Part shown: positions 1 through 64,000 of the stretch, piece by piece
Layout: every line of letters starts with the position of its first letter
Numbering within the stretch: the stretch's first letter is position 1
Origin: Arenibacter echinorum
Lineage (GTDB): Bacteria > Bacteroidota > Bacteroidia > Flavobacteriales > Flavobacteriaceae
NCBI RefSeq assembly: GCF_003259375.1
Contig: NZ_QLLN01000005.1
Location: forward strand, 186,001-250,000
Direction: 5' to 3'
DNA: 64,000 nucleotides
Notes under the pieces: generated by a model
Databases searched by the model: none
What the model was told of the DNA's origin: nothing
The model's input: the letters and a program-made list of their open reading frames with translations, nothing else
Program-made: the position numbers and the translations under genes

Positions 1-139
1 TTAAAATATATCCTTGATCGAATAATATTTTAGTAATTTCTTTCTTTAAATTAGAGGCAGGAATCTCAACCACCCTGTGGCCGGCGCTACTTGCATTTCT
101 AATTCTCGTTAAATAATCCGCAATTGGATCTGTAAACAT
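1..139 (-). CDS. rpsH: 30S ribosomal protein S8, partial (C-terminus beyond left edge)
   Basis: The first 46 codons of S8 are present and the reading frame leaves the window at base 1. The ATG is the complement of 137-139. The N-terminus reads [16 protein letters not shown], the usual S8 opening that binds the central domain of 16S rRNA. It lies 67 nt downstream of rpsN, in the normal spc-operon order. Confidence 0.95.
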
Positions 140-206
140 AATTATTGATTTACGGTAACGGTTTTTAACACAATTGTTAAACCTGAAACCAGTTTATACT
201 CTTTTA

Positions 207-476
207 TTACCAGCTAGCTTTTCTTACTCCAGGTATAAGACCATTATTGGCCATTTCCCTAAAGGTAACCCTAGATATACCGAAAGTTCTCATGTAACCC
301 TTTGGTCTACCAGTTAGCTTGCAACGGTTGTGCAAACGAACAGGAGAAGCATTTTTAGGTAATTTCTGTAACGCCTCATAATCACCAGCCTCTTTCAAGG
401 CCTTTCTCTTCTCAGCATATTTAGCTACAGTCTTTTCTCTTTTGACCTCACGGGCCTTCATGGATTCTTTAGCCAT
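207..476 (-). CDS. rpsN: 30S ribosomal protein S14
   Basis: This 89-aa protein of the small-subunit head ends in GVRKASW, the typical S14 C-terminus. It holds one cysteine and so lacks the CxxC zinc ribbon: it is the zinc-independent form. It sits one base from rplE in the ribosomal operon. Confidence 0.97.
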
Positions 477-477
477 A

Positions 478-1029
478 CTAATTCTTTTTAAAAGGTAGTC
501 CTAATTCGGTTAATAATGATTGAGCTTCTTTATCTGTCTCCGCAGAGGTTACAAATGTAATATCCATCCCATTGATTCTGTTAATTTTATCAATGTTTAT
601 TTCCGGAAATATGATTTGTTCCGTAATACCAAGATTATAATTCCCTCTTCCATCAAAACCAGTGGCCTTAATTCCTTGGAAATCCCTTACCCTAGGTAAT
701 GCAGTTGTCACCAATCTATCCAAGAATTCGTACATTCTCTCTCCACGTAAGGTTACTTTTGCCCCAATTGGCATTCCTTTACGTAATTTAAATGCAGCAA
801 CATCCTTTTTAGACATCGTTGAAATTGCTCTTTGGCCAGTGATATTGGTCAACTCATCTACCGCATGGTCTATAAGTTTCTTATCCGCTACAGCGGCACC
901 AACACCTCTACTAACAACAATTTTTTCTAATTTAGGAACCTGCATTACATTTTTGTAACCAAACTCCTCCTTAAGAGCCTTAACAACTCTTTCTTTATAT
1001 TCCTGTTTTAATCTTGGAACGTAAGCCAT
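478..1029 (-). CDS. rplE: 50S ribosomal protein L5
   Basis: At 183 aa this is a normal-length L5, which binds 5S rRNA in the central protuberance. The segment [21 protein letters not shown] is a typical L5 rRNA-contact region. It is followed 2 nt later by rpsN and preceded closely by rplX, in the canonical order. Confidence 0.97.
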
Positions 1030-1031
1030 AA

Positions 1032-1346
1032 CTAAATTACTTCTTTAGATTTCTTAGAAAATCTTACTTTCTTACCATCTCTTACCTCAAATCCAACTCT
1101 AGTGGTCTCTCCAGATTTTGGATCGATCAAAGACAGATTGGATATCTGTAAGGGAGCCTCTTTCTTAACAATCCCTCCTTGAGGATTGCTAGCACTTGGC
1201 TTTTCGTGTTTGGACACCATATTGGCTCCTTCAACGATCGCCTTGTTTTTTTCACGGTCTACAGTTACAACCTTACCCTCTACCCCTTTGTGGTCTCCGG
1301 CAATAATTCTAACAGTATCCCCTGTTTTGATTTTTAATTTTCCCAT
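1032..1346 (-). CDS. rplX: 50S ribosomal protein L24
   Basis: L24 of 104 aa has a KOW motif near the N-terminus (about residues 6-28, with KTGDTV and [10 protein letters not shown]) and is an assembly initiator protein of the large subunit. The start is set at the ATG complementary to 1344-1346 ([10 protein letters not shown]). A longer reading from 1388 would overlap rplN and add non-conserved residues. Confidence 0.96.
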
Positions 1347-1359
1347 TTTGCTATTTTTA

Positions 1360-1728
1360 TTAAAGCACCTCTGGAGCCAATGATACAATTTTCATGAACT
1401 GCTTATCACGAAGTTCCCTGGCCACCGGTCCAAAAACACGTGTACCTCTCATTTCCCCGGTTGGGTTCAAAAGTACACAGGCATTATCATCGAAACGAAT
1501 ATAAGAACCATCAGGTCTTCTAACTTCTTTCTTTGTTCTTACAACAACTGCTGTGGAAACCGCACCTTTTTTAATAGCTCCGTTTGGAGTAGCTTCCTTA
1601 ACGGCAACTACAATTTTATCCCCAACAGAAGCATATCTTCTTTTTGTACCTCCCAACACACGAATGGTCAAAACTTCTTTTGCCCCCGTATTGTCCGCTA
1701 CTTTTAGTCTAGATTCTTGCTGTAACAT
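1360..1728 (-). CDS. rplN: 50S ribosomal protein L14
   Basis: This 122-aa L14 starts [18 protein letters not shown], the family signature, and ends [12 protein letters not shown]. It lies between rpsQ and rplX with short spacers, as is standard. Confidence 0.97.
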
Positions 1729-1730
1729 AA

Positions 1731-1988
1731 TTATTTAGCTCTTTCAATGATTTCCACTAATCTCCAACATTTGGTCTTACTCAATGGACGAGTCTCCATT
1801 ATCTTAACCGTATCGCCAATATTGCAATCGTTCTTTTCATCGTGCGCAACATATTTCTTAGTCTTCAACACGAACTTACCGTACATAGGGTGCTTAACAC
1901 GTTTAACTTCTGAAACCACTACTGATTTCTCCATTTTGTTGCTAGTGACAACTCCTATTCTCTCTTTTCTTAAATTCCTTTTTTCCAT
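1731..1988 (-). CDS. rpsQ: 30S ribosomal protein S17
   Basis: The 85-aa OB-fold protein carries the S17 signature around [14 protein letters not shown] and [13 protein letters not shown]17 binds the 5' domain of 16S rRNA. It stops 2 nt before the rplN start. Confidence 0.97.
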
Positions 1989-2001
1989 AAAGCAGAACCA
2001 A

Positions 2002-2193
2002 TTATTGTAATTCCCTTTTAGTTAATTCAGTTGCCAATCTAGCCACCGTTCTTCTCACTTTTCTTATAAGTAAAGGGTTTTCCAATGGTGTAACCGAATG
2101 AGCCAATTTTAAATCAGAATGCTGCTTTTTAAATTCAGCACTCTTTTCCTTTAACCCCTCAACTGATAATTCTTTTATTTCTGATTGTTTCAT
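2002..2193 (-). CDS. rpmC: 50S ribosomal protein L29
   Basis: L29, 63 aa, is a short two-helix protein at the polypeptide exit tunnel. The start is placed at [10 protein letters not shown] (ATG at 2193), the usual family N-terminus. An in-frame ATG four codons upstream (2205) is possible but not conserved. Confidence 0.95.
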
Positions 2194-2210
2194 GATACCT
2201 TGCAATTATA

Positions 2211-2630
2211 TTAAGCAGAATAGTCCCTAGCAATAATAAATTTCGTTTTTACTGGTAGTTTCTGTGCCGCAAGACGCAAAGCCTCTTTTGCAATATCAAG
2301 AGACACACCGGCAATCTCGAACATAACCCTTCCTGGTAATACCACAGCTACGAAATACTCTGGAGCACCTTTACCTTTACCCATACGTACCTCCAAAGGT
2401 TTCTTGGTGATAGGCTTGTCCGGGAATATTTTGATCCATAATTGGCCTTCTCTCTTCATGTACCTAGTTGCCGCAATACGAGCTGCTTCAATTTGGCGCG
2501 ATGTTATAAAAGAGGTATCCATTGATTTAATACCGAACATACCGTTTGAAAGCTGATGACCCCTTCCAGAGATCCCTTTCATACGACCTTTCTGCATTTT
2601 TCGGAACTTAGTCCTTTTTGGCTGTAACAT
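2211..2630 (-). CDS. rplP: 50S ribosomal protein L16
   Basis: This 139-aa L16 starts [17 protein letters not shown] and contains RGHQLSNG and the glycine-rich [14 protein letters not shown] segment. It is close to the tRNA-binding A site. It lies between rpsC and rpmC. Confidence 0.97.
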
Positions 2631-2650
2631 TTCTTTACTTCTTTAAAAAA

Positions 2651-3373
2651 TTACTTTCTACGACGTTGTTTCTTCGGTCCTTCTTGCTTACCACCTTTAC
2701 CTGGCGCCTGGCTCTTAGCCATACCAACCAATGGAGAAAGCTCTCTCTTTCCATAAACCTCACCTTTCATGATCCACACCTTTATCCCTAATCTTCCGTA
2801 GGTAGTATGAGCTTCATGCAAAGCATAATCTATATCAGCTCTAAAAGTAGACAAGGGAATCCTACCATCTTTATAAGATTCGGATCTTGCCATTTCAGCT
2901 CCGTTCAAACGTCCAGATATCTGAATTTTAATTCCCTCAGCGTTCATTCTCATGGCCGCTGCGATTGCCATTTTTATAGCTCTTCTAAAAGAAATTCTAC
3001 TTTCAATCTGACGCGCTACACTGGCAGCAACAAGATTAGCGTCCAATTCAGGTCTTTTTATCTCAAAAATATTGATCTGAACTTCCTTGTCCGTAATCTT
3101 TTTAAGCTCCTCTTTTAATTTATCTACCTCTTGACCACCTTTACCAATGATAATACCTGGTCTAGCAGTAGTAATGGTAACCGTAATCAACTTTAGAGTA
3201 CGCTCAATAATAATTCTAGACACACTTGCTTTCGCCAAACGTGCATGAACATATTTTCTGATCTTATCGTCTTCGGCAAGTTTATCACCATAATCGTTTC
3301 CACCGTACCAGTTAGATTCCCATCCTCTGATAATTCCTAGACGATTTCCGATTGGATTTGTTTTCTGTCCCAT
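2651..3373 (-). CDS. rpsC: 30S ribosomal protein S3
   Basis: S3 of 240 aa contains the type-2 KH motif [14 protein letters not shown] and the C-terminal domain with [21 protein letters not shown]. It ends in a basic tail (KKQRRRK). S3 lines the mRNA entry channel. Confidence 0.97.
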
Positions 3374-3383
3374 ACTAAATGCT

Positions 3384-3791
3384 CTAGCTTTGTGTGTTAT
3401 TGTTAGATCCCAAAACCAAGGTAACGTGGTTGGAACGTTTTCTAATTCTATGTGCTCTTCCTTGTGGAGCAGGACGTAGTCTTTTCAACATACTTCCACC
3501 ATCCACTCTGATTTCCTTAACAAAAAGTTCAGCTTCCTCAACACTTGCATCCTCATTCTTAGCTTGCCAGTTGGCTATTGCAGATAACAATAACTTCTCC
3601 AATCTACGTGATGATTCCTTTGAGTTGAATTTCAAAATAGCAAGCGCTTTTTCCACTTTTACACCTCTAACCAAATCCGCTACCAAGCGCATTTTTCTAG
3701 GGGAAGTAGGGCAATTATTCAATTTTGCAAACGCTATTTGCTGTTTTTCTGCCTTAATTCTTTCGGCCATTTGTTTTTTACGAACTCCCAT
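3384..3791 (-). CDS. rplV: 50S ribosomal protein L22
   Basis: L22, 135 aa, has the conserved core [18 protein letters not shown] and the exit-tunnel beta hairpin with [20 protein letters not shown]. The 24-residue N-terminal extension starting MGVRKKQ looks like the usual Flavobacteriia form. Confidence 0.96.
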
Positions 3792-3794
3792 AGC

Positions 3795-4073
3795 TTACTT
3801 TTTACCTTTATTTTTTGCTCCGGCATGACCCCTAAAAGATCTTGTTGGAGAAAATTCACCTAATTTGTGACCCACCATGTTTTCTGTTACAAAAACAGGT
3901 ACAAATTGCTTTCCATTGTGAACCGCTATTGTCTGACCTACAAAATCAGGAGTAATCATAGAAGCTCTAGACCATGTCTTAATGACTGCCTTTTTACCAG
4001 ATTCAACGTTGTTTTGGACTTTTTTATCCAAACTATAGTGAACGTAAGGTCCTTTCTTTAATGAACGTGCCAT
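3795..4073 (-). CDS. rpsS: 30S ribosomal protein S19
   Basis: This 92-aa protein starts [11 protein letters not shown] and contains [22 protein letters not shown], both diagnostic of S19 of the small-subunit head. It is separated by 3 nt from rplV. Confidence 0.97.
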
Positions 4074-4086
4074 TTCTTTCTACTTT

Positions 4087-4911
4087 TTATTTCTTTCTAC
4101 GTTCTAAAATATATTTGTTGGTACTCTTGGTCTTGGAACGGGTCCTATATCCTTTAGCAGGAATTCCGTTTCTAGATCTAGGATGACCTCCAGAAGCCCT
4201 ACCTTCTCCACCACCCATGGGGTGATCAACAGGGTTCATTGCAACTGGTCTTGTTCTTGGCCTTCTTCCCAACCATCTACTTCTACCAGCCTTACCTGAC
4301 ACCAATAATTGGTGATCAGAGTTAGATACGGCACCTATAGTGGCCAAACAATCCGCTAAAACCAATCTGGTTTCACCCGATGGCAATTTAATGGTAACAA
4401 ACTTACCGTCCTTCGCCATTAACTGGGCAAATGTACCAGCACTTCTTGCCATTACAGCTCCCTGACCAGGACGTAATTCAATTCCAGATATGATAGTACC
4501 CAAAGGTATTTCACTCAAAGGAAGTGCATTCCCGATTTCTGGAGCAACCCCGGCACCAGAAGATACTTCTTGCCCTACTTGTAAACCATTAGGAGCAATA
4601 ATATATCTCTTTTCACCATCAGCATACGCCAATAAAGCTATAAAAGCTGTTCTGTTGGGATCGTACTGAATTGATTCGACAGTGGCAGCAACATCTTGCT
4701 TATCCCTTTTGAAATCAATTACACGATACCTTCTTTTATGACCTCCACCTTTTTGGCGTATGGTCATTTTTCCTTGACTGTTTCTACCTCCCGACTTTTT
4801 TAACGGAGCAAGCAAGCTTTTTTCCGGCTTATCAGTAGTAATGGCGTCAAATCCGTTTACTACTCTAAAACGCTGCCCAGGAGTGATTGGTTTTAATTTT
4901 CTAACTGACAT
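4087..4911 (-). CDS. rplB: 50S ribosomal protein L2
   Basis: L2 of 274 aa has the RNA-binding domain ([21 protein letters not shown]) and the C-terminal [19 protein letters not shown] loop close to the peptidyl-transferase centre. Length and order (rplW-rplB-rpsS) are standard. Confidence 0.97.
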
Positions 4912-4920
4912 TTTTTGTCT

Positions 4921-5211
4921 TTATAGATTACTGTAAAAATCAATAATATCTCCTTCTGCTACATCAACAATGGCTTTTTTGAAACCACTTGTCTTTCCGT
5001 GCTGTACACCGGTCTTGGTGTAACGCGACTTGCGCGAAGGACCATAATTCATTGTTCGAACTTTCTCAACAGAAACACCATAAGTAGCTTCTACCGCTTC
5101 CTTGACCTGAATCTTGTTGGCTTTTGGATCAACAAGAAAACCATAACGATTGTGTAACTCGCTATCAGCAGTCATTTTTTCCGTAATAATTGGCTTTATC
5201 AACACACCCAT
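4921..5211 (-). CDS. rplW: 50S ribosomal protein L23
   Basis: The 96-aa L23 has the PIITEKMT opening and the KANKIQVKEAVEATYGV core. At the tunnel exit it is the docking point for trigger factor and SRP. It lies 8 nt downstream of rplD. Confidence 0.96.
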   Translation of the reverse strand: MGVLIKPIITEKMTADSELHNRYGFLVDPKANKIQVKEAVEATYGVSVEKVRTMNYGPSRKSRYTKTGVQHGKTSGFKKAIVDVAEGDIIDFYSNL

Positions 5212-5218
5212 GGTTCGC

Positions 5219-5848
5219 TTATTTAATTAAGTTCGATTCGATTCCTTCCAAAGAACCTTCCAACAACACTAGGTTGTTAGCATTTAATATTTTGTAAGTG
5301 CTTAATTCTGAGTTAGTTATAACCTCAGAACGCTCTAAATTGCGTGAGGACAAATATACGTTATTATTTGAATCACCCAACACAATTAAGGATTTTTTAT
5401 TCTCCAAGCCCAAAGACTTTAAAAATTGCTTAAAATCCTTAGTTTTTGGGGCTTCAAAATTAAAGTCCTCAACCACCATTATAGCATTATCTTTTGACTT
5501 CAATGTTAAGGCAGACCTTCTGGCCAAACGCTTAACATTTTTGTTCAATTTTTGCTTATAATCCTTTGGTCTTGGTCCAAATATACGTCCACCACCTCTA
5601 AACACCGGAGACTTAATACTACCCGCACGAGCAGTACCTGTACCCTTTTGTTTTTTGATCTTTCTTGTACTACCTGCTATTTCAGCACGCTCTTTTGATT
5701 TGTGCGTACCCTGTCTTTGGTGTGCCAAATATTGTTTAACATCCAAATAAACAGCATGATTGTTTGGTTCTATTGCGAATACAGCGTCCGAAAGCTCAAC
5801 CTTTCTACCTGTTTCTTTTCCCTTAATATCTAAAACTGCTACCTTCAT
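5219..5848 (-). CDS. rplD: 50S ribosomal protein L4
   Basis: L4 of 209 aa has the tunnel-loop region ([25 protein letters not shown] and FGPRPKDY) and a globular C-terminal domain. Its ATG overlaps the rplC stop by one base (TAATG), implying translational coupling. In Enterobacteria L4 represses the S10 operon; a hairpin upstream of rplC (6511-6544) could play a comparable role here, which is inference. Confidence 0.96.
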
Positions 5849-6468
5849 TACTTCTCAATAGTTACGTAAGCGTTCTTATGACCAGGAACACAACCTTTTA
5901 CTACTAAAAGGTTCTTTTCTGGAACAATTTTCAATACTCTCAAGTTCTGAACGGTAACTCTATCAGTACCCATTCTACCAGCCATTTTCATTCCCTTAAA
6001 AACTCTTGCAGGATATGAAGCAGCACCAATGGAACCTGGAGCTCTTAACCTATTGTGCTGACCGTGGGTTGATTGACCAACACCGGCAAAGCCGTGTCTT
6101 TTAACAACACCTTGAAAACCTTTACCTTTTGAGGTACCGATTACATCAACAAATTCTCCTTCTACAAAAAGATCTACTCCAAGAGTATCCCCTAATTTGT
6201 GCGCACCTTCTTCAAAATACCTGAATTCCATGACTTTTTTCTTAGGAGAAGCTCCTGCTTTTTTAAAGTGACCTGTAGCCGCTTTATTAGCACGTTTTTC
6301 TGCCTTGTCATCGAAACCAAGCTGAAGGGCATTGTACCCGTCGACCTCTGCGGTTCTGACTTGGGTAACTACGCATGGTCCAGCTTCGATTACTGTACAT
6401 GGAATATTCTTTCCATTTTCATCGAAAATGCTGGTCATACCTATTTTTCTACCTATTAACCCAGACAT
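5848..6468 (-). CDS. rplC: 50S ribosomal protein L3
   Basis: This 206-aa protein starts [19 protein letters not shown] and contains [15 protein letters not shown] and the [22 protein letters not shown] loop that reaches the peptidyl-transferase centre. It follows rpsJ after an unusually wide 159-nt gap that holds two hairpins. Confidence 0.97.
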
Positions 6469-6510
6469 ATTTATAATTGATTATTAATTAATTACTATTT
6501 AAATTATCGA

Positions 6511-6544
6511 CAAAAAAACAGGGTCAAAAAATAATTCAACCCTG
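6511..6544 (-). terminator. Attenuator-like hairpin between rpsJ and rplC
   Basis: On the minus strand the arms CAGGGT (6544-6539) and ACCCTG (6524-6519) enclose a 14-nt loop and are followed by seven T residues, the form of an intrinsic terminator. It lies inside the ribosomal operon, so it probably causes partial termination or regulation rather than a full stop. Confidence 0.55.
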
Positions 6545-6594
6545 AATATATTTTTTTCCGTTTTTCCTTCGCGAAACGCTCGGGACATGTCTTT

Positions 6595-6611
6595 CATAAT
6601 TTCGAATTATG
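6595..6611. other. Perfect hairpin in the rpsJ-rplC spacer
   Basis: CATAATT and AATTATG flank a TCG loop. It lies just after the rpsJ stop codon and upstream of the attenuator-like hairpin. It may be part of the same regulatory leader or only protect the rpsJ mRNA end. Confidence 0.4.
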
Positions 6612-6627
6612 AATTCCGAAATCAGAA

Positions 6628-6933
6628 CTAAACCTTGATCTCAACCTCAACACCACTAGGAAGTTCCAACTTCATTAAGGCATCGATAGTCTTTGATGAA
6701 GAGCTGTAAATATCCAAAAGTCTTTTGTAAGAACTTAATTGGAACTGCTCTCTTGCTTTCTTATTTACGTGCGGTGAACGCAAAACCGTAAATATTTTCT
6801 TATGTGTTGGCAAAGGAATTGGTCCAGTTACCACCGCACCTGTAGTCTTTACCGTTTTTACGATCTTCTCAGCAGATTTATCTACCAAGTTATGGTCGTA
6901 CGACTTTAATTTAATTCTAATTTTTTGACTCAT
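6628..6933 (-). CDS. rpsJ: 30S ribosomal protein S10
   Basis: S10 of 101 aa has the family core [27 protein letters not shown], here with standard length. It is the NusE transcription antitermination partner as well as a head protein. It directly follows fusA (12 nt) because tuf is absent from this operon. Confidence 0.97.
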
Positions 6934-6944
6934 CTTAGTACGAT

Positions 6945-9077
6945 TTAAGCTGTTAATCCTTTTGCTTTTTTGATAACCGCTTCCGAAATATTGGAAGGAG
7001 TCTCAGCATAATGTGAAAATTCCATTGTTGAAGTTGCTCTACCTGAAGACAAAGTTCTTAAAGAAGTAACATATCCAAACATTTCGGATAAAGGCACTTC
7101 ACCCTTAATTACTTTGGCTCCGGCTCTATCATCCATATTGGTAACAACTCCCCTTCTACGGTTAAGATCTCCTACGATATCTCCCATGTTTTCTTCTGGA
7201 GTTAGAACCTCCATTTTCATGATCGGTTCCATTATTATTGCTCCAGCAGCCTTACCAGCAGCTTTATAACCCATTTTCGCAGCCAATTCAAAAGATAGTG
7301 CATCGGAATCCACAGGGTGGAAAGATCCATCCTTTAAAATCACCTTCATTCTATCCATTTCAAAACCGGCCAATGGACCATTCTTCATAGCGGCAGCAAA
7401 TCCTTTTTGAACAGGACCTACAAATTCTTTTGGAATACGACCACCTTTAATTTCATCAACAAACTGTAAACCAGTACCAACAAAATCATCATCAGCAGGC
7501 CCCATCTCAAAGACGATATCACCAAATTTACCACGACCACCGGATTGCTTTTTATAAACCTCCCTATGTGCAGCAGTTTTCGTTAACGCCTCCTTGTATT
7601 CAACTTGTGGCTCTCCTTGATTTACCTCAACCTTAAACTCACGTCTTAAACGGTCAACAATAATGTCCAAGTGAAGCTCACCCATACCAGAGATAATAGT
7701 CTGGCCTGAAGCTTCATCAGTTTTTACCTGGAAAGTAGGATCTTCTTCAGCCAATTTAGCCAAAGCCATACCTAATTTATCCACATCCACCTTAGTTTTA
7801 GGCTCAACAGCAATACCAATTACCGGGTCAGGAAAATTCATACTTTCCAATACTATTGGATGTTTTTCATCCGACAAAGTATCCCCTGTCTTAATATCCT
7901 TAAAACCTACAGCTGCACCTATATCCCCAGCTTCAATAAAATCTACCGCATTTTGCTTATTGGCGTGCATTTGGTAAATTCTGGAAATACGCTCTTTGTT
8001 ACCTGAACGATTGTTCAACACATAAGAACCTGCATCCAATCTACCTGAATATGCTCTAAAGAATGCCAAACGACCAACAAATGGATCGGTAGCAATCTTA
8101 AATGCCAAAGCAGCAAACGGCTCCTTAACACTTGGCTTTCTAGACTCTGGTTTCTCAGTGTCAGGGTTAGTACCTGTAATCGCATCCTTATCCAATGGAG
8201 AAGGCAAATAGCGACAAACGGCATCCAATAAAAATTGAACTCCTTTATTTTTAAATGAGGAACCACATATCATAGGTATGATACTCATATCCATAACAGC
8301 AGCTCTCAAGGCAGCATGAACTTCATCTTCGGTAATGGAATCCTCATCTTCGAAGAATTTTTCCATTAAAGTTTCGTCATACTCAGCAACAGCTTCTATT
8401 AATTCAGCTCTGCGCGCCCTAACCTCTTCTTTCATATCTTCCGGAATAGCAACAACATCAAAAGTTGCTCCGAAATTATCCTCATGCCATACAATAGCCC
8501 TGTTTTTCACCAAATCCACAATACCTTTAAAGTCAGCCTCGTCTCCGATAGGCAAAACAATAGGCACTGCATTGGATCCCAACATGGTCTTAACTTGTTT
8601 GTTGACCATTAGGAAGTCAGCCCCCTGACGGTCCATTTTGTTAACAAAACCAATACGAGGAACTTTATAATTATCGGCCAATCTCCAGTTCGTTTCAGAT
8701 TGTGGCTCAACACCATCAACCGCACTGAACAAGAATACCAAGCCATCCAATACACGCAGAGAACGGTTTACTTCAACCGTGAAATCCACGTGACCTGGGG
8801 TATCTATTACATTAAAGTGGTAGGATTGCGCATCTGCTGTTGGCTCCGCATTCTCCATAGGAAAAATCCACTCACAAGTCGTAGCAGCCGAAGTAATCGT
8901 AATACCACGCTCCTGCTCTTGCTCCATCCAGTCCATTGTGGCAGCACCATCATGAACCTCACCAATTTTATGACTCACACCAGTATAAAACAAGATACGT
9001 TCTGTCGTAGTTGTTTTACCTGCATCGATATGAGCAGCAATCCCAATATTTCTTGTTAATTTTAAATCTCTTGCCAT
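6945..9077 (-). CDS. fusA: Translation elongation factor G
   Basis: EF-G of 710 aa catalyses GTP-dependent ribosomal translocation. Visible GTPase motifs are G1 AHIDAGKTT (residues 15-23), G3 DTPGH (92-96) and G4 NKMD (146-149). The later domains include the conserved segments [10 protein letters not shown] and the EF-G domain IV region [13 protein letters not shown]. It lies 10 nt after rpsG. Full length, with no sign of the spdA/fusA2 divergence. Confidence 0.97.
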
Positions 9078-9086
9078 TTCTGCTTA

Positions 9087-9563
9087 TTAAAATCTAAAGT
9101 GGGAGAATGCTTTGTTCGCTTCTGCCATTTTATGGGTATCTGTTCTTTTCTTAACCGCAGCACCTTCTTCTTTTGCTGCAGCCAAAATTTCTCCTGCTAA
9201 TTTTTGCGACATTGCCTTTTCGTTTCTCTTACGAGCATAACTAATAAGCCATTTCATAGCGGTTGAAATCTTACGATCTGGTCTGATCTGCATAGGAATC
9301 TGAAATGTAGCACCACCTACCCTTCTACTTCTTACCTCAACATGAGGCATAACATTGGACAATGCATCTTTCCAAAGTTCCAATGCGGTTTTTTCTTCGT
9401 CTGTCTTTTTCTCTTCTACGATATCAATAGCATCGTAAAAAACTTTAAAGGCTATGGACTTCTTACCATCCCACATCATCATATTAACAAAACGGGTCAC
9501 CAATTGGTCATTAAACCTTGGATCTGGTAAAAGTGGTCTCTTTTTTGCCTGCTTTTTTCTCAT
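9087..9563 (-). CDS. rpsG: 30S ribosomal protein S7
   Basis: S7 of 158 aa starts [17 protein letters not shown] and contains [20 protein letters not shown], the signature that contacts the 3' major domain of 16S rRNA. It lies between rpsL and fusA, as in the str operon. Confidence 0.97.
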
Positions 9564-9640
9564 TTCTTCTTTTTGAGTTAATGGTCAATAGTCATATATT
9601 AAAAGCACTTAGCATTTAATATGCAACCTTTAACAAATTT

Positions 9641-10015
9641 TTACTTCTTAGGGCGTTTTGCTCCGTATTTAGATCTACGTTGTGTCCTTCCAGCAACACC
9701 TGCTGTATCCAAGGCACCTCTAACGATATGATACCTAACTCCTGGCAAATCCTTTACCCTTCCGCCTCTTACTAATACTATCGAGTGCTCTTGTAAATTG
9801 TGACCCTCACCTGGTATGTAAGCGTTAACTTCCTTCCCGTTGGTCAACCTTACCCTTGCAACTTTACGCATTGCAGAGTTTGGTTTCTTAGGAGTGGTAG
9901 TATAAACACGTGTACATACACCTCTTCTTTGAGGACACGAATCCAAAGCAGCCGATTTACTCTTCTTAGTAATCGTGACTCTTCCTTTTCGTACTAATTG
10001 TGAAATTGTTGGCAT
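9641..10015 (-). CDS. rpsL: 30S ribosomal protein S12
   Basis: S12 of 124 aa, the decoding-centre protein, starts [12 protein letters not shown] (ATG complementary to 10013-10015). It has [15 protein letters not shown] and [18 protein letters not shown], with lysines at the positions that matter for streptomycin sensitivity. A longer reading from 10063 would run into the promoter at 10061-10091, which supports the shorter start. First gene of the operon. Confidence 0.97.
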
Positions 10016-10060
10016 ACTATTTTTGTATAATAAAAACTTAACCCCTCTTTTAAGGGCTGG

Positions 10061-10091
10061 CAAATGTAGTAATTATTCACAATAATTCAAA
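10061..10091 (-). promoter_or_regulatory. Promoter of the str-S10-spc ribosomal operon
   Basis: On the minus strand TTTG (10091-10088) is followed after 19 nt by TACATTTG (10068-10061). This is an exact match to the Bacteroidota vegetative consensus TTG-N17-23-TAnnTTTG. It lies 45 nt upstream of the rpsL start and no other strong promoter was seen before the rpsJ-rplC gap. Confidence 0.8.
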
Positions 10092-10446
10092 CCCTACGCT
10101 ATTTATTTTTTATATTTTTTATCCGCAACATATTCACTAGCTCAGAATTAGATCCAATTGCACCTTTTAATAAAGATTCAAAAGAACCAAAAATGAATAA
10201 TTGGGATTGCGAAATTTGAATCAAAACACGTTTAAAACCAAGAATATTTACCATAAAAACTATCGATGTTTTAACAGATTATCAGCTTAATCGATTAATC
10301 ATAAAAGATAACTCAATCCAAAGCCCAAATAACCCTCCAAAATTGTGATTATTGCGAAATTGTCAATATATTAACTTATTTATTGAAAAAAAATCCTACA
10401 AAAAAGTCAGAGCAATGTTTTAAATGTAAAATTATCACGTATTTAT

Positions 10447-10492
10447 GTGTTAAAAATGCATTCTTTAACGCCTAAACTGCCATTTTTAACAC
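10447..10492. promoter_or_regulatory. 12-bp inverted repeat upstream of susC, possible operator
   Basis: GTGTTAAAAATG at 10447-10458 and CATTTTTAACAC at 10481-10492 are perfect 12-bp inverted arms separated by 22 nt. The spacer has a further TTTAAC half at 10464-10469 facing the left GTTAAA. The two-turn spacing suggests binding of two dimers or a dimer of dimers, but no regulator gene is adjacent. Confidence 0.4.
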
Positions 10493-10495
10493 TTT

Positions 10496-10517
10496 TTTAT
10501 TATGCGTGCATAATAAA
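10496..10517. promoter_or_regulatory. 22-bp palindrome upstream of the susC promoter
   Basis: TTTATTATGC (10496-10505) and GCATAATAAA (10508-10517) are perfect 10-bp arms around a GT centre. It ends 13 bp before the predicted -33 TTG, a position suited to an activator or repressor. It could also be a short hairpin, but it has no following T-tract to act as a terminator. Confidence 0.45.
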
Positions 10518-10530
10518 CTGATCCGAAAAG

Positions 10531-10561
10531 TTGTTTTATTAACAGGGATTTAAGATTTTTG
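10531..10561 (+). promoter_or_regulatory. Weak predicted promoter of the susC-susD operon
   Basis: TTG at 10531-10533 is followed after 20 nt by GATTTTTG (10554-10561), one mismatch from TAnnTTTG. The predicted start would give a leader of about 20 nt before the ATG at 10588. The imperfect -7 element fits a promoter that needs activation, which is inference. Confidence 0.4.
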
Positions 10562-10587
10562 CAGTTGCTAATTCAAATAAACATAAA

Positions 10588-13500
10588 ATGAAAACAAAGT
10601 TAAGTGGAATCCTAACGCTGTTTCTAGCGTTGATTGTGCAATTATCCTTTGCACAAGAAAAAACGGTTTCAGGTACGGTTACGGACCAAGACGGTCTGCC
10701 TCTACCTGGAGTGAATATCCTGGTAGAAGGTACGACGACAGGAACCCAATCCGATTTTGATGGACTTTATTCCATCAATGCTAGCGTGGGCGAGGTTTTG
10801 GTATTCTCATATATAGGCCAGAAAAATGTTAGAATGACCATAGGCGCCAGCAATACCATAGACGTGCAAATGGAGGAAGATGCACAGGCATTGGAAGAAG
10901 TGGTTGTTACGGCATTCGGGATTAAAAGAAAGCCAAAATCCTTAGGGTATTCGGTTGCATCCGTAAAATCGGAAGATATAACAGAGAATTCCGAACCAGA
11001 TCTTATACGTTCCCTTAACGGTAAAGTACCTGGAGTTGATGTTAACGTTTCAACAGGGGTTGCCGGAGCTGCTAACAAAATCAATATTCGTGGAACAACT
11101 TCATTTCAAGGAGGAAACCAACCATTATTTGTTGTAGATGGTACTCCTTATAGTAATGATGAACTGGAAACCTCCGATCAGGTTACCGATAGTGGTGGTA
11201 GCTATGAATCTGGGATATCCTCTTTGGACCCAAATGACATTGCCAATGTTGAAGTGCTAAAAGGCGCTGTGGCTGCGGCACTATACGGTTCCAGAGCCGT
11301 TAACGGGGTTATTGTTATCACAACAAAATCGGGTCAGTCGGGCGGATTTTCAAATAAGAAATTTGAAGTCTCCCTGAATAGCGGGCTTTATTTTGAAAAA
11401 ATAGCCAACCTTCCAGAATACCAAAATACATACGGTAACGGTACTAACTTCAATTACAATAATGCCAACGGTTCTTGGGGTGCTAGATTTGACTCCCTAG
11501 AAACTATTCCCACCTGGGGACCGCTTTTAGCTGCTTTCCCAGATTTATTTGGACCAACTGTTCCCTATGTAGCACAACCGAACAATGTGAAGGATTTGTT
11601 CAGGACCGGTATTGTCCGTGATAATTCAATTAACGTAAGCACGGCAAACGAAAATTCCAATTTTAGCCTGACACTTTCTAATCTTGATCAAGAAGGATAT
11701 ATCCCTTATAACACATACAAAAGGACCAATATTTCCACAGGGGGTAATTTTAAATTGGAAAATGGTTTAAGGGTCGGAGCCAATTTAAGTTATTCCGATA
11801 GTGAACAAGTAGGTGCTTTCTTTGGGGAAAATCAATTTGCCGGAGCAGCTTCCTCCTTTGCAAGAACAATGGTGCTTGGAAGGACATGGGATTTCAACTT
11901 ACCCTATGAGCACCCAGTGACCGGTGCACCTGTAGTTCCAAATGGCGGTTATGACCACCCTTTATGGTCATGGAAACACAACCAGATCATAAGTAGTGTT
12001 AATAGAACTGTTGCCAATGTGAATTTTTCTTATGATTTTAACGACCACATTAATGCGAGATATCAATTAGGTATAAACAAGTATGACTTGGGTAGGGTTG
12101 AAATCACTGACAAAGGTTCTAGGGCAGCTGCTGGTATAGGCCAAGTAAGAACCCAAGATTACGACAGTGAAGAAATTGAATCTACATTCCTATTAACCTT
12201 TAATTATGATTTGGCCCAAGATCTGAACCTAAACTTATTGGTGGGGAACAATGTTAACCAAAAATCCACACACGACGTTGGATATACCGGTACAGGCCTT
12301 ATCGCTGATGATATATTTACCATTAAAAATACTGCCAACGTAACGGCAGACTTTAATGATACTACGAGAAAAAGAATAGTGGGTGTTTTTGGTGATATGG
12401 GGCTAAGCTATAAGGATTATTTATTCTTAAATGCCACTGCCAGAAATGACTGGTCTTCAACCTTACCGAAAAATGGCAACAGTTTCTTATATCCATCCGT
12501 TTCCTCATCATTTATTTTTACCGATGCCTTTGACATTGGTGGCGATATACTTAACTACGGTAAAATTAGAGGGGGATGGGCCAACGTTGGCCGTGATGCC
12601 GATGCATACCAAATCAACAAAGTATTTGGCCTAGGCGACGTATATGCCGGACAACCTGTTGTATTTGTACCAACCACCTTGGGGAATCCCGACTTGGTTC
12701 CTGAAAACACAGAGGAATTCGAAATTGGTGCTGATCTAGAGTTTTTCAATAGACGTGTTATGATTGATTTCACTTGGTACCAGAAGACGACGACCGACTT
12801 GATTTCTGAAGTAAATGTTCCGACATCTACAGGTTACACCTCATTCTTGACCAATATAGGTGAAATGGAAAACAAGGGAGTTGAAGTTGGATTGACACTG
12901 ATACCCGTAAGAACCGAAAACTTTAGCTGGACGTCCTTTACTTCATTTACCAAAAACAAAAATGAAGTTAAAGATTTGATTGATGGATTGGAAAGATTTC
13001 CCATTGATGTTAACCAGATTGCCTATGTTCAAAAAGGACAGCCATATGGTGTTTTTTATGGCACGGCTTTCGCCAGGGATGAAGAGGGCAACTATCTTAT
13101 TGAAGAAGGGAGCGGTGGTATTCTACAAGCTACATCAGATGCGGTTGTAGGAGACCCGACACCCGATTTTAAAATTGGGTTCACCAACACTTTTAAATAT
13201 AAAACTCTAAGCCTGAGAGCTCAGGTTGATTGGAAAGAAGGAGGGGATTTTTCCTCATCAGGTTTGGCTGCATTATTGGGTAGAGGGGTAACCAAGGATA
13301 CCGAAGATCGGGAACGCACCTTTATAATACCTGGTTTTTATGGAAACCCAACTACGGGAGAACCTATTTTGGACGGTTCAGGAAACAAAATTCCGAACAC
13401 CACACAAATTACAATGAACAACCTATATTTCTCGCCTACCACCAGTGGTAATACTTTTGGTATTAACACAGTAGATGAGGGCACCATTTATGATGGTACC

Positions 13501-13749
13501 GTGTTTAGGTTAAGAGAAGTTGCCTTGGCATACGATCTACCAAAAAGGTTTCTTGAGAAAACATTTATTGGTTCTTTATCCATCGCCCTAATTGGTAATA
13601 ATCTTTGGTATTTTGCACCAAACGTACCTAAGTATACCAATTACGACCCAGACGTAACTGCCTATGGAGCATCCAACCTACAAGGCATTGAAACTCAATC
13701 TGCGCCAAGTTCCAAAAGATATGGTTTTAAGATTAATGTAACATTTTAA
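10588..13749 (+). CDS. SusC/RagA-family TonB-linked outer membrane protein
   Basis: This 1053-aa outer-membrane transporter has a Sec signal peptide (residues 1-22, ending SFAQ) and a carboxypeptidase-regulatory-like beta-sandwich (about 25-105, with GTVTDQDGLPLPGVNI). A TonB-box-like LEEVVVTAFG sits near 105. The plug domain has GKVPGVDVNVSTG, INIRGTTS and FVVDGTPY, and a large beta barrel ends in an aromatic residue (KINVTF). SusC proteins import oligosaccharides or peptides with a SusD lid using TonB energy. The ligand cannot be told from sequence: no glycoside hydrolase or peptidase gene lies in this operon. It is transcribed with the SusD gene 11 nt downstream. Confidence 0.93.
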   Translation: MKTKLSGILTLFLALIVQLSFAQEKTVSGTVTDQDGLPLPGVNILVEGTTTGTQSDFDGLYSINASVGEVLVFSYIGQKNVRMTIGASNTIDVQMEEDAQALEEVVVTAFGIKRKPKSLGYSVASVKSEDITENSEPDLIRSLNGKVPGVDVNVSTGVAGAANKINIRGTTSFQGGNQPLFVVDGTPYSNDELETSDQVTDSGGSYESGISSLDPNDIANVEVLKGAVAAALYGSRAVNGVIVITTKSGQSGGFSNKKFEVSLNSGLYFEKIANLPEYQNTYGNGTNFNYNNANGSWGARFDSLETIPTWGPLLAAFPDLFGPTVPYVAQPNNVKDLFRTGIVRDNSINVSTANENSNFSLTLSNLDQEGYIPYNTYKRTNISTGGNFKLENGLRVGANLSYSDSEQVGAFFGENQFAGAASSFARTMVLGRTWDFNLPYEHPVTGAPVVPNGGYDHPLWSWKHNQIISSVNRTVANVNFSYDFNDHINARYQLGINKYDLGRVEITDKGSRAAAGIGQVRTQDYDSEEIESTFLLTFNYDLAQDLNLNLLVGNNVNQKSTHDVGYTGTGLIADDIFTIKNTANVTADFNDTTRKRIVGVFGDMGLSYKDYLFLNATARNDWSSTLPKNGNSFLYPSVSSSFIFTDAFDIGGDILNYGKIRGGWANVGRDADAYQINKVFGLGDVYAGQPVVFVPTTLGNPDLVPENTEEFEIGADLEFFNRRVMIDFTWYQKTTTDLISEVNVPTSTGYTSFLTNIGEMENKGVEVGLTLIPVRTENFSWTSFTSFTKNKNEVKDLIDGLERFPIDVNQIAYVQKGQPYGVFYGTAFARDEEGNYLIEEGSGGILQATSDAVVGDPTPDFKIGFTNTFKYKTLSLRAQVDWKEGGDFSSSGLAALLGRGVTKDTEDRERTFIIPGFYGNPTTGEPILDGSGNKIPNTTQITMNNLYFSPTTSGNTFGINTVDEGTIYDGTVFRLREVALAYDLPKRFLEKTFIGSLSIALIGNNLWYFAPNVPKYTNYDPDVTAYGASNLQGIETQSAPSSKRYGFKINVTF

Positions 13750-13760
13750 TAAAAAGAACT

Positions 13761-15461
13761 ATGAAAAATATATTCAAAATAAATCTGAAAGGCCGTACCA
13801 TGTTCGCCGCAGCATTGGTATCCTTACTTTTCTATAATTGTAGTGACTATTTGGATGTGAATACAGATCCCAATAACCCTACGGTAGCACCCTTGGATCA
13901 GTTATTGACCAATATTGAAACTAATTTTAACGATATCACTGAATTTGAACTTTTTTCGGCAGAAATACTTTCTGCCTATGTACACCAATTTACGTACCGT
14001 GAAGAACAAGATCAATACGGAACAAGGCAAGATAATTCCAATATACAGAATACATGGGACAATGCCTATTCCGTATTTGGCGAAACAGACATCATCATTA
14101 ACCAAGGGACCGAGGAAAATGAAATGATCATGGTAGGTATGGCGAAAATTATCAAAGCATATACCGCAACCATTATTGTAAACATATGGGGTGATGCTCC
14201 ATTTACTGAGGCGGCTCAATTAGCCGATGGTTTAGTGAGCCCTGTATTCGATAAACAAGAAGATATCTACCAAAATGCCCTAACATTGATCGACGAAGGC
14301 ATTGCGAACATCAATAGTGGCCAAGGTATAAATCCTGGTACCCAAGATCTATTTTATGGTGGTAGCATAACTCAATGGACTAGGTTTGCCAATACCCTTA
14401 AACTAAAGCTCTATAATGAAATTAGATTGTCAAGCATGTTTGATGCCGGTAAGCTGAGCGCCTTGGTCGCAGCAGATAATTTCATGTCCGGAATTGCAGA
14501 TGATTTTGAATATCCATATTCAACAACACAATCCCCTTCTGACGAAAGAAATCCCCTATACACTGATTCTTATTTGGCTGGACAGGCTACGCATTATGCC
14601 AGTCCTTGGTTCTATGAGATCTTAAAAGGGTGGAACCCAAACATTCACAATGGAGTGGCTGATCCAAGATTGCCCTACTATTTCTTTAATCAATTAACCC
14701 CTGGACAATTGCCTCCAGATGTTGGGGATCCAACAACAGGTGATCCAAAAGCCGATTATTGGGATAAAAATACAGGATTCCATACCATTAGATTTGGTAG
14801 CGTAAGTGCCAATAGGGATTTTGCTTCCAGAAATTCTTCGACCTATCCAGGAATATATCCTGCAGGGGGTAAATACGATGATGGTCAAGGTGGAGCCGCC
14901 GATACCAATGCAGGGACAGGTGCTGCTCCCCACAGAATGCTAACATATCATGAATTTTTATTTATTCAGGCCGAATTAATTCAGGCAAGCTTGATCGCTG
15001 GGGATGCGAAGGCAAAATTGGAAGAAGCCATGACCGCTGCTTTTGCAAAAGTAGATCAGGTAGTCAGCAATTCAGAAACAAGTCAATCTGTCCCAAAACT
15101 TATCGGCTCTACTGGAGTATCTAATTTTATCGATGGCATTTTGGTCGAATTTGATGCGGCTTCCGATGCAAAGAAAATGGAAATTATCATGACCCAAAAA
15201 TGGGTGTCCACCTTTGGTGACCCCTACGATCAGTACAATGATTACAGAAGAACAGGCTACCCTATTTTGGCTAACCCCAATGGACCCTCTCCTGAATACC
15301 AATTGGACAATGGAGATGCTTGGCCATTAAATGACAGTGAAACAACATTGACAAGACCGTACCAGGTTTCCCTATTCTGGCCACAAGCCGAATTGAACGT
15401 TAATGAGAATGCACCTGCCCAGAAGGATGCTACGACCTATAAAATATTTTGGGATAATTAA
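13761..15461 (+). CDS. SusD/RagB-family nutrient-binding lipoprotein (SusD-like_2 type)
   Basis: This 566-aa lipoprotein has a signal sequence ending in a lipobox with the acylated Cys at about residue 27 (LLFYNCSDY). Next comes the LDVNTDPNNPT segment typical of the SusD-like_2 branch, then a helical TPR-like body (for example ANTLKLKLYNEIRLS and YHEFLFIQAELIQ). It should form the surface lid of the SusC barrel encoded just upstream. The substrate is unknown. Confidence 0.9.
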   Translation: MKNIFKINLKGRTMFAAALVSLLFYNCSDYLDVNTDPNNPTVAPLDQLLTNIETNFNDITEFELFSAEILSAYVHQFTYREEQDQYGTRQDNSNIQNTWDNAYSVFGETDIIINQGTEENEMIMVGMAKIIKAYTATIIVNIWGDAPFTEAAQLADGLVSPVFDKQEDIYQNALTLIDEGIANINSGQGINPGTQDLFYGGSITQWTRFANTLKLKLYNEIRLSSMFDAGKLSALVAADNFMSGIADDFEYPYSTTQSPSDERNPLYTDSYLAGQATHYASPWFYEILKGWNPNIHNGVADPRLPYYFFNQLTPGQLPPDVGDPTTGDPKADYWDKNTGFHTIRFGSVSANRDFASRNSSTYPGIYPAGGKYDDGQGGAADTNAGTGAAPHRMLTYHEFLFIQAELIQASLIAGDAKAKLEEAMTAAFAKVDQVVSNSETSQSVPKLIGSTGVSNFIDGILVEFDAASDAKKMEIIMTQKWVSTFGDPYDQYNDYRRTGYPILANPNGPSPEYQLDNGDAWPLNDSETTLTRPYQVSLFWPQAELNVNENAPAQKDATTYKIFWDN

Positions 15462-15478
15462 TAGATAAAATTCATAAC

Positions 15479-16399
15479 ATGAAAAACATATATATATTAA
15501 GCCTTTTTTTAGCCCTATTTGTGCTAAATACGTCTTGTGATGATGACGGAGGCACTTCGGCAATCACTACGACCAATGGTGCCCTACCCGATTTTAAAAT
15601 GGTAGCTGGAAGCCCTGATTTTATTGATCTTACAGGAATAACTAATCTAAACCTACAGTTCACAGTTGGTGTAGGTGTAGGAGAACCTACATCCTTTGAC
15701 CTAAAGGCGTACTACCTTACTGTAGATGGTGATTTGTACGGACCAATTACCTTGGATGCCGGGGTTACCGAATACCCTAAGGAGTATTCAATTACTGGGA
15801 CCCAAATAATAGGTGCCTTTTCAGAACTAAATAGTGCTGCTGACATACAAGTAGGAGATGTCCTTAAATTTTTTACATCCTATACCTTTAAAGATGGCTC
15901 CAAACTTGAAGTTCTTAATAGTAAAGGAGAACCAAATTATTATGCTGCAGATTTCAACGCTTACACGAATTTCACAGTCAAATTGGATTATGTTGTATCC
16001 TGTAAATCAAATTTGGGAGGAACCCATACATACGTTACGACCAATCTGCAAGCAGCCAACAGTCCTACAGCCTGTCCTACCGGAGAGGTCACTGGAACTG
16101 TTACATGGACCGACCAGGGTGGAGGTACTTACCTCACTTCCGACCTAGGTTTTGGCCAATACGAATCATCATGCTGGAACGATGGCCCAGCCACAAGTGG
16201 TGGAGCCACTTTTAGCGAGGTTTGTGGTGAAATCATTTCCGGAGGCCTCGACCAATATGGTCTAGAATACATCTGGGTAATTACGGATGTAACCGGTCCT
16301 GAGTTAACCATGACATGGACTAATGACTATGGAGATTCTGGCACAGTTGTAATTACTAGGGAAGGCGGATTGGATTGGCCGCAATTATTTACCAGGTAA
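15479..16399 (+). CDS. Predicted surface-exposed lipoprotein of the SusC/D locus, unknown family
   Basis: This 306-aa protein has a lipoprotein signal peptide with Cys20 followed by DDDGG. An acidic stretch right after the acylated Cys is the known type of lipoprotein export signal that sends Bacteroidota lipoproteins to the cell surface. The rest looks beta-rich. It has a variable N-terminal half and a C-terminal part of about 120 residues with four Cys (CKSNLGG, ACPTG, SSCWNDG, EVCGE) that could form two disulfides. As third gene of the operon, 17 nt after susD, it is placed like SusE/SusF-type accessory binding proteins. I do not recognise the family. Confidence 0.7.
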   Translation: MKNIYILSLFLALFVLNTSCDDDGGTSAITTTNGALPDFKMVAGSPDFIDLTGITNLNLQFTVGVGVGEPTSFDLKAYYLTVDGDLYGPITLDAGVTEYPKEYSITGTQIIGAFSELNSAADIQVGDVLKFFTSYTFKDGSKLEVLNSKGEPNYYAADFNAYTNFTVKLDYVVSCKSNLGGTHTYVTTNLQAANSPTACPTGEVTGTVTWTDQGGGTYLTSDLGFGQYESSCWNDGPATSGGATFSEVCGEIISGGLDQYGLEYIWVITDVTGPELTMTWTNDYGDSGTVVITREGGLDWPQLFTR

Positions 16400-16413
16400 C
16401 TCAGTATAAAATT

Positions 16414-16443
16414 AAAAAGCGGCCTTAGTGGCCGCTTTTTTTT
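16414..16443 (+). terminator. Rho-independent terminator of the susC/D operon
   Basis: A GCGGCC-TTAGT-GGCCGC stem-loop is extended by A-T pairs to an 11-bp stem (16414-16424 and 16430-16440) and followed by eight T residues in all. It lies 15 nt after the third gene. The A-run on the left side makes it potentially bidirectional. Confidence 0.92.
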
Positions 16444-16515
16444 ATTTCATTCCTATTGTCTAAATAATTGATCTGTAAAAAATTAATATTTTTATTAAAA
16501 ACGAAATTTTCACTA

Positions 16516-17979
16516 ATGTCAAAGTTTATTGGCTCCATACTAATTTCTGTGTTTTTCTTGTTTATAATGGGATGTTCTAATGAAGGACCAACTAACACCA
16601 ATACTCCAGAACCAGATCCTATCACAGCTATAGACACTATTAAAATTCCAAACAATAACACTCTAGGAACTATTAAATACAGCTCTGAAGTTTACGCTGG
16701 ATACACCTTATTCACTATCCACAAGGACACCTATTTAATAAACAACTGCGGGCAAGTTATTAATCATTGGATCAGCGATTATGATAGAGGTGGTGCTTAT
16801 TATTTACTAGAGGACGGTTCCTTGCTTAGAGCAGGGAAATACGACAATCCAAATATCACCTATGGCGGGTTGGGCGGAATAATAGAAAAATTTGATTGGA
16901 ATGGAGACAAAACGTGGCAATATATCTACTCTACCTCCCTATATAGCCAACACCACGGACTTTACCCCATGGAAAATGGCAATATCTTATTATTGGCCGC
17001 GACAAGGAAAACATATGAAGAGGCTATTGCAGCAGGCCGGGACCCACAATATATAACCGAAGGTGAATTATATAATGAACAGGTCATAGAAATAGAACCT
17101 CAAGGTAATAACGGCGGCAATATTGTTTGGGAATGGAATGCTTGGGATCATTTAATACAAGACCTTGATAGCACCAAAGAAAACTTTGGCAGTATTTCAT
17201 TAAATCCTCAATTGATCAATATTAATTTTTTAGGGATTTCGACGGGAGAAAAAGATTGGCTTCATTTTAACTCCTTACAATTTAACGAGTCTTTGGATCA
17301 AATTATATTAAGTTCACAAAAATTGAATGAAATATATATAATTGACCATTCTACCTCAAAGGAAGAAGCCGCTACAAACAATGGAGGAAGGATGGGCAAA
17401 GGAGGAGATATTTTATATAGATGGGGGAATCCCATAGCCTACAATCAAGGTTCGGAAATGAACCAATTATTGTTTGGACAGCACAATGCACAATGGATTG
17501 ACAAAGGCCTTAAAGATCAAGATAAAATTATTTTATTCAACAACGGTACCGGTAGAAACCCCAATCATTCGTCTATTGATATCATTATACCACCCGTTGA
17601 TTCTTTTGGAAATTACATCTATGATGAAGAATCCTCTTTTGGACCAATACAGCCTGAATGGTCCTATAAAGCACCCAATAAAGGGGATTTTTTTTCCAAA
17701 ATATTATCTAGTGTACAAAGGTTACCAAACGGCAACACTTTGATTTGTGAGGGAACCAAAGGTAAAATTTTTGAGATTAATTCCAACAATGAAATTGTAT
17801 GGGAATACATTAACCCGGAAACAAATTCGGGCCAGATATTACATCAAGGCGAAGAACCCATCAGCAATATATTTATGGCTCTTAAATACAGTGAGAATTT
17901 CCCTGGATTTTCAAATAAAAATATTGCACCGGGCGATCCTATTGAGCTTAATTTTAATATTGGGAACTGTAGTCAATAG
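16516..17979 (+). CDS. Arylsulfotransferase-like (ASST) lipoprotein
   Basis: This 487-aa protein has a lipobox (FIMGC, Cys20) followed by a Thr/Pro/Asn linker, then a repeated-blade beta-propeller-like domain. Its motifs resemble the arylsulfotransferase (ASST) family: HHGLYPMENGNILLL, WLHFNSLQFNESLDQIILSS and FGQHNAQWI. Family members transfer sulfate between phenolic compounds in the periplasm, but many Bacteroidota homologues are uncharacterised, so activity is inferred. The start chosen is the ATG at 16516, because the longer frame begins with TTG and spoils the signal peptide. It stands alone between two terminators. Confidence 0.75.
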   Translation: MSKFIGSILISVFFLFIMGCSNEGPTNTNTPEPDPITAIDTIKIPNNNTLGTIKYSSEVYAGYTLFTIHKDTYLINNCGQVINHWISDYDRGGAYYLLEDGSLLRAGKYDNPNITYGGLGGIIEKFDWNGDKTWQYIYSTSLYSQHHGLYPMENGNILLLAATRKTYEEAIAAGRDPQYITEGELYNEQVIEIEPQGNNGGNIVWEWNAWDHLIQDLDSTKENFGSISLNPQLININFLGISTGEKDWLHFNSLQFNESLDQIILSSQKLNEIYIIDHSTSKEEAATNNGGRMGKGGDILYRWGNPIAYNQGSEMNQLLFGQHNAQWIDKGLKDQDKIILFNNGTGRNPNHSSIDIIIPPVDSFGNYIYDEESSFGPIQPEWSYKAPNKGDFFSKILSSVQRLPNGNTLICEGTKGKIFEINSNNEIVWEYINPETNSGQILHQGEEPISNIFMALKYSENFPGFSNKNIAPGDPIELNFNIGNCSQ

Positions 17980-17998
17980 ATTTTCTAATTACAAAAAC

Positions 17999-18027
17999 AA
18001 AAAGACATTGTAGGATGTCCTTTTTTT
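17999..18027 (+). terminator. Rho-independent terminator after the ASST-like gene
   Basis: AAAAAGACAT (17999-18008) pairs with ATGTC (18015-18019), followed after one C by seven T residues. It lies 20 nt after the stop codon. The TTG at 18008-18010 inside its loop doubles as the predicted -33 element of rlmB. Confidence 0.75.
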
Positions 18028-18036
18028 CTACCTTTA
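18008..18036 (+). promoter_or_regulatory. Leaderless-type promoter of rlmB
   Basis: TTG (18008-18010), 18 nt, then TACCTTTA (18029-18036), one base from TAnnTTTG. Only four bases (CCCC) separate it from the ATG at 18041, so transcription should begin at or next to the start codon. The geometry is the same as at rarA (20003) and the Rrf2 gene (50252). Confidence 0.6.
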
Positions 18037-18040
18037 CCCC

Positions 18041-18781
18041 ATGAAGAACACCGAACAAATTTATGGCATCAGAGCCGTAATAGAAGCCATAAAATCCAAT
18101 GAACCAATAGACAAGGTTTTTATACAGAAAGGATTAAAGGGAGATCTGTCCAAGGATATGGAAACACTGATCCGCAAAAACGGTATTACCGCTTCCTATG
18201 TGCCCATTGAAAAATTAAACAGACTTACAAAGAGTAACCATCAGGGCGTTGTTGCCAATATATCCCCCATCACTTTTTTAACCGTGGAAGAATTGGTTGA
18301 AAAGACTTTGGAGACAAAGACAACTCCCCTTTTCCTATTATTGGACCAACTTTCAGATGTGCGCAACTTTGGAGCCATCATCAGAACGGCAGAATGTACA
18401 GGAGTAGACGGAATCATAATTCAGAAAAAAGGGGCTGCCCCGGTGACTGCAGATACCATTAAAACCTCTGCAGGAGCGGCTTTTCGCGTACCTATTGCCA
18501 AGATAGACCACATAAAGGATGCCGTATTCTATTTACAGGCTTCCGGAATAAAGGTTATTGCCGCAACCGAAAAAACAGATAACACCATATATGAGGTTTC
18601 CTTTAAGGAACCTTGTGCCATTATTATGGGCTCCGAGGATGTAGGCATCTCCCCATCCATTCTAAAGGCCGCGGACCATATGGCAAAGCTACCTTTATTG
18701 GGAGAGATAGGTTCCCTTAATGTCTCGGTAGCTTGTGGAGTTTTCCTTTACGAAGCGGTAAGGCAGCGACAGGAATTGTAG
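18041..18781 (+). CDS. rlmB: 23S rRNA 2'-O-ribose methyltransferase, TrmH/SpoU family
   Basis: This 246-aa SPOUT methyltransferase has an N-terminal substrate-binding domain (about 1-75, starting YGIRAVIEAI). It also carries the three SpoU motifs: DVRNFGAIIRTAECTGVDG, IMGSEDVGIS and LPLLGEIGSLNVSVACGVFLYE, which form the knotted SAM site. RlmB modifies G2251 of 23S rRNA in E. coli; TrmH paralogues are hard to separate by sequence, so the rRNA target is inferred from the N-terminal domain. Its promoter ends 4 nt before ATG. Confidence 0.88.
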   Translation: MKNTEQIYGIRAVIEAIKSNEPIDKVFIQKGLKGDLSKDMETLIRKNGITASYVPIEKLNRLTKSNHQGVVANISPITFLTVEELVEKTLETKTTPLFLLLDQLSDVRNFGAIIRTAECTGVDGIIIQKKGAAPVTADTIKTSAGAAFRVPIAKIDHIKDAVFYLQASGIKVIAATEKTDNTIYEVSFKEPCAIIMGSEDVGISPSILKAADHMAKLPLLGEIGSLNVSVACGVFLYEAVRQRQEL

Positions 18782-18888
18782 AATTAACCAATAAGCACGT
18801 CAAAAGCCTCAGAAGTTATTCCAAATTCAAAAAGATCTGAACTGTAAAATGTTCAATTTCTTTCTTGGTGGGAAATTCACTAATTTGT

Positions 18889-19629
18889 CTAATAATCTTC
18901 TTTCTCTTCTCCTGAATCTTTTTTGAAATGATATTTAATTACAATATCTTCCTCTTGGACAGGAGGCCTGCTCTCAATAAAATTCCCGTGTTCATCAAAA
19001 TGTTTTAGAAATTCATCCTCTTCCTCATTATAATCCTCCTTCTCCCAATCATATTTTTTCAATTTTGGAAGCGGGACCTTCATGGCAAAGGCTAAAAATA
19101 TACCCGTGAGAAATCCACCCAAATGACCTTCCCAAGAAATACCATCCTCAACAGGAAAAATATACCACAACAAACTACCATAGATAAAAACCACCATCAA
19201 GGATAGGGCTACCAAGCGGTAATGCTTGGATAGAATTCCTTTAAAAAAAATAAAACTCACCAATACATAAATCAATCCACTGACTCCAATATGATAGGAT
19301 GGCCTTCCTATGAGCCAGGTTATAGCACCCGATAACAGAATTCCCCACAACAATACTTCAAGGGCTATATTCCTATAGAAATAAGAAAGGGATGCCGTAA
19401 GTATGGCAATTGGAATGGTATTATTATAAAGATGTTCTACGGACGAATGTATAAACGGACTAAAGACAATACCTCTAAGTCCCTTTAAGGTCCTTGGATA
19501 AATACCATAATCATTAAAATTGACCTGAAACCGAATTTCAAACCAATACACGGTCCAGATAGAAAGTACCGCCAACAATGGAAATACCATTACCCAGTTT
19601 GAAAATTTGAAATAATTGCTCTCTGTCAT
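18889..19629 (-). CDS. Rhomboid-family intramembrane serine protease
   Basis: This 246-aa membrane protein has about six transmembrane helices. The catalytic serine is in GVSG (Ser117), the partner histidine in WEGHLGG (His169), and the oxyanion pair is HxxxN (His66, Asn70). Rhomboids cleave other membrane proteins within the bilayer. The last 60 residues form an acidic cytoplasmic tail (YNEEEDEFLKHFDEHGNF). It is a single gene, convergent with rlmB. A TATTTTTC element (19641-19634) ending 4 nt before ATG is a possible leaderless promoter. Confidence 0.9.
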   Translation of the reverse strand: MTESNYFKFSNWVMVFPLLAVLSIWTVYWFEIRFQVNFNDYGIYPRTLKGLRGIVFSPFIHSSVEHLYNNTIPIAILTASLSYFYRNIALEVLLWGILLSGAITWLIGRPSYHIGVSGLIYVLVSFIFFKGILSKHYRLVALSLMVVFIYGSLLWYIFPVEDGISWEGHLGGFLTGIFLAFAMKVPLPKLKKYDWEKEDYNEEEDEFLKHFDEHGNFIESRPPVQEEDIVIKYHFKKDSGEEKEDY

Positions 19630-20007
19630 AACTGAAAAATAAAACTTAATTTAATAGTCCTTCTAATGCTCCTTAAAACATAAAGTTACTTTTAGCTCCC
19701 CTCTTGAGAGGGGAACTTATTCGATGCCACATTTCAACATTTTTAAAACCAATGGACAATGGTACTTAGTTGGAACTTTGTGAAAACACAAAATAACCAA
19801 TACCAAGACTTTATAAAAATAGGACCCACTTGTCCGTCACAAAATACATAAAGCTACATTCAGCTCCCCTCTCAAGAGGGGAACTTATTTGATGCTATAT
19901 TTCAACCTTATTAAAATCAATAGAAATATAAAACTTAATTCAATAGTCTGGCCAAGAATCCATTTTCGGATAAATTGTCATCCCCATAAATGTCTTATTT
20001 TTGTCCT
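19630..20007. repeat. Intergenic repeat pair with GC-rich palindromes
   Basis: Two similar units of about 70 bp lie at 19679-19750 and 19847-19920. Each holds an 18-bp hairpin, TCCCCTC-TTGA-GAGGGGA at 19697-19714 and TCCCCTC-TCAA-GAGGGGA at 19865-19882. The arms are identical and the loops differ (TTGA against TCAA). A second shared segment, AAAACTTAATTYAATAGTC, lies at 19640-19658 and 19930-19948. There is no coding sequence. The pattern fits a dispersed palindromic repeat. Confidence 0.65.
19975..20003 (+). promoter_or_regulatory. Leaderless-type promoter of rarA
   Basis: TTG (19975-19977), 18 nt, then a perfect TATTTTTG (19996-20003), followed by TCCT and the ATG at 20008. The -7 element lies inside the longer possible reading frame starting at 19990, so that upstream ATG cannot be on this transcript. 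Confidence 0.75.
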
Positions 20008-21285
20008 ATGAACGAGCCATTAGCAGAAAGGGTACGCCCCAAAACCTTGGAGGATTATATTAGCCAAAATCATTTGGTGGGAGAAAATGGGTCATTGACC
20101 CATCAAATAAAAAAAGGAATCCTACCATCATTGATTCTATGGGGGCCTCCTGGTACGGGGAAAACCACTTTGGCCAATATTATTGCCGAGACAAGTGGCC
20201 GTCCTTTTTATACCCTGAGTGCCATTAGTAGCGGTGTTAAAGATGTACGGGAAGTTATAGAAAAGGCGAAGCAAAGCGGAGGCCTGTTCACTACCAAAAA
20301 CCCGATACTTTTTATTGATGAAATACATCGCTTTAGCAAATCACAGCAGGATTCCCTATTGGGGGCCGTGGAAAAAGGTTGGGTCACCCTTATCGGTGCC
20401 ACCACCGAAAACCCGAGCTTCGAGGTAATTCCGGCCTTACTATCCCGGTGTCAGGTTTATATTCTAAACCCTTTTGGAAAGGAAGATCTTGAAGCTATGC
20501 TCCATAGGGCCATGGCAGAGGATAAATATTTGAAAACCAAAAAAATTAAACTCAAGGAAACCGAAGCCTTACTGCGTCTCTCTGGTGGTGATGGAAGAAA
20601 ATTGCTAAACATCTTTGAGCTTATCATCAATTCGGAAGAAACGGATACTATAACCATTACCGATGATCTGGTTTTGAGTAAAATTCAGAAGAACACAGTT
20701 CTTTATGATAAAACCGGTGAGCAACATTACGACATTATCTCTGCTTTTATAAAATCGATAAGGGGAAGCGACCCCAATGCTGCGGTATATTGGTTGGCCA
20801 GGATGATAGAAGGCGGCGAGGATGTAAAGTTTATTGCAAGGCGCCTACTTATTTTAGCCTCCGAAGACATTGGCAATGCCAATCCTACAGCCCTGGTGAT
20901 GGCGAATACTACTTTCCAAGCCGTTACTACCATAGGATATCCTGAAGCTAGGATTATATTGAGTCAGTGTGTCATCTATCTGGCCACATCGCCAAAAAGC
21001 AATGCCAGTTATATGGCCATCAACAAGGCCCAGCAAACCGTAAAACAAACAGGAGACCTATCCGTACCCTTGGCTTTGCGCAACGCGCCCACCAAACTAA
21101 TGAAAGATTTGGGTTACGGGGAAGATTATAAATATGCCCATGATTATGAGAATAATTTTATAGCTGAAGAATTCATGCCCAAGGAAGTAGCCAAAACAAG
21201 CTTTTACCGCCCAGGCAACAATCAACGTGAAAATGCCATAAAGGATTTCCTAAAAAAACGGTGGAAAGATAAATATGACCTCTAA
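20008..21285 (+). CDS. rarA: Replication-associated recombination protein A (AAA+ ATPase)
   Basis: This 425-aa clamp-loader-like ATPase (RarA/MgsA, WRNIP1 homologue) acts at stalled replication forks. It has Walker [11 protein letters not shown], Walker [10 protein letters not shown], sensor-1 [11 protein letters not shown] and the C-terminal tetramerisation region with [23 protein letters not shown]. The start [14 protein letters not shown] (20008) is the conserved one and agrees with the promoter. Its TAA overlaps the stop of the convergent downstream gene by 2 bases. Confidence 0.95.
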
Positions 21286-22154
21286 AATTTAATGTTCAGC
21301 TCCTGCCCCATTAATTTATCACCTTCGTAATATTCAAAGTACCATTTGTCCCCCTTTTTCAAAACCACACCATTGTGTACATCTCCTTCGCCAATAAAGA
21401 AATTGGCCTGTGAGGTAGCGTACATCCTCAATGTTATTTTAGGTGTACTGTCTACCAATTGAAATCCGTTTGCAATAACCTGCGCATATAACACCCCAGC
21501 CTCTTCTGTTTTATAATCTACATTCGGCAATGCCATAGCAGGATTATTTTCTGCCTTGGTAATATTGGACTGAACCGGTTCCATGCTTTTGTAGGACTGC
21601 TCCTCCAAGGTGGCCTTTTGTTCCACTACCGGGTTAGGTATATTTTGTTTTGGCGCTACACTGGCCTTCTCTTCAATTCTTTTAACATCATTTTTAAAGC
21701 TCACGCTGGGAGGTACATTATTTTCTGAAGGCTCAAATTTGTAACCAACCCCCGACAAAGACTTAAAACATTCCTTTATTGCCTCTGAAAAGGCAGACTT
21801 ATAATCTTTCTCCTTGCTACTACCTTCCAACGTAGTGTAAACCACGTTAGATTGACAATCCTTGAGTACTAGGGTTACCTTGGTAGTAAACATGGATGAA
21901 TCATCCTTAAGGTTCAAAAGCAGGCCAAGACATCTGTTGGCAACCAGATCCGCGGGCATATCATTGTCATAAACGGCTGTAAAGCCATTTTCGACAAGAT
22001 TATATTTGATCATAGTACTAGTCTGATACTGATTTTCATTTTTAAAAGCTTCAAATTTGGTCGGAACTATAATGTACTTGTATTTGTTTAATTCGGCTTG
22101 TGACATGCCATAAAAGCCACACATTAAAATAAGGGGTAAAATAAAGTTTTTCAT
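21282..22154 (-). CDS. Secreted protein of unknown function
   Basis: This 290-aa protein starts MKNFILPLILMCGFYG and has a predicted signal peptide ending near MSQAE. The body has an N-terminal domain of about 140 residues (KYIIVPTKFEAFKNENQYQTSTMI), a polar Pro/Glu/Lys linker and a short C-terminal beta domain. The opening segment resembles envelope proteins that Flavobacteriaceae annotations leave as hypothetical. Alternative ATGs at 22157 and 22169 are possible. I do not recognise the family. It is convergent with rarA, with overlapping stop codons. Confidence 0.65.
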   Translation of the reverse strand: MKNFILPLILMCGFYGMSQAELNKYKYIIVPTKFEAFKNENQYQTSTMIKYNLVENGFTAVYDNDMPADLVANRCLGLLLNLKDDSSMFTTKVTLVLKDCQSNVVYTTLEGSSKEKDYKSAFSEAIKECFKSLSGVGYKFEPSENNVPPSVSFKNDVKRIEEKASVAPKQNIPNPVVEQKATLEEQSYKSMEPVQSNITKAENNPAMALPNVDYKTEEAGVLYAQVIANGFQLVDSTPKITLRMYATSQANFFIGEGDVHNGVVLKKGDKWYFEYYEGDKLMGQELNIKF

Positions 22155-22395
22155 CATTTCAAATTTCATTGTTAGTGTTGATAATGCCGCCCGGTGCCCT
22201 TTGAATTTCATATTGTATAAAATAAAAAGGCAACTCCATCCTTTTAAGACCTATTCACGGGCGAAAATTTATAGACTTAAATAATAATGAGAGCAAAAAC
22301 TAAACCAATACGCCCTTTATACATTAAACACTTTGAATTATATTTCCAAAAAAGGAGCATTTAAATATATTGATGTTGGTTTTATAGTTCCTATA

Positions 22396-23832
22396 TTATT
22401 TCTTCCCCCAAGATATAATATTTAATCCTAATTGAAAAGAGGAGTAATGACTATCCGCTAGGTTCTTATAGGCCAATAAGTTGTCCGCCATAACATAGAT
22501 ATTTACGGGACCGGCCTGTAGATTAAGTCCCAAACCAATATTGCTCCAGGAAAACTTATCTACGGTGTAGGTTGTTTTTAGTGCCAAAGCCCTTCCAAAT
22601 CTTCGTAAATAAAAAGCAGTAAGCGCGGCCTGTGGCCCTCTGGGCCTATTGATCATATACAATTGTCCGCCAACACCATTGGCGTATTTGGTGTAGTCCT
22701 TTCTTTTGGACACCATATAATTACAATCGCAATCCATATTGTTATTAGAGGGTTCTCCCCAGTTATAACGTATGGACCCATACAGTTTGGTAGGCCTAAA
22801 ATAAATATAGCTGTTATTATTGGTCCCATGGGGAACCAATGCATCTACCTCATCTATTAAATCTTGCCAAAAATCCGTATTGGAATTGGAAAATGCATCA
22901 GGTAAAATAACTTCTATTCCCTCCACTGTGGCATTGCCTTTTATGGTATAATTTTTAACGTCGGTGGAACTATATATGAACCCCAAGTCCAACAAACTTC
23001 CTGTTATCACGGTTTGCTTGTTAAGTTTATAAGTAAATCCCAGATCTATACCAAATCCTAAATCTCCCCCAAAAAACAGTCTTCTGGTCAAGATTCCAGG
23101 TAATAGGGAACTATCATTGTCAATGGCATCCTCAATTTCATTAAGACCAGAGGACCTTAGCTCCAGGTCGGCATCAATGGTATTGGCTAAGATATTGTTT
23201 TGTCCCTGATTGGTTACAAAATAGCCCTTGTTTTTAGTGGACGAAAAATTAAAGGCACTAGAGTAAATTTTTGCCCTCCCGCCAAGGGTAAGGGCCCCAT
23301 TTACTCTTTTGTTTAGTCCGAAATGAAACACATTGAGCATCTCTCCACGAGTTTTTAAATGCCCGAGGTCAAACTTTCTTCCCAATTGATCTGCATTGCC
23401 CTCAAAAGCCAAAATGGCATAGTCCTTAAACCAATAACCTATAGCATCACCTTCATTATAAATCCCAAAAGAATAGAAATTATCACGATTACGGCCGCGA
23501 AATCCTCCATTGAACAACTCTACCTGATAAGTACCGCTAAGTTCGTCACGGGTACTCATACCATATATGGCCCGCTCCCTGACCTTCACGTTAAAATCCA
23601 CTCCGTCGTCCGCAAACAGATCGTTTACAGTAAGCCCACTACTTCCGGCCTGAAATGAAATTCCTGATAATACCGGGATTCCGGCATACCATTGAAAGTC
23701 TGTGGACATTCCGGGATTGATCATCAACGCTTGGGGGATCTCCGTAAAATCGTACAGAATTTGTTTGTTCTGTGCCGTAAGAGTAGCACAGCCCAGAATC
23801 CAGATCCATAAAACGAGTTTAACTTGCCTCAT
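22396..23832 (-). CDS. Predicted outer-membrane protein, DUF5723-like
   Basis: This 478-aa protein has a signal peptide (ending TLTAQ) and a beta-rich, aromatic-rich body. Its opening (LYDFTEIPQALMINPGM) and pattern resemble the DUF5723 family of Bacteroidota outer-membrane barrels of the PorV/FadL-like kind. The C-terminus ends in alternating hydrophobic strands (YSSFQLGLNIISWGKK). It overlaps the upstream lipoprotein gene by 4 nt (ATGA), so the two are translationally coupled and probably work together in the envelope. Exact role unknown. Confidence 0.65.
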   Translation of the reverse strand: MRQVKLVLWIWILGCATLTAQNKQILYDFTEIPQALMINPGMSTDFQWYAGIPVLSGISFQAGSSGLTVNDLFADDGVDFNVKVRERAIYGMSTRDELSGTYQVELFNGGFRGRNRDNFYSFGIYNEGDAIGYWFKDYAILAFEGNADQLGRKFDLGHLKTRGEMLNVFHFGLNKRVNGALTLGGRAKIYSSAFNFSSTKNKGYFVTNQGQNNILANTIDADLELRSSGLNEIEDAIDNDSSLLPGILTRRLFFGGDLGFGIDLGFTYKLNKQTVITGSLLDLGFIYSSTDVKNYTIKGNATVEGIEVILPDAFSNSNTDFWQDLIDEVDALVPHGTNNNSYIYFRPTKLYGSIRYNWGEPSNNNMDCDCNYMVSKRKDYTKYANGVGGQLYMINRPRGPQAALTAFYLRRFGRALALKTTYTVDKFSWSNIGLGLNLQAGPVNIYVMADNLLAYKNLADSHYSSFQLGLNIISWGKK

Positions 23833-24371
23833 TTTAAACGAAGCCTGAATTTACCGTTAGACCTAAAAATTATTTTTGGATCGGGGAGGTCGGAAACACT
23901 GCTGTTGTCCTCTATAAGAACACTGACTTTTATACTTGATGTGTTTTTTATGATTTCTATGCTTCTTTGCTTTCCTGGGCCATAAGGCACTTGTAAGTAA
24001 TAAGGTAGGATTTGGTAAGGTTGTTGTACCGGAAAATCTATCGTATCAATTGTATTGCCACCCTCATCCAAAAATTCTACAGTAGGCTTAAACTCCTTGC
24101 TTGTTGTGTTTTCAATTTCAAAAAAGATAGAGCCCTCTATAACCCTATCGGCAAAGGCATCCACACTTAAGCCATCAAAATTAAAATCTTGACTGTAATA
24201 ATATTGCCCACTAGCCTCATTTATGATTCTTTCCGGCGATTCTATATACAATATACTTGCCTCTACTGTAGGGGTAATTTCCAAATCATCATATTGATCG
24301 AAGTTTTGCGTTTCTATACAGGAATAGAGCGCAAGCAAAATAATGGTGGGAAGCAAAATTCTATTTTTCAT
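23829..24371 (-). CDS. Lipoprotein of unknown function coupled to the DUF5723-like gene
   Basis: This 180-aa protein starts MKNRILLPTIILLALYSCIET, a lipoprotein signal with Cys18. The rest is predicted all-beta with no recognised domain. The start could also be the ATG 9 nt upstream (24380). Its stop overlaps the start of the downstream barrel gene, which suggests the two form an outer-membrane pair. Confidence 0.65.
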   Translation of the reverse strand: MKNRILLPTIILLALYSCIETQNFDQYDDLEITPTVEASILYIESPERIINEASGQYYYSQDFNFDGLSVDAFADRVIEGSIFFEIENTTSKEFKPTVEFLDEGGNTIDTIDFPVQQPYQILPYYLQVPYGPGKQRSIEIIKNTSSIKVSVLIEDNSSVSDLPDPKIIFRSNGKFRLRLK

Positions 24372-24434
24372 ACCAAACATTCCAAGAACAACTACTGGTA
24401 CCGTGTTGCTTTAGTGTTACTCTAAATTATAACT

Positions 24435-25124
24435 CTATAAATAAGATTTTATTTCACTTAAATCGTGAATCATGTCGCAATATTCGTGCTTTGGTTCATT
24501 ATTGGCGTTGAAATGAAGGGTATGCAGCCCTACCGACTTTGCTCCCAAAATATCCGCCTCCAAACTGTCACCGATCATCAAGGATTTATGGGGCAACGCT
24601 TTGGCCTTTTCAAGTGCCAATCTAAAGATAATCGGGTTTGGTTTTTTAACACCGGCCATCTCCGAATTGATTATATGCTCAAAATAATTATGAATATTGG
24701 AGCTTTGTAATTTTTTGTACTGTATTTCCTGAAAGCCGTTAGTAATGATATGTAATTTATAATTGGGCTTCAAATAGTCCAAAACCTCAGTTGCGTTAGG
24801 GAAAAGATGGTTGTAGGAAGACAAATACTCAATATATTGATCGGATAAAACATCAATTAATTCATTGGATATGGGATGCCCGAGCGTATCAAAGGTAATT
24901 TTCAATCTTTGGAACCTCAATTCATTTTTGTTTATTTTCCCTTCCCGGTAACGCTTCCAAAATTCAAAATTTATGGGAATATATACTTTTAAAAAATCGT
25001 TGAGCTCTATACTGACAGAGTTCTCAGTAAGAATTTTTTGAAATGTCAGAGCGGAGTTTTTTTCAAAATCCCATAGCGTATGATCCAAATCAAAAAAAAT
25101 ATCTGTAACAACGTTCTTAAACAT
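24435..25124 (-). CDS. YjjG-family HAD nucleotidase / phosphatase
   Basis: This 229-aa HAD-superfamily protein has motif I FDLDHTLWDF (Asp12 and Asp14), motif II ITNGF, motif III Lys in GVKKPNP and motif IV MIGDSLEAD. The helical cap after motif I matches the YjjG-type noncanonical pyrimidine nucleotidases, which dephosphorylate modified nucleotides such as dUMP analogues. Its start overlaps the preceding gene by 8 nt, so the two form an operon. Substrate is inferred. Confidence 0.85.
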   Translation of the reverse strand: MFKNVVTDIFFDLDHTLWDFEKNSALTFQKILTENSVSIELNDFLKVYIPINFEFWKRYREGKINKNELRFQRLKITFDTLGHPISNELIDVLSDQYIEYLSSYNHLFPNATEVLDYLKPNYKLHIITNGFQEIQYKKLQSSNIHNYFEHIINSEMAGVKKPNPIIFRLALEKAKALPHKSLMIGDSLEADILGAKSVGLHTLHFNANNEPKHEYCDMIHDLSEIKSYL

Positions 25125-26412
25125 TTACTCGTTTTAGGATATTACTATATAATTTTTTCCAATTCAGTTTACTTTCACCTCCAATCAATTCATTTGAAAA
25201 AACGGTTATAAACTTTCCGTTTACCTTTTTTGTTTCCAAATAAAGCCTTTCAACAGCTGAAAATGCCTCCGTCCTATTCCTGTATTTTAACAAGCCATAG
25301 TCGTGCACCGCAAAAGGATGTATCTTAATGGGCTGCTGAACTTCCAAAGGGATATCGTAAAAATAAAAAGGTGTACAGGTACCTGCCCTAAATCCAATTT
25401 CATGGGTATATCCCATGGTATAGTCGTCCGTAAAACCTGCTTCGATCAAATTCCGATATGTTTCAGGAATGTCTACCCTATTATAGCGCATACGGGAACT
25501 ACCAACAGGCCTATTGATTACATTGGCTAGATTTTTTTTCTCTTCCTTGAGCAAGGCTATATCATTAAAGGAACTATAGGAACAGGACAAAGAAACCTTA
25601 TCATAGTCCGCAACCGATTTAATTAGGTGCTTAAATTTATTATTGTTGGGAGATACATTTTTGTCGTAAGTGGAATACTCTGCAAACTGGAAAAAAAACA
25701 TGCCTTTTACCTTGTTTTTCCTGTGCAATTCTATTAGTTCGAAAAAATTGTCATAGGGGTCCTTTTTTAAATTGACCGATACCGAAACCCTATCAAAAAC
25801 CCTACGGATCTTAAGGGAAGCCAAATCGAAAAGAAATCCCGACATACCGCGGACAAAACCTCTATGGGCAAAACAATGGGAACTGGAAACATCTATGATG
25901 GAGGTATAACTATAATTTCTTGGCTTGTGTTTAAGATCCTTGAATTTTTCTTTTAGCGCGGACAATAGTTTTTGCGCCCACATGTCTACCAGTGGCTTTT
26001 CCAGAAAATCGTTCTGAAAGGCCAAACTATCCTTAGGTGAAAACCTACCATGCATGTCCTTTACGTGGGGCAAATACTCCTCATACCTACTTAACAAATA
26101 AAAACTTGCAGAAAAAATATCGAAAGGCAGATTGCTTCGGTCCCCAGTAGCAAAAAAACAAGGTGTACCCTCCCAATCCGCTAAATAGATCTGTATATCG
26201 TTAATTCCTTGTTCAAACAACAGGTCGTTGCTCCGTACAAAGAATTCGTTCTGCAAAGGTTGTTTGGTGTATGTTATCTTTGGCCCGGTATGTTTAATAA
26301 AATCCTCAACTTTGGTAGTGTAGGTAACCTCTATTCCCAAAATAGTTGTGAATATATGCCGCATAATATAACTGAAGCGATGTGTAATTTTATGGGTATA
26401 GATGAGCAACAT
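25117..26412 (-). CDS. Polysaccharide-deacetylase-like protein (DUF7033 type), probably lacking metal ligands
   Basis: This 431-aa protein has the N-terminal DUF7033-like domain (ITYTKQPLQNEFFVRSNDLLFEQG, about 50-75) that accompanies a NodB-like deacetylase domain in Bacteroidota. In the C-terminal half the expected positions look altered. The motif-1 region reads IDVSSSH, without a second Asp. The motif-2 region reads SLSCSYSS, where an active enzyme would show a His. The later region reads SSRMRYNR, without the expected His. The conserved GFRAGTC and PFYFYD segments remain. The fold therefore appears kept while the active site is degenerate, an inference from remembered family motifs. It overlaps the HAD gene downstream by 8 nt. 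Confidence 0.7.
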   Translation of the reverse strand: MLLIYTHKITHRFSYIMRHIFTTILGIEVTYTTKVEDFIKHTGPKITYTKQPLQNEFFVRSNDLLFEQGINDIQIYLADWEGTPCFFATGDRSNLPFDIFSASFYLLSRYEEYLPHVKDMHGRFSPKDSLAFQNDFLEKPLVDMWAQKLLSALKEKFKDLKHKPRNYSYTSIIDVSSSHCFAHRGFVRGMSGFLFDLASLKIRRVFDRVSVSVNLKKDPYDNFFELIELHRKNKVKGMFFFQFAEYSTYDKNVSPNNNKFKHLIKSVADYDKVSLSCSYSSFNDIALLKEEKKNLANVINRPVGSSRMRYNRVDIPETYRNLIEAGFTDDYTMGYTHEIGFRAGTCTPFYFYDIPLEVQQPIKIHPFAVHDYGLLKYRNRTEAFSAVERLYLETKKVNGKFITVFSNELIGGESKLNWKKLYSNILKRVNV

Positions 26413-26499
26413 AACTATTTACTTATTCCTTTTAAAAAAGTCCTGCATTTTTTTGATATCGGAAGTCTTTGCCGAAAACCATAGATCACAAGCTCTATT

Positions 26500-27198
26500 T
26501 TAAAGGATATTTTCATCTGCAAAACTAAAGTATTCTTTCTGTGTGATGATGATATGGTCCAAAACTTTTATATCCAAGGCCTCTGCAGCTACTTTTAGTT
26601 TTCTTGTAATCTGCTTATCGGCCTCACTTGGCCTTAAAGTACCTGAAGGGTGGTTATGGGCCAAAATCAAGCCAACTGCACCTAACTCCAATGCCTGTTT
26701 CAAAACCAAGCGAACATCTACCAATGTCCCTGTAATACCTCCCTTGCTAAGTTGCCCAGCGTGCAGCACCGCGTTGGAATTATTGAGAAAAACTATCCAA
26801 AATTCCTCATGTGGCAGCTCGCCCATTTTGGGTTGCAAAAGTTCAAAGACATTTTTACTGCTGTTGATTTTGGTTATCTTTTGAGCCCCTTCTCCCCTGC
26901 GTCTCCTCCCTATTTCCAGGGCAGCAGCGATAGAAACAGCCTTGGCCTCCCCTATTCCCTTAAATTGCATTAGCTGTTTAATGGACAATTTCCCCAATTC
27001 GTTCAAGTTGTTGTTTACCGAGGCCAAAATACGTTTCGAAAGCTCCACGGCACTTTCATTGCGACTTCCTGAGCCAATTAGTATGGCTATCAATTCTGCA
27101 TCGGAGAGAACGGATTTTCCTTTTTGCACCAATTTCTCTCGAGGCTTATCATCATCGGACCAGTTTTTAATAGAGAAAGAAGATGGCTTTTGTTGCAT
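26500..27198 (-). CDS. radC: RadC-family JAB/MPN-domain protein
   Basis: This 232-aa RadC has a helix-hairpin-helix region (LMQFKGIGEAKAVSIAAALEI, about 76-96) and a JAMM metalloprotease-like motif. The motif comprises Glu131/132, AHNHPSGTLRPSEAD with His181 and His183, and Asp194. The family name comes from DNA repair, but its true role is unsettled. It stands as a single gene between the deacetylase-like and Gfo/Idh genes. Confidence 0.93.
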   Translation of the reverse strand: MQQKPSSFSIKNWSDDDKPREKLVQKGKSVLSDAELIAILIGSGSRNESAVELSKRILASVNNNLNELGKLSIKQLMQFKGIGEAKAVSIAAALEIGRRRRGEGAQKITKINSSKNVFELLQPKMGELPHEEFWIVFLNNSNAVLHAGQLSKGGITGTLVDVRLVLKQALELGAVGLILAHNHPSGTLRPSEADKQITRKLKVAAEALDIKVLDHIIITQKEYFSFADENIL

Positions 27199-27280
27199 AA
27201 CCTAAAGATAAGAATCTTATGGTTTTATCATAATCACAAATTCAAATATTACTGATGGCTAGCAACATCAATTAATCCAT

Positions 27281-27325
27281 AAAAAAAGCCCATCCGCCAT
27301 TCCGATAAAAAATGGCCGATGGGCT
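27281..27325 (-). terminator. Rho-independent terminator of the Gfo/Idh-DUF1080 operon
   Basis: Fifteen-base arms at 27287-27301 and 27311-27325 pair with one mismatch (AGCCCATC.GCCATT). On the minus strand they are followed by seven T residues. It lies 28 nt after the oxidoreductase stop codon. Confidence 0.9.
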
Positions 27326-27352
27326 CTTATGAGTTACGTTGAGTATTAAATT

Positions 27353-28690
27353 TTAGAAATCCCTATACGGTGCGTCCAAGAATTTATTGGCCTCAGGTTC
27401 CGAAAATCTAGCGGTGGCGTTGTCCCAATGCAAGGTCTTATTTGGAAAGCGGCCTGCTATAACCCCCAACAATATAGTTTCTGTAAGTCGTGCCGAATAT
27501 TCAAAGGGAGCCGTGGTTTCGGCTTTGCCCAAACAGGCATCCACAAACTGATGGTAGTGCTTATTTCCTTCGGAATCATAGTCCCTGACCGGTTCGCCAA
27601 TGGACTCTTGATCCTTAATTATGGACAAATCCAGTTCCTGATATTTACCATCTACAATGAGTCTTGGCAATTCCATAAAATGTGGCAATAAAAGTCGCCC
27701 TTTTTCGCCTATAAACATTGCCCCTTGTCCAGGTAGTTTCTCCTTATTGGGAAGTACCAAGTCTTTATGTTTCTCCGGGGCCCCTTTGCCATCGTACCAG
27801 ATCCACTTCAAGGTATCGGCCGTATATTCAGTACCGGGAAAGGTATAGGTGACGGTGTTTTTTTCAGGAAATCCAAATCCTGTTGGTTTTCTACATTGGT
27901 TCTTTATAGTCATGGGCACGTCCAATTTAAGGGCGTTGTAAGGGGTATCAAAGATATGTACACCCATATCGCCCAAGGTACCACAACCGTAGTCCAATAA
28001 TTTTCTCCAATTGGCCGGATGGTAATATCCCTCCTTATAAGGTCTTTCAGCAGAAGTTCCCAACCACAGGTTCCAATCCAAATTCTCAGGTACCGGATCC
28101 GACCCTTCAGGCTCTGGACCATCAAAACCCCAGTTCTTGGGAGACCATGCCCTAACCGTACTTACCTTCCCTATAATTCCAGATTGGATCAATAAGGTGG
28201 CCAATTTGTAATCATAGAAAGAATGTACCTGAATTCCCATTTGGGTCACCAAGTTTTTTTCTTTGGCCATTTTGCGCATCGCTCTGGCTTCCACCACGTG
28301 ATGCGTAAGGGGTTTTTGACAATATACCGGTTTACCGATCTCCATGGCCATCATGGAAGCAGGAGCATGGGTATGATCCGGGGTCGAGATTATTACAGCA
28401 TCTATATCACTCTTCATTTCTTTGAGCATCACCCTATAATCCTTGTAGACTACAGCATTGGGGTGCAATTTTTTGGCCTCTGCCAATGCCTTGGAATCTA
28501 CATCGCAAAGTGCCACCACATCCACCAGTTCATGTGAGGATATGGACTTAAGGTCGGCCCCACCCATATTACTAACGCCGATATGGGCAGTTCTTAAGCG
28601 TCCATTTTTGGATAAGGCCCAAACAGAGGTTGGCAGTAGTGCCGTTAAACCCAAGGCTGCAGTACTTTTTAGAAAGTCTCTTTTTTTCAT
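27353..28690 (-). CDS. Secreted Gfo/Idh/MocA-family oxidoreductase
   Basis: This 445-aa NAD(P)-dependent sugar oxidoreductase starts MKKRDFLKSTAALGL, a twin-arginine-like leader with KR instead of RR. The Rossmann part has HIGVSNMGG and the QKPLTH catalytic-lysine motif (normally EKP). The C-terminal alpha/beta domain includes DYGCGTLGDMGVHIFD. Members of this branch oxidise the 3-hydroxyl of glycosides or act on related sugars. The next gene encodes a DUF1080 protein of the 3-keto-glycoside hydrolase type, so the pair may open glycosides through 3-keto intermediates; this is inference. Confidence 0.85.
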   Translation of the reverse strand: MKKRDFLKSTAALGLTALLPTSVWALSKNGRLRTAHIGVSNMGGADLKSISSHELVDVVALCDVDSKALAEAKKLHPNAVVYKDYRVMLKEMKSDIDAVIISTPDHTHAPASMMAMEIGKPVYCQKPLTHHVVEARAMRKMAKEKNLVTQMGIQVHSFYDYKLATLLIQSGIIGKVSTVRAWSPKNWGFDGPEPEGSDPVPENLDWNLWLGTSAERPYKEGYYHPANWRKLLDYGCGTLGDMGVHIFDTPYNALKLDVPMTIKNQCRKPTGFGFPEKNTVTYTFPGTEYTADTLKWIWYDGKGAPEKHKDLVLPNKEKLPGQGAMFIGEKGRLLLPHFMELPRLIVDGKYQELDLSIIKDQESIGEPVRDYDSEGNKHYHQFVDACLGKAETTAPFEYSARLTETILLGVIAGRFPNKTLHWDNATARFSEPEANKFLDAPYRDF

Positions 28691-28742
28691 AAGTAAGTTT
28701 TTATTGTTTTTAACGGTCAAACTAAACCGAAAGAATTAAGTG

Positions 28743-29543
28743 CTATAATTTTCTAATTTTTATATTTCTGAACCAAATGGGACTTGAGTGATCCTGAAAG
28801 CCGATATATCCAGTTTTAAAGCGACCATAATTTTCCTCATTCTTCCATTTCCCGGAATTCTTTCTTTCATACCAATCTTTGGACCAAGGCACAAAAGATA
28901 GTACTTTTTTCCCGTTGAGCCAGTGCTCCACCTGCTCTGGTGTGAATACTATTTTAGAAGAGTTCCATTCACCAACAGGATTCAATATTTTTTGTTCGGG
29001 ATCGGCCACATGCATGGCATAATCCGAGGCGGTTTGCTGTAAGGGTTGGAGTGCCGCAGGATTTTCGTTATGTCCAAGACTAAGGTTGTAGTCCGTAAGA
29101 TCATGGATTTTTGCATAGTTTTCATCATCGATCAACTGATACTCAGGAGAAATATTTGGTGGCCCGGCATTGGGTATATCCTCCTTTAGGTGGTAAAAAA
29201 TTCCACTATTGCCGCCTATGGGCAATTTCCATTCCACATAAAACTCAAAATTATCAAACTCTTCCAAACCGTAGATTATATCCTTTCCACCTGTATAATC
29301 CTGCTCCAGACCCAACTCGGTATCAAATGTCAATACGCTGTCCTTAACAACCCAGCCCGGAGGCAATGTATCCCCGTTGTAAGCTCTCCATCCGTTGGTA
29401 GTTACTCCATCGAACAAGTATATCCAATTTTCGGTTTCTGCTGGAATGTCAGCATTAGCTTCAGCTTCTGGTTTGTTATCAGTTTTGGTCTTGCAGGAAG
29501 ATAGTACCAATGCAAAGGAAAAAAGGGCAATTAAGAGTTTCAT
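28743..29543 (-). CDS. DUF1080 lipoprotein, 3-keto-disaccharide hydrolase family
   Basis: This 266-aa lipoprotein has its lipobox Cys at residue 17 (LVLSSCKTK). Its concanavalin-like beta-sandwich has the family signature LFDGVTTNGWRAYNG (about 43-57), FEFYVEWKLPIGGNSGIFYH and the C-terminal HSSPIWFRNIKIRKL. DUF1080 proteins hydrolyse or eliminate 3-keto-glycosides made by Gfo/Idh/MocA dehydrogenases. It is the first gene of a two-gene operon with that oxidoreductase, 52 nt apart. Substrate not known. Confidence 0.85.
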   Translation of the reverse strand: MKLLIALFSFALVLSSCKTKTDNKPEAEANADIPAETENWIYLFDGVTTNGWRAYNGDTLPPGWVVKDSVLTFDTELGLEQDYTGGKDIIYGLEEFDNFEFYVEWKLPIGGNSGIFYHLKEDIPNAGPPNISPEYQLIDDENYAKIHDLTDYNLSLGHNENPAALQPLQQTASDYAMHVADPEQKILNPVGEWNSSKIVFTPEQVEHWLNGKKVLSFVPWSKDWYERKNSGKWKNEENYGRFKTGYIGFQDHSSPIWFRNIKIRKL

Positions 29544-29632
29544 GTATTTACTTTTTCTGAAGTATTTATAAAAACATGAAGATAAAAAAAAATCACAACA
29601 GACCTAAGGTAGTGAAGTGTAATTTAAACGGA

Positions 29633-30121
29633 TTACAACTCCTGTAACAAATTCTCCATATTCAATGGCTTTGTAAACATTGTCAAGGATCCATCCGGCT
29701 TATAGGTCCAAAGACTTTTTGGGCGATCCCAATAAAGTTCCACTCCGTTTTTGTCGGGGTCATCCAAATAAATAGCTTCCGAAACACCATGATCACTTGC
29801 TCCTGTTAATGGATAATCTGCCTTAAGCAAACGCAGGTATATGCTGGCAAGATCTTTTCTGGTAGGATATACTATTGCCGTATGGAACAGGCCCACACTA
29901 TTAATAGGTGCAGGAGACATGCCTTTACTATGCCATGTATTTAAACCAATATGATGGTGGTACCCCCCAGCGGAGATAAAGGCGGCCTGACTCCCGTACA
30001 TAGTGGTCACTTCAAAGCCCAATAGATTACAATAAAAATCCAACGACCGTTCCAGGTCTGCCACCTTTAAATGTACGTGCCCAATTCGGGCCTGTGCAGG
30101 AATAGTATATTCATTTTCCAT
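29633..30121 (-). CDS. VOC-family protein (glyoxalase / extradiol dioxygenase type)
   Basis: This 162-aa protein has VOC beta-alpha-beta-beta-beta modules beginning IGHVHLKVADLERSLDFYCNLLGFEV. Candidate metal ligands are His15 or His17, His57 in GGYHHHIGL and Glu128 in GVELYWDRP, the pattern of CatE-like ring-cleavage dioxygenases, though the protein is half their usual length. Substrate cannot be assigned. Confidence 0.8.
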   Translation of the reverse strand: MENEYTIPAQARIGHVHLKVADLERSLDFYCNLLGFEVTTMYGSQAAFISAGGYHHHIGLNTWHSKGMSPAPINSVGLFHTAIVYPTRKDLASIYLRLLKADYPLTGASDHGVSEAIYLDDPDKNGVELYWDRPKSLWTYKPDGSLTMFTKPLNMENLLQEL

Positions 30122-30199
30122 TATTGGAGTGATTTCGACGTGAAAATCGATCTTTAATTACTGCCCTGAAATTTTGTGCAGCCACTAGAACGGATATCA

Positions 30200-30550
30200 T
30201 CAATACTTATAAATTCTTGCAGCGTAGGTGTTGCTGCTGTCAATGCAATAAATAGTCATGGGATAACTGCCTGAAGGCTTAACAATGGGCATTTCCACGG
30301 TCTTTTTCTTTGAAGAAATGTTATTGGACTTATGATTGTCCATCAAACTACTAAGCCGATCTTTATAATTAAAGTCAAAAACAAGGGAATCCGTTGATCC
30401 CTTCCCCTTTCTTTTAAATGCATTGGCCTCATGCTCGCTCCAATCCGTTACCAATGCGTCGTTATCTAAAGAAGGTATTGGGCTTTGCTGGGCATTTAAA
30501 CTACTGCCCATTAAAAACCATACTGCACAAAAAAAGGTGAAATATTTCAT
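30200..30550 (-). CDS. Small secreted protein, unknown
   Basis: This 116-aa protein starts MKYFTFFCAVWFLMGSSLNAQ, a clear Sec signal peptide. The mature part is polar, with a Ser/Lys-rich stretch (NNISSKKKTVEMPIVKPSG) and no recognised domain. A longer frame from 30577 lacks a sensible signal peptide. Its neighbours are another small exported protein upstream and the VOC gene downstream. Confidence 0.6.
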   Translation of the reverse strand: MKYFTFFCAVWFLMGSSLNAQQSPIPSLDNDALVTDWSEHEANAFKRKGKGSTDSLVFDFNYKDRLSSLMDNHKSNNISSKKKTVEMPIVKPSGSYPMTIYCIDSSNTYAARIYKY

Positions 30551-30587
30551 TTTATACTTTTTGTGGGCATAACACAAGTGAAGTTCT

Positions 30588-31052
30588 TTAAAACTCCTCG
30601 CAATTAATACCCTTTTCTATTTGCGTCCTTAAGGCGGTAATTATAGTTTCCAATTCCTCAGGCGCCTTGCCGTACTCAAAGGTGACCTTGGATTTCTTGC
30701 CGGAAAAATTTTCAATCTCCAGCCACTCGGCCCCGCCATCTGCACAATCCGGACATCCCACGATTTGTGGTAACAAAAAAAATTCATTTAAATCTACTGC
30801 TTTTTTAATAGAGTCCCAACTCAATTGGGTCAAGTTTTCTATACAATCAATGGCTTCTACCTGATTATTCCATCCTGAACGGGAATAAATTACAGTGCCC
30901 GCCTTTAGCAACATGTCGTTCTTACAATAGCCAACACACATGCCAAAGGAAGTGCCATAACCCAACTGCTTTATATCGGATGAATTCACTTCATTTTTTT
31001 CGCAAGAAAGCAATAGGCCGATTATAAATAAAAGAAATGCGCTCTTTTTCAT
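30588..31052 (-). CDS. Small lipoprotein, unknown
   Basis: This 154-aa protein has a lipobox ending LLLSCEKN (Cys17). The mature part holds six further Cys, among them MCVGYC, GCPDC and a C-terminal NCEEF, which suggests disulfides or a redox or metal site. I do not recognise the family. It starts a small gene pair with the secreted protein 37 nt downstream. Confidence 0.6.
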   Translation of the reverse strand: MKKSAFLLFIIGLLLSCEKNEVNSSDIKQLGYGTSFGMCVGYCKNDMLLKAGTVIYSRSGWNNQVEAIDCIENLTQLSWDSIKKAVDLNEFFLLPQIVGCPDCADGGAEWLEIENFSGKKSKVTFEYGKAPEELETIITALRTQIEKGINCEEF

Positions 31053-31935
31053 TGGTTACCTCTGTTAAAAATTAAGCTTGTTCCAAAGAATTCCCTTTGG
31101 AGACGTATCGCCAATTAAAATACTGATGGTAAGATGTTTATAATGATATTTGGTTGCGTAAATTATTTAAGGTCTATTAGAAACCCATTAATTGGATCAT
31201 GCTTAATAGTTCAATGAAATCGACCAAAGGGATTCATGAATACCTTCTTCTTTCATTTTCTTTGCTTGTCCAAAGAAAACGAAACAAAAGAAAAGACACT
31301 TCTTCACTATGTGGTCCCTAAAATCTCGAGATTTTAAGGACCGATACCATGGCCTAAATTATTTCCAAGGCTTCAATAATTCTTTACGGCTATGACATCT
31401 CCACCACGGAAGAAGACCGACCCAACAACAAACTTCAAAGGAAATTTATGGTGGTATTCGATAAAAAACAATGATCTATCGACACTATTGGATAAATGTA
31501 ACAAAGGAACGGCCTATTTTCAATTTCGTCTTAAATCAAGTGGTTTTCGCATTGGATGGCGGAAGCCGTCCATAGAGCATTTCACCCAAGTGAAAGCGGC
31601 CTGGGCGGTGCGGCCGTGGAAAGTGCGTAGATTTAAAGAAATTTAAAATCAGCCTAGCGTTTTTTGGTTCGTTTTTTGGGCGATGCAAAAAATGAACAGG
31701 ACACGAATACTGCGATAATTTATATTATCTTTTTCTAACTTACACCCATTTTGAGGATGACCCCATTAATTTTCAAGGCTATCCAAATTGAATAAAAAGG
31801 TATCAAATAACAGGAACAAATACCATATATCAATATCGGAAACTTATAAAATTTACTTGGGTCCTTATTAGTACACTCAATCAGAAATACTAGGGAGTAA
31901 AGGTCCAGTTGAAAATATTAGGACTACAAAGAGTA
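31053..31935. other. Long non-coding stretch containing a repeat-like element
   Basis: This is the largest gap in the window (883 bp). Its centre (31251-31701) is a candidate non-autonomous mobile element, given separately. The flanks, 31053-31250 and 31702-31935, are AT-rich and show no convincing gene or RNA. Confidence 0.6.
31251..31701. mobile_element. MITE-like element with imperfect terminal inverted repeats
   Basis: The left end (31251-31298: TTTCATTTTC, CCAAAGAAAACGAAACAAAAG) and the inverted right end (31659-31701: TTCATTTTTTGC, CCCAAAAAACGAACCAAAAAA) align over about 45 bp, with conserved blocks CATTTT, TGC, CCAAA, AACGAA and CAAAA. The interior is more GC-rich than its surroundings and holds an 84-codon open frame (31392-31646) with no start context and no recognisable protein. 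It has no transposase. Similar text recurs between genes in flavobacterial genomes as I recall, which would make it a dispersed repeat. Confidence 0.55.
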
Positions 31936-32292
31936 TTACTTACCCTTCAATTTTGGCACCTCAGCCAATAGCGTTTTTAATTCATCCCAATTGAGAAAAA
32001 TAAAGCCAAAAATTAAAAGGATAAAAATTGGATTTACCAAAAAGAAGCCAATTTGGAACTTTAGTGAAACATAATATATATCGATCAAACTAAATAATCC
32101 AGCCAATAAAGTTGCGCCAAAAGCAAATAAATAAATCCTCTTATCCACAAAGTAAAAAAATGATGCCACGCTTAACCATCCAATCCCTATGTATAATGCA
32201 CCGTCAAGTTCAATATCGACAAATAAATTCATTCCTATTGAAATAAGAACCAAAATTATAGCCAACAACAAAGGAATAATATCTTTTTTCAT
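31936..32292 (-). CDS. Small membrane protein, unknown
   Basis: This 118-aa protein has four predicted transmembrane helices and a short polar C-terminus (ELKTLLAEVPKLKGK). Starts MKKDIIPLLLAIILVL. No family recognised. It stands alone with gaps on both sides. Confidence 0.6.
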   Translation of the reverse strand: MKKDIIPLLLAIILVLISIGMNLFVDIELDGALYIGIGWLSVASFFYFVDKRIYLFAFGATLLAGLFSLIDIYYVSLKFQIGFFLVNPIFILLIFGFIFLNWDELKTLLAEVPKLKGK

Positions 32293-32503
32293 TGATGATG
32301 TTTTTTCAATTTAATTTCTCCTTTTAGATTCTATGAAATAACTAATCTTCCTTTCATGATTTGTCCCCAGTGTTAAATATCGGCATTTTGGGTCTAACAA
32401 TTAAGTAGAAAATCAGTTATTCAGCATCTTCCAAAATTGTACTGTATAAACGAATCAATCCTAATTATATTGAGTAATCTACCAGGGTTTTGCTCAAAAG
32501 CGG

Positions 32504-33580
32504 TTATGCAACAACCTCTCCGAGAAAAAGGCCAATTACCTCTTCCAAAGTATCCAATACCCCAGGGTTGGTACAATTCATCAAGATAGAGAAGACCATA
32601 TCCTGCTTTGGATACACATAGAATACGGCATATCCCCCTACCCCATTGCCTACATGGCCATAATAGGTCCTCCCCAACTTATCCTGGGTAACCTGCCAAC
32701 CTAGACCATAGTAGGTAGGAGTACCATTAATGATCCCAGAGGTGAGAAATTGGGACTGAATTTTATTCTCCCGAAACTTGGAATCCAAATATACCTGCCC
32801 AAAACGGGCAATATCCGAGGCAGTGGACAAATAGCCCCCTCCTGCCAATTTGTAAGCATTATTAACCGGAATTGCCTTCCTAAACCCCAATCTGCCCTTA
32901 GAATAAAAAGTAGTGCAGTTTGGAGGAAGATTCCCCGGGACTTCCGGGAAGGTATTTTTTAAACCATAAGGTTTTAATATTTTTTCCCGAACATAGTCCG
33001 CAAAGGGTATATCACTTACCTCCTGCATTGCCAACGATATCAATACCCAGTCAAAACTGGTATACTGAAATCTTTTCCCTGGTTCAAAAAGAAGGTCGTC
33101 ATCCTGGAAAAGAACAAGCGACTCCTTTATTCCCAAGGGCTTGTTCAAGCCATATTCCCCACCGCGATACCCTCTAATTCCTGCGGTATGTCCCGCCAAT
33201 TGCCTCAATGTAAAATCAAACTCTTTTTGGGGAAAATAAGGAACATATTTATAAATGGAAGCGTCCAAATCCAACAGACCCTCCTCCACCATAGTAGCCA
33301 AACCGGCGGCGGCAATGGGCTTGGACACACTTGCAATTCTAAAGATAGTGTTCTGGGGGTCCACGGTGCTTTGTTCTTCCACATCTGTAAATCCATAGCC
33401 TTTCTCAAAGTACACTTCATTGTTTTTGCGAACGGTAATGGCCAGGCCCGGAACCCGCTGTTCATCTATAAGCTTTTGCAAGATTTGATCCGCTTGGATC
33501 TTGCCCAATAATTCCTTATCCCCACCAATGACCCGTTGGGAGGCAAATAAATTCTTCAGATATTTTATAATAGGATTCAT
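32504..33580 (-). CDS. Beta-lactamase-family serine hydrolase
   Basis: This 358-aa protein has the penicillin-binding-fold motifs SxxK (Ser84 and Lys87 in ASVSKP), YxS (Tyr173 and Ser175 in FQYTSF) and HxG in place of KTG (His309-Gly311 in YGHVGNG). This is the class C/EstB-like pattern seen in esterases and D-aminopeptidases. There is no classical signal peptide, so it may be cytoplasmic or membrane-linked through the N-terminus. Substrate unknown. Confidence 0.85.
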   Translation of the reverse strand: MNPIIKYLKNLFASQRVIGGDKELLGKIQADQILQKLIDEQRVPGLAITVRKNNEVYFEKGYGFTDVEEQSTVDPQNTIFRIASVSKPIAAAGLATMVEEGLLDLDASIYKYVPYFPQKEFDFTLRQLAGHTAGIRGYRGGEYGLNKPLGIKESLVLFQDDDLLFEPGKRFQYTSFDWVLISLAMQEVSDIPFADYVREKILKPYGLKNTFPEVPGNLPPNCTTFYSKGRLGFRKAIPVNNAYKLAGGGYLSTASDIARFGQVYLDSKFRENKIQSQFLTSGIINGTPTYYGLGWQVTQDKLGRTYYGHVGNGVGGYAVFYVYPKQDMVFSILMNCTNPGVLDTLEEVIGLFLGEVVA

Positions 33581-33648
33581 CGGTCTAATAGTAAACTACT
33601 TTTAAGTTATGAAAAATAGAGATTGGACTGCGACCGTAGACTTTGGTG

Positions 33649-34458
33649 CTAATCAATAAAAATAAGTTCTCCTTTATACAATTGCTCTACCTCCACTACG
33701 GCTGGTCTATTAAAACTAACCACATCCCCAGTGCCACGCAAAGTACCTTTAAGCGATTCCTGTGGACTTAAGCGCATATCGTTGGATCCCCTGTGGTTAA
33801 AGCTAATGTTTTCCGCAATTAGGGCCTCGGCCTCCAAACGGGAATCCCCTGAAGCAAAGACTATACTAAAATTAATGGTTTTGCCCCTTAAATTATAAAA
33901 CGAAATTCCGTTGGAAACAATGGCCAAACTTTGGGTGTCCAATTTCAAATTGAACTCCCCACTGGTATACCCGGCATCCGGGTCGTTGAAGCTCTCGGAA
34001 ATTAAGGTTAAACTAGGATACGCCAAAACGCCATCACTCAGGACATCGAGTCCCGTACTACTCCTAATCTCCGTAATATCGGGAGCCGTAACAAAAACCT
34101 TGGTAAGTCCGTATTTTCGTGTAAAATTACAATCATTGGTATCGCGTAGCAAAAGTCGGTCATCCACAACCTTTACCTCAACTTCGTCCCGCAAATATTC
34201 CCCTGTTTCCACTTCTACCTTCAAGGGACTTCCCTGTCTTAAGGTCAATTGTACATTTTCATAGACCGTAATCGTAGTGAAATTAGGCACTTCCACGATT
34301 TCCCTGCTAATATCCCCGGCATTTTGAAAGCAATCGGGCGCATTCTCACTATTGCAATTCACAAGCACCAACATTATCGCCAATAACATGCCGTTTCTGG
34401 CAACAATTGTCGCAGTGCTCTTACACCCTAATCTTATCTTCAAAATAAAATAGTTCAT
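33649..34458 (-). CDS. DUF2807 (head GIN domain) lipoprotein
   Basis: This 269-aa protein has a lipobox (LVNCNS, Cys35) and a right-handed beta-helix-like DUF2807 domain, seen as repeated short strands ([20 protein letters not shown] and [15 protein letters not shown]). Family function is unknown, though adhesin-like roles have been proposed. The start may be the ATG 23 codons downstream ([12 protein letters not shown]), which gives a more compact signal peptide. Confidence 0.75.
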
Positions 34459-34502
34459 TATATTATATTATTTGAGCAGACCATCTGCTCAATTAATTGA
34501 TT

Positions 34503-35600
34503 CTATAGCCTAACTCCAACCCCAAATTCTACGGCTTCGGCTTTTGCACCATGCGATTTTAAACTTATGGCCCCATAGACCTTATCCGAAAAATATCGCT
34601 TCAAGCCAATCCTATTATAGACCTTTCCTTCAAAATCGAAAGGATAGTACACATAATACCCCAACTGGGCAATAACGGACATTTTATTAATAAAAAGTTC
34701 ATGACCCAAAAACACACCAACACGCTTATAATCGTCATCCGGTTGTACCCCATATTCAGGAAATGCTACCGACTGATAGCGTATAAGTTCCTTTAAAAAG
34801 TTGGAAAAATACACATCTGTACCTAGCTGTAGGGCACTTCTTCTAGTAAAGCGCTTGTCTAAATAGGCAGAAAAAATATAAAAAGCATATTGGCCAGAAT
34901 CCACTACATCACTCTCATTTATTCCGGACCTAAAGGCGAGATTAAGTTTAATAGGTTCTGAAACCTTCAATTTTTCGGCTCTAATATATTCCCGTTCCTG
35001 GCCCCCATCCAGATCATAGGTCAACCCCACGTTTAGGGCCATGGTATTGGTAGAGGTATTGGGTGCGGTAACGTTGGCATTGGAGTAATGAATAAGGGAA
35101 AGCCCGGCCTTGAGCCCCAAGCCTTTAAATAAATTTTCCTTGTGATAGTTGAACATCAAATAGGTAGAGCTTAAGAAATGCGAACCATAGGCGTTGTTCC
35201 TAAAATTTTCGTTCTTATCAAAGGGATTGGTATTATAGGCTATGCCCTGCCCCAACCGAAATTGAAGGTTTCTTCTAAAAAAATAGAAATTATAATGGGC
35301 ATATAGTCCATAATTCTCCCCCAAAGTAATGTTGTTCATATTCTGATAAACAAACGAAAAACCCGTATCCGGATAATTGTAGAGTTGCTGCCATTCCTCA
35401 TCCCCATAAGTCTTCCTATTGTATCCTAGGATAATACCCCCAGGATGATTGGTAATCAAATGTGAAATATCAGTATTGTGCAAGAGCACCGAACCATAGT
35501 ATTGACTAACATCCAAGGTGTACCTCTTGGTTTCTTTCCGGTTTTGTGAAAAGCAAAAAGCTGTCGACAGACAGCCTATAAGAAATAGCCTTAGGTTCAT
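34503..35600 (-). CDS. PagL-like acyloxyacyl / lipid A 3-O-deacylase
   Basis: This 365-aa outer-membrane protein has a signal peptide ending FCFSQ. The C-terminal barrel carries the PagL-like dyad HYSNA (His171, Ser173), the region that cleaves the 3-O acyl chain of lipid A. The family is usually about 190 aa, so this is the long Bacteroidota form. The start is the ATG at 35600. The longer frame from 35651 is excluded because a perfect TACATTTG -7 element (35614-35607) lies 6 nt before this ATG. Confidence 0.75.
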   Translation of the reverse strand: MNLRLFLIGCLSTAFCFSQNRKETKRYTLDVSQYYGSVLLHNTDISHLITNHPGGIILGYNRKTYGDEEWQQLYNYPDTGFSFVYQNMNNITLGENYGLYAHYNFYFFRRNLQFRLGQGIAYNTNPFDKNENFRNNAYGSHFLSSTYLMFNYHKENLFKGLGLKAGLSLIHYSNANVTAPNTSTNTMALNVGLTYDLDGGQEREYIRAEKLKVSEPIKLNLAFRSGINESDVVDSGQYAFYIFSAYLDKRFTRRSALQLGTDVYFSNFLKELIRYQSVAFPEYGVQPDDDYKRVGVFLGHELFINKMSVIAQLGYYVYYPFDFEGKVYNRIGLKRYFSDKVYGAISLKSHGAKAEAVEFGVGVRL

Positions 35601-35606
35601 GGGGAG

Positions 35607-35614
35607 CAAATGTA
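35607..35614 (-). promoter_or_regulatory. Perfect -7 element of the pagL-like gene
   Basis: TACATTTG on the minus strand lies 6 nt upstream of the ATG at 35600, so the transcript would be leaderless or nearly so. No TTG is found at the expected -33 distance, which lowers confidence. Confidence 0.45.
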
Positions 35615-35713
35615 ATGAAAAATTAAAAATACGTTTTCTAAAACTTAACAATGCCAGCTTTACTTCACTAAACCCTGGAAAATAATTCGTGGAAAGCCAA
35701 GTTAGGGATCTCT

Positions 35714-36667
35714 TTAGAACAGCTCTTTGGCTATAGCCTCAATATTATCGGATTTACCCATGGAATAATAGTGCAATACAGGTACGCCCGCCGCCTTCAG
35801 CTCCTTGGATTGCTGAATGGCCCACTCTATACCTACCTGACGTACGTCCGCGTTAGTGGAACAATCGTCCACCGCATCTATTAAGTCCTGCGGCAGATCT
35901 ATTTTAAAGACCTGTGGCAATAATTGCAAATGCCGCTTTACAGCAATTGGCTTAATTCCAGGAATAATGGGCACATTGATTCCCATTTTCTTTGCAGCCT
36001 CTACAAACTCGAAAAACTTCTGGTTATCAAAAAACATTTGCGTCACCACATAATCGGCTCCAGCTTCTACCTTTTCTTGCAATCGTTTCAAATCCGTAAT
36101 CAAGGATGGTGCCTCTAAGTGTTTTTCCGGATACCCAGCAACGCCAATACAAAAATCGGCACTATGCACCGTCTCTACCTTGTCATGTAAATAATTACCG
36201 TGATTTAAGGCGTGGATCTGTTTCACCAGCTCCGAAGCATAGGCATGTCCGCCCTTGGTAGGATTAAAATACTGCTCCTCTTTCCGTGCATCGCCACGAA
36301 GCGCCATCACATTTTGTATACCCAAATATTGACAATCTACCAACACATATTCGGTTTCCTCCTTGGTAAAACCTCCACAAAGTACATGTGGAACGGTATC
36401 AACACCGTATTTGTGCTGTATAGAGGCGCAAATACCCACAGTTCCAGGCCTCATACGGGTCAATCTTTTATCCAACAAGCCATCCCTATCTATGTACACG
36501 TACTCCTCCCTGGATGTAGTTACATCAATGAAAGGGGGATTAAACTCCATTAATGGGTCAATATTATCGTATAATTCCTGAATACTTCTTCCTTTGACCG
36601 GTGGTATGATTTCGAAGGAAAACAATGTCTTCCCCTCCGCTTTTTTAATATGTTCCGTTACTTTCAT
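35714..36667 (-). CDS. metF: 5,10-methylenetetrahydrofolate reductase
   Basis: This 317-aa flavoenzyme reduces methylene-THF to methyl-THF, the methyl donor for MetH. Conserved segments are FSFEIIPPVKG with the catalytic Glu, VTTSREEY, MALRGD, IGVAGYPEKH and TQMFFD. It lies downstream of the split metH genes on the same strand after a 284-nt gap, and is probably in the same regulon as the SAM-I-controlled transcript. Confidence 0.95.
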   Translation of the reverse strand: MKVTEHIKKAEGKTLFSFEIIPPVKGRSIQELYDNIDPLMEFNPPFIDVTTSREEYVYIDRDGLLDKRLTRMRPGTVGICASIQHKYGVDTVPHVLCGGFTKEETEYVLVDCQYLGIQNVMALRGDARKEEQYFNPTKGGHAYASELVKQIHALNHGNYLHDKVETVHSADFCIGVAGYPEKHLEAPSLITDLKRLQEKVEAGADYVVTQMFFDNQKFFEFVEAAKKMGINVPIIPGIKPIAVKRHLQLLPQVFKIDLPQDLIDAVDDCSTNADVRQVGIEWAIQQSKELKAAGVPVLHYYSMGKSDNIEAIAKELF

Positions 36668-36951
36668 AATTTCTCCCTATATCCTTTCTTAAAGAAAAGG
36701 CTCATTAGCGATTATTTTATTTATTTCCCTGCACTGGGGCTTTTCTTAAATCTTATTTTCTCTTTCATTTTTATTATGGCAGCCCACAAACGCTCCTTTC
36801 TATCGGTTTGTGGCCGGGCTATACACTTAATTTTTTTATTCCAAAGTCATAAAAAAGATATCGTTCCTATCCCTGCTGCAAGAAATATCCAACTTCAACC
36901 CAACTTTACATATTCTTTCTTCTTTTGTCTAGACCTAGACCTGCCCTTTCC
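36668..36951. other. Spacer between metH (C-terminal part) and metF
   Basis: This 284-bp spacer is AT-rich and has no convincing gene. On the minus strand it holds an imperfect hairpin, CCTTT-TCTTTAAGA-AAGG, just before metF. I see no riboswitch in it. Confidence 0.5.
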
Positions 36952-39666
36952 CTAATCATCCGCAATATTCGGGGCCAACCATCTTGTTGCCTCTTCCAAG
37001 GGCATCCCTTTTCTCGCTGCAAAGTTGGCCACTTGGTCTTCTTTTATTTTACCTACCCCAAAATAACGAGCTTCTGGATTGCCAAAATAATAACCACTTA
37101 CACTGGCCGCCGGCCACATGGCCAAACTCTCTGTCAATTCTACCCCAATCTTTTCCTTTACCTCCATCAATTCCCACAATGTCAATTTTTCCAAGTGGTC
37201 CGGACATGCAGGATAACCGGGCGCAGGCCGTATCCCTAAATAGGATTCCTTGATCAGCTCCTCATTGCTAAGTCCCTCATCAGCGGCATAACCCCAATGA
37301 TTGATCCTTACTTCCCTATGTAAATATTCCGCGAAAGCCTCGGCGAAACGGTCTGCGAGTGCTTTGACCATTATACTGTTATAGTCGTCCAAATTTTTGC
37401 GGTAACCATCTGCCAATTCATCAGTGCCAAAGCCTGTGGATACGCAAAAACAACCTATGTAATCCTGCAAACCACCTTCTTTGGGGGCAATAAAATCGGA
37501 CAGTGCAAAATTAGGTTTCCCCACATATTTTTTGGCCTGTTGGCGCAAAGTCCTAAAAATAAACTCTTCCCCATTATGGGAAAGGGCAATATCATCATCA
37601 TTAATAGTATTCGCGGGAAACAGCCCAAAAATAGCCTTTGCCTTAAATAGCTTACCATCCAAAATCTTCTGCATCATTGCCTTGGCATCTGCAAAAAGCT
37701 CGGTTGCCTGTTTGCCAACTACCTCATCTTCTAAAATATCCGGATACTTGCCATGCAGCTCCCAACTTCTAAAGAAGGGAGACCAATCTATATATGGCAC
37801 TAATTCGTTCAGGTCAAAATCCTCGATCATTTGAATTCCCAAGGTCTTAGGCTTTACAATTTCGGCCTTTGACCAATCCAATTGATATTTATTTTTCCTG
37901 GCCGCCTCAAGGGTTAAATACTCCTTGTGCTTGCCCCTATTCAGGAATTTTTGCCTAAAGTCGGCATAGTCCAATTTAATGTTTTCCTTATACCTATTGG
38001 ACGATTCCTTTTGTAAAAGGTCGCCCACCACTGTAACTGCCCTGGAAGCATCGTTTACATGCACCACGGCACTCTTATACTGAGGGTCTATTTTAACCGC
38101 TGTATGTGCCTTACTGGTGGTGGCACCCCCGATAAGCAAGGGAACCGTAAAATTTTGTCGCTCCATTTCCTTGGCCAAAAAGACCATCTCGTCCAAGGAT
38201 GGGGTTATAAGACCGCTCAGCCCTATGATATCCACTTTTTCCTCCTTGGCGGCATTAATAATCTTCTCCGGGGGTACCATTACTCCCAAATCTACTATCT
38301 CGTAATTGTTACAGGCCAGGACCACACTAACAATATTTTTTCCTATATCGTGAACATCTCCTTTTACGGTCGCCATTAGAATTTTACCTGCAGACGAGCT
38401 GCTTCCTTCCGGCTGGGGGTTTTTAAGCTTCTCCTCTTCAATAAATGGCAATAGATAAGCCACAGCCTTTTTCATGACCCTGGCCGATTTTACCACCTGG
38501 GGCAAGAACATCTTACCACTTTGAAAAAGATCCCCTACCACGTTCATTCCGGTCATCAAATGCCCTTCTATAACTTCTATAGGTGCTTTAACACTTAAAC
38601 GGGCCGCTTCTACATCCTCTACAATATATTGATCTATTCCCTTGACCAAGGCACGGGTAATCCTATTTTGTAAGGGTTCTTCCCTCCAGGAAAGATCTAT
38701 CTTATTTTCCTTCTCCTTACCAATTACGGTTTCTGCAAAGTCCAATAATCGCTCCGTGGCGTCTTCCCTTCGGTTGAGGATTACATCCTCTACATGCTCT
38801 AAAAGGTCTTTTGGAATATCATCATAGACCTCCAACATACTCGGGTTTACAATTCCCATATTCATCCCCGCCTTTATGGCGTGATAAAGAAACACGGAAT
38901 GCATAGCTTCCCGTACGGGATTATTCCCTCTAAAACTAAAGGACACATTACTTACCCCTCCACTTACACTACAAAAAGGCAAATTTTTCTTTACCCATGC
39001 GGTGGCCTTTATAAAGTCGAGCGCGTTTAACTTATGCTCGTCCATTCCCGTGGCTACGGGAAAAATATTCAAATCGAATATTATATCCTCTGGGGGAAAT
39101 CCTACCTTATCCACCAAAATATTATAGGAGCGTTTGGTGATTTCCAATCGCCTTTCGTAATTATCTGCCTGCCCTACCTCGTCAAAAGCCATAACTATGA
39201 CGGCAGCCCCGTAACGCCTAATTAATTTGGCGTGCTTAATAAACTCTTCCTCCCCTTCCTTGAGACTTATGGAATTCACCACACATTTTCCTTGGACTAC
39301 CTGTAGACCTGCCTCAATAATATCCCATTTAGAGCTATCAATCATGATAGGTACCCGAGCAATATCCGGTTCGGCCACAATAAGGTTCAAGAACTTTACC
39401 ATAACCTCTTTTCCATCAATAAGACCATCGTCCATATTGACATCAATGATCTGAGCTCCGCCTTCTACCTGTTCGCGAGCTATATCCAATGCCTCCTCAA
39501 ACTTCTCTTCTTTAATCAGTCGAAGGAATTTTTTGGAACCCGCCACATTGGTGCGTTCCCCTACATTTACGAAATTGCTTTCTGGGGTAATCACCAAAGG
39601 TTCCAATCCGGAGAGTTTTAAAAACCGTTTTGTAATATGTTGTTCCTTATCCGTTATATTGCTCAT
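36952..39666 (-). CDS. metH: Cobalamin-dependent methionine synthase, pterin, B12 and activation modules (split MetH)
   Basis: This 904-aa protein corresponds to the last three modules of MetH. They are the pterin-binding domain ([17 protein letters not shown], about 30-46, and MIDSSKW), the B12 cap and cobalamin domain with DVHDIGKN near residue 438, whose His is the lower axial cobalt ligand, and the C-terminal SAM-binding reactivation domain (about 590-904, with [15 protein letters not shown]). The homocysteine module is encoded separately at 40649-41662. Between the two halves lies a dehydratase gene. The intact activation domain shows the split enzyme is still meant to work with SAM repair. 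Confidence 0.95.
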
Positions 39667-39710
39667 TATTTTTATATTGACCTAGACATTATAAACACCA
39701 AACTGCGTCT

Positions 39711-40652
39711 TTAAAATGGCAAATTTGATAGTTCCACATTGCCTCCTGAGAGAATGACCCCCACCTTTTTATTTTTAAACTTTTCCCTTTCCTTTAACAA
39801 GGCAGCAAAGGGTACTGCACTAGATGGCTCTATCACCAATTTCATCCGCTCCCAAATTAATTTCATGGCAGCAATAATTTCGTCCTCCTCAACCCTAATG
39901 ATATCAGAGACCAATTCCTTGATAATGGGAAAATTTATATCCCCTAAGTTAGTTTTAAGTCCGTCCGCTATAGTGTTCGCTGATATATTGTACTCTATTT
40001 TCCCGCTCTTAAAGGCTCTATAGGCGTCATCCACTTCCATTGGCTCACCACCTACGACCCTGCAATTATCCCCTAAATAATGGGCGGCCAATGCCGTACC
40101 CGCAAGGAGTCCACCACCTCCTACCGGACTCATAATATATTCCAGAACAGGTTGGTCCTGTAAAAGTTCCAAGGCCGCTGTACCTTGCCCCAAAATCACG
40201 TTCAGGTCATTGGACGGATGTAAAAAAACAGCTCCTTTTTCCGCAACAATGTTTGCTGCCGATTTTTCCCTGGCTTCCAAGGTAGGTTCCGTAATGGTAA
40301 CCAACCCTCCATAAGCTTTCACGGCCTCAATTTTTACGGCCGGGGCACTTGAGGGCATTACTATATAGGCATTCACCCCCAAATTCTTGGCCGCCAAAGC
40401 CAAGGCCTGACCAAAATTTCCGGACGAATGGGTTACCACCCCAGCCTTTTTCTGGGCCTCACTTAATTGTTGGATGGCATTGATAGCACCCCGCATTTTA
40501 AAAGCACCCATTTTTTGAAGGTTCTCACATTTAAAGAAAACCTCCGCCCCAGCTAATTCATTCAGCAAACGGGAGGTGAGCACCGGTGTTCTATGAACAA
40601 AGGGTGCAACCCTGTTCCCTGCCTCAAGAACAATCTGCCTGCTAGGTATCAT
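39711..40652 (-). CDS. Serine/threonine dehydratase or racemase-like PLP enzyme, no regulatory domain
   Basis: This 313-aa fold-II PLP enzyme has the Schiff-base lysine in AFKMRGA (Lys52), [11 protein letters not shown] and the [10 protein letters not shown] phosphate loop. It lacks the C-terminal ACT domain of biosynthetic IlvA, so it is a TdcB or serine-racemase-like form. Its ATG overlaps the stop of the upstream metH N-terminal gene by 4 nt (ATGA), giving translational coupling. It sits between the two metH halves, so it is likely expressed under SAM-I control. Substrate choice cannot be told from sequence. Confidence 0.85.
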
Positions 40653-41662
40653 TGGCTATACGCTTCTAAGCTATTTAGAATTCTAGGCGAATAATCTTTA
40701 ACCACATCGGCCATTGCCTTTATATGTTCGGGAGTGGTCCCACAACATCCACCAACTATATTCACCAAGCCTTTTTCGGCATATTCCTTTATCTGTGCTG
40801 CCATTTCCTCCGGTGTTTCATCATATTCCCCAAAAGCATTGGGCAAACCCGCATTGGGATGGGCAGAAACGGCGTGCTCCGTTTTACTGGAGAGCACCTC
40901 TAAATGTGGCACTAACTGACTAGCCCCTAAGGCACAGTTGAATCCTACGGACAAAATGGGTATATGGCTTATGGATATTAAAAAGGCTTCAGCAGTTTGG
41001 CCGGATAAGGTTCTACCCGAAGCATCGGTTATAGTACCGCTTACCATAATTGGAATATCTATATTTCGTTCTTCCTTCACCTCTTCAATGGCAAATAATG
41101 CAGCCTTGGCATTCAAGGTATCAAAAACTGTTTCCACCAACAAAATATCCACCCCTCCGTCCACAAGGGCTTCCACCTGTTGTTTATAAGCTAATCGTAA
41201 TTCATCAAAAGATACCCCTCTGAAGCCCGGATCATTTACGTCCGGAGACATACTGGCCGTTTTGTTGGTAGGCCCAATACTCCCAGCTACAAAACGCGGC
41301 TTATTGGGTTCTTTGGCAGTAAACTCGTCCGCTACCGCTTTTGCTATTTTAGCCGACTCATAATTTAATTCGTAGACCAAACCTTCCATATGATAGTCTG
41401 CCATCGCAATGGTAGTACTGGAAAAAGTATTGGTTTCAACAATGTCGGCCCCAGCGGCAAAATACAGGCGGTGCACCTCGGCTATAGCTTCCGGCTGGGT
41501 AAGGGACAATAGGTCATTATTTCCCTGTAGGGGATGTTCCCAATCCTTAAATCGATCTCCCCTAAAATCTTCCTCAGTAAACTTATGCCGTTGAAGCATG
41601 GTCCCCATAGCACCATCCAACACCAAAATCCTTTCCTTGAGTACGTCCTGAATATTCTTCAT
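40649..41662 (-). CDS. metH: Homocysteine S-methyltransferase module of split MetH
   Basis: This 337-aa protein equals the N-terminal Hcy-binding TIM barrel of MetH. It has [17 protein letters not shown] and the zinc-binding cysteines in SVGFNC and GGCCGTT. The start [17 protein letters not shown] (ATG 41662) is the natural one. It is the first gene after the SAM-I riboswitch, with a 242-nt expression-platform region between. Confidence 0.93.
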
Positions 41663-41699
41663 ATTACTTTTCAAAAATGTTTGCTCCCTATAGAACAAA

Positions 41700-41726
41700 C
41701 AAAGATACCATCACATATGTCCCCAA
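41700..41726 (-). promoter_or_regulatory. Possible internal promoter between riboswitch and metH
   Basis: TTG (41726-41724), 16 nt and a perfect TATCTTTG (41707-41700), 37 nt before the ATG. The spacing is shorter than at the other promoters. The -33 TTG lies inside a GTCCC/GGGGAC inverted repeat (about 41719-41738). Confidence 0.3.
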
Positions 41727-41904
41727 ACTATTTGGGACCACAAAATTAGAAAATTGACACCCGAAAACAAAGTATAACAACCCAGTTATCGGTATCAAAA
41801 AAATAAATAAAATCAAGTAAGGAAAAGTTTTGGACCTGCGTCTTTCTTTATGTTATCTATTCCCAAATGAAATTCCAGATAAACAGAATAAAACATAGGA
41901 TTAG

Positions 41905-42004
41905 AACGTAGCACCTTCTTTATTCTTCGCGATAGTGACCGACTTCGAAAAAGGGTTGCTAAGGCTTCATCGGGTCTAGTCCCTCCGCCTTTCTTGATAA
42001 CGTT
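41905..42004 (-). ncRNA. SAM-I (S-box) riboswitch upstream of metH
   Basis: On the minus strand the leader reads TTATCAAGAAAGGCGGAGGG, then a GACTAGACC bulge, GATGAAGCC and TTAGCAACC, ending GAAGGTGCTACGTT. These are the S-box invariant segments in order. The closing P1 helix is AACGT (42004-42000) with ACGTT (41909-41905). High SAM should turn off the downstream metH-dehydratase-metH transcript. No clear terminator was found in the 242-nt platform, so it may act on translation or through a distant hairpin. Confidence 0.93.
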
Positions 42005-42027
42005 TCAAATTGATAATGAACTGTCTG

Positions 42028-42058
42028 CAAAGTAACGCATCAGTGCCCTTAAAAGCAA
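42028..42058 (-). promoter_or_regulatory. Promoter of the SAM-I-controlled metH transcript
   Basis: TTG (42058-42056), 20 nt and TTACTTTG (42035-42028), one mismatch from TAnnTTTG. It would start transcription about 20 nt upstream of the riboswitch P1 helix. Confidence 0.55.
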
Positions 42059-42122
42059 GGAAACACTACTTTATTTTAATATTCTAAAATTTGAAATTCA
42101 GGAATCTTTTGTAAATATGAAA

Positions 42123-42148
42123 CCTGCCAGATTTTAAGACCTGGCAGG
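42123..42148 (-). terminator. Hairpin after the ferredoxin-NADP reductase gene, possible terminator
   Basis: CCTGCCAG (42123-42130) and CTGGCAGG (42141-42148) form an 8-bp stem. On the minus strand only a weak T-rich tail follows (TTTCATATTT). It lies 27 nt after the stop at 42175 and probably ends the sulfate-assimilation operon. Confidence 0.6.
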
Positions 42149-42174
42149 CTATAAAGATTGGTCTAAAATGGTTA

Positions 42175-43239
42175 TTAAGCCAAAATACTTTGAACTACTT
42201 CTTTTTTAGCTTCCTTCTTGCTACCGTCAAATCCTTCCACACCACCAACAGTGGTATATTTCATTACATAACGTTTTCCAGGATTGATCAACTGATATGC
42301 ACTCTGACACATCACAGCAGCTTCATGGAACCCGGACAATATTAATTTAAGCTTTCCGGGATAGGTGTTTACATCCCCAATAGCATAAACCCCAGGAATA
42401 TTGGTCTGATAATCGTAGGCATTGTTAACTTTAATAGCATTTTTCTCTATTTCAAGTCCCCAATCGCCGATTGGACCTAACTTTGGGGAAAGTCCGAACA
42501 ATGGAATAAAATTATCCGCTTCCACATAGCTTTCGCCTTTGGTCTCATCATTATGCTTTACCACAACAGCTTCCAAATTATCGTCTCCGTACAACCTGAC
42601 CACCTCAGCTTCGGTAAACAATTTAATCTTACCCAGTTTGGCCAAGTCAGCGGCTTTTTCTACTGAATCCAAAGCTCCCCTAAATTCATTTCTTCTGTGT
42701 ACCAAAGATACTTCAGCAGCCACGTCGGAAAGGAATATTGCCCAATCCAAGGCAGAATCCCCACCTCCGGAAATAACCACTTTCTTATCCCTATAAACCT
42801 CAGGATCTTTAATAATATAAGCTACACCCTTATCCTCAAAATCTACCAAATTGGGAATCAATGGTTTTCTAGGCTCAAAAGATCCCAATCCACCGGCAAT
42901 AACTACCACCGGAGCATGATGTTTTGTCCCTCTATTTGTAGTTACCACGAAGGATCCATCATCCAGTTTATCCAAAGTTTCGGCCCTCTCTCCCAAGGTG
43001 AACCCTGGTTCGAAGGGCTGAATTTGTTGCATCAGATTTTTAACCAAATCGCCGGCAAGAATTTCCGGGAATGCTGGAATATCATAAATAGGCTTCTTAG
43101 GATAAATTTCCGAACATTGGCCCCCAGGTTGAGGCAAAGCATCTATAAGATGCGTCTTCAATTTCAACAATCCCGCTTCAAAAACCGTGAACAACCCTGT
43201 TGGACCCGCTCCAATAATAAGTATATCTGTCTTTATCAT
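42175..43239 (-). CDS. Ferredoxin--NADP reductase, thioredoxin-reductase-like type 2
   Basis: This 354-aa flavoprotein has two dinucleotide-binding motifs, GAGPTG (residues 10-15) and VVISGGGDSALDWA (about 160). It lacks the CxxC pair of thioredoxin reductase, which marks it as the ferredoxin-NADP reductase type. Last gene of the sulfate operon, it probably supplies reduced ferredoxin to the sulfite reductase; that link is inferred from position. Confidence 0.88.
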   Translation of the reverse strand: MIKTDILIIGAGPTGLFTVFEAGLLKLKTHLIDALPQPGGQCSEIYPKKPIYDIPAFPEILAGDLVKNLMQQIQPFEPGFTLGERAETLDKLDDGSFVVTTNRGTKHHAPVVVIAGGLGSFEPRKPLIPNLVDFEDKGVAYIIKDPEVYRDKKVVISGGGDSALDWAIFLSDVAAEVSLVHRRNEFRGALDSVEKAADLAKLGKIKLFTEAEVVRLYGDDNLEAVVVKHNDETKGESYVEADNFIPLFGLSPKLGPIGDWGLEIEKNAIKVNNAYDYQTNIPGVYAIGDVNTYPGKLKLILSGFHEAAVMCQSAYQLINPGKRYVMKYTTVGGVEGFDGSKKEAKKEVVQSILA

Positions 43240-43317
43240 ACTACTTTGATTAATTCCTAATTTATAATTGCACCCTTGAATCCTAAACTAGCTTAGATAG
43301 GCACTTTTCTTTATTAT

Positions 43318-44151
43318 TTATAACACCTCCTGGTGTACTTGTAATATCTCGGCATAATTCAATACTGCCGATCTGTGATTAACAACTTCTCCTACAACAA
43401 TAATAGCGGGGTTGCTCAATTGGCACTGGACCACTATTTGTTCTATGGTACCTATGGTACCAATACCCAACTTTTCATCTTGACGAGTACCGTTTTGAAT
43501 AATCGCAATGGGCATATCCGCCTTACCTTCCTGCTTAAATAGCTCAACTATCTCCGCTAGTTTTCCCATCCCCATCAATATTACTATGGTGGCATTGGAT
43601 TTAGCTGCTAAAGCTACATCAGAAGATAATTTATGATCTTTGGTGGTCCCGGTAATCACCCAAAAACTTTCCGCCGCACCCCTTTTGGTGACTGGGATGT
43701 TTTGAGAAGCCGGCACAGCAACGGAGGATGAAATCCCTGGAACCATGGCTACTTTTATGCCTTTACTGGCCGCATATTCCATTTCTTCCGCCCCTCTTCC
43801 AAAAACAAAGGGATCCCCGCCTTTTAATCGGACTACATGCCCGTGGGTTTTGGCCCTACTAACAATAAGATCGTTTATTTGCTCTTGCTGATAGGCATAG
43901 CATCCTTTTCTTTTACCAACAAATATATGTTCGGCATTAGGTGCATAGTCCAATAAGGCAACGTCCACAAGGGCATCATACAATACCACGTCAGCCGCCT
44001 GCAAGGCTTTAATAGCCTTTAGCGTTATCAACTCCACATCGCCAGGTCCAGCTCCTACAACGGTCAACTGTCCATGGTTAATGGTTTCCTGATTGGAATC
44101 AGGAATTACCACTGCGGCACCAACGTGAATATCATTTACCTTATTTATCAT
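43318..44151 (-). CDS. cobA: Uroporphyrinogen-III C-methyltransferase
   Basis: This 277-aa SUMT has VGAGPGDVELITLKA, KGGDPFVFGRGAEE and SVAVPASQNIPVTKRG, the family hallmarks. It makes precorrin-2, the first step to siroheme, which the sulfite reductase next to it needs as cofactor. It starts 2 nt after the sulfite reductase stop. The later siroheme steps (oxidation and iron insertion) are not encoded in this window. Confidence 0.92.
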   Translation of the reverse strand: MINKVNDIHVGAAVVIPDSNQETINHGQLTVVGAGPGDVELITLKAIKALQAADVVLYDALVDVALLDYAPNAEHIFVGKRKGCYAYQQEQINDLIVSRAKTHGHVVRLKGGDPFVFGRGAEEMEYAASKGIKVAMVPGISSSVAVPASQNIPVTKRGAAESFWVITGTTKDHKLSSDVALAAKSNATIVILMGMGKLAEIVELFKQEGKADMPIAIIQNGTRQDEKLGIGTIGTIEQIVVQCQLSNPAIIVVGEVVNHRSAVLNYAEILQVHQEVL

Positions 44152-44153
44152 TA

Positions 44154-46244
44154 TTATACGTTTGTCAATTCTAATTTTCTGTAAGCTTCCACATTGGCCA
44201 AAAACTCCTCGGCATCCTTTACATAAGCTTTTGCAAAGGCTTCGGTAGGGGCATTCTGATTTAATTGAAGCACCATTTTCTCAAAGCTTTGATCCAAATT
44301 AAATTTTCCGGACGCCACAAACAACTCATCAAAATCCTTTATGATGCTGATATGGGTATTTACCTTGGTATTTTCGGCAGTCAATAAAGCCTTGGCCGTA
44401 TTTACCATAGATGAATAGGAATGATAGATACTGGCTGCCCATTTCTCCTCTTCCAAATTCAGTTTTGCTGTTTCGATTTTTTCCTCACTGTCAAACAACA
44501 AAGTGGCTATTAAATCGATTACCACCCCGGCACATTCTCCTACACCAATGGCTTGTTCATATTTTTCCGAAGTACCCCAATCAATAAAATCGGATGCCGT
44601 TAGGTTATCCACATCTGACAAGGGCTTTAGAAAATCATAGAAATACATTTGACCCTTTTCCTCATAATATTCTACAAAAGGCTTTCCATTGCCGTTCGCA
44701 TCATAATCATTTAAAATAAGTCTCAAAGATTCTGGTCCCCTCTTACTAGGTATCTTAATAACTTTATCTGCAAAGCGGCCATTTCCATCTCCTAAATTAC
44801 CTCCTCCCAAGAGCACTTGAAGTGCTGGGGCTACCAATTTATCCTTTGTTCTCACGGACATTCCCTGAAAACCAATATTGGCCATATTGTGCTGGCCACA
44901 GGCGTTCATACAGCCACTTATTTTTATAACCACATCCGGGTTATCTATATAATGTGGGTATTCTGCCTTGATAACCCTTTCCAATTCATCAGCGATCCCC
45001 GTACTACTGGCAATACCCAAATTACAGGTATCCGTTCCTGGACAGGCGGTAATGTCCAATGCCGTATTGTATCCAACTTCGGCGAATCCCAATTTCTCCA
45101 ATTCTTGATAAAAGAAGGGCACCAAGGATTCCTTAACATAAGGAATCAATATATTTTGTCTCAAGCTCAATCTAATTTCACTTGCCGCATATTTTTCCAC
45201 TAAATCTGCCAATTGTCTGGCTTTCTCTATATAAAAATCCCCTAATAGCACTTTTACCCCAATGGCAACATATCCCTGTTGTTTTTGAGGAGCCAAGTTG
45301 GTCGATTTCCATTTTTCAAAAGCCTTTTGATCCTTAATAGTGACTTCAGGAGCATTATTCTTTGCAATATTTACCTTTGGATAAGCATCCGCATCTATTT
45401 CGTATGTTTGGACAGGTATTGCCAATTGCTCTTCTTCCAACAATTGCTTAAATCCGTCCAAACCAATATCCTTCAACAAGAATTTCATTCTTGCCTTTGC
45501 CCTACTTTTTCTTTCCCCAAAACGATCAAAAACACGAACTACTCCTTCCATTAGAGGAATGATCTTGTCTGTAGGAAGAAAAGAGTAGATTACATCCGCG
45601 TGGCGGGGCTGCGATCCCAATCCACCTCCCAATAGCACCTTAAAGCCTCTTACTCCATTTTCAATCTTGGCAATAAAGCCAAGGTCGTGCATGTATGAAA
45701 GACCAGTATCCTCGTCCGAGGCAGAAAAGGAAACTTTAAACTTCCTTCCCATTTCCTGACTAATAGGGTTTCTCAAAAAATATTGAAATAAGGCATGTGC
45801 ATATGGGGAAACATCAAAAGGTTCGTTTACATCTATTCCGGCAGTTTCACTAGCCGTTACGTTACGAACCGTATTTCCACATGCTTCCCTGATCGTAATA
45901 TCGTCCTGTTCCAACTGCGCCCATAATTCCGGAGTACGATTAATATCCACATAATGGATCTGAATATCCTGACGAGTAGTAATGTGAAGTCGACCCGTAG
46001 AGTATTCTTCCGAAACATCACAAATCCTCCTAAGTTGTTGGGAGCTAACCTTCCCATAAGGCAACTTAATACGTATCATTTGAACTCCGGGTTGTCTTTG
46101 ACCATAAATTCCCCTGGCCAATCTTAGACTACGGAATTTCTCCTCGTCCAAACTACCGCCTTGAAATTCACGGATCTTAGCTTCCAATGCTATGATGTCC
46201 TGTTCTACAACCGGGTTTTCCACTTCTGTTCTGAAAGTCCGCAT
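44154..46244 (-). CDS. Ferredoxin-type sulfite reductase with a C-terminal HEPN-like extension
   Basis: This 696-aa protein has the two-fold repeat of siroheme sulfite/nitrite reductases. TGRLHITTRQDIQIHYV lies in the first half, RLSLRQNILIP in the second. The iron-sulfur and siroheme cysteines are in ACPGTDTCNLG (near residue 400) and SGCMNACGQH (near 445). The catalytic part ends near residue 540. About 150 further residues have the helical pattern of a HEPN domain (KLNLEEEKWAASIYHSYSS, MVNTAKALLTAE). Sulfite rather than nitrite is inferred from the cysHDN neighbours. The role of the extension is unknown. Confidence 0.85.
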   Translation of the reverse strand: MRTFRTEVENPVVEQDIIALEAKIREFQGGSLDEEKFRSLRLARGIYGQRQPGVQMIRIKLPYGKVSSQQLRRICDVSEEYSTGRLHITTRQDIQIHYVDINRTPELWAQLEQDDITIREACGNTVRNVTASETAGIDVNEPFDVSPYAHALFQYFLRNPISQEMGRKFKVSFSASDEDTGLSYMHDLGFIAKIENGVRGFKVLLGGGLGSQPRHADVIYSFLPTDKIIPLMEGVVRVFDRFGERKSRAKARMKFLLKDIGLDGFKQLLEEEQLAIPVQTYEIDADAYPKVNIAKNNAPEVTIKDQKAFEKWKSTNLAPQKQQGYVAIGVKVLLGDFYIEKARQLADLVEKYAASEIRLSLRQNILIPYVKESLVPFFYQELEKLGFAEVGYNTALDITACPGTDTCNLGIASSTGIADELERVIKAEYPHYIDNPDVVIKISGCMNACGQHNMANIGFQGMSVRTKDKLVAPALQVLLGGGNLGDGNGRFADKVIKIPSKRGPESLRLILNDYDANGNGKPFVEYYEEKGQMYFYDFLKPLSDVDNLTASDFIDWGTSEKYEQAIGVGECAGVVIDLIATLLFDSEEKIETAKLNLEEEKWAASIYHSYSSMVNTAKALLTAENTKVNTHISIIKDFDELFVASGKFNLDQSFEKMVLQLNQNAPTEAFAKAYVKDAEEFLANVEAYRKLELTNV

Positions 46245-46357
46245 GCTACTTATATTTTTTATTCAAATTGATTATTAAATTCTTTTAAAACCTTTATCCC
46301 ATAGGATTAATAGGTTAAATTGACAACAACTCCATCCCCTAGAGGTTGGAAGGTGGA

Positions 46358-47605
46358 TTAATTTATAAATCCGACCCCGGCTGTTGTATTGGATTGATTA
46401 TCTATTAGGATAAATGAGCCATTGGTTCTATGATTCTTGAAGGAATCATAAAAAATAGGCTTGTTCAGTCTAAAAGTAACCTGTGCAATATCGTTCATTC
46501 CCAAGGCATTGATAGTCGTATCGATGCCAGAGTAATCCGGATTAATCTTATGGTGAATGTTCTCGACCTTGGCCAAAACCTTGTTCACGCCGTGCTGTAC
46601 CACATATTTGCTTCCCACGGTTAAATTTTGCGAATCCATCCATGAAACGGTGGCAGTAAATTGCTTGTCAATAGTAGGCAAATCACCTGCCTTCACCAAC
46701 ATATCTCCCCTACTCACATTGATCTCATCTTCCAAGGTAATGGTCACTGAAGAACGTCTGGTTGCTGTTTTATACTTCTTATCGTAAAAATAGATATCCT
46801 TGATCTTGGATCTGGTCATAGATGGCAATACCACTACTTCATCCCCAACACTTAGCTCACCACCATATACTTTTCCCGCAAATCCCCTAAAATCATGGAA
46901 TTCATCTGTTTTGGGACGTATCACATACTGAACCGGGAATCTTGGGGTACCTACGTTATAAATATCCTTTCTATCCAATGCCTCAAAATGTTCCAAAAGA
47001 GTTTGTCCTTTATACCAAGCCATTTTCTCCGACCTGTTTACCACATTGTCACCCTTAAGTGCACTTACGGGAATAAAGGTTATTTTTTGGTCTTGGTAAT
47101 CCCGTTTACTCATCAGCTCCTCAAAATCAGCTTTGATTTCATTGTATCTTTCCTCTGAATAATCAACCAAGTCCATTTTATTAATGGCTACGATAACATC
47201 TTTGATCCTCAATAAATTATTGATAAAAAAGTGCCTATTGGTCTGCTCTATCACTCCTTTTCTTGCGTCGATCAAAATAATAGCTGCTTGGGAGGTAGAC
47301 GCACCGGTAACCATGTTACGGGTATATTCTACATGACCAGGAGTATCCGCAATGATATAACTCTTATTGGGGGTAGAGAAATAGATATGAGCTACATCTA
47401 TTGTAATGCCTTGTTCCCTTTCCGCAACTAAACCATCAGTGGCCAAAGAGAAATCAAGATAGTCATATCCTTTTTGTTTAGACGTTTTTTCAATGGCTTC
47501 CAACTTATCATCGGTCAGCGATTTGGTATCATACAGCAATCTTCCGATCAAGGTACTTTTACCGTCATCTACACTTCCTGCTGTTGCTATTTTTAGTACT
47601 TCCAT
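46358..47605 (-). CDS. cysN: Sulfate adenylyltransferase large (GTPase) subunit
   Basis: This 415-aa EF-Tu-like GTPase drives ATP sulfurylase. P-loop GSVDDGKST (residues 10-18), DTPGHVEYTRNM and NKMDL are visible. The protein ends after the third beta-barrel domain, so it lacks the C-terminal APS kinase (CysC) module found fused in many bacteria. The start MEVLKIATAG (ATG 47605) is the conserved one. Confidence 0.94.
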   Translation of the reverse strand: MEVLKIATAGSVDDGKSTLIGRLLYDTKSLTDDKLEAIEKTSKQKGYDYLDFSLATDGLVAEREQGITIDVAHIYFSTPNKSYIIADTPGHVEYTRNMVTGASTSQAAIILIDARKGVIEQTNRHFFINNLLRIKDVIVAINKMDLVDYSEERYNEIKADFEELMSKRDYQDQKITFIPVSALKGDNVVNRSEKMAWYKGQTLLEHFEALDRKDIYNVGTPRFPVQYVIRPKTDEFHDFRGFAGKVYGGELSVGDEVVVLPSMTRSKIKDIYFYDKKYKTATRRSSVTITLEDEINVSRGDMLVKAGDLPTIDKQFTATVSWMDSQNLTVGSKYVVQHGVNKVLAKVENIHHKINPDYSGIDTTINALGMNDIAQVTFRLNKPIFYDSFKNHRTNGSFILIDNQSNTTAGVGFIN

Positions 47606-47681
47606 TTCTTTTGTATTTTGTATTGGGCTTTGGATTATGTTGACATTTATTTTAATTGTCAACCTGCTTCAAATGCCGGCT

Positions 47682-48638
47682 TTAAAAGTATCCTTGTTGT
47701 TTTCTTTTCTCCATTGCGGCTTCGGAACGCTTATCATCTATCCTTGCTCCCCTTTCGGAAATCTTGGATTCCCTAATTTCACCAACTACCTTTTCAATGG
47801 TATCTGCATGGGAAAGTACCGCGGAAGTACAACTCATATCCCCTACAGTTCTAAAACGAACCATACGCTCCTCCACTTTTTCATCTTCAGCACGGAAAAC
47901 CACATCATCTTCTGCAGACCATATAAATCCGTCCCTAAGGAATATCTTTCTCTTGTGGGCAAAATAGATGGAAGGTATTTCTATGTCCTCTTTTTGGATA
48001 TAGCTCCAAACATCCAATTCCGTCCAGTTACTTATTGGAAAAACCCTTACGTTCTGTCCTAACTCAATCTGACCATTCAACATGTCGAACAACTCTGGAC
48101 GCTGGTTTTTTTCGTCCCACTGACCAAAATCGTCACGAACGGAGAAGATACGTTCTTTGGCACGTGCCTTTTCCTCATCCCTTCTTGCTCCACCAATACA
48201 GGCATCAAACTTAAATTCCTCTATGGCATCCAACAATGTGGTAGTCTGCAGCATATTCCTACTGGAGTATTTGCCCGTTTCCTCAATAACTTTACCTTGA
48301 TCTATGGAATCCTGAACATTACGAACAATTAACTCCACTCCCAATTCCTTGACCAACTTATCCCTAAAGGCAATGGTCTCCGGAAAATTATGCCCAGTAT
48401 CTATATGCATTAAAGGGAAAGGTATCTTAGCCGGAAAAAAGGCCTTCTGCGCCAATCTCACCAAAGTAATGGAATCTTTACCTCCTGAAAACAGCAACAC
48501 TGGCTTTTCAAACTGCGCCGCAACTTCCCTTAAAATATAAATAGCTTCGTTCTCCAAAGCATTATTGTTCAATACTTCCAATTCATTCGATTCGTTCACG
48601 CCTACTAATGTTTCCAATTCTGATTCTACAATGCTCAC
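47682..48638 (-). CDS. cysD: Sulfate adenylyltransferase small subunit
   Basis: This 318-aa N-type ATP pyrophosphatase makes APS from ATP and sulfate together with CysN. The PP-loop SGGKDS is at residues 51-56, followed by HIDTGHNFPE and the conserved RRDEEKARAKER segment. The N-terminus is about 15 residues longer than usual. It is 76 nt upstream of cysN in the same operon. Confidence 0.94.
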   Translation of the reverse strand: MSIVESELETLVGVNESNELEVLNNNALENEAIYILREVAAQFEKPVLLFSGGKDSITLVRLAQKAFFPAKIPFPLMHIDTGHNFPETIAFRDKLVKELGVELIVRNVQDSIDQGKVIEETGKYSSRNMLQTTTLLDAIEEFKFDACIGGARRDEEKARAKERIFSVRDDFGQWDEKNQRPELFDMLNGQIELGQNVRVFPISNWTELDVWSYIQKEDIEIPSIYFAHKRKIFLRDGFIWSAEDDVVFRAEDEKVEERMVRFRTVGDMSCTSAVLSHADTIEKVVGEIRESKISERGARIDDKRSEAAMEKRKQQGYF

Positions 48639-48702
48639 GATAATTCTGTATTTAACTGGCTTCCCATAAAGGAATCATTCACCAATTGTTAATATTCTTT
48701 TC

Positions 48703-49326
48703 TTAGGTATGCAATCCACATTCCCGGTTTTCCAAAACCTTGGTGGGATCAAAATATTTATGTTCATTGGGCAAATTCCTATCCTTGAGATAAGCATCCA
48801 ACTGACTATCATTATAATGGTAAAAAGGACTCACCTTCAAAACCCCGTCCCTACTTAAACTTAAAATATCCAAAGAATCCCTTAACGCTGTTTGACCTTG
48901 TCTTAGGTTTGTAAACCAAACATCTGGCTTATGCTCCTCCATGGCCCTTCTAAACGGCTCCAACTTTACCTGCTCCGTAAAAAGCTGATGCCTGGGATCA
49001 TCTATCCCCGGAATTCCCATGATAGCATCCCTATGTGAGGAAGTTTGTTTGGGAACATATAATTTTACATTCAAATGTAATCTTGCAATTAGCTCTTCCG
49101 CATGTTTGTAGGTATTAGGGGTATTATAACCCGTATCGCACCAAACAACAGGAATATGAGGGGAAACATCCGTCACTGCATGTAAAATAGCCACTTCATA
49201 TGGACGAAAATTTGTGGTTACCAAAGGCTTCTCTGCTGACTGTATTGCCCAAGAAATTATTTCTTCTGGTGGTATACCTTTAAATTGTTGGTTTAATTTG
49301 TGTATTTGTTCATCTGTATATGCCAT
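48703..49326 (-). CDS. cysH: Phosphoadenylyl-sulfate (PAPS) reductase type
   Basis: This 207-aa protein ends with the catalytic ECGLH motif (Cys203). Its only other Cys is in WCDTGYN. It lacks the CC and CxxC cysteines that bind the [4Fe-4S] cluster of APS reductases, so by sequence it is the thioredoxin-dependent PAPS type. The window has no APS kinase to make PAPS. Start at ATG 49326 (MAYTDEQIHKLNQ); the longer frame overlaps the upstream gene. Confidence 0.9.
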   Translation of the reverse strand: MAYTDEQIHKLNQQFKGIPPEEIISWAIQSAEKPLVTTNFRPYEVAILHAVTDVSPHIPVVWCDTGYNTPNTYKHAEELIARLHLNVKLYVPKQTSSHRDAIMGIPGIDDPRHQLFTEQVKLEPFRRAMEEHKPDVWFTNLRQGQTALRDSLDILSLSRDGVLKVSPFYHYNDSQLDAYLKDRNLPNEHKYFDPTKVLENRECGLHT

Positions 49327-49363
49327 TGTCCTCAATTCTATAATTACTTTGAATTTTGCCTTT

Positions 49364-49633
49364 TTATTTTCCCCAATTAATCTTGTTCCAGATTCTTTCA
49401 TGAAAGAAATACAACACCATCTTAGTAAACAACTCTACTACTCCTATTGAAAATGCAACTGACAATGTCCCTGTAACGATCCAAGAAATAAGAATGGTGT
49501 CCAAGGTTCCAATAATTCTCCAACTAATAGATTTAGCAATACTCCTTTTAGGATTTTCGGAAGACTTATCCGCCTTATAGCTTTTAGTTACAGTACTTGA
49601 ATTATTATTTGCAATTAATTGTTCAGCAATCAT
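49364..49633 (-). CDS. DUF2061 small membrane protein of the cys operon
   Basis: This 89-aa protein has two predicted membrane helices, with the DUF2061 pattern KSISWRIIGTLDTILISWIVTG and GVVELFTKMVLYFFHERIWNKI. It is first in the sulfate-assimilation operon, 37 nt before cysH, directly behind the regulated promoter. Its function is unknown. Position suggests a role in sulfate uptake or in stabilising a membrane-associated step, which is inference. Confidence 0.85.
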   Translation of the reverse strand: MIAEQLIANNNSSTVTKSYKADKSSENPKRSIAKSISWRIIGTLDTILISWIVTGTLSVAFSIGVVELFTKMVLYFFHERIWNKINWGK

Positions 49634-49654
49634 ATGACAAAAAACTTAAATTTA

Positions 49655-49679
49655 TTACCCTATCGATTTAATAGAGTAA
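49655..49679. promoter_or_regulatory. Operator-like dyad 1 of the cys operon (proximal)
   Basis: TTAC-C-CTAT-CGATTTA-ATAG-A-GTAA is a 25-bp dyad with eight matching pairs. It begins right after the -7 element (49681), so it covers the predicted transcription start: a repressor position. A second copy lies 80 bp away. The Rrf2-family gene upstream is the obvious candidate regulator. Confidence 0.65.
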
Positions 49680-49680
49680 G

Positions 49681-49709
49681 CAAAAATAGAAATAATTTGC
49701 AAACTACAA
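49681..49709 (-). promoter_or_regulatory. Promoter of the sulfate-assimilation operon
   Basis: TTG (49709-49707), 18 nt and a perfect TATTTTTG (49688-49681). It lies 48 nt upstream of the DUF2061 gene and is flanked by two copies of the operator dyad. Confidence 0.75.
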
Positions 49710-49734
49710 TAAAAAAATAAAGTTAAAATTCAAC

Positions 49735-49759
49735 TTACCCTATAAATTTAGTAGATTAA
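49735..49759. promoter_or_regulatory. Operator-like dyad 2 of the cys operon (distal)
   Basis: TTAC-C-CTAT-AAATTTA-GTAG-A-TTAA shares 20 of 25 bases with the proximal copy. It starts 26 bp upstream of the -33 TTG and exactly 80 bp from the first dyad, nearly eight helical turns. That would place both on one face of DNA and allow looping. Confidence 0.6.
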
Positions 49760-49836
49760 TAAAAAATCTCCTTAAAATTTAAAGATAATTAATGCTTTGG
49801 AATAGAATTAACAGTTATAATGGTAGCCTTAAACCC

Positions 49837-50247
49837 TTAGGGCACTAGATCGGCCAGGGTATTGTTTCGGAAGACCTCCAGGGTACTGTCCCTGACCTGT
49901 AGCATTAATTTATGCACAGAACAACTGGCCTCGTCGGGACAATCCTCACATTTCTCGTAGAAGTTTAAACTTACACAGGGCACCATAGCTATTGGACCTT
50001 CCAACACCCTCATGACAGTGGTCATCGGTATATCCTTGGGTTCTTTAATAAGGTAATAGCCTCCACCCTTTCCTTTTTTGGAACCCAGAAGTCCTGTTTT
50101 TCTCAACGTGAGAAGTATACTCTCCAGAAACTTTTGGGAAATGTTCTCATGTTTGGCTATTTCAGAAATCTGAACAGGAGCGCGTCCTTTTTGAGCTGCC
50201 AAGAAGGTTAGTGCCTTTAGTCCGTATTTTGTTTTTTTGGAAAGCAT
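49837..50247 (-). CDS. Rrf2-family transcriptional regulator
   Basis: This 136-aa protein starts MLSKKTKYGLKALTFLA, the Rrf2 winged-helix hallmark, with recognition helix ISQKFLESILLTLRKTGLL and wing SKKGKGGGYYL. A C-terminal cluster of four Cys (PCVSL, KCEDCP, SCSVH) resembles the iron-sulfur site of IscR/NsrR, with one Cys more. It probably senses cysteine supply, sulfide or cluster status and controls the cys operon 204 bp downstream. The start at 50247 is supported by a promoter ending 4 nt before it. Confidence 0.88.
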   Translation of the reverse strand: MLSKKTKYGLKALTFLAAQKGRAPVQISEIAKHENISQKFLESILLTLRKTGLLGSKKGKGGGYYLIKEPKDIPMTTVMRVLEGPIAMVPCVSLNFYEKCEDCPDEASCSVHKLMLQVRDSTLEVFRNNTLADLVP

Positions 50248-50251
50248 GCAG

Positions 50252-50279
50252 CGAAGATAAGGAAAATTAACATTCCCAA
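50252..50279 (-). promoter_or_regulatory. Leaderless-type promoter of the Rrf2 gene
   Basis: TTG (50279-50277), 17 nt and TATCTTCG (50259-50252), one mismatch from TAnnTTTG. It is followed by CTGC and the ATG at 50247: the same 4-nt gap as at rlmB and rarA. Confidence 0.55.
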
Positions 50280-50342
50280 TAAGGCCCGGCACAATTTTAC
50301 AAAAACAGGTCTGGCACAACCAAAAGCAGGCTAAAAGACCGC

Positions 50343-51512
50343 TTATCCCAGTGCTTGTTCAATATCTGCTATGATATCATCTATATGCTCCAAGCCCACA
50401 GAAACCCGTACCATACCATCTGTAATTCCGGATGCCAATCTTTCCTCCACGGACAATTTACTGTGCGTGGTAGACGCCGGGTGTGTGACTATACTTCTTG
50501 AGTCCCCCAAATTAGCGGACAATGACAACATTTTTATAGCGTTGAAGAATTTTTGTCCGGCTTCAACCCCTCCCTTTACTTCAAAAGCCACAACGCAGCC
50601 CCCTGCCTTCATCTGTTTCTTAGCCACTTCGTATTTGGGATGCGATTTTAAAAATGGATACTTCACCCAATTCACCTGAGGGTGACTTTCCAGGAATTCG
50701 GCCAGTTTTAGTGCGTTGTCACAATGCTTATCTACTCTGAGCGATAAAGTTTCCAAACTTTTGGATAGTACCCAAGCATTGAAAGGCGATAAAGAAGGTC
50801 CTGTAATCCGGGAAAAACGATATACTTTATCTATCAAAGCCTTGCTACCCACTGTAATACCTGCCAACACCCTTCCTTGACCGTCCATTAATTTTGTTCC
50901 AGAATGGATGACCAAATCGGCCCCATACTTAATAGGCTGCTGCAAATAGGGGGAAGCAAAACAATTATCTATAATATAAATTAAATTGTGTTTTTTGGCA
51001 AACTTGCCCAATACCTCCAGGTCCAAAACATCAACTCCCGGATTGGTAGGAGTTTCCGCATAGATAATTTTAGTTTTTGGAGTGAGCAGTTCCTCCAATT
51101 TATCCAGCTCATCTATCTTAAAATAGCTGGTTGAAACATTCCATTTTGGAAAAAACTGAGTAAACAAACTATGGGTAGACCCGAATATACTTCTAGAAGA
51201 AATAATGTGATCCCCACTGTCCAACAGAGCAGCAAAAGTTGAAAACACGGCCGCCATACCTGATGCAAAGGCAAAACCATCCTCGGCCCCTTCCATCTTG
51301 CAAACCTTTTCTATAAACTCGCTTGAATTGGGATTGCTATACCTTGAATATATATTTCTTTCCTTTTCTTCCGCGAAGGAGGCTCGCATATCTTCAGCAT
51401 CCTCGAAAATAAAACTAGAGGTTAAATACAAAGGTGTGGAATGCTCCAAAAATTGGGTGCGTTCCGTTTGGGTGCGTATTGCTTCCGTTTCAAATTTAAA
51501 TTTCTTCTTCAT
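50343..51512 (-). CDS. metZ: Trans-sulfuration PLP enzyme, O-succinylhomoserine sulfhydrylase type
   Basis: This 389-aa fold-I Cys/Met-metabolism enzyme has YSRYSNPNS, the ETPTNPGVDVLD segment and the PLP lysine in IHSGTKLMDGQGRVLAG. The whole pattern fits MetZ, which makes homocysteine from acyl-homoserine and sulfide. Cystathionine gamma-synthase or methionine gamma-lyase activity cannot be excluded. It lies between the Rrf2 gene and the aspartokinase fusion gene. Confidence 0.82.
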   Translation of the reverse strand: MKKKFKFETEAIRTQTERTQFLEHSTPLYLTSSFIFEDAEDMRASFAEEKERNIYSRYSNPNSSEFIEKVCKMEGAEDGFAFASGMAAVFSTFAALLDSGDHIISSRSIFGSTHSLFTQFFPKWNVSTSYFKIDELDKLEELLTPKTKIIYAETPTNPGVDVLDLEVLGKFAKKHNLIYIIDNCFASPYLQQPIKYGADLVIHSGTKLMDGQGRVLAGITVGSKALIDKVYRFSRITGPSLSPFNAWVLSKSLETLSLRVDKHCDNALKLAEFLESHPQVNWVKYPFLKSHPKYEVAKKQMKAGGCVVAFEVKGGVEAGQKFFNAIKMLSLSANLGDSRSIVTHPASTTHSKLSVEERLASGITDGMVRVSVGLEHIDDIIADIEQALG

Positions 51513-51566
51513 TATTTCTGATCTATCTAATTCTTCTGTTATCTCTTCCCAAAAATGTATAATTTC

Positions 51567-51727
51567 GATTTCGACTACGCCTATCTACAGCATTCCCGGT
51601 GGCTGAGCCGAGCCGAAGCCACATATAAACTTATTTCTATTCAAATTTATCTGATTTCGACTACGCCTATCTACCGATAGGCAAACTCAATCTCCAAATC
51701 CCATCGTTGGCTTAGCGGAGCCGAAAC
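51567..51727. repeat. Intergenic repeat with two 22-bp direct copies
   Basis: GATTTCGACTACGCCTATCT plus AC occurs at 51567-51588 and again at 51653-51674, identical over 22 bp. Each is followed by a related GC-richer block, GGCTGAGCCGAGCCGAAGCC at 51601-51620 and GGCTTAGCGGAGCCGAAACC at 51709-51728. The second copy has an inverted CTATC/GATAG pair. No gene. It looks like a duplicated dispersed repeat. Confidence 0.6.
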
Positions 51728-51735
51728 CCCAAAAT

Positions 51736-54700
51736 TTACCCTTTTTCCGCAATACGTAATATATCCCCAAACACACCCCTGGCCGTTACTGCCGCTCCGG
51801 CACCTGCACCTTGGATAACCAAAGGATGTTGCCCATAAGACTCCGTATATATTTCTATTATGGAATCGGAACCTTTTATCTGTCCTAGTGCACTTTCTTT
51901 GGGAACCGAGATCAATTTTACCTCTAATTTTCCTTTTTCCTTTTGCAGGTCTCCTGATAGATCTCCTACGTAACGCAGTACATGACCTGGTTTTTGGGCT
52001 TTCTTTATCTTACTAAACTTATCATCCAAGATATCCAATCGCTCCAAAAAGCTCTTTACGTCACCATCTTGCAGCGACTCGGGGATTAAGTTTTCAATTA
52101 AAATATCCGAAAACTCATTGCTTAAATCCAGTTCCCTGGCCAAAATCAGCAATTTTCTCCCTACATCATTACCGGAAAGATCTTCGCGGGGATCCGGTTC
52201 TGTATACCCCAATTCCATAGCTTCTTTTAGAATTACGGAGAATAAGGCATCCTTTTCCGAAAAAGTGTTGAAAATATAGCTTAAGGATCCAGAGAACACT
52301 CCTTTTATCCTTGTAATATTCTCTCCTGAAAGATGTAACAATTTAATGGTGTCTATCAACGGTAAACCCGCACCAACATTGGTTTCATATAAATATTGTT
52401 TTTGATGTTTGGCAAGTTCCTCCCTAAGCAACTGGTAATAATCGAAGCGCAAGGTATTGGCAATCTTATTGGACGACACCAAATCAAAACCGTTATCCAC
52501 AAAATCAAAATAGGAGGCCACAAATTCCTCATTGGCAGTATTGTCTACCGCAATAAGGTTCTCCAAATGATTATCCTTGGCATATTTAAATATATCGTTT
52601 AATTTATAGGGTACTGCCTTGGTCTCCATGGAACTTTTCCAATTTTTGGAAATACCATTTTTATTCAAAAGCACCTTTTTAGAATTGGCAACTGCAAAAA
52701 CATTGATATTGATGCCCTTCCTTTTCTCTATGGTCTTATTGGATTTAAGAATTTGATCAATGAGGGTACCCCCCACATTTCCATGACCAAAAATAGCCAA
52801 ATTTACTTTTTTACTTATCCCGAAAATCTGACCATGCACTACATTAAGGGCCTTGTGCAGATCGGATTTTTTAACGACCAAACTCACATTCTTGCCCGAA
52901 ATAGTATTGTTGAACAACAAAGGAACTACCTGGTTCTTTATAAGAGCATTAAAAGGCTTATGGAAGGTACTCAAATCCTGTCCAACAATGGAAATAACCG
53001 ATACTTGGTCCACCACCGTAATATTATTGATGTCCTGCAATTTAAAATCGGTTTGAAATTCCTCTTCCAAAGAAGATTTTGCCAAAGCCGCATTTTTGGC
53101 GTCGACCACCAAACCAATGCCTCTTTCCGATGACCCCTGGGAAATTATACTTACACTTATGTTATTATTGCCCATTGTCCTAAAGATACGGGCATCTACC
53201 CCCACCTTGCCCAATAAACCACGACCTTCCAAATTGATCAGGGCCATGTTTTCAATAACGGATAAGGATTTTATACCTTCCTTACTGGTCTTGGCACTGA
53301 TTAAAGTTCCTTCATTATCGTTGTTGAAGGTATTTAGGATGCGCAGTGGAATATTCTTTTCTATTAGGGGGATAATTGTTTTTGCGTGCAAAATATTGGT
53401 GCCAAAATTCGCCAACTCGTTCGCTTCACTATAGGAAAGTTCCGAGATTCTTTTGGCCTCCGTGACCAAATCAGGATTGGCCGTAAAAATACCGTCCACA
53501 TGGGTATAGTTCTGCAATTCCTCGGCATTGAGGTAGTTGGCCAATAAGGCAGCGGAATAATTGCTCCCATTTCTACCCAAAGTGGTAGTTTCGTTAAGTT
53601 CATTGGAGGCAATAAAACCGGTGGTTACCGCTACGGCATCCAGATCCAATTTCCCAAATTCACCTTTTACATTTTCCTTGGACAAGGTCTCCAAGACCTT
53701 TGCATCCCCAAAGTTGGAATCTGTTTTAATGAGCTGTCTGGAATCAATAAACTTGGCATTGACACCTTTCCCTATAAGTAATTTGGTTACCAATTTTGCA
53801 GAGAGCAATTCTCCATAAGCCAAAACTTGGTCCTTTATTTTAGGGCTATAATCTCCCAAAAGCGCTACACCTTCAAACAGCTTTACCAATCCCTTAAATT
53901 CCTCCGAGAGATTTACATTACCATAAGCGTGTTGTTGATATTTTTCAAATTCTTCAAAATCCTTTACATAATCCAACCCCTTGGCCGCTTTGTCCAGCAT
54001 CGCTTCCAATTCGTCCGTAGCCTTGTTCCTGGCCGAAACCACTACGGCAATATTTTCACCATCGGCAACCTTGTCTGTAATTATCTGAAGTACCGTATCC
54101 AACCCCTCTCCATTGGCCAATGACTTGCCACCAAATTTTAGGACCTTGACTTTTTTAGATCTTCCATTACGCTCAAAAACTCCCTTTAGCAACTCCTCCA
54201 TTTGATTGAATTCTATCAAGAAGGCATCATGCCCATGCAAGGAATGAATTTCCCCATAGGTTACATTACTGTTGGCCTGGGCCAATTTCTTAAAAGTATC
54301 TTTGTTTTCCTGGGCCGTAAAAAAAAGGTCGGAATCTACCCCAATAATATGGATATTGGTATCACTATTCTGAAGATTAATAAATGCCTCTTCCCCATTT
54401 CTATTGATATCAATTGTCTTAAGCAGCTGATTCATTAGTTTGTAGGCAGACAATTGAAATCGCTCCTGTAATTTTTTACCGTGGTGCGTTAGCCAACTCT
54501 CCACATTAAAGACTTTCAGCTCCTCATTGGTGCTTCTTTTAAAGCGCTCCTTAAAGGATTCCGGTGTCCTATAACAGAGCATGGCATGCATACGTGCATC
54601 ATGCACTGGCTGCTTGGAGTTTATTAAAAACTGTTCCTGAATCTGGCAATTGGCAATAAGCCAGTCCGTAGACTTCCAATCAGATGCTACCGGAATAAGA

Positions 54701-55122
54701 TGTTCCGTTAAATGAGGATCGATGGCCGCCATTTCCCAAGCGATACCTCCACCTAAAGAACCCCCTATAAGCGCATATAACTTACTTATTTTTAAGGCCT
54801 CCAATCCCAGAAGGAAAATTTTGGCAATGTCCTTTGCAACAAAATCCTTATAATTATCTATCACAAACCCGTCATACCCGTTTCCTGGTATATTAAAGCA
54901 AAGAATGGTGTACTTCTTGGTGTCAATACATTTGCCCTCTCCTATCAATGTTGTCCACCAACCATGTTCGCCCGCTACATTGGAATTACCTGTAAGGGCA
55001 TGGTTCACCATTATAATTGGCGCGGTATGCAAGGGTTGGCCAAAGATCTCGTAGGACAAATTAATATCCAAAGTTTTGCCACTATAGGTAATGTATTTAT
55101 TTATTGAAAGATGATGTAACAT
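51736..55122 (-). CDS. Trifunctional fusion: MetX-like homoserine acyltransferase, aspartokinase, homoserine dehydrogenase
   Basis: This 1128-aa protein has three parts. Residues 1-320 form a MetX-like alpha/beta hydrolase with NHALTG, nucleophile Ser122 in GGSLGGG, Asp265 and His298 in LHGHDAF. Residues 325-770 form an aspartokinase with KFGGKS (329-334), the catalytic region TTLGRNGSN and two ACT-like regulatory segments (about 620-770). Residues 772-1128 form a homoserine dehydrogenase with GHGNVG (779-784), SSNKIAN and GYTEPDPREDLSG. So steps 1, 3 and 4 from aspartate to acyl-homoserine share one chain. Only the aspartate semialdehyde dehydrogenase step is missing. Overlap with MetY/MetZ genes supports use in methionine synthesis. 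Confidence 0.92.
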   Translation of the reverse strand: MLHHLSINKYITYSGKTLDINLSYEIFGQPLHTAPIIMVNHALTGNSNVAGEHGWWTTLIGEGKCIDTKKYTILCFNIPGNGYDGFVIDNYKDFVAKDIAKIFLLGLEALKISKLYALIGGSLGGGIAWEMAAIDPHLTEHLIPVASDWKSTDWLIANCQIQEQFLINSKQPVHDARMHAMLCYRTPESFKERFKRSTNEELKVFNVESWLTHHGKKLQERFQLSAYKLMNQLLKTIDINRNGEEAFINLQNSDTNIHIIGVDSDLFFTAQENKDTFKKLAQANSNVTYGEIHSLHGHDAFLIEFNQMEELLKGVFERNGRSKKVKVLKFGGKSLANGEGLDTVLQIITDKVADGENIAVVVSARNKATDELEAMLDKAAKGLDYVKDFEEFEKYQQHAYGNVNLSEEFKGLVKLFEGVALLGDYSPKIKDQVLAYGELLSAKLVTKLLIGKGVNAKFIDSRQLIKTDSNFGDAKVLETLSKENVKGEFGKLDLDAVAVTTGFIASNELNETTTLGRNGSNYSAALLANYLNAEELQNYTHVDGIFTANPDLVTEAKRISELSYSEANELANFGTNILHAKTIIPLIEKNIPLRILNTFNNDNEGTLISAKTSKEGIKSLSVIENMALINLEGRGLLGKVGVDARIFRTMGNNNISVSIISQGSSERGIGLVVDAKNAALAKSSLEEEFQTDFKLQDINNITVVDQVSVISIVGQDLSTFHKPFNALIKNQVVPLLFNNTISGKNVSLVVKKSDLHKALNVVHGQIFGISKKVNLAIFGHGNVGGTLIDQILKSNKTIEKRKGININVFAVANSKKVLLNKNGISKNWKSSMETKAVPYKLNDIFKYAKDNHLENLIAVDNTANEEFVASYFDFVDNGFDLVSSNKIANTLRFDYYQLLREELAKHQKQYLYETNVGAGLPLIDTIKLLHLSGENITRIKGVFSGSLSYIFNTFSEKDALFSVILKEAMELGYTEPDPREDLSGNDVGRKLLILARELDLSNEFSDILIENLIPESLQDGDVKSFLERLDILDDKFSKIKKAQKPGHVLRYVGDLSGDLQKEKGKLEVKLISVPKESALGQIKGSDSIIEIYTESYGQHPLVIQGAGAGAAVTARGVFGDILRIAEKG

Positions 55123-55264
55123 AGGTTGTTTGAACTAGTAAATTTCTTGAAAGAACTTGGTCATTGATTATATAATGACAAGGGAGTGCATTGATATTTC
55201 ACAAATTAATTGCTGCACTCCCCTATCACTTTATTATTGACTTTAAAAGGAAATAATATAATTG

Positions 55265-56557
55265 TTACGCTAAAACAGATTTATCAATGACTGAAAATGC
55301 CTGCACCAAATCGGCTTTTATATCTTCAATGTCCTCCAAACCTACACATAAACGTATTAGGTCTTTTGTTACACCGGTAGTCTGTTGTGCTTCGTCATCC
55401 AATTGTTGGTGTGTAGTACTCGCAGGGTGAATAATTAAAGACTTGGTATCCCCAATATTTGCCAATAAGGAAAATAGCTTGGTTTCATCTACCACCTTTT
55501 TGGCCGATTCGTAGCCTCCTTTAACCCCGAAAGTAACTATTCCACTTTGTCCGTTTGGAAGGTACTTCTTAGCCAAGGAATAATAGGGGCTGGATGAAAG
55601 GCCAGGATAGTTTACCCATGCCACTTCCTTTCTACCCTCTAACCATTTAGCCAATTCCAAAGCATTTTCACTGTGTTTCTTGATACGAAGTTCCAATGTT
55701 TCCAAACCTTGAATAATCTGAAAGGCATTAAATGGGCTCAAGGCAGCACCAAGATCCCTTAAACCTTCAATTCTCACTTTTGCAATAAAGGCCGCTGCAC
55801 CCAAGACATCGTGATAAACCAAACCGTGGTATCCAGCAGATGGCTCTGTAAACTCAGGGAATTTACCACTGCTCCAATCGAAAGTACCAGCATCTATTAT
55901 GACACCTCCCATAGAAGTACCATTACCATTGATATATTTTGTAAGGGAATGTATTACGATGTTTGCTCCGTGTTCAATTGGTTTTATCAAAGCACTTGTG
56001 GCAACCGTATTATCGACTATAAAAGGAATTTTGGCTTTTTTGGCCACTTCGGATATTGCCTTCAAATCCAGTACGTCCAATTTTGGATTCCCAAGGGATT
56101 CTACAAAAATTGCTCTGGTATTTTCCTGAATAGCATTGGCAAAATTCTCCTCGTCCCCTGGCTCAACAAAGGTGGTGGTAATTCCCAATCTAGGCAAAGT
56201 CACTGCCAACAGATTATAGGTGCCTCCATAAAGGCTACTGGAAGCCACAATATGATCCCCCGTTCTAAGCAAAACCAACAAAGCAGTAGAAATGGCTGCC
56301 GTACCGGATGCGGTAACCACACTGGCAAGACCACCTTCCAAAGCCGCCAAACGCTGCTCTAAAATGTCATTGGTAGGATTGTTCAGCCTGGTATAAATAA
56401 AGCCAGGTTCTGATAAATTAAAAAGATTGGCCGCATGGTCCGTATTATTAAATACATAAGCGGTATTCTGATAAATAGGTACGGCCCTGGTGCCAGCTGT
56501 TAATTTTGTGTCATGTCCGGCATGCAAAGCGTTTGTTGAAAATTTTTGAGTACTCAT
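55265..56557 (-). CDS. metY: O-acetylhomoserine sulfhydrylase
   Basis: This 430-aa PLP enzyme starts MSTQKFSTNALHAGHD. It has IHSLTKYINGNGTSMGG with the PLP lysine, and the length and insertion (about 215-250) of MetY rather than MetB/MetZ. It makes homocysteine from O-acetylhomoserine and sulfide, and so fits the MetX domain of the fusion gene 142 nt downstream. It is first in a transcript under a SAM-I riboswitch. Start at ATG 56557; a longer frame from 56605 is not conserved. Confidence 0.9.
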   Translation of the reverse strand: MSTQKFSTNALHAGHDTKLTAGTRAVPIYQNTAYVFNNTDHAANLFNLSEPGFIYTRLNNPTNDILEQRLAALEGGLASVVTASGTAAISTALLVLLRTGDHIVASSSLYGGTYNLLAVTLPRLGITTTFVEPGDEENFANAIQENTRAIFVESLGNPKLDVLDLKAISEVAKKAKIPFIVDNTVATSALIKPIEHGANIVIHSLTKYINGNGTSMGGVIIDAGTFDWSSGKFPEFTEPSAGYHGLVYHDVLGAAAFIAKVRIEGLRDLGAALSPFNAFQIIQGLETLELRIKKHSENALELAKWLEGRKEVAWVNYPGLSSSPYYSLAKKYLPNGQSGIVTFGVKGGYESAKKVVDETKLFSLLANIGDTKSLIIHPASTTHQQLDDEAQQTTGVTKDLIRLCVGLEDIEDIKADLVQAFSVIDKSVLA

Positions 56558-56647
56558 GATTTCTTGTTTTTTTATATTATTAAAATAGATAAAATAAAAA
56601 GCCAAAACAAATAATGCGGACAGTGCAATATTATAAAATCAAAAAGT

Positions 56648-56676
56648 TAAAAAGAAAATCAGTTACAGAAGTAACC
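56648..56676 (-). terminator. Possible SAM-I expression-platform terminator before metY
   Basis: GTTAC-TTCT-GTAAC (56675-56662) is followed on the minus strand by a T-rich run (TGATTTTCTTTTT). The stem is short (5 bp), so the call is tentative. It lies between the riboswitch and metY. Confidence 0.35.
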
Positions 56677-56740
56677 GTTAGTGTTATCTGCCATGGATAC
56701 TGTAAAAGAAACCAAAATAATTTGGCCCAGTATTTAGGTA

Positions 56741-56826
56741 GAATTTAGCACCTTCTTTAATTAATGATCAAAGGGTTGCTAAGGCTTCAAAGGGTCTATT
56801 CCCTCCACCTTTCTTGATAACGATTC
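56741..56826 (-). ncRNA. SAM-I (S-box) riboswitch upstream of metY
   Basis: The minus strand reads TTATCAAGAAAGGTGGAGGG, AATAGACCC, TTTGAAGCC, TTAGCAACCC and GAAGGTGC, the S-box core in order. It matches the metH riboswitch at nearly every core position. P1 is weaker, with GAAT/ATTC (56826-56823 and 56744-56741). It should repress metY and the MetX-aspartokinase-homoserine dehydrogenase gene when SAM is high. Confidence 0.92.
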
Positions 56827-56851
56827 AATAAGTGTTTGAACTTTAGGTTTG

Positions 56852-56859
56852 CAAATATA
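56852..56859 (-). promoter_or_regulatory. -7 element of the metY transcript
   Basis: A perfect TATATTTG on the minus strand ends 26 nt before the riboswitch P1 helix. No good TTG was found at the -33 distance. Confidence 0.45.
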
Positions 56860-56898
56860 GGTATGGAAAATTCTTTTTTCCTAATCTTTTCAAAAAAA

Positions 56899-58155
56899 TT
56901 ATAAATCGAAGGCTTCTTTCACCAAATCAACGGCATCCAATTTCTCCCATGTAAACAATTCCACTTCTTTTTCTACCCGTCCGTTGTATGGCGATTCAAA
57001 AACCTTGGTTATTTTTTTAGGTTCTTTGCCCATATGTCCATAGGCCGCCGTTTCCAAATAAATGGGATTTCTAAGTTTTAACCTTTCTTCTATGGCAAAA
57101 GGACGCATATCGAACAATTGGGCAACTTTCTTGGCAATCTCGCCATCGCTCAAGGCTACTTTAGAGGAGCCATATGTATCCACAAAAATAGAAGTAGGTT
57201 CCACAACTCCAATAGCGTAACTAACCTGAACCAAAATTTCATCGGCAACCCCGGCAGCAACAAGATTTTTGGCTGCATGCCTTGCAGCATAAGCGGCACT
57301 GCGATCTACTTTACTGGGGTCTTTTCCACTAAAAGCACCGCCACCATGGGCACCTTTGCCACCGTAGGTATCTACAATAATCTTTCTTCCGGTTAAACCG
57401 GTATCACCGTGGGGACCTCCAATTACAAATTTCCCAGTTGGGTTAATATGGTACTTTATGGTATCGTTAAAAAGCTTTTGAATTGCCACTGGCAATTGTT
57501 CCTTGACCCTTGGAATAAGAATAGAGATAATATCCTTCTTAATTTTGGCCAACATCACATCATCATCCTTATCAAACTCGTCATGTTGGGTAGAAACAAC
57601 AATAGTATCTATTCGTTGCGGAACATTATCATCAGAATATTCAATTGTTACTTGTGCCTTGGCATCTGGCCTTAGATAGGAAATTGCATCTCCTACCCTT
57701 CTCAAATCTGCCAAAACCTGCAATATTTTATGGGAAATATCCAAGGCTAGGGGCATATAGTTTTCTGTTTCCTTAGTGGCGTAGCCAAACATCATACCTT
57801 GATCGCCCGCCCCCTGATCTTCTTTTGCACCACGATCCACCCCTTGGTTAATCTCTTTGGACTGTTCATGGATCAAGGAAATAACACCACAGGAATCTCC
57901 GCTAAACTTGTAATCACCATTGGTGTACCCAATTTTATTGATTACATCCCTCGCTATTTGCTGTACGTCAAGATAGGTATGGCTCTTTACTTCTCCGGCC
58001 AATACCACCTGACCAGTAGTTACCAAGGTCTCACAAGCCACCTTACTTTCCGAGTCAAAAGCCAAAAAATGATCCAATAACGCATCACTAATTTGATCCG
58101 CTATTTTATCTGGATGCCCTTCACTAACCGATTCTGAAGTAAATAAATATGCCAT
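56899..58155 (-). CDS. metK: S-adenosylmethionine synthetase
   Basis: This 418-aa enzyme makes SAM from methionine and ATP. Conserved segments are [18 protein letters not shown] (11-28), [25 protein letters not shown] and [19 protein letters not shown]. Length is normal for the family. It has its own SAM-II-like leader (58243-58317), so it is controlled apart from the metY transcript. Confidence 0.96.
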
Positions 58156-58242
58156 AAATCCTTTCTAAATAAAAATTAATAGGGATTTGACCAAGCACAC
58201 TAAAGAAGAGTGGATGTTACAGTTCCAATGGAACAGAACAAC

Positions 58243-58317
58243 TTAAACTGCTTTAGCATTTAGTTATGCCGAAACTAATTCAGCACATGAGGTTGCAATC
58301 AGTCAAATCCTTCCTCG
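58243..58317 (-). ncRNA. SAM-II-like riboswitch with an extra loop hairpin, upstream of metK
   Basis: Minus strand: P1 is GAGG (58316-58313) with CCTC (58292-58289). Its loop carries GATTTGACTGATTGCAA, close to the SAM-II loop GATTTAACCGTATTGCA. After a spacer comes the conserved GCTAAAG. A pseudoknot forms between loop ACTG (58303-58300) and CAGT (58250-58247). The spacer holds a 6-bp TTAGTT/AACTAA hairpin absent from the short alphaproteobacterial class. Assignment is by eye from remembered consensus. Position before metK supports SAM sensing. Confidence 0.7.
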
Positions 58318-58332
58318 ATATTTTTTCGCGTA

Positions 58333-58340
58333 CAAAAGTA
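58333..58340 (-). promoter_or_regulatory. -7 element of the metK transcript
   Basis: A perfect TACTTTTG on the minus strand ends 16 nt before the riboswitch P1 helix, so the RNA would start almost at the aptamer. The expected -33 TTG is not clear. Confidence 0.45.
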
Positions 58341-58400
58341 CAAGAATTCTTGACGTAACTAAAAATGTTTAACAACAATTTTAAAATTAACCCTAAAAAA

Positions 58401-61088
58401 CTATAAATCGTATTTAACGGTAAACAAGATATACCTGGGCTGTATGAAATATGATGAGGTCGTAAAATACAATTCGTTGGTGCTATCCCTATTCAAGGTA
58501 TCCGTTCCAAGTAGGTTGGTCCCCTTTATCCCAAATTCCCATGGACTATCCTTTTTTTGGTAACTGAGGTTACCTTCCAAAAAACTATAAGTATTGTCGA
58601 TGGTATTTTCTTTGTCCATATACTTATAGTAATCGTAGTCCAAGGTAAAAATGAAACTTTTTAGAAAGTTAGCGTCAAATTTGGCATAGGGTTGGTTTGT
58701 ATAGAAGGTAGAAGTCCTACCTCCATTATCGTAGTTATTTACGTTATACCTATAACCTATCTCCAAATTGGGGGCATTCCTAAAATTGGTAGCCAGGGAG
58801 GAGGTGTAATTCTGGGTAAAGGATTCCGATCTCCTTGGCTCAAGGTCTATAATATTGTTGGTGGCAGACCAAGAAACATTTGCTCCCACAGAAGCCTTTA
58901 TTTTTCCAAAAGTCCGTTGATACCTACCATTGGCACTTATGGATTCATCTTCCAAATTTGAATTTATAGTGGTGCCTATCCTATTTATTCCAATAATTTC
59001 AGAAGAACTTTTAAGCGCGTCTATTCGTTTTGTATAGGTAATATTTCCAAAAATATTCGTGAAATTGAACATATTAAAGCTGAAGAAGTTCAATGATAGG
59101 TTATGGCTCAAAGCACTCTCCAAATCCCTGTTCCCGGAATAAACGGAATTATAGTTATTGAGTACATAGGCCTCTGCAAAATTATTGACATCCGTGAAAG
59201 ATCTTGATACCCTGTAATTGAAGCGAATGTTTTCCGATTTTTTAAGTTGCGCATTAATATACAGATCTGGCAACAAAGCTGTAAGATTATCTTCAACAGT
59301 AGTCCCTAACTGATCGTTTTTAGTACCGTATTGATGTAAGGTAACACCAGGGTTAAAGGTGAAAATCCCAGCTATTACTTTATAATGAAAACCTAAGTAC
59401 AAATCCGAAACATTATAGGTTACATCGTTGTTAAATTCGCTGTCTATAAAATTCAATGGTGCCCCTCCATCCAATATTTGAAAAATATCGGAATTGAAAT
59501 TCTGATGACTCTGTGTTGTGCCCAGCGTAAAGTTTAAATTACTTTTTTGGCCCGTAACCCAATAATAATCCAACTTCGCATCCACTTTATTGGTTATTGT
59601 ATTTTTACCTTGATTAAGGTTATAGACACTCTGATCCTCATCTACAGGAAAAATATCGATAAAAGCAAAATTATCCCTTATGGCATTGTAAAATGGATCT
59701 TCGTCCTGGTAAATATGCTGTGCCTCAAAAGCAATGATATTTTTTGAATTTAAAGAAGTATAATAAATATTGGCATTTTGGTTTACGGAAACAGGCTTTT
59801 GTTTCTTCGTTTCCGTAATTTCATCCGTAATCGTAGAAACTGATAATACATTCTGAATTTCATCATCGTCCGACCGTTTCAAAAGTATGTCGTAATCAAA
59901 TTGGAATCTCTCATTGGGCTTGTACATGGAACTAAATTTCGCCAACCCAAGATGAGCGGTTTGATCTGTTGAGGTAGTGGCATCCTCCGTTTCGTTGGAG
60001 GAGATATAAACCCTTCTCGTTTGGTTTTCCATTAAGGTCCCGGTATAGGAATAAATACCAAATCCGCTCAAATCCCAATTTTCTTTTGGAGAATAACTAA
60101 AATTCACGGCAGCAAACTTGGTGTCTATGTTTTTGGCCCTATTGTTCTGAAGGCTGGAAAGTCCCAAGCCATCCCCACCAATATCTATAGAACTCCCACT
60201 TGAGCTGCCCAGATTTCTAAATCCGCCGGTAAAACTCTGGTAATCCCTTCTATTAAAGGGAGCTTCCCCAATATTATTGAGATCGGTAATAATATTGATA
60301 CTATAATCAGGGCTGTAAAAAAAGAGTTTAGGATGTGCCAGATAACTATCATTGGTACCATAGCCAGCCGTTATTTCCCCAAACCAAAATCTCTTTTTTC
60401 CTTGCTTCAACTTAATATTAAGCGCTACATTATCCGTATCATTGGTAAGACCTTTCATTTGGGTTACTTCGTTAAAATTTCTCAACACCTCTATCTTATC
60501 CAATGCATTGGCTGGAATATTATCTGCCGCCAACTTGGAGTCCCCGTCGAAAAAATCCTTCCCCTCTACCATTACTTTGGTGACTTTTTTTCCTTCCACC
60601 TCTATTTGCCCATCATCATTTATTTCTACACCGGGCAAATTGGCAAGCACATCCTTAAGCTTCTTTTCCGTCCCCGTAACAAAGGAATCCGTATCATATA
60701 CTATGGTATCTCCCTTTACTGAAATAGGCATCTCATAGGTAACCTCAACCTCGTCCAATTGATTGGTCTGCTCATAAAGAACAATGTCCTTATTTACATC
60801 GGCCGTAAGTGCAGTAAAAGAGAATTCTTCCGTTTTAAAACCCAAATAGCTTACGCGAACGTTAAAATTTGAACCCGCTTTCAAATTTAATTTATAGAGT
60901 CCACTATGGTTTGTAATACCGTAAGATTCCAAGGCCTTGGTTTCTGTATTTATGGCGATGACATTTGCCATATCGACCCCCACTCCGGTGGAATCCTTAA
61001 CTATTCCCGTAAGGGTAATTTCTTGACCAAAAGCTGTAGTAAAAGCGAAAATAGCTACCAGTACAGAATAAACATTCTTATTGTACAT
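58401..61088 (-). CDS. TonB-receptor-like outer-membrane beta barrel with carboxypeptidase-regulatory domain
   Basis: This 895-aa protein has a signal peptide (ending TAFGQ) and a regulatory-like domain (about 25-110, LTGIVKDSTGVGVDMANV). A plug-like domain follows (KKLKDVLANLPGVEINDDGQIEVEGKKV, VMVEGKDFFDGDSKLA), then a large barrel of the OMP_b-brl_3 type. The plug is of the branch that pairs with GLPGLI proteins: a GLPGLI gene lies just upstream (54 nt) on the same strand. No ligand can be assigned. Confidence 0.85.
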   Translation of the reverse strand: MYNKNVYSVLVAIFAFTTAFGQEITLTGIVKDSTGVGVDMANVIAINTETKALESYGITNHSGLYKLNLKAGSNFNVRVSYLGFKTEEFSFTALTADVNKDIVLYEQTNQLDEVEVTYEMPISVKGDTIVYDTDSFVTGTEKKLKDVLANLPGVEINDDGQIEVEGKKVTKVMVEGKDFFDGDSKLAADNIPANALDKIEVLRNFNEVTQMKGLTNDTDNVALNIKLKQGKKRFWFGEITAGYGTNDSYLAHPKLFFYSPDYSINIITDLNNIGEAPFNRRDYQSFTGGFRNLGSSSGSSIDIGGDGLGLSSLQNNRAKNIDTKFAAVNFSYSPKENWDLSGFGIYSYTGTLMENQTRRVYISSNETEDATTSTDQTAHLGLAKFSSMYKPNERFQFDYDILLKRSDDDEIQNVLSVSTITDEITETKKQKPVSVNQNANIYYTSLNSKNIIAFEAQHIYQDEDPFYNAIRDNFAFIDIFPVDEDQSVYNLNQGKNTITNKVDAKLDYYWVTGQKSNLNFTLGTTQSHQNFNSDIFQILDGGAPLNFIDSEFNNDVTYNVSDLYLGFHYKVIAGIFTFNPGVTLHQYGTKNDQLGTTVEDNLTALLPDLYINAQLKKSENIRFNYRVSRSFTDVNNFAEAYVLNNYNSVYSGNRDLESALSHNLSLNFFSFNMFNFTNIFGNITYTKRIDALKSSSEIIGINRIGTTINSNLEDESISANGRYQRTFGKIKASVGANVSWSATNNIIDLEPRRSESFTQNYTSSLATNFRNAPNLEIGYRYNVNNYDNGGRTSTFYTNQPYAKFDANFLKSFIFTLDYDYYKYMDKENTIDNTYSFLEGNLSYQKKDSPWEFGIKGTNLLGTDTLNRDSTNELYFTTSSYFIQPRYILFTVKYDL

Positions 61089-61142
61089 CTATAAAAAAAT
61101 TAAAATACCTAAATGATTGATTATGACAAAAAGCAGTTAAAA

Positions 61143-61985
61143 TTATGGTCTGCCGCCGCCACCGCCTCTATTTCCTCCGCCACCACGACGGAAATTCTCC
61201 CTCATTTCTGCCATCTTATCCTTGGAAATTTTATCATATTCCTCTTGGGTAACCGTCTTGCCCTTATTTGGAGCCTTTATCTCTTTCTTTTCCGTTGGGT
61301 TGAGCACCAATTTTGTACAAAGTATAACCGTAATATCATCCTTGACCTCCAAAATAAGTCCTGGAAGTCCCCAATACTCTCCTGGACCTTGATTTACCGG
61401 AACATCTGGAGCATACCAAGCGGTTATCTCAATTTCCTTTTCTGTAAATTCCTCCTCCTTATTTTCATCGTTGTCCCCTCCCCTACGAAAGATTGCCCGC
61501 ATGTTAGGCCTCTTAATAGTTTTGGTTGCAGTAGCCTTAAAGGCCGTGTAATTTCCAATCTGTTTGGATTCTCCTCCGAGTTTCCATTCCAAGGTTGGCA
61601 ATTTATCATCTACCAAAAAAATCTTTCCGAAAAGTTCATTTTTAACTAAATATCTACCATCCCTCACATCTTTGTAATAATCACCTCCTGCTCCGCTCAT
61701 CATTCCAAATCGCCCACCGCCCCTTTGGTTGCCAGGCTGCTCCAATCTTTCCTCCTCCTTATAGATTGATGTGGATTTGTCAAAGGTTAAAATATAGGTC
61801 CGTTCATTGGCTTCCTTCATCCTTTGCATTATTTCCTTCTTTCTATCCTCCGGTATTTGTCTTCCGCCAAAATCCATATCAACCGTAGTCTTACTAAAAT
61901 AAGTGGCCTCTCCTTGAAAATCCTGGGCATAAATTCCGAAATGGGATGCCAATAGCATCAAAAAGAAAAAATAGAAACTTTTCAT
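61143..61985 (-). CDS. GLPGLI-family secreted protein with a Gly/Arg-rich tail
   Basis: This 280-aa protein has a signal peptide (ending GIYAQ) and the diagnostic motif GLPGLI (residues 206-211, in EYWGLPGLILEV). Three RG-rich patches are present: QRGGGRFG (88-94), IFRRGGDN (165-172) and the C-terminal tail FRRGGGGNRGGGGGRP. The family is of unknown function and pairs with outer-membrane barrels like the one downstream. The pair probably forms an envelope complex. Confidence 0.88.
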   Translation of the reverse strand: MKSFYFFFLMLLASHFGIYAQDFQGEATYFSKTTVDMDFGGRQIPEDRKKEIMQRMKEANERTYILTFDKSTSIYKEEERLEQPGNQRGGGRFGMMSGAGGDYYKDVRDGRYLVKNELFGKIFLVDDKLPTLEWKLGGESKQIGNYTAFKATATKTIKRPNMRAIFRRGGDNDENKEEEFTEKEIEITAWYAPDVPVNQGPGEYWGLPGLILEVKDDITVILCTKLVLNPTEKKEIKAPNKGKTVTQEEYDKISKDKMAEMRENFRRGGGGNRGGGGGRP

Positions 61986-62182
61986 TATTATTCATTTTAT
62001 ATTAAGTTTAAGACTACTACAATTTGATTTGGTTTAATCCAAAATCAATAAAAAATGTAAATATCCTTTCCTATAAGTTTTTTATCGGATTATCATCCAA
62101 AGATTTTAACATGCACCCGATATCTTGTATATTGTACCTCTTTATTACAAGTGCAAAAAACACTAACCATAATTACAAACCT

Positions 62183-62797
62183 ATGCATATCGCCGTTGCA
62201 GGAAATATTGGGGCTGGCAAAACAACCTTGACAAGATTACTATCCAAACACTACCAATGGGAGGCCCAATTTGAAGATGTGGTTGACAACCCCTATTTGG
62301 ACGACTTTTACAATCAAATGGAAAGATGGAGCTTTAATCTCCAGATATACTTTTTAAACAATAGGTACAGACAAATTTTACAGATAAGGAAGGGTGGCAA
62401 AGACACTATTCAAGACCGGACCATTTACGAGGATGCCCACATTTTTGCCCCTAACCTCCATGCCATGGGTTTAATGACCAATAGGGATTTTAGCAATTAC
62501 ACCAGTTTATTCGAATTAATGGAAACGTTGGTACAGCCTCCAGATCTATTAATTTATTTAAGAAGTTCCATCCCAAATTTGGTGAATCAAATCCACAAGC
62601 GCGGACGTGAATATGAAAATAGCATTTCTATCGACTACTTAAGCCGATTGAACGAACGCTATGAAGCATGGGCGCAAAGCTATGAAAAGGGCAATCTCTT
62701 GGTAATTGACGTAGACAAATTAAATTTTGTGGACGAGCCGGAGGATTTGGGCCTGGTCATCAATAAAATTGACGCCGAGATCCATGGCCTTTTTTGA
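62183..62797 (+). CDS. Deoxynucleoside kinase (dGK/dCK family)
   Basis: This 204-aa salvage kinase has P-loop GNIGAGKTT (residues 7-15), the DR[ST]-like QDRTIYEDAHIFA motif and the LID arginines in KRGREYENSI. The start is the ATG at 62183 (MHIAVAGNIGAG), which places the P-loop correctly; the longer frame from 62024 is non-conserved. Substrate (dA/dG or others) cannot be told from sequence. It is convergent with the downstream membrane gene. Confidence 0.88.
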   Translation: MHIAVAGNIGAGKTTLTRLLSKHYQWEAQFEDVVDNPYLDDFYNQMERWSFNLQIYFLNNRYRQILQIRKGGKDTIQDRTIYEDAHIFAPNLHAMGLMTNRDFSNYTSLFELMETLVQPPDLLIYLRSSIPNLVNQIHKRGREYENSISIDYLSRLNERYEAWAQSYEKGNLLVIDVDKLNFVDEPEDLGLVINKIDAEIHGLF

Positions 62798-62903
62798 ACA
62801 TGAACCTAAGCAACCTTTAAGGCAATAGAAAAAATACACCTGCAGTGGTTCTTATTTTATTGTCGCTAAAACCAATTGTTACCATTTTTCAAAACCACCT
62901 TGG

Positions 62904-64000
62904 TCAGAAATGCCAGGAAGATGGCCATAACCATATTAAAAATATGCCCACAGTTATAGCTATTCCAAAGGTGAGCGCAATCCATTTTACCAACTGCTTG
63001 GTGCCCAAAATTCCTGCCATAACACCCTTAAAGACCAAATTAGACAAGCTGGCCAACAGAATAAGTTTCCACCCCGTAACGGCGCTTAAGGCATCGCTTT
63101 TAATTAGTTGTGATAAAGATAGGGTTATGGCATCCACATCTGTTAATCCGCTTATTATAGCTACTACATAGAGGGCGTCATCTCCAAACTCCTCATTGGC
63201 AAAGGCTACCGCCAACAATATGGCCCCATAAAGAAGACCAAACACCAAGGCACTTTTAAAATCTGCAGGATTATCCGGTTCCGGCATTGTATCATCCTCG
63301 GAATCCTTGTTTATACTATAGAACATACCCAGACAAATAAGTGCCATGACCACGAATTCCACCATTAATGGCAGTAGAATTACAGGTAATTTTTCTGGTA
63401 TTACCACCCCAACCTCCACCATTACCCTAGCCAGGGAAATTGCAGAAGCCACAGTGATCACGAAGGCCGCCATTTTGCTTATAGAAGCCGTATCGACCGT
63501 TTTACGGGCATAACTGACCGTGGTTGCCGTACTACTGATCAATCCCCCCAAAACACCATTGGAAATAATCCCCAACTTTTTCCCGACAAACTTGTAAATA
63601 AAATACCCTAAGACACTCAGCCCTACTATTAGCGTAATCATTAACCAAATGTTTTGGGGATTAAGAACGTTGTACGGCCCATAGGTTTTATTGGGCAGAA
63701 TGGGCAGCACTACCAATGAAATTCCCGCAAAGGTCATAATAGCTGAAAGATCCTTTTCCTGTAGTCTATTTATAAAACCATGAAGCCTTTCCTTTACATA
63801 CAGAAGTACTGACATAGACACCCCTATTATAATGCCCAACACCCTATCCCCCATCACCAAATAAGCACCAATAGCAAACATCATTAAGGCTGCCACCTCT
63901 GTTGTCTGCCCAACGTCCGGATTAGTAAATACCTTTATCTTTATAAAATTGGCGGCCACTAGAAGTGAGGTTAGGGCAATACCGAGAACAGGCAAAATAA
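62904..64000 (-). CDS. DUF4010 / MgtC-SapB-type membrane protein, partial (N-terminus beyond right edge)
   Basis: The C-terminal 365 codons are present and the frame continues through the right edge (codon at 63996-63998 is Ile). About ten hydrophobic helices are visible. The C-terminal half has the DUF4010 pattern (GLISSTATTVSYARK and SGLTDVDAITLSLSQL). The N-terminal MgtC-like part is only partly in the window. Function is unknown; related proteins have been linked to ion stress. A TTG near 63995 is not taken as start. Confidence 0.82.
   Translation of the reverse strand, partial: ILPVLGIALTSLLVAANFIKIKVFTNPDVGQTTEVAALMMFAIGAYLVMGDRVLGIIIGVSMSVLLYVKERLHGFINRLQEKDLSAIMTFAGISLVVLPILPNKTYGPYNVLNPQNIWLMITLIVGLSVLGYFIYKFVGKKLGIISNGVLGGLISSTATTVSYARKTVDTASISKMAAFVITVASAISLARVMVEVGVVIPEKLPVILLPLMVEFVVMALICLGMFYSINKDSEDDTMPEPDNPADFKSALVFGLLYGAILLAVAFANEEFGDDALYVVAIISGLTDVDAITLSLSQLIKSDALSAVTGWKLILLASLSNLVFKGVMAGILGTKQLVKWIALTFGIAITVGIFLIWLWPSSWHF

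Follow-up and report, generated by a model that had tools for sequence, protein, structure and literature searches.

The closest described relatives of the protein reported here are the E. coli enzymes ThrA and MetL (AKI-HSDI and AKII-HSDII), in which an aspartokinase (AK) is followed by two ACT domains and a homoserine dehydrogenase (HSD). MetL adjoins methionine genes. The homoserine O-acyltransferase MetX is represented by the solved structures 2pl5 and 2b61, and in methionine operons with SAM-I riboswitches the aptamer precedes metY or immediately precedes metX. In Arenibacter echinorum, a window of 64,000 nucleotides (the whole stretch of DNA that was analysed) contains a locus combining features of all three systems. 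Its central protein shares the AK-ACT-ACT-HSD order of ThrA and MetL and, like MetL, adjoins methionine genes, but it differs from both in having an N-terminal MetX, a replacement at the presumed catalytic Asp of AK, no second ACT motif, and an HSD belonging to its own tree set. Compared with known SAM-I methionine operons, the A. echinorum operon adds a homoserine-making enzyme fused to MetX. Our search of titles and abstract openings, mostly outside subscription journals, turned up none that names a MetX-AK-HSD fusion.

The fusion is encoded by a single intact ORF of 1128 aa on the minus strand (51736..55122). Pfam and NCBIfam models place MetX/Abhydrolase_1 within residues 12-315, AA_kinase at 324-597, ACT_9 at 629-689, NAD_binding_3 at 779-913 and Homoserine_dh at 921-1122. 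The corresponding frame is stop-free over 1128-1177 residues in 80/80 kept relatives, and no frameshift is present at the junction of residues 320-325, which the preliminary description would have taken as refutation. In addition, of the 150 MetX matches listed from 299 genomes sampled from the family, 131 lie in frames that stay open for 1064 aa or more, as counted by eye with frame length as the sole criterion, and fused-size frames are thus present in at least 131/299 of these genomes. The joining of two genes through a sequencing or assembly artefact would find some support in unfused AK-bearing relatives, where the first AK match starts only 1-24 nt past the metX stop in 13/14 loci. Against the open frame conserved across many assemblies and across the family sample, this explanation has practically no probability; a junction artefact or frameshift is ruled out, and the fusion is confirmed as real. 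The MetX, AK and HSD order given in the preliminary description is therefore borne out, and the minus strand is added to it. The AlphaFold model of the fusion is modest (mean pLDDT 70.1, pTM 0.47, with large parts of the MetX lid under 50) and its use was restricted to fold identity; the 50 PDB matches listed for it are all aspartokinases and HSDs, with no MetX among them.

The unfused relatives have an identical gene order, and their HSDs fall in the same tree set as that of the fusion, but their proteins are separate and the AK core is missing in two of the types. In a neighbouring family, metX is accompanied by an ACT-HSD of 513-525 aa without AK core at 8/8 loci, whereas four loci have metX and HSD alone. 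One locus lacking the AK core (L193) falls inside the clade of fused proteins (branch 100/98), which makes loss of this core from a fused ancestor probable. The AK match lies in the same frame as metX in 3/14 unfused AK-bearing loci. Two origins of the fusion are most likely, each by loss of the stop codon between adjoining metX and AK-HSD genes. Two candidate fusions elsewhere were rejected. In family f2, apparent fused forms with open frames of 829-859 aa proved to be separate metX and HSD ORFs at the loci examined, and G274, from a different family of the phylum (33% over 11-1125), likewise has metX and AK-HSD as separate ORFs. The AK of G274 retains D202, D222 and K257 (E. coli LysC numbering, used below).

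The MetX-like homoserine O-acyltransferase domain comprises residues 1-318 (54169..55122, minus strand) and matches TIGR01392 with E=1e-51. It aligns with 2pl5 and 2b61 across the entire domain, including the GGS nucleophile elbow, the Asp, the GHD motif and the lid motifs. Particularly, S122 (54757-54759), D265 (54328-54330) and H298 (54229-54231) match the Ser, Asp and His of the solved structures, which we take to be the catalytic triad, and are invariant in 92/92 fused sequences. This observation agrees with the intact triad noted in the preliminary description. The domain differs from the solved proteins in being joined to HSD and about 40 residues shorter (304 residues vs 343 model positions), and its score of 176 bits is far under the equivalog cut-off of 500. 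The same model matches in 9/14 control genomes and exceeds the cut-off in none. Profile searches of the A. echinorum genome returned neither a second MetX match nor a MetA/HTS match, and the MetX of the fusion is the sole homoserine acyltransferase found in the genome. Homoserine would be the substrate of this domain.

At the other end of the chain, the HSD domain comprises residues 771-1127 (51742..52812, minus strand; PF00742, PF03447). It contains the GHGNVG motif pointed out earlier, and alignment with yeast HSD 1ebf identifies the EPDPR motif together with the Lys and Asp positions that we assume to be catalytic, all of them intact. K886, E975, D977, D986 and K990 are invariant in 92/92 fused sequences. 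The HSD tree groups the methionine-branch HSDs into a single set (61 rows, 99*), separate from the 39 ThrA paralogues.

The aspartokinase-fold domain between them (residues 324-600, 53323..54153, minus strand) carries the KFGGKS motif and scores 320 bits against the aspartate-kinase model, above the cut-off of 208.7, but is predicted to be catalytically dead. Two Asp residues of the compared aspartokinases are replaced by N521 (53560-53562) and H541 (53500-53502). The former corresponds to LysC D202, which we take to be the catalytic Asp of the amino-acid-kinase fold (cf. NAG kinase Asp162), and the latter to D222, another near-invariant Asp, presumably located towards the nucleotide. Asn and His occupy these positions in 110/110 family members, fused or unfused, and the pattern is shared by seven further loci (L195, L199, L200, L208-L211). 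E. coli ThrA, MetL and LysC, in contrast, all keep both Asp residues in the alignment. Among ThrA paralogues, of which 40 were hand-picked from the match list as a non-random set and 39 counted (PARX_L187 was left out because the longest-ORF rule took the wrong frame), Asp is found at the D202 position in 39/39 and at the D222 position in 38/39, with His in the remaining one. The loss of K257 was rejected as sole proof of a dead kinase: this position is Ser in A. echinorum LysC and Pro in E. coli MetL, which is active without K257. A degenerate DNA pattern for GRNGSNY matched in 52 of 395 genomes, 32 within the family and 20 outside; none of ten extra sites examined by tblastn (nine outside the family, covering nine of the 20 genomes there) lies in an aspartokinase gene.

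Other parts of the AK domain are retained. K8, T45, E119, R198 and S201 are present in 110/110 family members. The replacing residues are fixed as well, N521, H541 and R365 in 110/110, and K333 occurs in 100/110. The aspartate contacts of E. coli LysC described in one report (PMC5481828), namely A40, T45, E119, F184, R198 and S201, are each retained in 109-110 of the 110 members; L200, outside this count, has Lys at R198. Moreover, dN/dS is 0.032 for AK and 0.031 for HSD, computed from seven close sequences and pooled over all pairs, which are not independent, with remoter pairs set aside as mostly saturated at synonymous sites. These values point to strong purifying selection on AK. We infer that the AK domain of the fusion is inactive. 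Of the aspartokinase with KFGGKS originally proposed, the motif stands, while a working third enzyme is made unlikely by D202N and D222H.

The AK domain is followed by a tandem ACT region (residues 620-768, 52819..53265, minus strand) identified by an ACT_9 match and alignment. The first ACT retains ISQGSSE, whereas the second has FNNTISGKN where ThrA has a QGSSE-type motif; the Q-x-S-S-E-type motif expected in both ACTs of a ThrA-type protein is thus found in only one. The loss in the second ACT lends indirect support to a possibly altered threonine feedback.

The neighbouring genes on the minus strand belong to the methionine branch. MetY, O-acetylhomoserine sulfhydrylase, is encoded upstream of the fusion (55265..56605; TIGR01326, 647 bits vs cut-off 495.1), with its start probably at the ATG of residue 17 of this ORF, and a MetZ-like O-succinylhomoserine/O-acetylhomoserine sulfhydrylase is encoded downstream (50343..51512; PRK08133, 509.9 bits vs cut-off 522). 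Among 72 fused loci with full flanks, metY is found on the same strand within 2 kb upstream in 70 and a metZ-like gene downstream in 71; the three genes are presumably co-transcribed. A SAM-I riboswitch aptamer (56715..56823, minus strand; RF00162, 64.1 bits) precedes metY, in line with the SAM-I control suggested previously. Just past it, a terminator-like hairpin with a T-rich tail (56660..56677, minus strand), known from a pattern match only, is a possible expression platform; the region holds three terminator-like sites, fewer than its shuffles (mean 9.2). The aptamer is present in 10/11 fused loci scanned, L075 being the exception, and lies directly ahead of metX in 12/14 unfused loci scanned. 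Elsewhere in its genome, A. echinorum encodes ThrA (815 aa) and LysC (417 aa) as distinct proteins. The contrast with ThrA drawn in the preliminary description is upheld, and another aspartokinase above the family cut-off was found in 18/18 fused genomes tested.

Together, these features suggest, with a probability of roughly 0.7, a methionine-branch HSD-MetX enzyme with a conserved pseudo-aspartokinase/ACT module, encoded in a SAM-riboswitch operon. The separate ThrA and LysC kinases, together with Asd, would supply aspartate semialdehyde, which the HSD part would convert to homoserine. The N-terminal MetX would acylate this homoserine, and the neighbouring MetY and MetZ-like enzymes would add sulfide, with SAM setting operon transcription through the SAM-I riboswitch. 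The AK-fold pseudokinase and ACT domains may be retained as a structural or regulatory module, and we infer that this middle module regulates.

A true trifunctional enzyme, with AK, HSD and MetX all active as the preliminary description read it, is unlikely. Every domain is full length, the AK score exceeds its family cut-off, K8, T45, E119, R198 and S201 persist in 110/110 members, and MetL shows that K257 is dispensable; against this stand the two replacements found in 110/110 family members, with Asp kept in 39 and 38 of 39 paralogues, the relatives with metX but no AK core, and the other kinases in every fused genome tested. An AK domain retuned to another reaction or substrate, as a neofunctionalised amino-acid kinase, is very improbable. 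The purifying selection on AK and its score above cut-off leave some room for a retuned but working kinase, and the replacing residues are themselves fixed, but the unchanged aspartate contacts imply that the amino-acid substrate would remain aspartate or a close analogue, and metX and HSD persist where the AK core is missing. That the purpose of the fusion is to channel homoserine from HSD to MetX is quite unlikely, even though the two catalyse successive pathway steps on a single chain and a SAM-I riboswitch precedes the operon. The domains lie at opposite ends of the chain, and the proteins are separate in many relatives. Moreover, in genome G569 the fusion is the only HSD match and a thrB match is also present, so homoserine must leave the fusion protein to reach ThrB. 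Strict channelling is therefore unlikely, and the earlier proposal that homoserine is directed to methionine instead of threonine is doubtful.

For the methionine-branch HSD-MetX enzyme preferred here, one tentative extension is that the pseudo-aspartokinase might act as a metabolite sensor, which has lost phosphoryl transfer, kept the aspartate pocket and gates HSD and MetX by aspartate, with an altered ACT ligand. If so, the first precursor of the pathway would gate methionine-branch flux at both homoserine steps. The whole fusion scores 792.5 bits against the NCBIfam ThrA-I model (cut-off 726), so automatic annotation would name it "bifunctional aspartate kinase/homoserine dehydrogenase I". 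This label is probably wrong as to the kinase and is silent on MetX; metabolic models built on it would gain a nonexistent aspartokinase and might miss a homoserine acyltransferase. A pseudokinase whose ancestor was a metabolic amino-acid kinase, placed between two enzymes predicted to work and missing in some relatives, would offer a natural experiment on the transition from an enzyme domain to a regulatory domain.

The fusion ORF (51736-55122, minus strand) encodes 1128 residues, in which domain searches locate a MetX-like alpha/beta hydrolase at residues 12-315, an aspartokinase (AK) fold at residues 324-597, ACT domains from residue 629 and a homoserine dehydrogenase (HSD) at residues 779-1122. 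The gene fusion noticed in the preliminary description is borne out and is not an artefact: all 80 relatives kept, the best 80 of the 495 encoding stretches in the relatives scan, carry one stop-free frame of 1128-1177 residues. Among these, Arenibacter accounts for the closest named relatives (95-97% identity in six genomes), and the fused gene extends to Maribacter, Zobellia, Cellulophaga, Eudoraea, Muricauda and Flagellimonas. We sampled 299 genomes of the window's family and obtained a MetX match in 240; of the 150 matches listed, 131 (counted by eye) fall within an open frame of 1064 residues or more, and one of the remaining 19 is a 517-aa frame.

The fusion is located in a minus-strand methionine/cysteine cluster with the order SAM-II riboswitch (58243-58322), metK (named by eye), SAM-I riboswitch (56715-56823), metY, fusion, MetZ-like gene, Rrf2-type regulator and sulfate-assimilation genes. 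At 56715-58322, SAM riboswitches of two unrelated classes lie next to each other, SAM-II preceding metK and SAM-I preceding metY; a terminator-like hairpin, identified by pattern match only, follows the SAM-I aptamer. Of 72 kept loci with full flanks, 70 have metY within 2 kb upstream of the fusion (the exceptions are loci L112 and L114) and 71 have a MetZ-like gene downstream. The SAM-I aptamer is present in ten of 11 fused loci scanned, in nine ahead of metY and in L112, where metY is absent, directly ahead of the fused gene; at locus L075 no SAM-I aptamer reached threshold. Eight of the 11 contain both classes. A second set of 15 loci comprised ten unfused AK-bearing loci, four without AK core and one fused (L133); in 13 of them the aptamer immediately precedes metX (the fused gene in the case of L133), in L128 it is located elsewhere and in L129 it was not found. 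Another SAM-I riboswitch (41850-42003) precedes a split-looking metH in the window (36952-41698, minus strand), composed of a 349 aa N-terminal ORF (40649-41698) and a 904 aa C-terminal ORF (36952-39666), separated by a PLP serine/threonine dehydratase-like ORF (39711-40652); these names were given by eye from translations. A Flavo-1 RNA match (36808-36881; 43.9 bits, gathering 42), also present in the related loci L130 and L131, lies between the metH-like C-part and metF.

In the MetX part, S122, D265 and H298 have aligned counterparts in solved structures of MetX, and these three residues, like H41, R177, R185, Y227 and D299, are invariant in all 92 fused sequences. Because this part scores 176 bits against a MetX equivalog cut-off of 500 and is shorter than MetX, we only infer homoserine as its substrate. 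Genomic context supports this prediction, since the genome search gave no MetX match besides the fusion and no MetA/HTS match, yet MetY, a MetZ-like gene, metF and the split metH are all present there (metF and metH were named by eye). The HSD part aligns over its full length with yeast HSD (E=3e-56), and K886, E975, D977, D981, D986 and K990 are invariant in 92/92 fused sequences. A quick HSD tree, in which E. coli MetL and ThrA drew long-branch warnings, groups the fused and unfused HSDs of the methionine branch into a single set (61 rows, 99*), distinct from the 39 ThrA paralogues (separate AK-HSD proteins). A third, stand-alone HSD, 46% identical to the fused one, follows metY in the unfused loci L122, L125, L126 and L127, which carry an AK-HSD as well.

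The earlier interpretation that all three enzymes are active in one chain probably does not hold for the kinase: in every one of the 110 family members (92 fused, 18 unfused), Asn replaces D202 and His replaces D222 (E. coli LysC numbering), two Asp residues that we take to be on the catalytic and nucleotide side. All 110 also have Arg at S41 and lack Lys at K257, T12 is replaced by Lys in 100 and R232 by Asp or Glu in 107, while K8 is kept throughout. The 39 ThrA paralogues (20 from the window's family and 19 from the rest of the phylum, after removal of one row in a wrong frame) retain Asp at D202 (39/39), Asp at D222 (38/39) and Lys at K257 (37/39). K257 is not diagnostic, because this position is Pro in E. 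coli MetL and Ser in the LysC of the window genome itself. The aspartate contacts reported in a LysC study, Ala40, Thr45, Glu119, Phe184, Ser201 and the salt bridge of Arg198 (PMC5481828), are each kept in 109-110 of the 110 members; locus L200, not among the 110, has Lys at R198. The changes seem to belong to the window's lineage, since a distant metX and AK-HSD pair from another family of the phylum (L142, genome G274) keeps D202, D222 and K257. That AK-HSD is the reverse of the window protein, with intact kinase residues and a degenerate ACT region.

Within the ACT region, ISQGSSE of the first domain is kept in all 25 family members aligned. At the second-domain site the window protein has FNNTISGKN and other members have variants of it, whereas ThrA proteins have QGSSE, QGASE or QGSTE. 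The corresponding second site of plant AK-HSD controls threonine inhibition of HSD, so that altered threonine control of the fusion is plausible by analogy.

The kinase core can be dispensed with, as several related loci lack it. In a neighbouring family within the same taxonomic order, metX adjoins an ACT-HSD of 513-525 residues without kinase core (8/8 loci). Another 20 loci from the window's own family were chosen because their frames were unusual or diverse. In four of these (L193 from genome G450, L197, L204 and L205), metX is followed by a stand-alone HSD without AK or ACT part, L204 having a ThrA-like AK-HSD further along; in nine, metX is present but the retrieved stretch contains no HSD. 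L193 is placed inside the fused clade (100/98), which argues that its core probably disappeared once the genes had fused. Where retained, the core is under strong constraint as judged by dN/dS (MetX 0.027, AK 0.032, ACT 0.009, HSD 0.031; pooled over seven Arenibacter-like sequences). AK is the least conserved part of the 92 fused sequences, with a mean pairwise identity of 0.713 (MetX 0.789, ACT 0.775, HSD 0.770), and is again the least conserved in the ThrA paralogues (0.617). Further aspartokinases above the family cut-off occur in all 18 fused genomes tested, and ThrA-like ones in 16.

In unfused AK-bearing loci, the distance from the metX stop to the first AK match is 1-24 nt in 13/14 (118 nt in L199), and this match is in frame with metX in three of the 14, so one stop loss or small indel would fuse the genes. 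The MetX + HSD tree (49 rows) requires three changes of the fused label, with a large fused clade of 22 rows (99/98) and the fused L133 placed within a clade (100/100) whose other members are unfused. The simplest history would be one fusion for the large clade, a second for L133 and reversion to unfused in L193. The HSD-only tree requires more changes, seven, and starred branches make four or more of these unavoidable. Since neither tree alone separates gain from loss, we regard two fusion events as no more than likely.

Gene content bears on the fate of the homoserine. In G569, a fused genome, the fusion is the sole HSD match and a thrB match is present; barring an overlooked HSD (the assembly is 99% complete), threonine synthesis there must also draw on homoserine made by the fusion, which argues against strict delivery to MetX being imposed by the fusion. 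The fusion is also the sole HSD match in G029, a fused genome with two other aspartokinases; its whole genome gave neither a ThrA-like AK-HSD nor a thrB match.

A literature search for the fusion, MetX in Bacteroidetes or inactive aspartokinase found none naming such a protein, and a prior description may still exist. We regard the fusion as a novel form of ThrA/MetL-type protein. It most likely acts as an HSD-MetX pair within a SAM-controlled operon, with a predicted pseudo-aspartokinase/ACT module sitting between the two enzymes.
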